DNA of 44,152 nucleotides from Nitrospirota bacterium (lineage in GTDB: Bacteria > Nitrospirota > Nitrospiria > Nitrospirales > Nitrospiraceae). Under the pieces are notes generated by a model, which saw only the letters and a program-made list of their open reading frames with translations, did no database searches and had not been told where the DNA came from. Position 1 is the first letter of the stretch. Every line of letters begins with the position of its first letter. Where the stretch lies: contig JACQQM010000070.1 of the NCBI GenBank assembly GCA_016207025.1, positions 1-44,152 of the forward strand, in the 5' to 3' direction. The translations under genes and the position numbers were made by a program. Below, piece by piece: positions 1 through 44,152 of the stretch.

Positions 1-137
1 AGCAGGACGCCGGGAAGGGAACCGACGCCAACGCATCATGGCAAGGCCCGGAGACGCCCGCCCTTCGTCAGCCGAGGCTGCTTTTCCCCGAAGTCTTTCC
101 CCACACGAAAGTCGGAAGAGCCAGAAGGATAAACCGG

Positions 138-740
138 TTACTTCCAGGTTCCCCGCTTCAGCCTCCAAGCCACCTCCGCGACCCGCCGACCCAGTTCCTG
201 AGCTGCAGCCAACTCTTTGGCATCAATCCCGGGGCTCTCCCCTTCGGTCGTCGCCGAGGCCCCGAAGGCGCCTCCTCCGCTCACGACAATCATCTGGTTC
301 CCCAGCATCGCGGACAGGATCGAGAGCATCGTTAACTCCTTACCGCCGGCCATCTGTCCGCCGGTGACAAATGCCGCCCCCACCTTGTCCCGCATTTTAA
401 ACTCCGGAAAGACTCCGAACTTGAGCTGCCAGTTGTCGAAGAAGGTCTTGACCTCACCGGCCATGTTGGACCAGTAGACTGGTGAACCGATGACCAGCGC
501 ATCAGCTGAAAACAGATCCTCCGCCGTGACCTGTCCGACGCGTTTGAGCGCGACCACCGTCCCCGACACATCCCTCGCTCCATCCACAATGCCCTGGGCC
601 ATCTTCTCCGTATTCCCGGTCATGGAATGATACGCCACCAGAACCTTGATCGAGAGCGACGGGTCGCCCGCTCCTGCCGCAGCCGGCAGTGTGAGAATCA
701 ACCACGTGAGAACGACAGCAAGGCGAGACATCCTGCGCAT
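138..740 (-). CDS. Flavodoxin/NAD(P)H:quinone oxidoreductase-like protein with predicted signal peptide
   Basis: ORF 138..848; flavodoxin-type FMN loop 'VLVAYHSMTGNTEKMAQGI' and 'VIGSPVYWSNMAGEVKTFFDNW'. Likely start at MRRMSRLAVVLTWLILTLPAAAGAG (about 740), which looks like a signal peptide. Confidence 0.8.
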   Translation of the reverse strand: MRRMSRLAVVLTWLILTLPAAAGAGDPSLSIKVLVAYHSMTGNTEKMAQGIVDGARDVSGTVVALKRVGQVTAEDLFSADALVIGSPVYWSNMAGEVKTFFDNWQLKFGVFPEFKMRDKVGAAFVTGGQMAGGKELTMLSILSAMLGNQMIVVSGGGAFGASATTEGESPGIDAKELAAAQELGRRVAEVAWRLKRGTWK

Positions 741-857
741 AAGACCCCTATGGTGTATGTTGGAAGAGACTCCTGAAAAGAACGGCAGCGGCGAGACGAG
801 CACTGTGCGTGTGGACGCGCCTTGGACGCAGTGCACGAGAAGGAGCATCGCCCAGGC

Positions 858-1112
858 TCAGCGTCGGAAGGTTTCCTCGTCCATGCGTTCCTCCACGGAC
901 ACCTCGGTCAACGAGCCTCGGTAATCGCACTTGTGACAGCGGATCCGCCATTCTTCAATCCACTTCTCCTGGACGTAAGACTGGCGGCACTTCGGGCACA
1001 CAAAGACACCCTTCTTGTAGTACACCATGCGCTTTTCTTTCATCGCTTCCTCGCCCTTTGGAAGAATTTCATGGCAGGATGGCACAGGAAATCGCCCGAT
1101 TGCAAGCCGCAC
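858..1112 (-). CDS. Small zinc-ribbon-like hypothetical protein (start may be internal, about 1043)
   Basis: Two knuckles CPKC...CHKC in an 84-aa ORF. Confidence 0.5.
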   Translation of the reverse strand: MRLAIGRFPVPSCHEILPKGEEAMKEKRMVYYKKGVFVCPKCRQSYVQEKWIEEWRIRCHKCDYRGSLTEVSVEERMDEETFRR

Positions 1113-1132
1113 AGTCTTCTTCGCCGTTCTTC

Positions 1133-2848
1133 TTACTCATCCTCGCGCCCGTTCTCGGTCGTTCCTTGTGGGTCCGCCCGTCTCTTCAGTTCTTCCTCCA
1201 CCAGCACACGCCGGAGGACTTTCCCCACCAGCGTCTTCGGAAGTTCGGCCCTGAACTCGACTCGTTTCGGGACCTTGAACCGCGCCAAGTCTTTGCGGCA
1301 GTGTTCCAAAATTTCCGCCGCGGTGGCTCGCTCCCCCTCCTTTAACACGACATACGCCTTGATGAGCTCTCCACGCAAGTCCTGCGGGAGTCCGACCACC
1401 ACCGCCTCTTTGACCTTCGGATGCCGGAGGAGCACTTCCTCGACTTCTCGGGGATACACGTTCTCGCCCCCTGACTTGATCATGTCCTTCTTGCGGCCCT
1501 CGATATAGAAGAAGCCGTCCGCATCCATCCGGGCCAAGTCGCCCGTGAAGAGCCACTCCTTTCTCAGAACGTGTCGAGTCTCCTCATCCCGTTTCCAATA
1601 GCGGCGCATGACTTGGGGACCGCTGACCACTAATTCTCCAGTCTCGCCGACCGGCATTTCACGTTCAGCGGTCTCCATGTCCACGATTTTTGCGTCGGTG
1701 TCCGGCAAGGGCAGGCCGACACTTCGACGCCGCCGCTGGCCCGACTCCGGATGAATCGGGTTGACGTGGGTCACTGGCCCCGCCTCCGTCAACCCATATC
1801 CTTCCACCAGCCGAGCCCCCGTCAATGCTTCGAATCGGTCCTGCACCGACGGATGCAGCGGGCCGGCGCCGCTGATGCACAGACGAATGGACCGAAGATC
1901 ATAGCGCTCGAGATGTTGATGGCTATTGATGGCCGAATACATCGCCGGAATACCCGGAAATACCGTGACCCTCTCTCGCGTGATCGTCTCCAGCACTTCC
2001 GCGACGTGAAACCGTGGGAGCAACGCCAGCGAGCCTCCCACGCCGATCGCCAAATTCTGGCACGCGCTCATGCCGTACACGTGAAAAAACGGCAACACCC
2101 CGAGGAACACTTCCTCCCCTTCGCGAAGAGTCGCCATCCAGTGCCGGCACTGCCACGTGTTGCAGACCAGGTTCCGGTGGGTCAGCACCACGCCTTTGGG
2201 GATTCCGGTCGTTCCCCCCGTGTACTGAAGCAGGGCAATGTCGTTCTGACTCACCTTGACGGAAGGAGGGCTCGCGGAGCCATCCATGAGCTGCCGCATG
2301 GTAGAGGTTGCCGGGCCGAACGTCTCACGGCGTGGGCGCCCCTGTTTCCTCGCTTTGATCGGGTGCAAGAGGCGTTTCAGCCAGGGCAGATAGTCTTCGA
2401 CCCCGGTCAGGATCACGCGCTTGAGGCAAGTCCGGCCGAGCAGCGGCTCGATCCGAGGGTACAACTGATCCAGGGCGAGAATCGTTTCGCATCCGGAGTC
2501 CATAATCTGATGTTCAATCTCGCTTTCGACGTAGAGGGGGTTGATTGGAGTGACCATCGCTCCGGCACGCATGCTTCCGTAGTAGCCGATGACGGTTTGC
2601 GGCAGATTCGGCAGCATGAGTCCCACGACACCGCCCGCTCGGACTCCCAGGCGGAGCAGGGCCTGGGCGAATTGATTCACGAGGGCATCCAGTTCGCGGT
2701 ATCGGATTACACGACCATAGAAGCGGATCGCCGGGCGATCGGGATACCGAATGGTGGAACGGGACAGCAGATCAGGCAGGACGATGTCGGGATAGGACAG
2801 CGTGCGAGGAATCCCGGGATCATACTGTGCTGTCCATATCCGGTCCAT
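1133..2848 (-). CDS. Long-chain fatty-acid--CoA ligase / AMP-dependent synthetase
   Basis: AMP-binding motif 'LLQYTGGTTGIPKGVVLTHRNL', 'GYGLTEAGPVTHVNP', 'FTGDLARMDADGFFYIEGRKKDMIKSGGENVYPREVEEVL', C-terminal 'LPKTLVGKVLRR'. Confidence 0.93.
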   Translation of the reverse strand: MDRIWTAQYDPGIPRTLSYPDIVLPDLLSRSTIRYPDRPAIRFYGRVIRYRELDALVNQFAQALLRLGVRAGGVVGLMLPNLPQTVIGYYGSMRAGAMVTPINPLYVESEIEHQIMDSGCETILALDQLYPRIEPLLGRTCLKRVILTGVEDYLPWLKRLLHPIKARKQGRPRRETFGPATSTMRQLMDGSASPPSVKVSQNDIALLQYTGGTTGIPKGVVLTHRNLVCNTWQCRHWMATLREGEEVFLGVLPFFHVYGMSACQNLAIGVGGSLALLPRFHVAEVLETITRERVTVFPGIPAMYSAINSHQHLERYDLRSIRLCISGAGPLHPSVQDRFEALTGARLVEGYGLTEAGPVTHVNPIHPESGQRRRRSVGLPLPDTDAKIVDMETAEREMPVGETGELVVSGPQVMRRYWKRDEETRHVLRKEWLFTGDLARMDADGFFYIEGRKKDMIKSGGENVYPREVEEVLLRHPKVKEAVVVGLPQDLRGELIKAYVVLKEGERATAAEILEHCRKDLARFKVPKRVEFRAELPKTLVGKVLRRVLVEEELKRRADPQGTTENGREDE

Positions 2849-2982
2849 CTGGTTCCAGCGAGCTCGGCGTTACCCTACCGTGCCCCCCTGTGATTGTCAA
2901 CGGCGGGAATCGCGCGGCTCCGTCCTATCAACACTTCGGAAATAACAACGGGAGAGTGTATATGTTCGGCCGGGCAACGACC

Positions 2983-3011
2983 TTGACACACGTCAGGCGG
3001 CTCTTTAGGAT
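2983..3011 (+). promoter_or_regulatory. Sigma70-type promoter TTGACA-N17-TAGGAT
   Basis: Perfect -35 at 2983-2988 and -10 at 3006-3011, 6 nt before the ATG at 3018. Confidence 0.6.
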
Positions 3012-3017
3012 TCGTGC

Positions 3018-3569
3018 ATGCTTGATGTCCCGTTCCAGCTATCTTGGAAACGGCTCTGGGGGACGGCCCTAGGGACTGGTCTCCTGACTCTCATGATGTT
3101 ATCGGGGCTCTCCGTTGAAGGAGGAGCGGGATCGGAGGGGAAGCCATCAGAGGAGAAACTGGTACCTGTCACCACTCCGCTTGGGGTCAGAATCCTCACC
3201 GAACTGGCCGATACCACCGAGAAACGAGCCCGAGGACTGATGTTTCGCGAGTCGCTGGCCAAGGGTCGCGGTATGCTGTTCACCTTCCCGGAGCCGCAGC
3301 ACTGGACCTTCTGGATGAAGAACACCCGGATTGCGCTGGACATTATCTGGCTGGATCGGCACAAGAAGATTGTGCACGTGGAACGGAATGTGCCGGGCTG
3401 CAGCCGGACCGACGATGGATGCCCCCAGTACCAGCCGAACGAGGAAGCCTTATACGTCCTGGAACTGGCAGCCGGGATGGCGGATTCCTTGAGGCTGGAA
3501 CGGGGGGTGAAGCTTCAGTTCCAAGTCCCCTCGCCCGTGACCGAGCCACGCTCGCCTCCGGCCCCATAG
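3018..3569 (+). CDS. DUF192 family secreted protein
   Basis: N-terminal hydrophobic signal; DUF192 signature 'ELADTTEKRARGLMFRESLAKGRGMLFTFPEPQHWTFWMKNTRIALDIIWLD'. Confidence 0.88.
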   Translation: MLDVPFQLSWKRLWGTALGTGLLTLMMLSGLSVEGGAGSEGKPSEEKLVPVTTPLGVRILTELADTTEKRARGLMFRESLAKGRGMLFTFPEPQHWTFWMKNTRIALDIIWLDRHKKIVHVERNVPGCSRTDDGCPQYQPNEEALYVLELAAGMADSLRLERGVKLQFQVPSPVTEPRSPPAP

Positions 3570-3593
3570 TTCGCGCGCGAGCGGGAAGACCTC

Positions 3594-5774
3594 CTAGCGT
3601 TCCTGCCACGAGCGGATACGTCGAGCCGTGATGACCCCAACCACGCGCTCAATTGCTTTCAGGACCCGGTCAAGGTGCACGGTGTCAGTGACTTCGATCA
3701 CAAAGTCCAGCACCGCCTTGCGGTCCTCTCGCGTCGTGATTTCGGCCCGGCTGATGTTCGCGTCGCACGCAGAGATGGCCGACGACACATTGGCCAACAC
3801 TCCCGTTTTGTCCACAGCGAGCACCGAGAGTTTCACGGCATGCGTGCTCTGAGCCGTTGTGTCCCAGTCCACCTCCACCAGCCGATCCTTGTCATAGTCA
3901 AGCGCGTCAAGATTGGGACAGCCCACGGAATGGATCGTGAGGCCTCGCCCGCGGGTGATATAGCCCATAATCCGATCCCCGGGAACTGGATTGCAGCACC
4001 GGGAAAGCTGCATGAGGAGATCGCGGCCCCCTTTGACCTTGACCCCCTTCTCCTCGTGTTTCCCTCCCGCCGGACGGACTGCGGGAACTTCTTCCGGGAC
4101 GCTCGGCCGCCCTTCGCCAGGACGCGGAGGAAGCAATCGGTTGATCACCTGGGCGGTCGATAGATGACCGTAGCCGATCGCCGCAACCATTTCATCCGTC
4201 GTCTCGAAGCCAGACTCACGTGCGACCTGCAGGAGCTTATCCGACTTCAACAACTGGGCGGGCGGCATGTCGTGGCGCCGGAACTCGCGTTCTAACAGGC
4301 GTCGGCCGATCTCGACGCTGCGTTTCTGCTCTTCCACCTTCAGCCAATGCTTGATTTTTGTCTTCGCCCGTGGCGTCCGGACGAATTTCAGCCAGTCTTT
4401 GTGGGGCACCTGCGTGGGTGACGTGAGAATTTCTACCGTATCGCCGCTGGCAAGCTGATGCTTGAGAGGCACGATCTTGCCATTCACCTTCGCGCCGACA
4501 CAATGATTGCCGATCTCCGTGTGAATGGCGTACGCGAAGTCGACGGGGGTTGACCCAAGCGGCATCTCCTTGACCATTCCCTTCGGCGTGAACACGTAGA
4601 CCACATCGTGAAACAAATCCAGCTTGACCGAATCCATGAACTGGCGGTTGTCGGTCAGATCCTGGTTCCACTCCACAAACTGCCGCAGCCAGCTAAACAC
4701 CTTTTTGTCCTTGTCATCAATCTGCCCGCGTTCCTTGTACTTCCAGTGCGCGGCGATGCCGTATTCTGCAACCCGATGCATCTCCTCGGTGCGAATCTGG
4801 AACTCCACGTGTTCGCCCTTGGGCCCCACGACCGTGGTATGGAGCGACTGGTACAGATTCGACTTCGGGATCGCGATGTAATCCTTGAACCGTCCGGGCA
4901 CAGGGCGCCAGAGTGAATGAATGAGGCCCAAGATTCCATAACAGTTCATCTTGGTGTCCGTGATGATGCGGATCGCCGTCAGGTCATACACCTCTTCGAA
5001 CGAAATGGATTGTCGCTCCATCTTCTGATAAACGCCGTAGAGGTGCTTGGGCCGCCCCTGCACCTCGCCCTTGAGGCCCGCCTCAGCCAACGCCTGCTTC
5101 ACGAGCCGGATGACCTCCTCGAGGTACTGCTGACGCTCTTCGTCCCGTTTGGCCACCCGCAATTTCAACGCGGCGAACACGTCCGGCTTCAGGTGTTTGA
5201 GGCACAAGTCCTCCAGCTCGTTCTTCATCCAGCCGATGCCCAGGCGATTAGCAAGCGGCGCATAGATTTCCAGCGTTTCCTGGGCGATCTGCTGTTGCTT
5301 GACCGCATGGAGATGCTCTAACGTCCGCATGTTATGGAGGCGATCGGCGAGCTTGATGAGGACGACCCGGATGTCATCCGCCATCGAGAGCACCATCTTC
5401 CGAAAGTTTTCGGCCTGCTTCTCCTCGTAGTTTCTGAACTGGATCTTTCCGATCTTGGTGACGCCGTCCACGAGACGCGCGATGTCCTTGCCGAACTCCC
5501 GCTCCAACTCCTCCGAGGTCGCGAGAGTGTCTTCCAAGGTGTCGTGCAGCAATCCGGCGACAATGGCGGTCACGTCCGATCGGAGCGAGGTCAGGACGCC
5601 TGCGACGGCCAGTGGATGCCGGAGGTACGGCTCACCCGACTTCCTGGTCTGCCCCTCGTGCGCCTTCGCCGAAAAGGCATAGGCCCGTTGTACCAGATCG
5701 ACATCCGCCTCCGGATTGTAGCTCTGGACCCGCTTCATCAATTGGTCGATGTCGGTAATCGTCTCGTACGGCAT
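3594..5774 (-). CDS. Bifunctional (p)ppGpp synthetase/hydrolase RelA/SpoT family
   Basis: HD domain 'HPLAVAGVLTSLRSDVTAIVAGLLHDTLEDT', synthetase 'YDLTAIRIITDTKMNCYGILGLIHSLWRPVPGRFKDYIAIPKSNLYQSLHTTV', TGS and ACT domains. Confidence 0.96.
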   Translation of the reverse strand: MPYETITDIDQLMKRVQSYNPEADVDLVQRAYAFSAKAHEGQTRKSGEPYLRHPLAVAGVLTSLRSDVTAIVAGLLHDTLEDTLATSEELEREFGKDIARLVDGVTKIGKIQFRNYEEKQAENFRKMVLSMADDIRVVLIKLADRLHNMRTLEHLHAVKQQQIAQETLEIYAPLANRLGIGWMKNELEDLCLKHLKPDVFAALKLRVAKRDEERQQYLEEVIRLVKQALAEAGLKGEVQGRPKHLYGVYQKMERQSISFEEVYDLTAIRIITDTKMNCYGILGLIHSLWRPVPGRFKDYIAIPKSNLYQSLHTTVVGPKGEHVEFQIRTEEMHRVAEYGIAAHWKYKERGQIDDKDKKVFSWLRQFVEWNQDLTDNRQFMDSVKLDLFHDVVYVFTPKGMVKEMPLGSTPVDFAYAIHTEIGNHCVGAKVNGKIVPLKHQLASGDTVEILTSPTQVPHKDWLKFVRTPRAKTKIKHWLKVEEQKRSVEIGRRLLEREFRRHDMPPAQLLKSDKLLQVARESGFETTDEMVAAIGYGHLSTAQVINRLLPPRPGEGRPSVPEEVPAVRPAGGKHEEKGVKVKGGRDLLMQLSRCCNPVPGDRIMGYITRGRGLTIHSVGCPNLDALDYDKDRLVEVDWDTTAQSTHAVKLSVLAVDKTGVLANVSSAISACDANISRAEITTREDRKAVLDFVIEVTDTVHLDRVLKAIERVVGVITARRIRSWQER

Positions 5775-5782
5775 ACGGCGTC

Positions 5783-7486
5783 TTACAAATCAGGACTCGC
5801 CTTCACATCTCTGATGCGCAATTGGATCCGATCAAGCCCGTTCCAACGATTCAACTCGGGCACGAACGCCACATCCAAGGTCCGCTCGATCGAAAGCCCT
5901 CGATCGGCCAAGGAGCCCATGCGAAATCCGATCCCATCGAAGGGGGGTGAATCCCCATGCCGGACCGACAACTTCAGATGACCATCGCCCACAACCCGCG
6001 TGGCTACGATGGACAAATTTCTGGCCGCGAGCGTCGGTTCAGGATTCCCTGCGCCAAATGGGCGTAGCATAGCCAGCTCGCGGACAAGCTGCTGGTTGAC
6101 GTCTCGCAAGCTGACCTCCGCATCCACATGAAGGAGCGGAACCCGGGGCCGATCCCCCGCCCACGCCGACGCGATGCCCGCGAATCTGTCCCGGAACTCC
6201 GGGAGACGGGACTCAAGGACCGTGAGGCCGGCTGCACAGGGATGCCCCCCAAACCCCTCCAAGAGATCGCGGCAGGCGAAGAGGGCTTGATAGAGATCAA
6301 AGCCCGGCACGCTCCGGGCCGAGCCCTTTCCGACCCCATGCTCGTTCACGGCCACGACCACGGCAGGCCGATGATACCGATCCACTAACCTGGCAGCCAC
6401 GATCCCGACCACACCGAGGTGCCAGTGTCGCGCTCCGAGCACCAGTGCCGGGGGCGCCTCCCTGTTTCCCGCCAGCGCCAGCGCTTCCGTCGTCGTCTTC
6501 TCTTCGATTCGCTGCCGCTCCCGGTTCAATTGCTCAAGCTGCTCGGCGAGATCCCTGGCCTCCAAATCTAACTCGGTGGTGAGCAGCCGCACGCCAGTCT
6601 CGGCATGCGCCACTCGTCCAGCGGCATTAATCCGGGGGGCCAACCGGAAGGCCACGGTGTCGGTCGTGCACTCGCGGTCAACGCCCGCCACCTGTTTGAG
6701 CGCGCGCAAGCCGCAACGAGCGCCTCGCGACATGAGCGCGAGCCCCTCTCGGACGAAATACCGATTCTCGTCCTGCAACGGCACCACGTCCGCAACTGTG
6801 GCCAAGGCCACTAAGTCCAGCAGCGATTCCGGATCGAGCGAATCGGCACCATACTTTTCCGCATAAGCCTGCACCACCTTGAAGGCCAGCCCACCGGAAC
6901 AGAGCCCGTCGAACGGGTACACCGAATCCGCCCGATGGGGGTTCAGAACCGCCAATGCCGGGGGCAAACGGGCTTCGGCCTGGTGATGGTCCGTGATAAT
7001 GACGTCAAGCCCGAGCCTGCCGGCCACTTCGACTTCGCGATGGGCCGTCGTCCCGCAATCCGACGTCACCAGCAACATCACCCCTTCCTGTCGGAGTCGA
7101 CGAAGCGCCTGTTCGTTGAGCCCATACCCTTCCCGCACCCGGTGCGGAATATAGGCGGTCACGTCGGCTCCGAGACTGCGGAAAAACGTCAGAAAGAGGC
7201 TGGTCGCCGAAATCCCGTCTACATCATAATCGCCGTAAAAACAGACCCGCTCGCCAGCAGCGACCGCCCGGTGGAGGCGATCGACCGCCTTTTCCATATC
7301 GGGAATCAAGAAAGGATCGTGCAAGGCGACCTGTTTCGGCGACATCCAGCAGCGCGCCTGTTCCATGGACACGACCCCGCGCGCGAGCAAAACTGATGCC
7401 GTAATCGGGGAAATCGAGAGCGCATGGGCGAGCATTCTTTGCTCTTCATGGTTCACTGCATGAACAACCCATTGTTTCTCGACCAT
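5783..7486 (-). CDS. recJ: Single-stranded-DNA-specific exonuclease RecJ
   Basis: 'VCFYGDYDVDGISATSLF', 'VIITDHHQAEARLPPALAVLNPHR', DHHA1 'GGHPCAAGLTV'. Confidence 0.95.
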   Translation of the reverse strand: MVEKQWVVHAVNHEEQRMLAHALSISPITASVLLARGVVSMEQARCWMSPKQVALHDPFLIPDMEKAVDRLHRAVAAGERVCFYGDYDVDGISATSLFLTFFRSLGADVTAYIPHRVREGYGLNEQALRRLRQEGVMLLVTSDCGTTAHREVEVAGRLGLDVIITDHHQAEARLPPALAVLNPHRADSVYPFDGLCSGGLAFKVVQAYAEKYGADSLDPESLLDLVALATVADVVPLQDENRYFVREGLALMSRGARCGLRALKQVAGVDRECTTDTVAFRLAPRINAAGRVAHAETGVRLLTTELDLEARDLAEQLEQLNRERQRIEEKTTTEALALAGNREAPPALVLGARHWHLGVVGIVAARLVDRYHRPAVVVAVNEHGVGKGSARSVPGFDLYQALFACRDLLEGFGGHPCAAGLTVLESRLPEFRDRFAGIASAWAGDRPRVPLLHVDAEVSLRDVNQQLVRELAMLRPFGAGNPEPTLAARNLSIVATRVVGDGHLKLSVRHGDSPPFDGIGFRMGSLADRGLSIERTLDVAFVPELNRWNGLDRIQLRIRDVKASPDL

Positions 7487-7807
7487 CAGCCTCCTTCCTG
7501 TGCCCGATCGGACGGCTGAACGCGCACAACCTGCTGAGATTTAAGGAGAATGTAATCCTTCGCAAAGGCTTTTGTCAAACTCGCCTGCTCACCGGCCGGA
7601 CTCGCGCGTAAAGAAGCAGAAGCCTCGCAAGACACAGTCCGGTCATGATACCCCAGACTAATCGCGCAGTTGTGGATTAAATGGACGAAGAGGACGGAGA
7701 GGATGGCTCAAAACAAAGGATGGCGATCGCACCAACCGGAAAGGGCCGCTCTTCGCCGGAACCCGTGCAGAAGGAGACGAGTCTTGCCACGATGGATCCG
7801 GCCATAC

Positions 7808-8005
7808 CTACTGGCCTCCCTTCTGCACGTAATTTTTCACGAATTCTTCCGCATTCTTTTCCAGAACGTCGTCAATCTCATCGACAAGTTTATCGATATC
7901 TTCCTTTATTTTTTTGCCGGCTTCGACAACTTTTGGATTGGGCTTCGCCTCCTCCTTCGCCTGTGTATCCCTCTTGGACTCCGGTCTCCTCTCCTGTTTC
8001 TCCAT
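7808..8005 (-). CDS. pup: Prokaryotic ubiquitin-like protein Pup
   Basis: 65 aa, C-terminus 'DKLVDEIDDVLEKNAEEFVKNYVQKGGQ' closely matches the actinobacterial Pup C-terminus (DEIDDVLEENAEDFVRAYVQKGGQ). Charged, low-complexity N-terminus. Shine-Dalgarno GGAGGTG (8011-8017) upstream of the ATG. Confidence 0.93.
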   Translation of the reverse strand: MEKQERRPESKRDTQAKEEAKPNPKVVEAGKKIKEDIDKLVDEIDDVLEKNAEEFVKNYVQKGGQ

Positions 8006-8072
8006 AGGAGCACCTCCATACGTCGGAATCTAGTTTTGCATGATGCTTGTCGGAATGCGATGACTCGTAGCC

Positions 8073-8101
8073 AGGATACCCCACGTCCCTGGCCCCGTCA
8101 A
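8073..8101 (-). promoter_or_regulatory. Candidate pup promoter TTGACG-N17-TATCCT
   Basis: Minus strand: -35 at 8101-8096, -10 at 8078-8073, between the hppA stop and the pup start. Confidence 0.5.
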
Positions 8102-8127
8102 GCAAGCTTGAGTTTCCCCGGGGCGGC

Positions 8128-10188
8128 TTAATGCACGATCAGGGACACGATGAGGAGCGCGACGATGTTGATCACCTTGATCATCGGATTGATGGCGGGA
8201 CCCGCCGTGTCCTTGCAGGGATCCCCGACGGTATCCCCGGTCACCGCCGCCTTGTGCGTCTCACTGCCTTTCTTTCCCTGCTCCTCAATGTACTTTTTGG
8301 CGTTATCCCATGCGCCCCCGCCGCTGGTCATCGAAATTGCGACGAACAGGCCCGTAACAATGCTGCCGACGAGCACGCCGCCCAGTGCTTGCGGCCCTAA
8401 GATCACGCCGACCAGAATGGGAGAGATGACCGGGATCAGGCCGGGGACCATCATCTTTTTAATGGCAGCCTGCGTGACAATATCCACGCACGTGCCGTAT
8501 TCCGGTTTCGCGGTGCCCTCCATGATGCCCTTGATCGTCCGGAACTGCCGCCGCACTTCTTCCACAATCAGGCCGCCGGCCTGCCCGACCGCCTTCATGC
8601 ACAGCGACCCGAACAGGAACGGGAGCATGCCCCCCAGAAACAGCCCGACCAGGACATACGGGTTCGAGAGATCGAACCCGCTGGTGGTATTTTTCGCTTC
8701 CTCCACCTTTCGTGCGTATTCCGCAAACAACACGATCGCGGCCAACCCGGCCGACCCGATCGCATAGCCTTTCGTCACAGCTTTGGTGGTATTGCCGACC
8801 GCATCGAGCGGATCGGTGATATTGCGGACTTCTTTCCCGAGGCGAGCCATCTCCGCGATGCCGCCGGCATTGTCCGTAATGGGCCCGAACGCGTCGATCG
8901 CCACCACGATGCCGGCCATCGACAGCATGGACACCGCCGCAACCGCCACGCCGTACAGACCTCCCATTCCGGCGCCTCCGCAAATCAAGAAACTGGCCAG
9001 GATGGCCGCTCCGATCACCACCACCGGCCAGGCGGTCGCCTGCATGCCAACGGCCAGCCCCGCGATGATGTTCGTCGCGTGGCCGGTCTCACTGGCCTTT
9101 GCAATCTCGCGCACCGGCGCATAGCTCTTGGACGTGTAATAATCGGTGATAAAGACCAAGGCCAGCGTCACGGCGAGGCCCAGCAGCGCGGCGACGTAAT
9201 AGCTGGTCCCGCTGACTCCCCCGACGCCGTCCATCATGCGGCTGGTGATCGGATAGAACGCGACCGCCGCGATCCCGCCGGCTACAAAGAGTCCCTTGTA
9301 CAGCGCCAGCATGATGCCACCGCCCGGTCCGACTTTCACAAAAAAGATGCCAATGATGGTCGCCAAGATGGTCATGCCTCCCAGCGCAAGGGGATAGAGA
9401 ATCGGCTCGACTTGTCCTTTGAACATCGTGAAAGCCAACACCATGGCCGCCACGGTTGTTACCGCATAGGTTTCGAACAAGTCCGCGGCCATGCCCGCGC
9501 AGTCGCCGACATTGTCGCCGACGTTATCGGCGATCACCGCCGGATTGCGGGGATCGTCCTCCGGAATGCCTGCTTCCACCTTCCCCACCAAGTCGGCCCC
9601 CACATCGGCCGCTTTCGTATAGATGCCTCCCCCGACGCGCGCAAACACGGAAATCAAGCTGCCGCCGAATCCCAGGCTCAACAGAGCATGCACGGCCTTT
9701 TCCTGCCCCGCGATCGCCGACGCAATGGCATAGAAGCCGGTCAGCGCCAATAACCCCAATCCGATCAGTAGAAGCCCGGTGACCGCCCCACCCCGGAACG
9801 CAACCGTCAGCGCGGCATTCAGTCCTTTGTGCGCCGACTGGGCGGTCCGCACGTTGGCTCGAACGGCGATGTTCATTCCCACGTATCCCGCCGTAGCCGA
9901 AGCGGCCGCCCCGACCAAAAACCCGATGGCGGTGAGCAGGCCGAACTGATCGGACCACATCCCGGCCATCAACAGAATAAGAAATAACCCGGCCGCGACC
10001 ACCCCAACGGTTCGGTATTGACGGTTCAGGTATGCGGCGGCACCCTCTTGGATGGCCTGTGCAATCCGCTGCATCTCCTTATTTCCAGCGTCGAGCTTGA
10101 TCACCCAGAAGGTCAGATACAGCCCATACCCAACCCCAGCGGCCGCGCACACTATGGCAAAGACGATGACTGCCGTTGAGACATCCAC
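8128..10188 (-). CDS. hppA: Membrane-bound pyrophosphatase (H+-translocating, probable K+-independent type)
   Basis: '[21 protein letters not shown]', '[14 protein letters not shown]', '[22 protein letters not shown]' (Lys in GNTTK is typical of the K+-independent class), '[19 protein letters not shown]'. Confidence 0.96.
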
Positions 10189-10322
10189 AGAATTATCCTC
10201 CCCTCCCTAGGCGTGATCTCGCCTGACCAGCAGCTCCAACGACACGGTCTTAGCCCCAGAGACAACGGCATGAACCGCGTGCGATCAGGTCATGTGAGCC
10301 GTGAAGGCCAAAAAGCCGGCAC

Positions 10323-10351
10323 ATTGTATACAGACAGGGGGGAATGATCAA
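10323..10351 (-). promoter_or_regulatory. Candidate hppA promoter TTGATC-N17-TACAAT
   Basis: Minus-strand -35 at 10351-10346, -10 at 10328-10323; leaves a leader of about 130 nt. Confidence 0.5.
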
Positions 10352-10437
10352 GGCGAAACCCTCTAGGTCGATGTTCCAACGAAAGCTCCTCAGGTCTCTT
10401 ACTGGCGTCGCGCCCGACTAAGGAGCCGACCCTTGGT

Positions 10438-10467
10438 TTGCGGGGTCCCGAAGGAATCTGTTATAGT
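10438..10467 (+). promoter_or_regulatory. Candidate promoter TTGCGG-N18-TATAGT
   Basis: Upstream of the 84-aa ORF at 10488, with purine-rich RBS GAGGGAGGAG just before the ATG. Confidence 0.4.
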
Positions 10468-10487
10468 GTGCGCCGAGGGAGGAGCCG

Positions 10488-10742
10488 ATGGGAGTGGGAC
10501 CCGACTATATTCTGGTGGAAGGAAAGACCTTTAAGGCGGAGCAACTGACGCTGGACAACCACGTGTTTAAGAATTGCTCGATGGACGAATGCCAGATCTA
10601 CTACAGCGGCGGCCCCTTTGAGTTGATCGATACGCACATCACGAACTCGGAACTCGTTCTGAATCAACCCGCCAAGAACATTTATTCCGCCATCCAGATT
10701 TTTAAAATGAAGTCCCCCGGTTCAACGATCGTGACCGACTAG
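10488..10742 (+). CDS. Hypothetical protein, 84 aa
   Basis: Good RBS and promoter-like sequence; not overlapped by a plausible minus-strand gene; no family recognised. Confidence 0.65.
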   Translation: MGVGPDYILVEGKTFKAEQLTLDNHVFKNCSMDECQIYYSGGPFELIDTHITNSELVLNQPAKNIYSAIQIFKMKSPGSTIVTD

Positions 10743-10782
10743 CTCTTCTTGCCCCCTTCCCGAGCACTCTGGCAAACCGACG

Positions 10783-12018
10783 TTATTGCAGCGGGATATT
10801 CACGACCCGCTGCGCGATGGGGATGGGCTGGAAGACCGGATCTTGCGAGCCCTTTGAGGATTCGGCTTCAATTCTCTGGAGAAACGGCGTCGGTCCCGCG
10901 ACCGATGCATAGCTCAGGAACGCTTCGACGTCGAAGGATCGGGTATCCTTGGGCGTCGGAAAGGTGAAGGTCTCCAACCTGGTTTCTTCTGGCTTGAGCA
11001 CGGTGTCTTCCAAGACTTTGACCGCTTTGAAGTCGAAAACCGTTTTCTCCCCTTTCGTATCTGCATAGACTCGCCCATAGACCCGCTGCTCACCAAACAC
11101 CTTTTTGAGATTCTTGCCTTTGATCGTGAGATCCAGCACCACTCTGGCCCAGCCCGGATGCGTCGTGGGAAGGTTGTGCGGAACCAAACTCTGGACCTTC
11201 ACCGTCACCTTCGTCTGGTTGCCCTTCACCTCGGTGTCCACGTCCAGCCTGGCCGCCTCCTGTCTAAGCTTGCCGATTCTGCCGGGGAACGTGTGGTTGG
11301 CCACCTTTCGCTTGTTCTCGCCATTGGCCGACTCCCCGACCTGTTCGGGCATGTGGCAGGTCTGACATTCTCTGCCGGATTTCACCGCCTTGCTGTTTTC
11401 CCATTCCCCCAGCAGATCATTGCTTTTGCCTAAAATGGCCGCGGCCGGTACCGCCAGATGACAGTTTAAACAGAGCTCGGACTTCCTGTACAGGTCCAAG
11501 TCCATGGATTCATGCGCCTTATTTTGCACAAAGTCTTTGTACGGCCCGAAGAGCGTTCTGCCCGGCTCATATTTGGGGACCGGCATATAGCTGGTCCGAT
11601 CCACCTTCTTGATCAAATGGCACTGGGCACATCCTACCCCGTCGATCGCGGGATCTCCTGACTGCACCTGCTCAACGAACGTCTGGATCTGATCCTGGAA
11701 TAGGTTGATGTGAGGAGCATGGCATCGTAAGCAGAGGGCCTTGTCCTTCCCTCCGGAGAATGCGAGGTATTCCTCCAGCGAGACTCGGAACGCGGGGGAA
11801 TGAATAGATCGGGAAAGTGGAGAGGCTTCCCATTCTTCGAATACCCGCTCATGGCACCGCTTGCACTTGTTCGAACTGGGGAAAACCTTTTCCAGAGAGC
11901 CCTTCGGTTTCACGTTATCCTGGGCGAGGCCTAGGTGAACAAGGCCCCATGCAGCAAGGAGACCCAGCGCCAGCAAGGCAGCCGCTCCCCCCTTCCTCTG
12001 CCAGTTTAGTCGCGCCAC
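10783..12018 (-). CDS. Pentaheme c-type cytochrome, exported, with C-terminal beta-rich region
   Basis: Five CxxCH: CKRCH, CLRCH, CAQCH, CLNCH, CQTCH; N-terminal signal sequence. Confidence 0.9.
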   Translation of the reverse strand: MARLNWQRKGGAAALLALGLLAAWGLVHLGLAQDNVKPKGSLEKVFPSSNKCKRCHERVFEEWEASPLSRSIHSPAFRVSLEEYLAFSGGKDKALCLRCHAPHINLFQDQIQTFVEQVQSGDPAIDGVGCAQCHLIKKVDRTSYMPVPKYEPGRTLFGPYKDFVQNKAHESMDLDLYRKSELCLNCHLAVPAAAILGKSNDLLGEWENSKAVKSGRECQTCHMPEQVGESANGENKRKVANHTFPGRIGKLRQEAARLDVDTEVKGNQTKVTVKVQSLVPHNLPTTHPGWARVVLDLTIKGKNLKKVFGEQRVYGRVYADTKGEKTVFDFKAVKVLEDTVLKPEETRLETFTFPTPKDTRSFDVEAFLSYASVAGPTPFLQRIEAESSKGSQDPVFQPIPIAQRVVNIPLQ

Positions 12019-12082
12019 CGCTCCAAAGTCCCTCCCGTGGTCGCGAGAGGCGGCCAGAACACAAGCCCCTCGGTGTCGTGAT

Positions 12083-13417
12083 TCACAATGATTTCGTCCG
12101 GAACGTCAGCACACGCGGCTGAGCGTATTCCTGAATCAGCTTCACCGCGGCAGCGCGCTCCTGCTCGGTGGACAGCGTCGTCAAATATCCCTCCTTGAGC
12201 TTGGGTTCCGGCTCCGGGATAAGCGCATAGGTCAGGAGCGCTTCGATCGTCGCCGGTGTTGCTCCTGCCGGCATCGAAAGGGCGAAAGGAATGCGCCTTG
12301 TGGTGCCCCCCCTCACCAGTGGTTCCGGAATAGGCCCTCGAAGAATCTGGTCGAAGGGAAGGCCGAACTGTTTGAGTTCGGTGGCGAGGACCTGCCCTTG
12401 TGCATCCTTTGCCATGATCGTGACAAAGAACTGCTTCAGCACCGGGTCTCCATCCGGAAAACTATGCGGGAGGCTGCCCGTTCGGACCAGCACCGTGCCG
12501 TTTACCGCAGTCGGGGATTTGTTGACTTCGATATCGACCCGCGGCATCCATTCAGCCTGCAGGTTCCGATTTTTAATCAAGAGGCCTGGAATCACGACTC
12601 CCCGAAACCAGTGACGTCCGATTGAACGCGTCAGGGCCCCCCGCTTGGAGGTCGAACTTCCGGTCGAAGGTTCCATGTGGCAGTCCTGGCAGACCGTGCC
12701 CTGGAGAATCTCTCCGGGCAGGTCACGGCGCGTGACATCCTTGACCTTGTCAAAGTGGCACGACGTGCAGTAGTTGGCGCCGCGGTACAGATCGGATTGG
12801 CTGGCAGGGTGAACCAGATTTTCTTCGGGATCGGCGTAGGGCCCATACATCACTTTGCCTGGGTTGAGCTTGTACGTCGGAGGCGGGGCTTCCTTGTCAG
12901 ACACCGCATTGATCAGATGGCAAGACGCGCACCCGATCCCTTCAATCTCCACCTTCCCGGACAAGACCTGACGATTGATCTTGTCCACGTGTTGTGGGAA
13001 CACCGTCGCGGCCGGCACGTGGCACGACAAGCACTGTATCCGTTGCTGGGGAGTCGGATTCGTCTGAAGCCAGAGGCCCAGAACGATCTTGAAGACCGGC
13101 GATTCTAATGACGTGCCGTGAAGCAGGGCGGCATCGACGCGGCCGAAGGTTTTGAGATCCGGGGTCTGCTCACGCATCCCCTTCCATTCTTCATAGTGCC
13201 GGTCATGGCATTGCTTGCAGTCTTCTGATCGGATGAAAATCTTTTCAATTTCTTCGACCCATTGGCTCGACGCTTGGCCTTCTACCTTCTGGGCGACCGC
13301 TCGGCCATGGTGCACGGCGTTCACCCCGACCAAGAGCGCAAAAAGAGCCGCAACTGCCAGTATTTTCAACCTCCCCATGCCATGCTCCCAGAAGGCCAGC
13401 CTAGGATTCCGGATCAA
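12083..13417 (-). CDS. Pentaheme c-type cytochrome, exported (paralogue of the neighbour)
   Basis: Five CxxCH: CKQCH, CLSCH, CASCH, CTSCH, CQDCH; signal sequence MGRLKILAVAALFALLVGVNAVHHG. Same heme order and spacing style as 10783-12018. Confidence 0.9.
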   Translation of the reverse strand: MIRNPRLAFWEHGMGRLKILAVAALFALLVGVNAVHHGRAVAQKVEGQASSQWVEEIEKIFIRSEDCKQCHDRHYEEWKGMREQTPDLKTFGRVDAALLHGTSLESPVFKIVLGLWLQTNPTPQQRIQCLSCHVPAATVFPQHVDKINRQVLSGKVEIEGIGCASCHLINAVSDKEAPPPTYKLNPGKVMYGPYADPEENLVHPASQSDLYRGANYCTSCHFDKVKDVTRRDLPGEILQGTVCQDCHMEPSTGSSTSKRGALTRSIGRHWFRGVVIPGLLIKNRNLQAEWMPRVDIEVNKSPTAVNGTVLVRTGSLPHSFPDGDPVLKQFFVTIMAKDAQGQVLATELKQFGLPFDQILRGPIPEPLVRGGTTRRIPFALSMPAGATPATIEALLTYALIPEPEPKLKEGYLTTLSTEQERAAAVKLIQEYAQPRVLTFRTKSL

Positions 13418-13878
13418 TCCTTCACGCAGGGAACGAAATGGAAATTCACCACTCCCGCAACTCCCTGGGTTTCTGGATCCGCGGCTTCGAAGGTGCCCAC
13501 CGTAAAGTTACATGACAGCACTACGCGCTTCAACGCTCGGCCGAAGTCGATCAAGTTCCTGACTTCTTCTTTGTCAATCTCCTTGATCACCGCCCTGACT
13601 TTGATGCCGGCGAAATCAGCGGGGGTTCCTCCAATCACCTCGAAGACAACCACCCCTTCCGGCTTCTGCAGCTTGAGTTCTTTCCGAATTTCCTCGTCAA
13701 CCGAATCAACTACGATGCCGAATTGTTCGCCGAGGCGCTTCGCCTCGGCTTCGGTCATCTGGTCGTCTGTCCCTGCGAAGAGCGGATTTGCAAGACACAC
13801 CACGCACCCCGCCACAATGAGATACATAAAAAAAGCCCTACCCGCACCCGCTGGGAGGGCTTTTATTGCCCCTCGCAT
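13414..13878 (-). CDS. PDZ-domain secreted protein
   Basis: 'GVVVFEVIGGTPADFAGIKVRAVIKEIDKEEVRNLIDFGRALK' is PDZ-like. Probable start MRGAIKALPAGAGRAFFMYLIVAGCVVCLANPLFAG, with AGGTGGG upstream. ORF track extends to 13959. Confidence 0.75.
   Translation of the reverse strand: MRGAIKALPAGAGRAFFMYLIVAGCVVCLANPLFAGTDDQMTEAEAKRLGEQFGIVVDSVDEEIRKELKLQKPEGVVVFEVIGGTPADFAGIKVRAVIKEIDKEEVRNLIDFGRALKRVVLSCNFTVGTFEAADPETQGVAGVVNFHFVPCVKD
13828..13864 (-). terminator. Terminator-shaped hairpin plus T-tract inside the 5' end of the PDZ gene
   Basis: Minus strand AAAAGCCCtCCC-agcgggtgc-GGGtAGGGCTTTTTTT then ATG; stem 13831-13864, T7 at 13834-13828. Confidence 0.6.
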
Positions 13879-13965
13879 GTAATCGACCCACCTACATCTC
13901 TTCACGCCCCGACACCGCTCAACCTGCCGCCCGGAAACCTGTCTCGTACGGCCGCGCAAGGATGA

Positions 13966-14805
13966 TCACAGCCTTACAACCGGATCAATTAAAAGCTGGT
14001 ACCACGGAGCCACCGCTTTCTGGCCGTTGCGCTCCTTGTTCTCGCCATTCCAGACTGCGAAGGCAATGGACTGGAGCCGGCCCGGTTCCAGCCTGGCTTC
14101 ATTTTCTGGGTCCGTGCTAGTCAGCGGCCTTCGCATGATCACGCGCCAAACCCCATCCTTCCAGGTCGCCTTCCCTTGAATCCTCCCTTGAGCCTGTTTG
14201 CTGGTCAGTGTGCTGAAGCCCCCACCGACCAAATCCTCCACGGACGAGGCGCGCCGGGGGATAACCTCGAATCGGCGGACCTCTCCACTCTCGCCTTTTT
14301 TCTCCATGGCTCTGGCCGCTCGTCGGTCAATGTCGCTTTGCCAGTCGGCTTTCCAGTGCCAAATGTTGATGTAGTGGTCCAGTTGGCCCATGCAGAAAAA
14401 GGCAGGGGCATCTCCTAGTGGGAGTCCGATTGCGATGCCGTCTCGGAACGTGCCGGGCGTCAGCCGGTCATTCTTGGTATTGTCCTGCCACTCGAGCAGG
14501 AACGCGATTTCCTTGCCATTATGGACCGAGCTCACGCTCAACGCCCGCGCCGTCGGCTCGGGCCACACGGGTCGCGTGATCACCTGCCCGCTCAGCGGCA
14601 GTATCATGGGTGGGACTTTTGCCCAGGCGGGGTCGTCTGGCGCGGAGGGGACGTCGCCATCGATCAGATGGGACCGGATGATCATTCCCTCAGAGCTGAC
14701 AACCGGAATGCCCAACCAGCCAAGAACTAACGCGCCGAACAGTAAGCCCGATATCAGAGGGATAATGGAATGAGACCGCACACCCAACCGCTCCAATGGC
14801 GCCAT
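13966..14805 (-). CDS. Ethylbenzene-dehydrogenase-gamma-like heme b-binding protein (NxrC-like)
   Basis: 'MILPLSGQVITRPVWPEP...GKEIAFLLEWQDNT...FRDGIAIGLPLGDAPAFFCMGQLDHYINIWHWKADWQ' and 'AFAVWNGENKERNGQKAVAPWYQL' align by eye with 20730-21683. Confidence 0.85.
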   Translation of the reverse strand: MAPLERLGVRSHSIIPLISGLLFGALVLGWLGIPVVSSEGMIIRSHLIDGDVPSAPDDPAWAKVPPMILPLSGQVITRPVWPEPTARALSVSSVHNGKEIAFLLEWQDNTKNDRLTPGTFRDGIAIGLPLGDAPAFFCMGQLDHYINIWHWKADWQSDIDRRAARAMEKKGESGEVRRFEVIPRRASSVEDLVGGGFSTLTSKQAQGRIQGKATWKDGVWRVIMRRPLTSTDPENEARLEPGRLQSIAFAVWNGENKERNGQKAVAPWYQLLIDPVVRL

Positions 14806-14887
14806 ACGTAAGCCTCATATGATCCGCCCATCAATCCGCGTCGTCGGTGCACACTCCCTTCGACCGCGGTCCTGCCGCCCGAAAGGA

Positions 14888-16141
14888 TTACCAGAGTTTG
14901 GCACGTCTGATCTTATTTTCACCGCGTTCGCAGATATACAGGTATCCGTGAGAATCAAGAGCGAGCCCCACGGGCGAATTCGCCACTGCCTCGACCGCCA
15001 GATGGCCGTCGCCGTGCTTGATCAAGCCTGCATCTTCCTTCGCGACAAACCTGGCCATGCCGCACCCGCCCATATTCTTATCCTCGTACCCGCTGTCACC
15101 GTTGCCGGCTACGGTGGTGATGATGCCCGTCTTGGCATCAACTTTTCTGACTCGATGATTCATCGTATCGGAGATATACATGTTGTCTGCAGGATCGAAC
15201 ACGATCGCTTCGGGGGCATGCAGCATCGACTTCACGGCCAGTTTCCCGTCCCCGTCAAACCCGTACCGGCACGCTCCGGCGACCGTCGAGATGATCCCGG
15301 TGTTCCGATCGATTTTCCGGACACGGTTGCTCCCCTTATCCACGACATAGATGTGCCCGTGGCTGTCAAGCGCAATCCCGACCAGATCGTACAGCCTTGC
15401 CTCCAACGCAGGTCGGCCGTCATCGAGGTAGAAGGATAGATCCAGCCCGTCGGAGCATTCAGGCCTCAGCCATCCGTGGTCATCACTGAAATCGATCCCG
15501 ATGGAATCGCCCGAGAGAACCACCAGATTCCTCGCCACCAGAGGTTGCTCGCGCGCATCATCTTCGGCCGACCACATCCCGGCGATCGTGGTCACACGGC
15601 CGGTCCTGCGATCGTATCGGCGGACCCGATGGGCTTGAGTGTCCGCGATATACAGGACATCGTCCGGGTCGAACGCGATGGCGGCCGGCCACGTCAGATT
15701 CACCTCCAAGGCCGGCCCGTCCCCATGAAACCCAAACTGCCCCGTTCCGACCACGGTGGTAATGATGCCGGTCTCGCGATCGACTCGACGAATCCGGTTA
15801 CTGCCCGAGTCGCAGATGTAGAGGTTATTGTGAGAGTCAAAGGCGACGCCCAGGGGAAGGTACAACCCGGCTTCGCTGCATGGGCCCGAATCGCCGCTGT
15901 AACAGGTCTCGCCGATTCCGGCGAAATTGTGGAGCGTGCCTTCTTTCAAATCCACTCGCCGGACGCGGTCCGACCCGGATTCGGCGACATACAGGTAGCG
16001 CTCCTCCTTGTCCAGAGCGACGTGGTGGGGAAGCGGAATTCCGGCCTTGACAGCCAGCTTGCCGTCTCCAGTGCTCCGGGCCTTTCCGTTACCGGCGAAC
16101 GTCTCGATGTACCCGACACCAAGTTCGACTCCGGTACCCAT
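14888..16141 (-). CDS. NHL-repeat beta-propeller protein
   Basis: Repeated blades 'GIALDSHGHIYVVDKGSNRVRKIDRNTGIISTVAGAC' and similar, about six copies. Confidence 0.92.
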   Translation of the reverse strand: MGTGVELGVGYIETFAGNGKARSTGDGKLAVKAGIPLPHHVALDKEERYLYVAESGSDRVRRVDLKEGTLHNFAGIGETCYSGDSGPCSEAGLYLPLGVAFDSHNNLYICDSGSNRIRRVDRETGIITTVVGTGQFGFHGDGPALEVNLTWPAAIAFDPDDVLYIADTQAHRVRRYDRRTGRVTTIAGMWSAEDDAREQPLVARNLVVLSGDSIGIDFSDDHGWLRPECSDGLDLSFYLDDGRPALEARLYDLVGIALDSHGHIYVVDKGSNRVRKIDRNTGIISTVAGACRYGFDGDGKLAVKSMLHAPEAIVFDPADNMYISDTMNHRVRKVDAKTGIITTVAGNGDSGYEDKNMGGCGMARFVAKEDAGLIKHGDGHLAVEAVANSPVGLALDSHGYLYICERGENKIRRAKLW

Positions 16142-16219
16142 AGCGCGTTCTCACTTCCTGCGAACAGAACGGACGGTGCTCAGACTGCGTGCACGCTACC
16201 GAGATGAAGGAGCAAGCCG

Positions 16220-16531
16220 TTACGCCTTAGACGGAGGCGCCACCGACGCCGCCTGCTGTGCAGGGACAGGAGCCTCGGCCGGCGGAGGATCGGCCGCGCT
16301 CGGCGCCGGAACCTGCGTCGGCTGTCCCTGGGCAGCGGCCACTTGAGCTTGGGCTTGGGCCTGGGCCTGCGCTTCCGCCTCGATCGCGTCCGCCTCATGG
16401 ACGGACTTCTTGAAACCTTTGATGGCCTTTCCAAGCCCCTCTCCAAGCTGGGGGAGCTTGCCCGCCCCAAAAATGATCAGCACAATGACCAGAATCAGAA
16501 TCAGTTCGGTAAATCCAAGGCTCCCAAACAT
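16220..16531 (-). CDS. tatA: Sec-independent protein translocase TatA/TatB family
   Basis: '[46 protein letters not shown]'. Confidence 0.92.
16344..16381 (-). repeat. Short 6-bp tandem repeat encoding an Ala-Gln dipeptide run in TatA
   Basis: Encodes [13 protein letters not shown]. Confidence 0.6.
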
Positions 16532-16560
16532 GGTGGCATGACTCCTTCGTCCGAAACCGT

Positions 16561-17373
16561 TTAAGTTTTGCCAGCTTCCCGCGTTCGTTTGGCGAAGCGG
16601 TCTTTCAGTTTTTGCCTGGTCTGCTCTGCCTGCTCAAACATCTTGCACTTCTCATAGGCATTGATCAAGTTGTAATAGACAAGCGGCTCGTCCGGATTGT
16701 GTTCCACGGCATCTTCCATGACCTTAATGGCGAGCTCCGTTTTCTTGTGGTTCAGGGCAAGATCCATCAGCTTGAAGCTGGCATCCAGATGCTTGGGATC
16801 TAATTCGAGGGTACGGAGGTAGCACTGCATGGCCATCTCCATCGTGTTGTAGTCGGACACCGCGGGGTTATCCAGCTCCACATAGACCCCGGCGAGGTTG
16901 TACCACGCAATGGGATCCTCCGGCGTGACTTCCACAAGTTTCTCGTAATAATCCTTCGCTTCCATGAATTGACGTTTTTCGGAATGGACCCGCCCCAGGT
17001 TAAAGAGCGCAAGCACATCATGGGGATTGAGTTCGAGCGCCTTTTTGAACTGTGCCTCGGCCTCGTCCACCATGCTCTTGGTGGCGTAAATCGTCCCGAG
17101 ATTGGAATAGTACATGGCCAGCGAGCAGTTCATTGCAGACCGCAGGCTTTCCGCCATCTCGATCGACTTTTTGACTTCGGTCAGCGCGTCATCCAGCCGC
17201 CCTTTGCTGAAGTAAAGTTCACCCAAACGACAGCGAGCCTGAAAATCGTCCGGCTCGGTTCCAAGGAACTTTTCAAGCTCAGCAATCTCTTCGTCAGGCG
17301 TCAGTTGCTGTTCCGGCTGTTCAACAGCAGCCCCACCCGGCTCGGTCTGCTTTGCGATGTCTTGTTCACTCAT
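16561..17373 (-). CDS. Tetratricopeptide repeat protein
   Basis: TPR units '[79 protein letters not shown]'. Confidence 0.9.
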
Positions 17374-17394
17374 AACGTCTGCCCGCCATTCATG

Positions 17395-18510
17395 TTAGGC
17401 CCGCTCAGCCAGCAGAGATGCAGTAGGACGGGTGAGTAGCGGCTCTTCGGCCTGTTCGCTCGTTGCGGCGACCGCTCGTCGCCTATCCAAGTTCAGCAGC
17501 ATCACCCCGAGGACGACCATCAGCGTCAGATGGGAAAGCTGGAGCGCATATCCGGCCATAAACATGAGCCCCAAGCCAAAACCCGCCATGCGTCCGATGA
17601 TGAGCAACTTCACGATGGTGTATGACCAACAGAGTAACCCAGCAACATAGAAGGCAAACGGCAGGTAGAAGCTATATCCCATGCCCATCTGAAAGATCCA
17701 GCCGATGCCCTCCCCAGCTTTTCGAACGGTCTCAGCCAAGGCCTTGTCATAGAGAACCAGAAAATAGTCCAGAAAGAGGAGCGCCACGAACGCACATCCA
17801 CTAACAAGCGCAAACGTCGCCGCGCGGCGGCGCTGCCGCTTGTTTTTGGTCCACAGCGGAGTGCTCCCATAGGCCCAAAACACCAGTATGCTCGCCAAGA
17901 CCATCATGGCTTCGCCTGCCCGATTGACTTCGTGTACGAGAGGTGGCGCTGTGACTAGCCCGAGGAGGCCATAGGAGGTCGACACAGTCTGGTAATAGAG
18001 CCACCCGGTGATGCCGAGGAGGTAACACGTCATCATCGCGCGCTGCGACCGCTTGTGATGCGTCAGGAAGTACTCGACCGCAAGAATCGCCAGAACCGTG
18101 AATGAAATGACGTTATATACCACGGACCCCAGCATCGCGGGAGGATAGACCAGAAACACAATCGTCAAGAGCACGAGCAGGGACGCCGAAGGAACCAGCA
18201 GCGCGTTGGATCGCCCGCTACCCACGGTTCTCACATTACTGAGCAGCAGAAGGAACAGAGCGAGGAAAACAAGGAGCGAGACAAGGTTCAGCAGCGTGAA
18301 CCCGATGGACGACAAGGCTTTGAAGGTGATCCGTACTGACTCGTATTGCTGTGCAACCTTACCGAGGTGCATGCCGAGACGCGAGACGAGGCGATAGAGG
18401 ACAAGCTCGAGAAAACCAGCTAGGAGCAAGAGCTTAATTGTATATTCGAAGAGCAACTCTTGCTCTTCAACTCTCCCACCCCCCTTCTCCAAGACCTCCG
18501 AGCCTGCCAT
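17395..18510 (-). CDS. Polytopic membrane protein of unknown function
   Basis: Multiple hydrophobic spans over 371 aa; no family recognised. Confidence 0.75.
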   Translation of the reverse strand: MAGSEVLEKGGGRVEEQELLFEYTIKLLLLAGFLELVLYRLVSRLGMHLGKVAQQYESVRITFKALSSIGFTLLNLVSLLVFLALFLLLLSNVRTVGSGRSNALLVPSASLLVLLTIVFLVYPPAMLGSVVYNVISFTVLAILAVEYFLTHHKRSQRAMMTCYLLGITGWLYYQTVSTSYGLLGLVTAPPLVHEVNRAGEAMMVLASILVFWAYGSTPLWTKNKRQRRRAATFALVSGCAFVALLFLDYFLVLYDKALAETVRKAGEGIGWIFQMGMGYSFYLPFAFYVAGLLCWSYTIVKLLIIGRMAGFGLGLMFMAGYALQLSHLTLMVVLGVMLLNLDRRRAVAATSEQAEEPLLTRPTASLLAERA

Positions 18511-18642
18511 GGCCCTGCACAGCCCCTTTCTCCATGATCGATGCGCTTGAGTGTCGGATTATATCCAGAAGAATCCAACACCGTCAACCCACGCGAAGGC
18601 GCCGAGCCCCCTGCTCAGAGCACCGAACGGCCCTTCTCCACC

Positions 18643-20424
18643 TCAAGTACCGGTAGGCTGCGGCACGCGTTGCGCCTGTGCCTTTGCCCGTGCGATGTAG
18701 AGAAGGCCGTCCGCCATCGAGTAGTTGAAGGGCAGCTCACAGACGACCTCGCTGATCTTCTCATAGATGTGCTGGTACACCTTCTCCGCCTGCTCCGGGG
18801 TCATCCCTTCCTGGACCTCGTAGAAGAAGCCCAAGCTCAGATCCTCTGAGGCAGGCCTCATGATGCGCCGGATCCCGTAGCTGCCAGGATCACTCATGAT
18901 GGGCGCTTCCTTTTCGAGGTCAAAGAGGCACGGCTGGCAGGAGAACCCATACGATGAATTCAGACGTGTGTTGTTGACGATGAAGTTCATCGTCTCGCGC
19001 GCTTCTTCCTCCGTTTCGGTGGGGAATCCCGCAATAATGTAACAGTGGATCGCGATGCCGAGAGCCAGACAGTCCTCCGTCACACGCAGGACACTCGCCT
19101 GGGTAATGCCCTTCTTCATGAAGTCCATCACCCGCTGATTGAACGACTCGAGACCGAAGACAATTTTGAGGCAACCGGCATCCCGCATCAGCGTCAGCAA
19201 CTCGCGTGACAAATTCTTTTCAAACCGCATCTCGGCGGTCCACTGAATATTGAGGTTCCGGTCAAGAATCCGCTGACACAATCGCTTCGTCGGAGATAAC
19301 GCCAAGCATTCGTCCGTGAAGAAGAAGTACGGAGTCCGATATTTTTCCGACAGCATTCGCAGATCATCGACCGTCTTGGCCGGATCCTTCTGTCTGAAGT
19401 TTTGGTGGTCGAGGGTCAATGCGCAAAAGGCGCAATCCTTGTAATAGCATCCCCTGGAAAACTGAACCGGCAACACGGTGCTGGGCGCCAGGTACCGTCC
19501 GAGCGGGAATCCGTCATAGTTCGGCGCCGGCAGCTCGTTGATATTCTCGGAATAGAATGGCTGATTGACCGCAACCTTGCCATTTTGGCGGTAGATCAGG
19601 TTGGGTACCTTGCTGAAGTCTCTCTTGCCCTCAAGCTGATTGATGAGTTCCAGCAGCGCGGTCTCTCCCTCAAACACGATAAAGTCGTCGGTCAGTTCAA
19701 ACAGGCTGGGGCAGCGGCGGAGGTTATCAACCAAGCGGGTAAAAATACTTCCGCCGATCGTCAGATGGAGATCAGGGTTGGCCTCTTTGAGCAGCCGACA
19801 GAGGGTCAGACCGGGGATGATCTGGGACGTAGCGGTAATGGACACCCCGACGAAATCAGGCCGGTCCGCCAAGATCGAGGAGAGAAACTGTTCACGGAAC
19901 AGTTCAATGTAGGGGTTCTGCTCTTCATCACAAATCGCTTTCAGGATCTCTTTCGACGCGTAAATCGAATAGCTACCGAACTGATTGTCCACCACGGTCA
20001 TGCGAGTGGGGAAATAGAGCGACGACACCAGTTCCAGCCATTTGTCGATCAGAAAGAGACATTCGCGATACCGGTCGAGCTCATAAAAATCTTCTCCGCG
20101 CAAGGACTCCTTGGCAGGCTCGATCCGATCAATCAGATAGGGAAACCGGTCGAGCGATTCGACCACGCGCATATAGTGTTCATCACTGGATGGACCGGTT
20201 TCTCCTGTCCGCGCCCGCTCAAGTTTCTTTCTCTTTTCCTCGAGACGCGCGTAGACTTGCTCCCCGTACTGCTGGGTGAGAATATTGTCCAGGAGTTCGA
20301 TGCCCAAGTCACGCTGGGCGACGTTCTTGACACCGGCCTTCTCGAGAAAACCGGTGAGAGAAGGAAGGCTCAGATACGGCTGGGAAGGGTGCCAGGTTGG
20401 TGGAAATAACAGAGCTATATTCAT
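18643..20424 (-). CDS. B12-binding-domain-type radical SAM protein
   Basis: N-terminal 'MNIALLFPPTWHPSQPYLSLPSLTGFL', 'PDFVGVSITATSQIIPGLTLCRLLKEANPDLHLTIGGS', cluster motif 'FSRGCYYKDCAFCAL'; start moved to 20424. Confidence 0.88.
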   Translation of the reverse strand: MNIALLFPPTWHPSQPYLSLPSLTGFLEKAGVKNVAQRDLGIELLDNILTQQYGEQVYARLEEKRKKLERARTGETGPSSDEHYMRVVESLDRFPYLIDRIEPAKESLRGEDFYELDRYRECLFLIDKWLELVSSLYFPTRMTVVDNQFGSYSIYASKEILKAICDEEQNPYIELFREQFLSSILADRPDFVGVSITATSQIIPGLTLCRLLKEANPDLHLTIGGSIFTRLVDNLRRCPSLFELTDDFIVFEGETALLELINQLEGKRDFSKVPNLIYRQNGKVAVNQPFYSENINELPAPNYDGFPLGRYLAPSTVLPVQFSRGCYYKDCAFCALTLDHQNFRQKDPAKTVDDLRMLSEKYRTPYFFFTDECLALSPTKRLCQRILDRNLNIQWTAEMRFEKNLSRELLTLMRDAGCLKIVFGLESFNQRVMDFMKKGITQASVLRVTEDCLALGIAIHCYIIAGFPTETEEEARETMNFIVNNTRLNSSYGFSCQPCLFDLEKEAPIMSDPGSYGIRRIMRPASEDLSLGFFYEVQEGMTPEQAEKVYQHIYEKISEVVCELPFNYSMADGLLYIARAKAQAQRVPQPTGT

Positions 20425-20485
20425 GGAGCCTTTGGCAAAACAACCTTCGATCACGGAACGATTCTAACGCCGCAATTTATATCCA

Positions 20486-20515
20486 TTTATACACCCGCCA
20501 CTCTTCCAAATGCAA
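20486..20515 (-). promoter_or_regulatory. Candidate promoter TTGCAT-N18-TATAAA for the radical SAM gene
   Basis: Minus-strand -35 at 20515-20510, -10 at 20491-20486. Confidence 0.5.
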
Positions 20516-20522
20516 CCATCTC

Positions 20523-20548
20523 GTTTGAACAAATTCGCTTGTTTGAAC
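20523..20548. repeat. Direct repeat GTTTGAAC-N10-GTTTGAAC
   Basis: Exact 8-mers at 20523-20530 and 20541-20548, 18 bp apart, just upstream of the predicted -35. Confidence 0.55.
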
Positions 20549-20607
20549 GGGGCTTACGAACGATGACCATGCCCAAAGATCGGCTCCGTGCGCCAAGGCG
20601 AGGCGGC

Positions 20608-20667
20608 ATAAAAAAGCCCCGAGTCAACTTCCCCGCCATGCCGGCGGCTGACTCGGGGCTTTTTATC
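20608..20667 (-). terminator. Strong intrinsic terminator (bidirectional-looking)
   Basis: AAAAAGCCCCGAGTCA (20611-20626) pairs with TGACTCGGGGCTTTTT (20649-20664); downstream of the NxrC-like gene. Confidence 0.9.
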
Positions 20668-20729
20668 AGACAACCTGTCCCCGAGGAGCATGCCTCCTCA
20701 GGTCTCGACCCATACCCTGGATGATTCTA

Positions 20730-21683
20730 TTAGGGCAGCTTCAACGTAAACCAGGTTGAAATGCCCTTCATCCCATTTCGTTCGACGTTGGCCCCATCCC
20801 ACACTGCAAACGCCACAGGTACCGACATTCCAGGCTTGAACTGAACATCGTTCGGGTCGCTGGTGGTCAACGTGCGCTTGACCACGATCCGCCACGTCGG
20901 TCCGACGCAGCAGCCTCCCTTGATCGAGCCGGCCGGCTCCCACAGGCCGTTCCCGATCACGTCCTGATGCGACTGCGTGGTCAGCGTGCTGAAGCCGTTA
21001 GCGTTGAGGTCTTCAACCGAGCTCACGCGCAGGGTCGGATCCGACAGGATGTTCCCGGACCAAATGCCAGGATTAAAAGGCCCCAGGCTCCGGCCGATTC
21101 TGTCAGGATACGTCACGCCGCCGGCAGGCTCTTCAAAGTAATAATCCCAGAAGATGCCCGGGTACTGATCGTCGACATCCCAAATGCCAGCACTGTCTTT
21201 CCCAATATCCTTCTGCCATTCCGCATTCCAACGCCAAATGTTGACCGTTCCGCCGGACTGCCCCATGCACTGGAACGGCGGCGCACCGGATGTGCTGACC
21301 GGGAACTGGAGTGCGGCCTGATCGCGAAAGTCCTGCGGCCCAATGGTGGTGTTGTTCAACGTCTGATCAGGCCAATCCAACCGGAAACCAAGTTCTTTCC
21401 CGTTCGTGACAGCCTTCACGAACACGGATTTCACCGAGATATTTGGATGCATCGGCGTGGTGATCGTTTGCCCGCTCAGCGGCACGACCACGCCCGGCAC
21501 ACCCTCCCAGATGGGATTCGCCCCGTCCATCGGGATCGGCCCCTTGATTGCCTTGACCGGGATGGTCACCGGTTGGCTGACGGCAAGAGGCACCTGCCCG
21601 ATCGTCAACATGAAGCCGACGACCAGCACAGAGAGAAGCATGCCAAACACCAACCCCTTGTTTCGTGTCTGCACCACTCTCAT
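20730..21683 (-). CDS. Ethylbenzene-dehydrogenase-gamma-like heme b protein, candidate nitrite oxidoreductase gamma subunit (NxrC-like)
   Basis: Signal sequence from MRVVQTRNKGLVFGMLLSVLVVGFML; 'VVVPLSGQTITTPMHPNISVKSVFVKAVTNGKELGFRLDWPDQT...FQCMGQSGGTVNIWRWNAEWQKDIG', 'VAFAVWDGANVERNGMKGISTWFTLKLP'. RBS GAGGAGGG upstream. Confidence 0.85.
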   Translation of the reverse strand: MRVVQTRNKGLVFGMLLSVLVVGFMLTIGQVPLAVSQPVTIPVKAIKGPIPMDGANPIWEGVPGVVVPLSGQTITTPMHPNISVKSVFVKAVTNGKELGFRLDWPDQTLNNTTIGPQDFRDQAALQFPVSTSGAPPFQCMGQSGGTVNIWRWNAEWQKDIGKDSAGIWDVDDQYPGIFWDYYFEEPAGGVTYPDRIGRSLGPFNPGIWSGNILSDPTLRVSSVEDLNANGFSTLTTQSHQDVIGNGLWEPAGSIKGGCCVGPTWRIVVKRTLTTSDPNDVQFKPGMSVPVAFAVWDGANVERNGMKGISTWFTLKLP

Positions 21684-21797
21684 ATGAATATGCCCTCCTC
21701 TTAAGTAAGGATTAAGTGCTGCTCGCATCACCGTCGACTATCGATCAATTCCTGCAGCCACTGCAGATGCAGATAAAATTCCGGGCGCGTCCTCCCG

Positions 21798-22757
21798 CTA
21801 CGCCGTGCCCACCGGTCCCGAATCGTCTTTCTCCTTCTCCTTATCCAAGAACGACTGCGCCCCCACTTCACTGAGCAGCATGCTCAACTCGCTCCCCTGA
21901 TCCTGCGCGCCGCATTCGTAGGTTTGCCCTTCCGGAGCATTGAATGTCGCCGGGCGGTATTCGGTTTCCGAATACGGTTGAGGGTTGACGCCCAAATAGG
22001 CGGCGTCTAAATCGACCCAATCCGATGAAAAGTCCGCCATGTCTTTGAAAAAGCCGGTGTCCGCTTTTTTCGCCAGCATCCTGGAGAAAAGCGGCACCCA
22101 CCGGCCGATATGATCTTTGACGAATTTTTTCTGGGCATCCACAACGATCTGCGTCTTGTCGGCCCCGTCATGGCAACGGGCGTAAGACTCCTTGTACGCG
22201 AGGAAATGCATGAACTCAAGCTCCACGCTCAAATGATCCATGCGCTCGTGAACATCTCGCGACAGTTCGACACCGAAAGCCCTGTAGAAACCGGCGATGT
22301 CGCCCATGACATGCGCTTGGCCAAAGACGTGATCGTTGCCGAAAAGGGTTTCGTAGGGGGGACAGTCCAAGGTGATCACATTGCTGAACACCCGCCGATG
22401 TTCAGCCTGAAGATCCGCTAACTGCCAATTGACACACTCGGAAGAGACCCAACGCTCGATCTGATCCAGATGCTTCGACAGCGCAGCAAGTTTCTGCTTC
22501 GCGCGCTCGCCACCGATTCCATCGAGCGCCCCGCGGAGGCTCTCGATGGCCGAACGCCCATCTTCCACGAACTCGCCGCTCTGCAGATAATCCAAAAACT
22601 CGTCATCTTCCGGATACAGCAAGCTCCATGAGAGAAGCAGATAAATCTTGCTTCGTCCTAATGCGCGCTCCACCGCCGGCGAATCTTTCAGGCCCCCGGC
22701 TTGAGGAGTCGCGGCGACGGGAGCCATCTGGCGCCTTTCACTTTCTTTCGTGTTCAT
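21798..22757 (-). CDS. TorD/NarJ-family molybdoenzyme chaperone-like protein
   Basis: 'ALGRSKIYLLLSWSLLYPEDDEFLDYLQSGEF', 'EHRRVFSNVITLDCPPYETLFGNDHVFGQAHVMGDIAGFYRAFGVEL...ERMDHLSVELEFMHFLAYKE'. Confidence 0.88.
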   Translation of the reverse strand: MNTKESERRQMAPVAATPQAGGLKDSPAVERALGRSKIYLLLSWSLLYPEDDEFLDYLQSGEFVEDGRSAIESLRGALDGIGGERAKQKLAALSKHLDQIERWVSSECVNWQLADLQAEHRRVFSNVITLDCPPYETLFGNDHVFGQAHVMGDIAGFYRAFGVELSRDVHERMDHLSVELEFMHFLAYKESYARCHDGADKTQIVVDAQKKFVKDHIGRWVPLFSRMLAKKADTGFFKDMADFSSDWVDLDAAYLGVNPQPYSETEYRPATFNAPEGQTYECGAQDQGSELSMLLSEVGAQSFLDKEKEKDDSGPVGTA

Positions 22758-22857
22758 TTCCTACCCTCCATCAGTTCGACGCTCGCAACCCGTCGGACAC
22801 CTCCTCGGCTCATTGCCTCCCGATTCCAAACCTCGAACTTTCGGTGCAGGTTTGCGT

Positions 22858-22886
22858 ATGATAGGCAATGCGAAATGGGAAGTCAA
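22858..22886 (-). promoter_or_regulatory. Sigma70-type promoter TTGACT-N17-TATCAT
   Basis: Minus-strand -35 at 22886-22881, -10 at 22863-22858, upstream of the TorD-like gene. Confidence 0.65.
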
Positions 22887-22998
22887 GCCCGAACTACCCA
22901 TCCCTGAACTATCTGATTTTACAGGCCATCCAGACCGGTTTCCTCTGGCTTCCCGGCTGAGATTTTGAGCTACGAGAAGCTGGCTCCAAGAGCCAGAA

Positions 22999-23592
22999 CT
23001 AGCCAGCAATGAAGAGCCGAACCGGAGTGACCTTGATCGCAATGGTATCGTTCACGGTCTTACAAACCTGCTCGCAAATCCCGCAGCCCACACAGCGATC
23101 CGCGGCCACCTCAAGTCGGAACGCCTCGAAATCCATCTGCAAGGCTTGGGTCGGACACCGAGACACGCATGCGTGACAGCCCTGCCCGGCAGTGCAATCA
23201 CGATGCGACACCACGGCAAGGCCCATCTTGACCTCTTCTCGGCCAAAGACAGGAAGCAGCGCTTCGGTGCCGCAGGCCGCGATGCAGGGGAAATCTTCGC
23301 ACAGTTGGCAGGGGACTTCCTCCGGGAAAATGACCGGCGTGCCGGACCGCCGATCCACTTTGATACTTCCGTACGGGCAGGCTTTGAGGCAGTCTCCGCA
23401 CTGGGTGCACCGTTCCAGGAACAGAGTCTCCGTCACCGCACCCGGCGGGCGCAGCCAACCATCTCGGGGCGCCGGCTCAGCCTTCTCTGGCGGGGCATCC
23501 CTATGCTTGACGAACTCATGGGCCGTCTTCGCCAGCGAAAGAACGGATTCCTTAAGAAACCGCCGCCGCCCGTATTCCGGCTCAGTGCCCAT
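22999..23592 (-). CDS. NapF/NapG-like 4Fe-4S ferredoxin protein
   Basis: Four cysteine clusters (CTQCGDCLKACP, CQLCEDFPCIAAC, CTAGQGCHACVSRCP, CVGCGICEQVC); N-terminal GRRRFLK. Confidence 0.88.
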   Translation of the reverse strand: MGTEPEYGRRRFLKESVLSLAKTAHEFVKHRDAPPEKAEPAPRDGWLRPPGAVTETLFLERCTQCGDCLKACPYGSIKVDRRSGTPVIFPEEVPCQLCEDFPCIAACGTEALLPVFGREEVKMGLAVVSHRDCTAGQGCHACVSRCPTQALQMDFEAFRLEVAADRCVGCGICEQVCKTVNDTIAIKVTPVRLFIAG

Positions 23593-23604
23593 ACACCTCC
23601 CCGA

Positions 23605-24603
23605 CTACATGACCCCATCCGCCCGTAGTTTGTACACTTCGATGCAACGGTCACAAGCGCCAAATTCCGTATCCCATCCCGGATGATTTTCCCGAATAAA
23701 CTCGAGCACGTGCTTCTCCAACTTATGCTCCAGATCTTCCACCCAGTCGTAGGTAGGGAACCGGCAGAGCGGACAGGGGAACCCCGGCATCAGCATAATC
23801 TTGTTCTGGGTCGCCGGGACCTCCCCGCCTTCGACGTACAGCGCCCGGTCCATCACATGCAGCGTATCGCTGGCCATTTCCACCAACTCGGAATGCGTCA
23901 ACGACTCCGTTTGCCACAAGCCTTCGAAGACGGATTTGAGCTGCGCGGGGGGAATTTTTCGATACCACGATCGGAACTCCTTGAACCGATCCTCCTTCGT
24001 CAACATCGCTTCCTTGCCGGCCCGCATCAATCGACTGTCGATGTTCATGCACCATAGCACACGATAGCGCTGCAGGATGAGCGTTTCCTCGCCGGGATTC
24101 TGCCCGACTTTGGTATCCGGATCATAGTTGAAGTTTTCGTCCAGGATATCTGCGATGTGGGTGAGTTCGTGGCGGCAGTATCGGGTGAGAGCTGGATCAT
24201 AGAAGCGCCGGGGAATCAACTTGATGCCCACCCCTTTGAGACCCTTTTCCTCGAACTGCTTGGCCAGTTCATGCTCGACCGACCCCCACCTTCGAAGAAT
24301 ATCGACACCTTCCTGGTCCTCCTTCAAGACCCCCTTGATCAAGACGATGCCGATTTTCCCCTTGACCGTCGGGAATTCATCGAACGCGTCCCGGATGATG
24401 TCCGAAAATCCCCAAATCCCAAACAGGTACTGGTACAGTTTCTTGAACTCCCCCTCGCGGTCGTCCAACGAAAACCGCTCGTAGATCGGGTCGGCCAGCT
24501 CATGAAATTCTTTATAATAGGTCGGGTCGCCTTCCCGTTCGGTTTTCTCCACGAAGGAGTCGATGACTTCCTGAAGGAGGGCGGGCTGAAACCTGATCTC
24601 CAT
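23605..24603 (-). CDS. Conserved hypothetical protein with HExxH motif and CxxC knuckles
   Basis: 'RYCRHELTHIADILDENFNYDP', 'CPLCRFPTYDW', 'CDRCIEVY'. Confidence 0.75.
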   Translation of the reverse strand: MEIRFQPALLQEVIDSFVEKTEREGDPTYYKEFHELADPIYERFSLDDREGEFKKLYQYLFGIWGFSDIIRDAFDEFPTVKGKIGIVLIKGVLKEDQEGVDILRRWGSVEHELAKQFEEKGLKGVGIKLIPRRFYDPALTRYCRHELTHIADILDENFNYDPDTKVGQNPGEETLILQRYRVLWCMNIDSRLMRAGKEAMLTKEDRFKEFRSWYRKIPPAQLKSVFEGLWQTESLTHSELVEMASDTLHVMDRALYVEGGEVPATQNKIMLMPGFPCPLCRFPTYDWVEDLEHKLEKHVLEFIRENHPGWDTEFGACDRCIEVYKLRADGVM

Positions 24604-24701
24604 TATGCGTGTCTCCTGCTTGCTCTAGAGCAGTAACCAGTTGATCCGGAGAGTGGATGGCATTGCAGGGAACCCAGCGGGCAACCGCGGTCAGCGGCGG
24701 C

Positions 24702-24730
24702 TTGACTTACTCCCTCGGCTTCTCTTAACA
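24702..24730 (+). promoter_or_regulatory. Candidate promoter TTGACT-N17-TTAACA toward the WD40 gene
   Basis: -35 at 24702-24707, weak -10 at 24725-24730. Confidence 0.35.
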
Positions 24731-24751
24731 TTCAGCAGAGTTACGAGTTTG

Positions 24752-24780
24752 ATTATAGCGATCGACACCTCGATTTGCAA
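24752..24780 (-). promoter_or_regulatory. Sigma70-type promoter TTGCAA-N17-TATAAT toward the HExxH/ferredoxin genes
   Basis: Minus-strand -35 at 24780-24775 and perfect -10 at 24757-24752. Confidence 0.6.
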
Positions 24781-24836
24781 ATGCCGTGGGAGTTCAGAGC
24801 GAGTATCGCCCCTCCCTGGAAAAGAGGAATGCGTGT

Positions 24837-25946
24837 ATGGCTGAGCCGTTTACTCCTGAAGCTTCTGCAGGCGTCCCTTGCGGTCCGGTCCCCGGGGATG
24901 CGACGCAACCGAGACAGGTCGACTTTCTTGAATATTGGAAGGCCGGAAGCCGAGAGGTCAAGACCTTCAGAGGCCACACGCACGGGGTCTGGACCGTCGC
25001 CTATGCCCCGGATGGGCTCACCCTGGCGAGCGGCGGCGTCGATCGACTCGTGCGGATCTGGGATATTGAGACGGGGCGGTTGCTCAAATCGTTGCGCGGC
25101 CACACGCACGACATCCGTGCAGCGGTGTTCACGCCCGACTGCCAGTCCCTCGCCACAGGAAGCGAGGACCGCACGATTCGGCTCTGGAATCCCAAAACCG
25201 GCGAGCCGACAAAATTATTGTATACTCGCTATGACCACAACATCACCAGCCTCTCACTGTCGCCGGATGGGCTCATGCTAGCTCGCGGGAGCCACAACAA
25301 GGACATCAAGATTTGGGAGGTCACCACCGGCACCGAATTGATGACGTTGCTCGGCAAAGATCAGTACGATCATTTTTGGACGCCCTGTGTCGTCTTTTCA
25401 CCGGACGGCATCCATCTGGCGAGCGGCAGCGATATAGGCAAGATCAAAATCTGGGAAGTGCTCCCCAGCGGTGATGAGAAAGTTGTCGCCGACGGACACT
25501 GGCGGGAGGTGATAGAAGACGACACCACCGAGTATCGCGGGTTCTTTGTGGAGGACGAGGCTAGCGCGTTTCAGACGCCGATGGAGTCTTGGATCGGCGC
25601 GATGACATTTACGCCCGATGGAAAGATTCTGATCACGGGCAGCCGCGACTGCACGATCAAATTCTTCGAGATGCCCCTGGCGAATGAGATCCGCACGCTG
25701 AAAGGGCACGCCGGTTGGGTGCGTTCCCTGGCCATGTCCCCTGACGGCAAAGTCCTGGCAAGCGCCAGCGACGACCAGACGATCAAGCTCTGGGATATCG
25801 CCGCGGGGCGCCACTTTAGTACGCTGAAGGGACACGCCGGCGCGGTACGATGCGTGGCGTTTTCTCCAGACGGCCTGCGGCTTGCCAGCGCCTCGTGGGA
25901 CCGGACCGTCAAGCTCTGGGAGGGTGGATCAGAGCCTCCGGAGTGA
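24837..25946 (+). CDS. WD40-repeat beta-propeller protein
   Basis: Seven visible WD40-type units, e.g. 'LKGHAGWVRSLAMSPDGKVLASASDDQTIKLWDIAAG'; start at MAEPFTPEAS. Confidence 0.9.
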   Translation: MAEPFTPEASAGVPCGPVPGDATQPRQVDFLEYWKAGSREVKTFRGHTHGVWTVAYAPDGLTLASGGVDRLVRIWDIETGRLLKSLRGHTHDIRAAVFTPDCQSLATGSEDRTIRLWNPKTGEPTKLLYTRYDHNITSLSLSPDGLMLARGSHNKDIKIWEVTTGTELMTLLGKDQYDHFWTPCVVFSPDGIHLASGSDIGKIKIWEVLPSGDEKVVADGHWREVIEDDTTEYRGFFVEDEASAFQTPMESWIGAMTFTPDGKILITGSRDCTIKFFEMPLANEIRTLKGHAGWVRSLAMSPDGKVLASASDDQTIKLWDIAAGRHFSTLKGHAGAVRCVAFSPDGLRLASASWDRTVKLWEGGSEPPE

Positions 25947-25948
25947 CG

Positions 25949-27391
25949 CTATTCCTCGTCGTGTCCGTATTTCCCGGTCGCAATTCCGTAGCGCTTGCAT
26001 TTCTCCCACAACGACTTTCTGGATAAGCCAAGAATCTTCGAGGCCTCGGTCCTGCTTCCCTGAACACGATCGAGCACGGACAGGATATACTGCCGTTCAA
26101 ACTGTTCCCGCGCGGCAGATAGGGAATCAACCTTCGCCACGTGATGGCCCTTGCCGGTGAGGCCTTCGCTGCAAAACCCGCAGGTGTCCTGTGGCGTCCC
26201 ACCAAGATACGGGCAGGAGGGGAATCCGCAGAGATCCCACGCCTGAATCTCTTCGCTCGGCCGACCCAGCGCCACGGCACGCTCCACCATGTTCTCCAGT
26301 TCTCGGACGTTGCCGGGGAACGAGTAGCGCAAGAGTAACTCCTGCGCGCTCTGCGAAAATCCTTTTAATGGCTTGCTCGTGCGAGACGACCGAGTCTTGA
26401 GCATGTATTCGGCGATCACCATAATATCTTCCCGCCGCTCCCGCAGTGGCGGGAGCAGTACGGGCACCACGTTCAGTCGATAGTATAAATCCTCTCGGAA
26501 CCGTCCTTGCTGGACCTCCTTTTTCAGGTCCTTCTGCGTCGCGCAGACCAGGCGGACATCCACTTCGACCGTCTCGTTTCCTCCAACACGTTCAAACTGT
26601 CGTTCTTGGATGACCCGGAGCAGTTTGACCTGCACAACCGGGGAGATCTCGCCGATCTCGTCCAAAAACAGCGTGCCTTTGTGGGCCAGTTCAAAGCGGC
26701 CCCGCCGCTGCCGGAGCGCGCCGGTGAACGCCCCCTTTTCATGCCCGAAGAGCTCCGCCTCAAGCAACGTTTCCGGAAGGGCCGCGCAACTGACCTTGAT
26801 CAGTGCGTGGTCCCGACGCGGGCTGTTGCGGTGAATGGCATTGGCCACCAACTCCTTGCCCGTTCCGCTCTCTCCGATAATCAACACAGTCGAGTCCGTT
26901 CCGGAGACCAACTTGATTTTTTCCAGGACCTCCCGCATGCGGTGGTTCTTGCCGTGGATCCCTTCGCAACTGAATTTTCCCTCTAATTCTTCCCGTAACT
27001 GAATATTTTCTTGGCGAAGCGCCGTGACCTTCGACACACGGTCCACAATCAACAGGAGTTCTTCCATCGAGAACGGCTTCGTGATGTAGTCGTAGGCCCC
27101 CCGTTTCATCGCCTCCACAGCGGTCTCGACCGACCCGTGAGCGGTGATCACGATGACCTCCGTCCGCGGGGAGTACTGCTTACACACCTGCAAGATCTCG
27201 AGACCATCGGAACCCGGTAGGCGGAGATCGGTAATGACGATGTCGAATGAATCTTGATTATTGAGGATCTGAAGACCTTCCTGTCCCGACGCCGCAGCGC
27301 GCACCTCGTAGCCGACCGCTTTGAGGGCATCTATCATGGAGAGGCGCATCAATGGTTCGTCATCGATGATCAAGACCGACGGAGGCTTCAT
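25949..27391 (-). CDS. Sigma54-dependent response regulator, NtrC family (REC-AAA+-Fis HTH)
   Basis: REC 'VLIIDDEPLMRLSMIDAL', GESGTGKE Walker A, GAFTGA loop, C-terminal 'RTEASKILGLSRKSLWEKCKRYGI'. Confidence 0.95.
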   Translation of the reverse strand: MKPPSVLIIDDEPLMRLSMIDALKAVGYEVRAAASGQEGLQILNNQDSFDIVITDLRLPGSDGLEILQVCKQYSPRTEVIVITAHGSVETAVEAMKRGAYDYITKPFSMEELLLIVDRVSKVTALRQENIQLREELEGKFSCEGIHGKNHRMREVLEKIKLVSGTDSTVLIIGESGTGKELVANAIHRNSPRRDHALIKVSCAALPETLLEAELFGHEKGAFTGALRQRRGRFELAHKGTLFLDEIGEISPVVQVKLLRVIQERQFERVGGNETVEVDVRLVCATQKDLKKEVQQGRFREDLYYRLNVVPVLLPPLRERREDIMVIAEYMLKTRSSRTSKPLKGFSQSAQELLLRYSFPGNVRELENMVERAVALGRPSEEIQAWDLCGFPSCPYLGGTPQDTCGFCSEGLTGKGHHVAKVDSLSAAREQFERQYILSVLDRVQGSRTEASKILGLSRKSLWEKCKRYGIATGKYGHDEE

Positions 27392-30300
27392 GGCATCCTC
27401 CCGACCGCGACCCGTTCCCGCGTCAACGGCAGGCAGACGGTGAAGACCGTCCCCTTCCCTACCTCACTGTCAACAAGGATCCGCCCTCCATGCCGTTCGA
27501 CGATCCCAAGGCTCACGGACAACCCAAGCCCGGTCCCTTCCCCGGTGCTTTTTGTCGTAAAGAAGGGGTCAAAGATGCGGGGCAAAATGTTGGGAGGGAT
27601 GCCGCAGCCCGTATCTTCGACATCGATCGCGCAAGTGTCGTTTGCGACCCGTGTCCGAATCGTGACCACTCCCCCGCCCCTGATCGCCTGGACAGCATTG
27701 AGAACCAGATTCATCAGCACCTGCTCCATCATATGCCGATCCACCAGCAACATTGGCAGATTCGGCTGGAGTTGCTTTTCCAGCCGGATGTGATTCGCGA
27801 CAAAGGCGTGATTCGTCAGGACCAGCACCCGCTCGACAATCGTGTTGATATCGGTTGAGGTGAGTTCGGGTTCGTGTTGCTGTGAAAAGTCCAACAACTG
27901 GCGAACAATCCTCTGGACACGCCTCAGCCCATCCTCCATGGAGAGGAGGTACTCCTCTTGCCTCGCGAGCGGCAAGGTTCCTTTACGGAGGTTGTACAGA
28001 CAATTCAGGATACCTCCTAACGGGTTGTTGATCTCGTGTGCGACGCCAGCCGCCAGCTTCCCGACCGAGACCAGTTTCTCGGAATTCCTGATCTGCTGTT
28101 CCAGCTTCTTCGTCTCCGTGATGTCGCGGGCGATGCCCAACACGCCCAGAATCCCTCCCTCCGGATCGAAGAGCGGCGACACGCTGACCATGACAGCTCT
28201 GGCCTCTCCGTTTCGACAGATGACTTCGACTTCGTAGACCTGCTTGGCGCCGATATCCAAGGTGCTCTTCAGGCGACGCCCGCGGTGCCGCTTCGAGAGC
28301 AAGGACAGATACGGCCGACCGATGAGATCTTGCTTGCGGTACCCCCAGGCTTCAACCTTGCTGTTGACATAGGTGAAGCGTTGGTCCGTATCCAGCGTGT
28401 AGATGACATCATTGGCGTTCTCTAACAGATTTTCGAGGTACTGCTTCGTCTCCTCGATCTGGCGAGTCCGCTCCCGGACTTTGGCCTCCAGCTCCTCGCT
28501 GTATTCCTGCAGCTGTTGCTCCAAGCGTTTGCGTTCCGTAATATCGCGGAGTTGCACCATCACGGACACCGTGGGCCTGTCTTCGATTCGTATCAGATCC
28601 ATCTCGACGGGAGTGGGTCTCCCGTATCGATTCAACACCTCGATTTCCTGGGTGGGCACCTGGCTCTCGCCCCGCACAATTTTTTCGATCAACCCGCTCG
28701 TCACGTCATGGTGTTTGGGGAGGACGTGATCGAGAAAAGGCCTTCCCACAACCTGAGCCTCGGAATATCCGAGCGCCTGCTCTTCGCGTTTATTGACCGC
28801 GGCGATACGACCGTCCGGATCGACCATAAACACCGAGTCGGCCGCCAGATCAAACAGCGTCTTGTAACGCTCCTGGGACTCAAACAGTTGTTGCGTCTGG
28901 GCGGCCACCTCCTGCTCCAATTGCGTCGTGTATCGCTGAATTTTCTGCTCCAGAAGCTTGCGCTGACTGATATCGCGCACGAAGGCCCGGGAGTGAACCA
29001 GTCCTCCTCCTTCGGGATCCAACAGAGCGGTCGAGTGGATCTCCACATCAATAGGTTTGCCGTCTCGGGTGAGAAAGACCGTCTCGATCGTGGTGCGTTC
29101 TTGCGACACAAGACGCTCCAGATAGGCCAGGATTTCTGGTTCCCGCCCCTTGGGAACGATGTCCCAGAGGTGCATCTTCAGCATCTCTTCACTCGAGTAC
29201 CCCAGCTTTTCCAGCTCAGTCTTGTTCACGTGCACGAATTGCCCGGCTTTATCCAGTTGGTGGATCATTTCCGGCGAGTTTTCGATCAGATCTCGATAGC
29301 GCTCCTCCAGCCTACGAATGTCGGTCATCCGCTGCTCAAGCTGACCGAACGACTGCTTCAGATTGACAGCCATCTTGTTGAAGGCTTCGGCCAGATGTTC
29401 GATCTCATCCCCGGTCCTGAGCGTCAACTGGTGATCCAACCTGCCGGCCCCAATGCGTTGCGCACCTTCCTGGAGAACTCGAATCGGACGGGCAATCCGC
29501 CGGGCCACCACCACGCCGGTTCCCCAGAGCACGGCAAGAACCACGACCCCATACATCGCTACTTTGACCAGCAATTGGCTGAGAGGCGCGTAGGTCTCGC
29601 TCGGGTTCTGCCGGACGAAGGTCAGCCATCGCTTCCCTCCCAGACTGTCCGCCGAAAGCTTACCGCCTAAGCGCACAGGCGCGAAGCCCACAATCGCATC
29701 GCGGCCCCCGTGCGTATCGTCGGCGGCCACGACCCATCCCGCTTGAGGGCGTGTGATCTCGCTCACAAGGGCCTGAGTCACGGAATGCTCCTCGGGAGCG
29801 AGAATGGGACAGATCAGAGGAGTGCCGTCCGAGCTCATCAGCATGGCATGACCGGTGGCGCCGATCGTGACTTCCGAGATCGAGTGAAACAACGAGTCAC
29901 GCCTCAGCAGCACGCTGACGGCTCCGATGGCGGTCTGTTGGTCATCGTCCAGGATCGGGACGGATACGTTGACGACGTGGGTGCCGAAGGAGGGATCGAA
30001 GTAGATATCGCTCACGTAGATTTGGCCGCGTCCTCCGCTGGACACCGCCTGCCACCAGGCGCTCTTTCCATAGTAATACTCCACCTGCGGAATCGAGCTG
30101 ATCACGAGCGCACCCTGATTATCCGTCACGAGGATCCCGATATAATCGGACTTCCGGATGTCGTGCCATCGAATCAGGTTATTGGTGACCAGGCGATTGA
30201 TGAACAACGGAAACTCATCCTGCCGTTCCCTCGTTCTCCATCGCCCTTGCCAGTCCAGGATCATCGCCTGGATGCTTCGATCATTTTTCCCCACATAGCT

Positions 30301-30567
30301 GCGATTCGCCTCCGCCACGGCCGTTCGGAGAAACGGCGTGGTGGCCAGCTGCTGGGCCTCATTGATCCCACGGGTGATCTGCATTTCAACCCCGCGGGCC
30401 GCATCAACTGCAATTTCTTTGAAATTGGCCCCGACGGTCTCGCGGAGGGCGCGGCGTTCTTCAACGTAGGTGAGAATCAAGGACAGCGTGAGAGGCAGGA
30501 GGCCGACCATCACGATGGCCGTGATGATCTTCCGCTGGAGACTGTGTGACCGACTCCAGAGTTTCAT
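27388..30567 (-). CDS. Multi-PAS sensor histidine kinase (periplasmic sensor-HAMP-PAS-HisKA-HATPase)
   Basis: Periplasmic Cache-like region, HAMP 'RRIARPIRVLQEGAQRIGAGRLDHQL', three PAS repeats, H-box 'LAAGVAHEINNPLGGI', 'DTGCGIPPNILPRIFDPFFTTKSTGEGTGLGLSVS'; 4-nt overlap with the regulator gene. Confidence 0.95.
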   Translation of the reverse strand: MKLWSRSHSLQRKIITAIVMVGLLPLTLSLILTYVEERRALRETVGANFKEIAVDAARGVEMQITRGINEAQQLATTPFLRTAVAEANRSYVGKNDRSIQAMILDWQGRWRTRERQDEFPLFINRLVTNNLIRWHDIRKSDYIGILVTDNQGALVISSIPQVEYYYGKSAWWQAVSSGGRGQIYVSDIYFDPSFGTHVVNVSVPILDDDQQTAIGAVSVLLRRDSLFHSISEVTIGATGHAMLMSSDGTPLICPILAPEEHSVTQALVSEITRPQAGWVVAADDTHGGRDAIVGFAPVRLGGKLSADSLGGKRWLTFVRQNPSETYAPLSQLLVKVAMYGVVVLAVLWGTGVVVARRIARPIRVLQEGAQRIGAGRLDHQLTLRTGDEIEHLAEAFNKMAVNLKQSFGQLEQRMTDIRRLEERYRDLIENSPEMIHQLDKAGQFVHVNKTELEKLGYSSEEMLKMHLWDIVPKGREPEILAYLERLVSQERTTIETVFLTRDGKPIDVEIHSTALLDPEGGGLVHSRAFVRDISQRKLLEQKIQRYTTQLEQEVAAQTQQLFESQERYKTLFDLAADSVFMVDPDGRIAAVNKREEQALGYSEAQVVGRPFLDHVLPKHHDVTSGLIEKIVRGESQVPTQEIEVLNRYGRPTPVEMDLIRIEDRPTVSVMVQLRDITERKRLEQQLQEYSEELEAKVRERTRQIEETKQYLENLLENANDVIYTLDTDQRFTYVNSKVEAWGYRKQDLIGRPYLSLLSKRHRGRRLKSTLDIGAKQVYEVEVICRNGEARAVMVSVSPLFDPEGGILGVLGIARDITETKKLEQQIRNSEKLVSVGKLAAGVAHEINNPLGGILNCLYNLRKGTLPLARQEEYLLSMEDGLRRVQRIVRQLLDFSQQHEPELTSTDINTIVERVLVLTNHAFVANHIRLEKQLQPNLPMLLVDRHMMEQVLMNLVLNAVQAIRGGGVVTIRTRVANDTCAIDVEDTGCGIPPNILPRIFDPFFTTKSTGEGTGLGLSVSLGIVERHGGRILVDSEVGKGTVFTVCLPLTRERVAVGRMP

Positions 30568-30599
30568 TTTGGTAACAAATGAGAGCTCTCTAAGTGTTC

Positions 30600-30628
30600 A
30601 TTTTCATTCAGTTTCTAAAGAATGTCAA
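30600..30628 (-). promoter_or_regulatory. Candidate promoter TTGACA-N17-GAAAAT for the kinase/regulator operon
   Basis: Minus-strand perfect -35 at 30628-30623, -10 at 30605-30600, kinase ATG at 30567. Confidence 0.5.
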
Positions 30629-30657
30629 GGATGCGTAACGCAATAGAGGCGCAAGGC

Positions 30658-31575
30658 TTAGCCGCGTTTTAAGAGTCGCCCCTCGCCACCCGGCCAAATC
30701 ACCAACAGCGGACTGGCAACAAAGATCGATGAGTACGTGCCGACAAGGACCCCCCACAGCAGCGCCAGTGAAAAATCATGCAGCACTTCCCCCCCGGCCA
30801 GCGTCAAAGGAATCAGCACCAGCACAACGGTGAGGCTTGTCACGATTGTGCGGCTCAAAACTTGGTTGATGCCGCTGTTGATGATCGTTTCGATGTTATC
30901 CCGACGCCGAACGCGCAGGTTTTCCCGAATGCGGTCGAAGACCACCACCGTATCGGTCAGGGAATATCCAGCCAGCGTCAGCAAGGCCGTGACGACCAGA
31001 AGCGTGATCTCCTTGTCCAAGATGTAAAATCCCCCTAACACCGCCAGCACGTCATGGAACGTCGAGACCGCGGCCGCCACGCCGAACCGGAACTCGAACC
31101 GCGCCGCGATGTAGAAGATTATGCCGGCGAAGGAGATCAGAATGGCGATCAAGGCGTCCTCCTGCAGCTTCTGTCCGATGGTGGGTCCGATCTCGGTGGA
31201 GGACTCCACCACAAACCGATTGCCGGGGAATTCTTTGCTGAAGACGGCCACAACCCGGTCGGCGATCTTTTCCTCGATGGTGGTGGCGGCCTTGACTCTG
31301 ACCAGAATCTTGTTCGCTTCCACAAACTCCTGCAGTTCGGCATTGGCCAGCCCGTGGGTTTCCAGCGCCTTCCGTGCTTCGTCGATTCGAATCAACTGTT
31401 CAAACTTCAACAGCACCGCCGTGCCGCCTGCGAAATCAATGCCGAGGTTCGCCGTTCCCCGACTGATCTGGATAACGGCCAGGATCCCCAGCAGCACCAG
31501 GACGCCGGAAAAGACAAACGCAATGTTGCGTTTTCCCATGAAATCAATGTTGGTTTTCCCTAAGATCTCGAGCAT
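30658..31575 (-). CDS. secF: Protein translocase subunit SecF
   Basis: 'NLGIDFAGGTAVLLKFEQ', 'AGYSLTDTVVVFDRIRENLR'; start at MLEILGKTNIDFMGKRN. Confidence 0.95.
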   Translation of the reverse strand: MLEILGKTNIDFMGKRNIAFVFSGVLVLLGILAVIQISRGTANLGIDFAGGTAVLLKFEQLIRIDEARKALETHGLANAELQEFVEANKILVRVKAATTIEEKIADRVVAVFSKEFPGNRFVVESSTEIGPTIGQKLQEDALIAILISFAGIIFYIAARFEFRFGVAAAVSTFHDVLAVLGGFYILDKEITLLVVTALLTLAGYSLTDTVVVFDRIRENLRVRRRDNIETIINSGINQVLSRTIVTSLTVVLVLIPLTLAGGEVLHDFSLALLWGVLVGTYSSIFVASPLLVIWPGGEGRLLKRG

Positions 31576-31616
31576 GCGTTCTCCTTTACACAGGCGATTC
31601 ACGCGAGCCGCTTCGG

Positions 31617-33260
31617 CTAGATGCTGAGTCGCTCGACCTTCCACCGCTGGTTGACCGTATCGAAGATCACCTTCGTGCCGACCAGAGCGGTGAACAGGTT
31701 GATGGCAATCCCCAGGCACAGCGTGACCGCAAACCCCTTTATCGGTCCCGTCCCGAACAGAAAGAGGGCAAGACCGGTGATCAAGGTGGTCACGTGCGAG
31801 TCAATGATCGTCAGCAGCGCCTTATCGTACCCTCCATCCACCGCCAGACGAACCGGCTTCCCCTGCCTGAGTTCTTCTCGGATACGTTCGAAAATGAGCA
31901 CGTTGGAGTCCACCCCCATGCCGATCGTGAGGATGATCCCGGCGATGCCCGGCAGAGTCAGGGTCGCGTTCAGCCCAGCCAGTGCGCCAATGAGACAGAC
32001 CAGATTCAGCGCCAACGCAAAATCAGCAATGACACCGGAGAGCCGGTAATAGATCACCATGAACACCACGACCATCGCGCCGGCGACGAGGGTGGACCGG
32101 ATCCCCTTCTCGATCGAGTCCCGCCCCAGCGAAGGGCCGACCGTGAGGTCCTGAATGATCTTCAGCGGCGCTGGCAGCGCGCCGGCCCGAAGCACGATCG
32201 CAAGATCGTTGGCCTCTTGCATCGTGAACGTCCCGCTGATCTGGGCCCGACCGCCGCTGATACGTTCCTGGATGACAGGGGCGGAATAGATGGTGTTGTC
32301 CAGCACGATGGCCATGCGTTTCTTGACATTCTCGGCCGTAACCCGGTCGAACTCGCGGGCGCCCTTGGCGTCAAACGTCACCGAGACGTACGGCTCATTG
32401 AACTGCCCGATCGAGACACGGGCATCGCTCAAGACGTCGCCGGCCAGCATCACGCGTTTTTTCACCAGATAGGGAATGCGGTACTCCCGGCCGCTGTCCT
32501 TTTCCAGTATCCGCTCGAACAGAATCTCGTCGCCTTCCGGCAGCCGACCGTTGAACTGCTTCAGGACCTCCTCTTCTTTTCCCCTCGGCACTCGCTGTGG
32601 GAGATCCAAGGCCACTTTGCTCGATTCATCGAGCAGTTTAAATTCCAACAGCGCCGTTTCCTTGATCAGGTCCTTCGCCCGTTTCGGCTCTTTGATGCCC
32701 GGCAACTGCACGACCATCTGCTTCAATCCCTGCCGCTGGATCAACGGTTCGGCTACCCCGAACTGGTCGATCCGGTTGCGGATCGTTTCCAAGGCCTGGT
32801 TGATCGCGGAGTCTTTGATGCGCTTGATCTCCCCTTCGCGCAGCTCGTAGACCAGGCTGTTCGCGGCCCCGGCTTGTTCCACCTCAAAGAACGAGGGAAA
32901 TTCCTCGAGCACCTTTTGGATCTGCGACTTCAATTCCTCATTCTGGAACCCCAGCGTCACCTGGGCCGGCCCCGTGCGCTTGACGGATTCGACCGGGATT
33001 TTTTTATCCACGAGGAAATCCTGGATCGCGTTGACGGACCGGTCCACCGAAATTTCGACGGCTCGATCCTCTTCCACTTCCAGCACAAGGTGAATGCCGC
33101 CCTGCAGGTCTAGGCCCAGCGCGATCCCCTTCGACGGCAGGACTTTTTTCATCCAGCCAGGGAGCGACTGGTACAACGCCGGGTAAGACGGCAGGAAAAA
33201 CGCGATCGAGAGCACCACCACCAGGCCGAGCAATGCGAACCGTCCACCAACTTTCTTCAT
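31617..33260 (-). CDS. secD: Protein translocase subunit SecD
   Basis: 'GIALGLDLQGGIHLVLEVE', 'TLPGIAGIILTIGMGVDSNVLIFERIREELR'. Confidence 0.96.
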   Translation of the reverse strand: MKKVGGRFALLGLVVVLSIAFFLPSYPALYQSLPGWMKKVLPSKGIALGLDLQGGIHLVLEVEEDRAVEISVDRSVNAIQDFLVDKKIPVESVKRTGPAQVTLGFQNEELKSQIQKVLEEFPSFFEVEQAGAANSLVYELREGEIKRIKDSAINQALETIRNRIDQFGVAEPLIQRQGLKQMVVQLPGIKEPKRAKDLIKETALLEFKLLDESSKVALDLPQRVPRGKEEEVLKQFNGRLPEGDEILFERILEKDSGREYRIPYLVKKRVMLAGDVLSDARVSIGQFNEPYVSVTFDAKGAREFDRVTAENVKKRMAIVLDNTIYSAPVIQERISGGRAQISGTFTMQEANDLAIVLRAGALPAPLKIIQDLTVGPSLGRDSIEKGIRSTLVAGAMVVVFMVIYYRLSGVIADFALALNLVCLIGALAGLNATLTLPGIAGIILTIGMGVDSNVLIFERIREELRQGKPVRLAVDGGYDKALLTIIDSHVTTLITGLALFLFGTGPIKGFAVTLCLGIAINLFTALVGTKVIFDTVNQRWKVERLSI

Positions 33261-33286
33261 GCCTCCCTCAACGCCTCCTCCAGCCG

Positions 33287-33604
33287 CTAGTCCTCATCGT
33301 CGGTCCGGAGCCGTGCGATGTGATCGCGCTGAATTTTGACCTTCGTGTTGTCGGCAATCTGAATCGTCACCGTGTCTTTGCCCATGTTGGTGATCGTGCC
33401 CCAAATCCCGGAGGAGGTGACCACCTTGTCGCCTTTTTTCAACGCCTCCAGCATCGTCCGAAGCTTCTTCTGGCGCTTTTGCTGGGGCAGGATCAGCAGA
33501 AAATAAAAGATGACGAGGATTAGCACAAGCGGGACCAGGGAAAGCAGCGTTCCTCCCGCCCCGCCTCCTCCGGTAGCGCCCTGCGCCCATGCGAGTGAGG
33601 CCAT
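33287..33604 (-). CDS. yajC: Preprotein translocase subunit YajC
   Basis: 'LVPLVLILVIFYFLLILPQQKRQKKLRTMLEALKKGDKVVTSSGIWGTI'; start at MASLAWAQ. Confidence 0.92.
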   Translation of the reverse strand: MASLAWAQGATGGGGAGGTLLSLVPLVLILVIFYFLLILPQQKRQKKLRTMLEALKKGDKVVTSSGIWGTITNMGKDTVTIQIADNTKVKIQRDHIARLRTDDED

Positions 33605-33609
33605 GACCG

Positions 33610-34797
33610 TCACACCCGTCCCTCCTCCCCGGGCATCCATCCTCGGAGCCCATTGATCTTCATCGTCGAACCATCCCCGCACTCCACGCCGCATTGCTCC
33701 TGCTGCGCATGGAACTGAGTCCGAAGCTCGGCGAACACTCCGCCCTGGATCGCCTGGCGAATGCGCCGCATCAGGTCCGCGAAATAGTGCAGATTGTGCA
33801 GGGTGTTCAAACGCACTCCCAGCATTTCCTTGACCGTGAACAGGTGGTGCAGATAGGCGCGAGAGTGCCGGGTGCACACCGGACATTGGCAGTCGGGATC
33901 AATCGGCCGCTCATCCCGCGCGTAGCGAGCATTCTTGATAAGGACCCGCCCGAAAGAGGTAAACAGCCAGCCGGTGCGCCCGTGCCGGGTCGGCACCACG
34001 CAGTCAAACAGGTCAACACCTCTCGCCACGCCCTCCACGAGGTCTTCCGGCATCCCGGCCCCCATCAGGTAGCGCGGGCGGCCTGCGGGAAGCTCCGGAA
34101 CGGTCGCCTCCAGCATCCGGAGCATCACCGACTTCTCCTCTCCCACAGACAACCCGCCCACGGCATAGCCGTCAAAACCCATAGAGACGATGTCTCTTGC
34201 GGCCTGGGCTCGGAGCTCCGCATCCTGCCCGCCCTGCACGATCCCGAACAAGGCCTGATCCGTTCGACGTCGGGCGTCCTGACAGCGGCGAGCCCATCGG
34301 TTCGTTCGGAGCAGCGCCTCCTTCACCCGGTCGAGAGAAGCAGGCAGCGCCACGCATTCATCAAACGCCATGATGATGTCCGCTCCCAGCGCTTCCTGAA
34401 TCTCGATCGCCCGCTCCGGCGTGACGTGATGCAACGAGCCGTCCAAGTGCGATTGAAACGTGACCCCGTCATCCGTCACCTTGCACAACTTCGCCAGACT
34501 GAAGACCTGAAACCCCCCGCTGTCGGTCAGGATCGCCCCGGGCCAGGACGCAAAGGCGTGAAGCCCACCCAGCTCGGCCACCACTTCGTGCCCCGGGCGG
34601 AGGTAGAGATGATAGGCATTGTTCAGGATGAGCCGGAAGCCGAGCGCCTGGAGGTCAACCGGATCAATCCCCTTCACCGCCCCAAGCGAGCCCACCGGCA
34701 TGAAGGCCGGCGTATCAACGTCCCCGTGCGCGGTCGACAGCGTCCCGAGACGCGCCTGAGTGCCTGAATCCGTCCGACGTACCCAAAAATCCAGCAT
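33610..34797 (-). CDS. tgt: tRNA-guanine transglycosylase (queuine tRNA-ribosyltransferase)
   Basis: 'DTPAFMPVGSLGAVKGIDP', 'ILTDSGGFQVFSL', 'CQCPVC' zinc site. Confidence 0.95.
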   Translation of the reverse strand: MLDFWVRRTDSGTQARLGTLSTAHGDVDTPAFMPVGSLGAVKGIDPVDLQALGFRLILNNAYHLYLRPGHEVVAELGGLHAFASWPGAILTDSGGFQVFSLAKLCKVTDDGVTFQSHLDGSLHHVTPERAIEIQEALGADIIMAFDECVALPASLDRVKEALLRTNRWARRCQDARRRTDQALFGIVQGGQDAELRAQAARDIVSMGFDGYAVGGLSVGEEKSVMLRMLEATVPELPAGRPRYLMGAGMPEDLVEGVARGVDLFDCVVPTRHGRTGWLFTSFGRVLIKNARYARDERPIDPDCQCPVCTRHSRAYLHHLFTVKEMLGVRLNTLHNLHYFADLMRRIRQAIQGGVFAELRTQFHAQQEQCGVECGDGSTMKINGLRGWMPGEEGRV

Positions 34798-34824
34798 TAG
34801 GCTCTCGTTATCCGAACGCCGCCC

Positions 34825-36582
34825 CTACATCCGATCCGGCGCGGACACCCCCAAAAGACCGAGGCCGTTCCGGATAACTCTCTGAACCTGACGCATCAGG
34901 GTCAACCGCGCAGCCGTGAGGCCCGGGGTGACCTGCTCACGCTGTCGGGTGGACGCATCCGCATCCTTGACGAAGCGTTCGGCGTCGGGCGCTTCAAGAT
35001 CGGCAGCCGGCGGCATGATCCGATGCTTAAAGTAGAACGTGTGAAGCAAGCCTGCCAGCTCTTGGAGGTAGAAGGTGATGCGATGCGGCTCCAGCGCCGC
35101 CGCGCTTGCATGGACGACCGAGGGATAGGCCGACAGCTTCCGGATCAGACCAAACTCATCGGGGTGCGTCAACACGTCCAGATCGGTCTCGCGCGGCTTC
35201 GGGACCGGAATCCCCCGCTCCTCGGCCACCCGAAAGAGACTTGAGATTCGCGCATGCGCATACTGCACGTAATAAACCGGGTTTTCGGCCGATTGCTGCT
35301 TCGCCAGCTCCAGATCAAAGTCCAAATGCGTGTCCGATCGTCGCATCAGAAAGAAGAATTTTGTGGCATCAGCTCCCACCTCATCGATCAGCTCGCGCAT
35401 CGTGATAAATTCGCCAGCGCGCTTCGACATTTCAACTTTCCGCCCCCCCCTCATCAGGTTCACCATCTGAACCAGGACGACCCGCAGGCGATCCTTGGGA
35501 TACCCGTAGGCCTGGACCACGGCTTCCATTCTGGGAATATAGCCGTGATGGTCCGCCCCCCAGACGTCGATGAGCAGGTCATAGCCGCGCCGCAGCTTGT
35601 CGCGATGGTACGCGATATCGGAAGCCAGATAGGTGTACTCTCCTTCCTGTTTGCGCACCACGCGATCTTTCTCATCTCCGAACGCGGAAGAACGGAACCA
35701 GAGGGCGCCATCCTGCTCGAACAGCAAGTCCCGTTTCCTGAGCTCCTCCAAGACCTGCTCCACCCCCCCGGACGACGCCAGGGAGGCCTCGCTGAACCAG
35801 GAGTCGAACTCGATTCCGAACAACCGAAGGTCCTGGCGGATCAAGCCCAGCAGCTCCTCGTACGCCTGATCCCTGCACCGTTGCTCGGCCTGGTCGGCTG
35901 GACTGTCCAGCAGCGTCGTGCCGACGCGATCCCGCACATGGCCGGCCACCGTTTCAATGTAGGCGCCGCGATACCCCTCCTCCGGAAAGGAGGCCGGGCG
36001 GCCGCACAATTCCTGGTAACGGGCATACACCGAGGCGCCCAGCAGTTTCATCTGCCTCCCGGCGTCGTTGATGTAATATTCCTTCAACACGTCGTAGCCG
36101 GCCGCTGCCAAGAGATTCGAGATCGCTTGCCCGACCGCGGCGCCACGCCCGTGACCGACATGCAACGGACCGGTGGGGTTGGCGCTGACGTATTCCACCA
36201 ACACCCTGCGGCCTTTGCCGAAATCGGCCCTGCCGTATGCCTCGCCTTGCTCTTCAATCTGGGGGAGCACCTCCAGCCAGAGGGCTCGTTTGACCGTCAT
36301 ATTCAAAAAACCAGGATGGGCGATCTCGACTCGGTCGAAGAGCACTTCACGCTGGTCCACGTTTTCAAGGATGATCCGCGCCACGTCCTGCGGAGAGCGT
36401 TGTTCGGAGGAGGCTAAACTCATGGCCACGGTGGAAGCCAGATCCCCCCACTCAGGCCGTTTGGGTAGATCGAGGGTGACGGCCGGCAAAGAGTCGGTCC
36501 TCAACTGTCCCTTTTGCCTGGCTTGCTTCAGAGCGCTCTGGAGCGCATCAATAATCTTCTCCCGCACGATGTCCCCGGACAC
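34825..36582 (-). CDS. argS: Arginyl-tRNA synthetase
   Basis: 'VEYVSANPTGPLHVGHGRGAAVGQAISNLL' (HIGH motif), 'KVEMSKRAGEFITMRELIDEVGADATKFFFL'; probable GTG start at 36582. Confidence 0.95.
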   Translation of the reverse strand: MSGDIVREKIIDALQSALKQARQKGQLRTDSLPAVTLDLPKRPEWGDLASTVAMSLASSEQRSPQDVARIILENVDQREVLFDRVEIAHPGFLNMTVKRALWLEVLPQIEEQGEAYGRADFGKGRRVLVEYVSANPTGPLHVGHGRGAAVGQAISNLLAAAGYDVLKEYYINDAGRQMKLLGASVYARYQELCGRPASFPEEGYRGAYIETVAGHVRDRVGTTLLDSPADQAEQRCRDQAYEELLGLIRQDLRLFGIEFDSWFSEASLASSGGVEQVLEELRKRDLLFEQDGALWFRSSAFGDEKDRVVRKQEGEYTYLASDIAYHRDKLRRGYDLLIDVWGADHHGYIPRMEAVVQAYGYPKDRLRVVLVQMVNLMRGGRKVEMSKRAGEFITMRELIDEVGADATKFFFLMRRSDTHLDFDLELAKQQSAENPVYYVQYAHARISSLFRVAEERGIPVPKPRETDLDVLTHPDEFGLIRKLSAYPSVVHASAAALEPHRITFYLQELAGLLHTFYFKHRIMPPAADLEAPDAERFVKDADASTRQREQVTPGLTAARLTLMRQVQRVIRNGLGLLGVSAPDRM

Positions 36583-36686
36583 CCGAACTCTCCTAAGTCT
36601 TTTTCCTGGCAACGAAAAATGCCAAGTTGGCAATCTAGCACAACGTACTAAACATGACAAGGCAAGTTCCTGACCTCTAAAGTGTT

Positions 36687-37688
36687 CTACACCGCTTGCG
36701 GCTGAAGACTGCGCCGACATGCCCCGGTCAGCCGTTCGATCGGCACCTGGAGGCAGGGTTTCTCAGTGCAGGCCTGCACGGCCCGCCATCCCTGGCCCTG
36801 ACATCGGCACGGATCCCCCGTCAAGATCGTGACGTGGGGGCCGCGTGGGGCCCACCGTCGGCTCTCCGTCGGTCCGAACAGCGCCACCGTCGGTCGCAGG
36901 AGCGCCGCAGCCAGATGGGTCAGGCCCGAGTCATGGCCGACAAAAAGATCCGCCCATGCTAGCCCACCGGCGATCGAGTGCAGGTCCAACCGTTGGAGGA
37001 TCAGAGGCTGCGGCTTGCATAACTCGGACACTCGCGCGATCATCTCGTCGTCCGCCGGTCCGCCCAACAACAGGGGAAGCAGGTCGTTGGCCCGGCACCA
37101 TTCAGCGAGGGCGGCGAATAGGGCCGGCTCGCAACACTTGTGCCGACTCCCGCTGCCAGGATGGATGGCAACCAATGATTGATTCCTGAAAACTCCAAGG
37201 CCCGCCAAGCGCGACTTTCCGCCGGCCAGTATCGAATGCGGCAGGCGAAGCCCTCTTTCGAACGCTCTGACCGGCACCACATCGCTGACCGTTTCCAGAA
37301 AACGGTCCACCTGATGGACTGCCTCGCAATCCGACGAGACAGGAGAACGGACGATCACGCGGCCGGCCCCCAGCTCGCGCAGTGCAGCATGAAGCTTGCC
37401 GTCGGAATCCTTCATCCAGCAGACAGCCAGATCGCACCGACGGAGCCATCCGCGCAGGACCGGCTCCACCGACTCGGGACCGGCCAAGAGCTCCGCCAAG
37501 GCACCGGTCTCAAGCGGAAATACCGTGTCTATCTCAGCACATGCGTGCAAGAGACTCCCCACCTCCGTACCGGCGACCAGTCCGAGTGCGTGCGTAGGGA
37601 AGCCCGCCTGAACGGCTCGGATGGACGGGAGCGCGAGAAGCACGTCCCCAAGGGCGCCAGGATGGACGATCAGAATTGTGCGCGCCAT
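36687..37688 (-). CDS. Glycosyltransferase family 9 (heptosyltransferase-like)
   Basis: 'MARTILIVHPGALGDVLLALPSIRAVQ', 'VAIHPGSGSRHKCCEP', 'FVGHDSGLTHLAAALLRPTVALFGPT'. Confidence 0.9.
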   Translation of the reverse strand: MARTILIVHPGALGDVLLALPSIRAVQAGFPTHALGLVAGTEVGSLLHACAEIDTVFPLETGALAELLAGPESVEPVLRGWLRRCDLAVCWMKDSDGKLHAALRELGAGRVIVRSPVSSDCEAVHQVDRFLETVSDVVPVRAFERGLRLPHSILAGGKSRLAGLGVFRNQSLVAIHPGSGSRHKCCEPALFAALAEWCRANDLLPLLLGGPADDEMIARVSELCKPQPLILQRLDLHSIAGGLAWADLFVGHDSGLTHLAAALLRPTVALFGPTESRRWAPRGPHVTILTGDPCRCQGQGWRAVQACTEKPCLQVPIERLTGACRRSLQPQAV

Positions 37689-37707
37689 GGTGTGGGTAGG
37701 TTTGGGC

Positions 37708-38346
37708 TCAGGCCTCATCACCGTGATTCGCAGGCCGCCCGGCAAGCAGTTTCCGCGCGAATTCCAGGTCGGCGAGCGTATTCACGTTCAGAAAAGACAG
37801 AAATTGAGGATCCACCGCTCGCAGCTCGTCCTCCGACACCAGCCTGACTGAGAGTCCCGGAGCTTGACAGAGGTCCTGGACTTTCAAATTGTGAGCCTTG
37901 GCCATCCGTTCGAGGTGGGGCAGGCAGCCTTTGGCGTAAACGGCATGCATGGGTTGGAGGCCGATAGACAGTTGCGCCATCACCACGTCAGAATGCCGGT
38001 CCAGCCCGGCCATCCACTCGATCGTTGTGGGGTTAAGAAACGGCATGTCGCAGGCTGCCGCGAAAATTCTGGGATGAGTCGCGTACGCCAGGCCGGTATA
38101 CAGCCCTCCCAGTGTCGCACAATCGGGGATCAGATCGGTTACCACCCGATGGCGCAGACCGGCCAACTGGGGAGTCGGCTCGGCGACAACCACGATAAGT
38201 TCAGGAAACAGCGACTCTAAGGCCGAGACCGCCCGGTCCAGCAAGGTGCGGCCGCCCAGTTCGAGGAACCGCTTGTCGCGCCCCATCCGGCGGCTCTTCC
38301 CGCCGGCCAGCAATACCCCCGTCATGCCCGTCGTCACGGTCTTCAT
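37708..38346 (-). CDS. mobA: Molybdenum cofactor guanylyltransferase MobA
   Basis: 'MTGVLLAGGKSRRMGRDKRFLELGGRTLLDRAV', 'ACDMPFLNPTTIEWM'; start at MKTVTTG, because the ORF-track start lies inside a terminator. Confidence 0.9.
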   Translation of the reverse strand: MKTVTTGMTGVLLAGGKSRRMGRDKRFLELGGRTLLDRAVSALESLFPELIVVVAEPTPQLAGLRHRVVTDLIPDCATLGGLYTGLAYATHPRIFAAACDMPFLNPTTIEWMAGLDRHSDVVMAQLSIGLQPMHAVYAKGCLPHLERMAKAHNLKVQDLCQAPGLSVRLVSEDELRAVDPQFLSFLNVNTLADLEFARKLLAGRPANHGDEA

Positions 38347-38374
38347 CGCCTTTGCTCGAACGCGTTGCTCAGAT

Positions 38375-38407
38375 AAAAAAAGGGGGTGGGCCACCCCCAC
38401 CCCCTTT
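38375..38407 (-). terminator. Intrinsic terminator after the oxidase-associated cytochrome genes
   Basis: Minus strand AAAGGGGGTGG...CCACCCCCTTTTTTT. Confidence 0.85.
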
Positions 38408-38432
38408 CTTCTACCGATCGTACCGCGAAGGG

Positions 38433-40205
38433 TTAAATCTTGCCCTTCTTTTTATTCTTTCGCCGAGTCAGCACCCACCCTTCCAAGATCACAACGCCGA
38501 CTGCGATCAAGGTCGGATAGATGTACGTTTCCTTCGGAATGGGTGGCTCCAGGATGGTGTAGTAGAACGCCGAGACCGCGTTTTTACGACCGACGTCGCC
38601 GTTATGGCCATCCCACGCAAAGAAGACGGTCGGGATGTACTTCCCCGCCTCGAAGTACGTGTCTTCGTCGTAATCTCCCTTCCGGGGCCGCTGGATGATC
38701 AGCGTCCACAGGCCGTCTTTCCATTCGGCCTTGAGGAGCTTCATCTTCTCCTCGAAGTCATCACGCTCTTCAAAGTCCTGATCCCAGCCGGTCCCGGTAA
38801 ACGCCTTCAGGGAACCATCGGCCTCCCATTTCATGATATCCACGGGATACTTCTGGTCGCCCCAGAAAAAGCGTGGCTTCTCGGGTGGCGGGAGCTCCTG
38901 CCACTTGACCGGGAACTCGATGGCAAACGCGTCGTTGTAAATGGTGTACTTGTTCTGGTTGGCTGCAATGGAGTCGGGCTCTCCCGTCTTCGGAGGCTGC
39001 TCCTTGATCCCGTAATCCTCGAGGTTGACCTCGGTCGGCTGGAACGGCAGTTTCCCCTCCGCTACGCTCTTCGACCGATCCTCCCACTGAAACAGAAAGG
39101 CGATTTTTTTATCGTTGTAAATCGACTTCACCCAGACATCGTCGATACGGTTGACGAAGTTCCGTGGCTTGTGCGTGATCTGCCCGCCGAAGAGCACGAT
39201 GCGACGCTCGCGCTTCTGCCACAGCTCATTCTCCGGATCGTCAGGGATCTCCCCTTCAATGGGGCCCGACCGGATCACAAAGTTGATTTTCGGCTTGTCG
39301 GTTAACGGATCAATCGCGAGCGGATCACCATTCGGACCCCGCTCGCAGAGCGACTGCACGAAGTTCGCGATGTGCCACCGCTCCTCGATCGTGGTGTTAT
39401 CCGCAAAGGACGGCATGGGTGTGCCGTTGACCCCGGTGGAGAACGTTCGGAAAATGTTCTTCACATCGTACGGATCCTGGCGGCTCCCCCGGAAGTTCCA
39501 GCACTTGTGCCAGCTCGCTGGCTGGATCGGGAAGCCCCAGTCGTCTTTCAGGTTGAACGCATTCCCGTCTCCCCGTCCATTCACCCCGTGGCACTCGATG
39601 CACTTCTTGTCCACGACCAGTTGGGCGCCCTTCTCAAGGCTTTCCTTCGAGGGCGAGATCGGCTTGATGTTGTCCAACTGGAGAATTGTGAATGTTTCGG
39701 TCTCCTTGTCGTCGAACTTCCGATCCTTCACCAGTTGCGTCGTCACAAACGCGATGACCTGACGGCGTTGGTCCTCCGTGAGGATCCCCTCCCACGACGG
39801 CATGGCCGAGCCCGGGAGCCCATGCGTCACCGTCTGGAACAGGTCCAATTGCGGAAGCGGCAACTCCCCGCTCGCCGTGTGCCGAATCTTAAAGGTCCCC
39901 TGGTTGAAATTCCTTGGCCTCGGCCAGAGTCGGTCAGCGGACGGGCCGTCCCCCGCCCCGTCCACCCCGTGGCACCAGACGCACTTGGTAAAATAGACTC
40001 GCTTGCCGGCCTCAATATCCTCCGCCTTGGGCATCGGCGGCAGATCGGACTTCTTAAATCCCTCAGGGACTCCGCTCCCGCCGCCCTCCTCGGCATAGGT
40101 CCAGACCGCGGCACTGCCGGAGATCATGGCAATCCCTATGGCGGCGACCAGAAGCAGAAGCCGTACGCTTTTAAACCGAAGGTCCTTCATAGTGTACCCC
40201 TTCAC
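38433..40205 (-). CDS. Diheme cytochrome c fused to an ethylbenzene-dehydrogenase-gamma/NxrC-like heme b domain, C-terminal TM anchor
   Basis: CVWCH and CIECH domains; then 'IVLFGGQITHKPRNFVNRIDDVWVKSIYNDKKIAFLFQWEDRS' ... 'PTVFFAWDGHNGDVGRKNAVSAFYYTILEPP'; C-terminal hydrophobic span plus Lys/Arg tail. Confidence 0.87.
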   Translation of the reverse strand: MKGYTMKDLRFKSVRLLLLVAAIGIAMISGSAAVWTYAEEGGGSGVPEGFKKSDLPPMPKAEDIEAGKRVYFTKCVWCHGVDGAGDGPSADRLWPRPRNFNQGTFKIRHTASGELPLPQLDLFQTVTHGLPGSAMPSWEGILTEDQRRQVIAFVTTQLVKDRKFDDKETETFTILQLDNIKPISPSKESLEKGAQLVVDKKCIECHGVNGRGDGNAFNLKDDWGFPIQPASWHKCWNFRGSRQDPYDVKNIFRTFSTGVNGTPMPSFADNTTIEERWHIANFVQSLCERGPNGDPLAIDPLTDKPKINFVIRSGPIEGEIPDDPENELWQKRERRIVLFGGQITHKPRNFVNRIDDVWVKSIYNDKKIAFLFQWEDRSKSVAEGKLPFQPTEVNLEDYGIKEQPPKTGEPDSIAANQNKYTIYNDAFAIEFPVKWQELPPPEKPRFFWGDQKYPVDIMKWEADGSLKAFTGTGWDQDFEERDDFEEKMKLLKAEWKDGLWTLIIQRPRKGDYDEDTYFEAGKYIPTVFFAWDGHNGDVGRKNAVSAFYYTILEPPIPKETYIYPTLIAVGVVILEGWVLTRRKNKKKGKI

Positions 40206-40227
40206 TTTTCACTGATTAGAGATCGGA

Positions 40228-41181
40228 TTAATCCCAGGTCCTCGGATAATAGCCGGTGTGCCAGTATTCGAACAGGACCACTTTCCAGATTTCGTCGGTC
40301 GTGAGATGCTGCTCCCAGGGTGGCATCACGGACGCCCATGGGAACGACTCACGCGGCAGACCGATCCCGCCCTTCGCGACCCGCCAGAAGATGAACGTCT
40401 CCTGCAACTGGGCGATGGTCCCGGGGTCCGTGAAATTAGCCGGAATCGGGTTAAAGGCGAACGCGTGCAGCCCTCTGCCGTTGAGATTATCCCCGTGACA
40501 GAAATGGCAATTCTGGAAGAAGACCTCGCCGCCCTCTCTGACATACTTCAAGTAGCCTTCCGCCTTGGGATCCCAGGGATTGGCATCGGGTTTCAGAAGC
40601 CGCCCCATGCTCTGCTCGGTGATGAGTCTGTTGGTATACTCTTGGTCGTATTTCCCTTCAGCATTCACCCGGTACGGATTCGCTGCGGTCTGGAGCACGA
40701 AGGTCTTCCCGTGCACTTTCGTGCTGGCCGGCGGAGCCGGATGCACCGTCCTTAACTCAATCGGCTCGTCCAGACTGGGAAGGAAGGAGGTGTACGAAAA
40801 CCCCCAGAGGATCACCGGAAGCGCAATCAGGTAGAAGGTCCTGAGCGCTTTGTGGAACGGCGTCACGGCATCCAGCACATTGAGGATCGGCTGCTTGAAC
40901 TTCTTCCAATCCTCCTCGTTGCTGGACATCCACATGAAGACGGCGACCAATGACACCGTGCCGTACATCGCGCGCACGCTGAAGGGGATCGGCGGATAGA
41001 TCCGGTACTTCAGGTAGAGGAGGATGAAGACCCAGAACAGGATCCCCTGCCAAAAACGCGGAATGGCCATCCCGCTCTTTGTGAGCAAATAGCTCATGAG
41101 GGCAAACACGCCCACGCAGAAGGCCAGCTCGAACAGCATCTGCATCGGCATATAGCCTTCGACTAATTTAAGCCATGTCAT
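40228..41181 (-). CDS. Membrane-anchored monoheme cytochrome c
   Basis: N-terminal TM helices, single CHFCH site, 'MPPWEQHLTTDEIWKVVLFEY'. Confidence 0.87.
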   Translation of the reverse strand: MTWLKLVEGYMPMQMLFELAFCVGVFALMSYLLTKSGMAIPRFWQGILFWVFILLYLKYRIYPPIPFSVRAMYGTVSLVAVFMWMSSNEEDWKKFKQPILNVLDAVTPFHKALRTFYLIALPVILWGFSYTSFLPSLDEPIELRTVHPAPPASTKVHGKTFVLQTAANPYRVNAEGKYDQEYTNRLITEQSMGRLLKPDANPWDPKAEGYLKYVREGGEVFFQNCHFCHGDNLNGRGLHAFAFNPIPANFTDPGTIAQLQETFIFWRVAKGGIGLPRESFPWASVMPPWEQHLTTDEIWKVVLFEYWHTGYYPRTWD

Positions 41182-41235
41182 CTTACGACTCTCCTTCTTA
41201 GGCTCTGACCATCCATATTAATTAGACCGCCATTA

Positions 41236-42543
41236 TCAGATCTTCGGGGGTGCTTTCCCCTCCTCAAGCTGAGAGAGGTAATCCACGATCTTGTTGAGAG
41301 CGCCCGCGCTCAGCTTTTGTCCGAACACCTTCGGCATCACGTTATCCGGGAAAGGCTTGACCACGTAGGTGCCCGGGGAGATGACCGACTCCGTGATGTA
41401 CTCGCGGACCGTTTTCGCGCCGCCCTTGTAAGCTTGGTCCTTCAGACGAGTCGGCGCATTGGTCTTCTCGACCAACTTGGGACCCACCGTGCCCATTGCC
41501 CCCGGAATACCGGGAATGGTATGGCAGACCACACACTGGGCCTTTGCAAAAATCTGGTCCACCGGTTCCGAGCCGTCCGCCAACAGTCCGCCGCCGCCCG
41601 CTGCCGGCTTATCTTCCTGCGGCTTGGGCCGATCAGCCTCCGGAATAAACTTCTCGTAGGCCTTGATGATCTCCTCGTAGGGAGGCGCCTCTTTCCCCTC
41701 ACGAATGTACAGCCAGGTATCCACCGCCGCAAGTTCTCCTAGCGTGAGCGAAATAGGCGGCTTATGGATCGAGGGCATCGGGCTTTCCTTGTCATTGGTG
41801 CCCTTCACACCGAAGCCCGCCACCACATAGCAACTCGGACAGGCATGAGACTCGGAAATATATTCCTGCCCACTCTCCGCGGTCCCAGCTCCCGGGAAGG
41901 ATTCCTTCTGAACGGTATCTCGCTCTCCAGGTTTGCCCTTATGGTACCGGGGATCCTCGAGTTGCTTCTTGGCCCGATCCGGGATACCAAAGAGGTTAGG
42001 TGCCCGTTCGCTCAGGAACCCCTCATTGAATCCATGACAGAGAGGACATTGTCCCTTGCCGATGGCACCCTGAACCTTGCTTTGCCCGATGCCTCCGAAG
42101 ATGATCTTCTCCCCTTCGTCCGCCAATTGCTGGGCCGACATGCTCCCGAAGTCCAATTTGACCTCGGGGGGCGGAAACCCGCCTTCTACCTGAGGCAGCC
42201 AGTTCCCATAGCCCGAGAGCGCTGCCGCTACAAGGAACATGGTGCCGCCAATCTTGAACAGTGCGCTGACCTTGTAGAAGTACAAGGCCATCATGAACGA
42301 GAGGGCGGTGATCATGGCGAGGGAAACCGGCAGGAGACGCGATTCGCCGAAGAAGTTGATCTTGTAATTGGCGATCGCAATGAATGCCATGACGGCAGCG
42401 AGCATTCCGATGAAAGTCTTGAAACTCGCCCGCCGCTTCTTCTCGGAGTCCTTAATGGCCACCTGAAAATAAACGATCAAGCCGGCCAGAAGAGCCAGTA
42501 CCGGCCAGCTCAAACTAAACGCCGTCGCTAGTAACTCCGCCAC
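41236..42543 (-). CDS. Membrane-anchored c-type cytochrome with two CxxCH sites
   Basis: CPLCH and CVVCH sites, plus CPSCY in a related context; N-terminal TM segments. Confidence 0.87.
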   Translation of the reverse strand: MAELLATAFSLSWPVLALLAGLIVYFQVAIKDSEKKRRASFKTFIGMLAAVMAFIAIANYKINFFGESRLLPVSLAMITALSFMMALYFYKVSALFKIGGTMFLVAAALSGYGNWLPQVEGGFPPPEVKLDFGSMSAQQLADEGEKIIFGGIGQSKVQGAIGKGQCPLCHGFNEGFLSERAPNLFGIPDRAKKQLEDPRYHKGKPGERDTVQKESFPGAGTAESGQEYISESHACPSCYVVAGFGVKGTNDKESPMPSIHKPPISLTLGELAAVDTWLYIREGKEAPPYEEIIKAYEKFIPEADRPKPQEDKPAAGGGGLLADGSEPVDQIFAKAQCVVCHTIPGIPGAMGTVGPKLVEKTNAPTRLKDQAYKGGAKTVREYITESVISPGTYVVKPFPDNVMPKVFGQKLSAGALNKIVDYLSQLEEGKAPPKI

Positions 42544-42558
42544 GTGACGAACCTCCTT

Positions 42559-42593
42559 GGTCTCATCCTCGGCGTGACGCCGAGGATGAGACC
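42559..42593 (-). other. Perfect intercistronic hairpin, 16-bp stem, 3-nt loop
   Basis: GGTCTCATCCTCGGCG-TGA-CGCCGAGGATGAGACC; AAGGAGG follows immediately on the minus strand. Confidence 0.85.
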
Positions 42594-42627
42594 GTGCAAG
42601 CCTTGATAGCTGTAATAATTTAGTGTC

Positions 42628-44152
42628 CTACGCAGGCTCTGGCACCCTTCCGGGGACCGCCACCTTCGCCTCCACCGGCGCCTTCTTCGCGCCCAGCGTC
42701 CCGAGCCAGAAGACGAACAGGATGGTCAGCCAGAAGAACAGCACGTTGAACGAAATCATATTTGCCGCGAACCCGGTCGTGTGGGTATAGGCCCACGGGG
42801 AGTTGTCCCGCATGATCTCGTTCACGTGCCAGAACAGGCGGACCGAGGAGCGGATGTACCCCATCAACCCCATCATCCAGGTAAAGGCCGTCGCCAGCAT
42901 GATCAGCGCGTATTGCGACCGGACCGAAATCTTCCCCCACTCAATCGGCCCGCTCAGCTTCGCCCCCTTCAGCATCACGAGGTTCAGGGCCGTCATGAAG
43001 AACAAGCAGGAGAGCGTTGACGCCACTTGCGGCACCGACAGTCCCACTCGGACGTTCGCCGGGATGTAATAGCCGTAAATGGCCAGCCAGATGATGTTCA
43101 CGTAGGCCAACGCGAAGAAACACCCCATGAAGATATTCCCGAACTTGGCCCACTTCACCGTCGGCACCTTGTTCCCCCGCTGATACCAGATGAAGGTCAG
43201 CACGGTCGTGGTAATAATGACGTTGATGCCGCCGTTCTTGGCCGACATCACGCCATAGTTGCCCAGTACGGGATGCTGCTGGCCGCCCATCGCCTTCAAC
43301 TCGGCCGGCGTCATCACCATGGTGTGCGGCGTAATGAAGATCAGGAAGCCGACCACCAGCACGAACACCATGTACTTGATGTAGCGCTGATACTTTTCGG
43401 CGCCCCTCATCCGCCCTAACGCCTGCCACAGGTAGTAGTTAGAGCTCAGGAAGAGGATACCGATCATGGTGGCTTGGATGATGAACAGCCAGGCCAGCAG
43501 CCCGCCCATCAGGGTAATCCCCATCTGCTGCCGGTAGGCATAGACTTCCCGCATGAGCCAGTAGCCGGCGAACGGCAGCGGGATCAGGAACGCCACCCCG
43601 ATCGCCATCGCGATATAGCCCATCCAGTCGTAATGGGCCCGCTCCTCATCGGTCTTGGCGGCCAGGAATCGATAGGCCGCGTACGCTGCGACCACGCCAC
43701 CGCCGAAGGCCATATTGCCGAGGAGCCGGTGGACATTGAGCGGATTCCACAGCGCGGTATGGATCACGTGCCAGATGTTCCCTAGAAAGCGGCCCTGCTC
43801 ATCCACGCCGGCCGGCGACATCATGAATCCGATCCAGGAGTTCGCCAGGAACATCAAGACTGTGCCGATCACGTTCAGAACGACCGACATGCTTACGTGC
43901 AACCACTTGAGCAGCCCCTCCTTCATCTTGTCCCATCCATAGTAGTAGATATAGATGGTGCCGCTCTCCGCCACGAACAGCAGCGCATAGATGTGCATCA
44001 CCGGGCGGAAAATGCTGGAGAGATAGCCGAAAAACGCGGGGTAGAGCGTCAGGAACGTGAAGATCAAGATCCCGCCCAGAATGGCGGTCAACGAGTAGGC
44101 GGTCAGGCTGATCTTGATGAAGTCGTAGGCGAGCTGATCATACTTCTTGGCC
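42628..44152 (-). CDS. Cytochrome bd-like oxidase subunit, 5' end truncated by the window
   Basis: Multi-TM protein, 'WHVIHTALWNPLNVHRLLGNMAFGGGVVAAYAAYRFLA', 'FLIPLPFAGYWLMREVYAYRQQMG'. Frame stays open past the 44091 TTG to the window edge (AKKYDQLAYDFIKISLTAYSLTAILGG). Confidence 0.85.
   Translation of the reverse strand, partial: AKKYDQLAYDFIKISLTAYSLTAILGGILIFTFLTLYPAFFGYLSSIFRPVMHIYALLFVAESGTIYIYYYGWDKMKEGLLKWLHVSMSVVLNVIGTVLMFLANSWIGFMMSPAGVDEQGRFLGNIWHVIHTALWNPLNVHRLLGNMAFGGGVVAAYAAYRFLAAKTDEERAHYDWMGYIAMAIGVAFLIPLPFAGYWLMREVYAYRQQMGITLMGGLLAWLFIIQATMIGILFLSSNYYLWQALGRMRGAEKYQRYIKYMVFVLVVGFLIFITPHTMVMTPAELKAMGGQQHPVLGNYGVMSAKNGGINVIITTTVLTFIWYQRGNKVPTVKWAKFGNIFMGCFFALAYVNIIWLAIYGYYIPANVRVGLSVPQVASTLSCLFFMTALNLVMLKGAKLSGPIEWGKISVRSQYALIMLATAFTWMMGLMGYIRSSVRLFWHVNEIMRDNSPWAYTHTTGFAANMISFNVLFFWLTILFVFWLGTLGAKKAPVEAKVAVPGRVPEPA

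Follow-up and report, generated by a model that had tools for sequence, protein, structure and literature searches.

A published candidate for a place on the route that carries electrons from NXR to O2 or to the quinone pool in Nitrospira is a protein that joins two cytochrome c domains to a domain of the NXR-C type. A gene for such a protein lies on the window analysed here, a contig of 44,152 nucleotides from a member of the Nitrospiraceae (JACQQM010000070.1, assembly GCA_016207025.1). A first-pass annotation, made from the letters of the DNA, read it as a chain that would hard-wire three hemes, plausibly between a periplasmic molybdoenzyme such as NXR and the oxidase. The locus therefore raises two questions: how many hemes does this protein hold, and is NXR the enzyme it serves? 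Our answer amounts to a correction to a known, uncharacterised protein: it probably carries two hemes rather than three, and the module to which it belongs is not specific to NXR.

The gene is uninterrupted on the minus strand. It was first listed as 38433-40205, starting at a GTG (40205) that we replaced by the ATG at 40190, which has AAGGGG upstream; with this as the true start, the gene runs from 38433 to 40190 and encodes 585 residues (Table 1). Residues 5-33 or so are hydrophobic, which fits a signal peptide (hydropathy). Much of the first-pass architecture was confirmed. Two cytochrome c domains in one chain are recovered by Pfam (Cytochrom_C, 7e-22; Cytochrome_CBB3, 6e-18), with CxxCH motifs kept throughout the orthologs, and both hydropathy and the predicted structure place a membrane helix at the C-terminus. 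The refuting test set beforehand concerned the C-terminal half, and this half does resemble the heme domain of EBDH: EB_dh (PF09459) exceeds its cut-off (3.7e-11), the profile for the heme b subunit of type II DMSO reductases (TIGR03477) matches at a level below its own (2.5e-19), and an AlphaFold2 model built from 32 orthologs, of middling confidence (mean pLDDT 68, pTM 0.68), retrieves EBDH-gamma (2ivf_C, E 6.4e-11) and NXR-C (7b04_C, E 1.2e-10) in Foldseek, both with probability 1.00. For the N-terminal half, Foldseek retrieves 6h5l_B (E about 1e-10, probability 1.00), which is also the closest PDB entry (E 1e-44): this is Kustc0457, a diheme protein about 36% identical to that half. Kustc0457 stands alone, as the partner of a reducing HAO-like enzyme, and has neither the EB_dh domain nor the membrane helix of the fusion. 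A search of 60 relatives found orthologs of the whole fusion, at 57-90% identity, in the majority, and with the conserved gene order this makes the conservation of the architecture far greater than chance.

Table 1. Features of the fusion locus and related loci. Positions are those of the window unless a genome (G), contig (C) or locus (L) of our set is named.
Feature	Position	Strand	Basis or remark
alt_NxrC_2 ortholog: signal peptide, two cytochrome c domains, EB_dh-like domain, C-terminal transmembrane helix	38433..40190	-	585 aa
Cytochrome c domain 1	39744..40019	-	Pfam
CxxCH motif 1 (C70-H74), axial Met130	39969..39983	-	kept in 81/81
Cytochrome c domain 2	39348..39635	-	Pfam
CxxCH motif 2 (C197-H201), axial Met259	39588..39602	-	kept in 81/81
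EB_dh-like domain (EBDH-gamma / NXR-C fold)	38559..39182	-	profiles and fold match
W443, site of heme-b axial Met (NXR-C Met155)	38862..38864	-	alignment; Met155 from PMC8387239
K536-N537; N537 aligns with heme-b axial Lys (NXR-C Lys305)	38580..38585	-	K536 invariant, one residue off
C-terminal transmembrane helix	38457..38528	-	hydropathy 555-575; AlphaFold helix 559-583
MobA-like NTP transferase, next gene downstream in Nitrospirales	37708..38400	-	
Monoheme cytochrome c of the module, membrane-bound	40228..41181	-	
Diheme cytochrome c, membrane-bound, related to anammox Kustd1711 (7zs0)	41236..42543	-	
Cytochrome bd-like protein (bd-like_3)	42628..44151	-	Pfam PF01654 5.6e-17; 5' end lost at contig end
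Canonical NxrC, internal control on the window's contig	13966..14805	-	intact Met/Lys heme-b ligands
Second NxrC-type EB_dh protein	20730..21731	-	with Met/Lys
Two multiheme cytochromes c and two-component pair near NxrC	10783-12018, 12083-13417, 25949-30567		
Extra bd-like_3 upstream of nxrA	L194 6203-8122 (G032); G057:C5:651706; G258:C1:346855		
Extra bd-like_3 upstream of nxrA, continued	G279:C1:2951238; G282:C13:32706; G289:C25:4565		
bd-like_4, second bd-like gene	G000:C130:3488-5311; L035:16722-18662		
alt_NxrC_1 of the complex III/IV cluster	L192 14848-15684; L197 14504-15376		His at Met position, Lys kept
Two further diheme-EB_dh fusions of the window's genome	L021 (G000:C12) 5073-6767, 11407-13005	-	
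Diheme domain in longer open frames	G012:C1:1963989-1964663; G002:C3:100185-100871		

The fusion is already known: it is the published alt_NxrC_2, of which the window protein is an ordinary ortholog. The alt_NxrC_2 of N. moscoviensis (NITMOv2_3640) is described as a diheme c protein of 66.8 kDa with one signal peptide and one transmembrane helix; its gene clusters with those of bd-like_3 and two cytochromes c, and the protein is proposed either to anchor NXR or to take part in reverse electron flow (PMC6606698); the idea of an anchor or wire for NXR is thus already in print (PMC6606698; PMC3578206). This protein and that of N. defluvii (L113 in our set) share the EB_dh domain and the neighbours of the window protein, and nothing important differs. 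In Nitrospina gracilis (alt_NxrC) and Kuenenia, homologs likewise combine diheme c with a heme-b-type domain and adjoin a bd-like oxidase and mono- and diheme cytochromes, as the window fusion does, but those of Kuenenia lie inside the nxr cluster, unlike the window fusion (PMC3578206).

The number of hemes was addressed through their ligands, counted by alignment in 81 sequences (80 named fusion orthologs and the window protein). All eight heme-c ligands (C70, C73, H74 and M130; C197, C200, H201 and M259) are invariant in the 81, and the presence of two His/Met heme c sites makes electron transfer by the fusion likely. The heme b site behaves otherwise. The heme b of Kuenenia NXR-C has Met155 and Lys305 as its axial ligands, an arrangement shared with EBDH (PMC8387239). 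NXR-C and EBDH gamma have the fold of the fusion's C-terminal domain, but they are molybdoenzyme subunits devoid of heme c domains, whereas the fusion has two, and they bind heme b by a Met and a Lys of which the fusion has neither at its position. The axial Met is replaced by Phe (55 sequences), Trp (20) or His (6), with Met in 0/81; the axial Lys by Met (70), Leu (4), Ser (3), Thr (3) or Asn (1), with Lys in 0/81. In the NxrC of the window itself, Met155 and Lys305 fall on 'MG' and 'NGQK' when counted along the PDB alignments, and both residues are kept in 30/30 canonical NxrC orthologs, all from the window's family. Since the window protein has Trp and Asn at the two ligand positions, it is best read as a two-heme protein, its heme-b domain being probably degenerate, and the three hemes in one chain of the first-pass annotation find no support in this comparison. 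The argument depends on aligning distant EB_dh domains and rests on local motifs, profiles and the fold match; no gap falls at the Lys site when the fusion is aligned by profile with 7b04_C or 2ivf_C. The available text of the published accounts of alt_NxrC_2 makes no mention of this ligand loss.

Could the EB_dh domain still bind heme b through another set of ligands, Lys536 and some other residue? Judged from the same alignments, this is possible, although we consider it rather improbable. Lys536 is invariant in 81/81 and stands one residue before the aligned Lys position, so it may be a displaced ligand; and His occupies the Met position not only in the six orthologs mentioned but also in the forms of the NXR-negative families f4, f7, f10 and f12, so heme b may persist in some lineages. 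However, the Met position swaps freely between Phe, Trp and His, unlike a ligand, and Lys536 itself gives way to Arg in f7 and in a single genome of f4. Distant fusions encoded beside Rieske/cytochrome b genes often retain the Met. In a separate protein, alt_NxrC_1 of the complex III/IV cluster, the His at the Met position is accompanied by a retained Lys, and it may therefore hold a His/Lys heme b.

As for the enzyme served, the gene order bd-like, diheme c, monoheme c, fusion is found in 63/63 named loci with enough upstream sequence. The N-terminal half of the bd-like protein matches CydA (profile). The diheme partner matches Kustd1711 (7zs0, E 3e-8), whose hemes lie near +350 mV and which binds calcium (PMC11791136); in that relative, the calcium ion is 6.9 Å from each heme iron (PMC11791136). 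On the downstream side, a MobA-like gene (molybdenum cofactor nucleotidylation) adjoins the fusion in Nitrospirales, the NXR-negative family f4 included, and was not found in the loci examined from Nitrospiria outside that order. A complex of similar make-up is known from the same class: TO_1 of the Troglogloeales/Manganitrophaceae comprises a bd-like protein and a periplasmic cytochrome b and is widespread in Nitrospirota (PMC9040806). By this likeness, TO_1 is probably the fusion module.

The occurrence of the module relative to NXR was studied in 246 Nitrospirota genomes, mostly MAGs; matches in the scan of public genomes were from Nitrospirota only, the anammox and Nitrospina homologs lying outside the sample. 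NXR was scored with a real NxrA protein, TIGR03479 being too loose to mark it. At 1e-20, NxrA had no match in any of 13 Nitrospiria genomes from outside the order Nitrospirales (93-99% completeness), and yet 12 of these 13 carry the fusion clade, with the same gene order in the loci examined; the thirteenth (G200) has only the other fusion type. The fusion is thus not restricted to genomes with NxrA/NxrB. Absence in one genome means little, because nxrAB are repeats that often break assemblies, and the window's own genome has NxrC without nxrA; the absence of NxrA from the class-level set is consistent across its 13 genomes. An apparent loss of the fusion in one genome (G060) was rejected as a claim, the NxrC-bearing contig ending at 16.4 kb. 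Within Nitrospirales, the NXR-negative family f4 fits UBA2166, a family published as lacking NXR; it has the fusion in three of four genomes and NxrC in none (at 1e-25). In the gene tree, read with more distant fusions as outgroup, the rows with NXR fall into a single supported clade; its sister group is f4, and it lies within the NXR-negative rows of the class-level set. The simplest reading of this topology is that the module descended vertically and would be older than NXR in Nitrospiria. The fusion is not dedicated to NXR. The class-level genomes carry other molybdopterin enzymes, so the partner there may be a different molybdoenzyme. Of the proposed wire between NXR and an oxidase, the gene order upholds the link to the bd-like oxidase, while a wire dedicated to NXR is not supported, given the module's presence in NXR-negative Nitrospiria and the gene tree.

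We therefore favour, with some confidence, the view that the fusion carries two hemes and serves, in high-potential chemolithotrophs, as a membrane subunit of a bd-like complex; NXR would be one of the sources from which its electrons could come. The bd-like protein, the diheme and monoheme cytochromes c and the alt_NxrC_2 fusion would form a four-gene membrane module, with the fusion at the periplasmic side of the inner membrane. The two c hemes of the fusion, both of high potential, would connect a periplasmic donor with the bd-like core, electrons being relayed by way of the module's two membrane-bound cytochromes c. The EB_dh domain, formerly a heme-b domain, would be retained mainly for docking or structure. 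In nitrite oxidizers, the electrons could come from NXR, directly or through a soluble cytochrome c, and in NXR-negative relatives from another high-potential donor; the core would serve either O2 reduction or reverse electron flow. We hold more tentatively, and with doubt about as strong as belief, that in the alt_NxrC_2 clade the EB_dh domain lost its heme b to become a docking module, and that an old bd-like complex predating nitrite oxidation was later co-opted. If the complex did predate nitrite oxidation in Nitrospiria, the name 'alternative NXR gamma subunit' is misleading. The missing heme-b ligands and a module older than NXR would shift the test of this published candidate from an NXR anchor to a subunit of a bd-like complex, which can be checked in the NXR-negative relatives.

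Rather than pass electrons to O2, the module could drive high-potential electrons from cytochrome c towards quinone at the expense of the proton motive force, as has been proposed (PMC6606698), and we give this a minor but real chance. The bd-like proteins of the cluster have no canonical quinol loop and yet occur in anaerobic anammox bacteria (PMC3578206), and the module is common to organisms that combine donors above +400 mV with CO2 fixation by the rTCA cycle (PMC9040806). However, no quinone site was identified in the module, and the bd-like family otherwise consists of O2 reductases, as the profile match to CydA recalls.

The reading as a subunit of a bd-like complex leaves room for NXR, with which the fusion may have a role in nitrite oxidizers. 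NxrC is encoded about 24 kb from the fusion, on the window's contig and in many relatives. An NXR link is further favoured by the anammox homologs, because these sit in the nxr cluster (PMC3578206). In six genomes, an extra copy of bd-like_3 (81-85% identical) lies directly upstream of nxrA, within about 0.4-0.5 kb and on the same strand. A second bd-like gene, bd-like_4 (63-78% identity), was present in 8/8 of the Nitrospirales genomes examined in f1 and f3, families that bear NXR, and in 0/17 NXR-negative genomes; bd-like_4 and NxrC, and not the fusion, are therefore the genes of the neighbourhood that best track NXR. Near the window's NxrC, two multiheme cytochromes c and a two-component pair make up a region that resembles NITMOv2_3614-3631, an NXR-diagnostic cluster (PMC12342949).

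The nearby NxrC and the extra bd-like_3 copies, together with the NXR-C fold of the C-terminal domain, the adjoining bd-like oxidase and the published proposal (PMC6606698), are what speaks for a chain of three hemes, two of type c and one of type b, that would exist for electron transfer from NXR to that oxidase alone. We consider such a chain quite unlikely: the heme-b Met is absent and the Lys displaced in all 81 sequences, the module does without NXR in 12 of the 13 class-level genomes, and alt_nxrC_2 transcripts are 2.5- to 4-fold below those of the NXR subunits (PMC6606698). Equally improbable is an anchor or alternative gamma subunit whose EB_dh domain would dock NxrB while its helix tethers NXR, with a heme b of its own or not, as might be suggested by the shared fold and by a mass close to that of a 62 kDa band seen in purified nitrite-oxidizing particles (PMC6606698), since the fusion occurs without NXR and stays in family f4, where the canonical NxrC genes are missing.

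The combination of diheme and EB_dh domains also occurs elsewhere in the window's genome. Two further fusions on another contig have their own bd-like and cytochrome c genes, lie beside Rieske/cytochrome b and occupy the spot that the heme-c-free alt_NxrC_1 holds in N. defluvii. Fusions of this type were found in no other genome among 61 relatives; misbinning of the contig was considered and rejected, its Rieske and cytochrome b proteins being 61% and 84% identical to those of Nitrospiraceae. Finally, several Nitrospira genomes encode the diheme domain within longer open frames (about 960-980 residues), apparently another multi-domain cytochrome.
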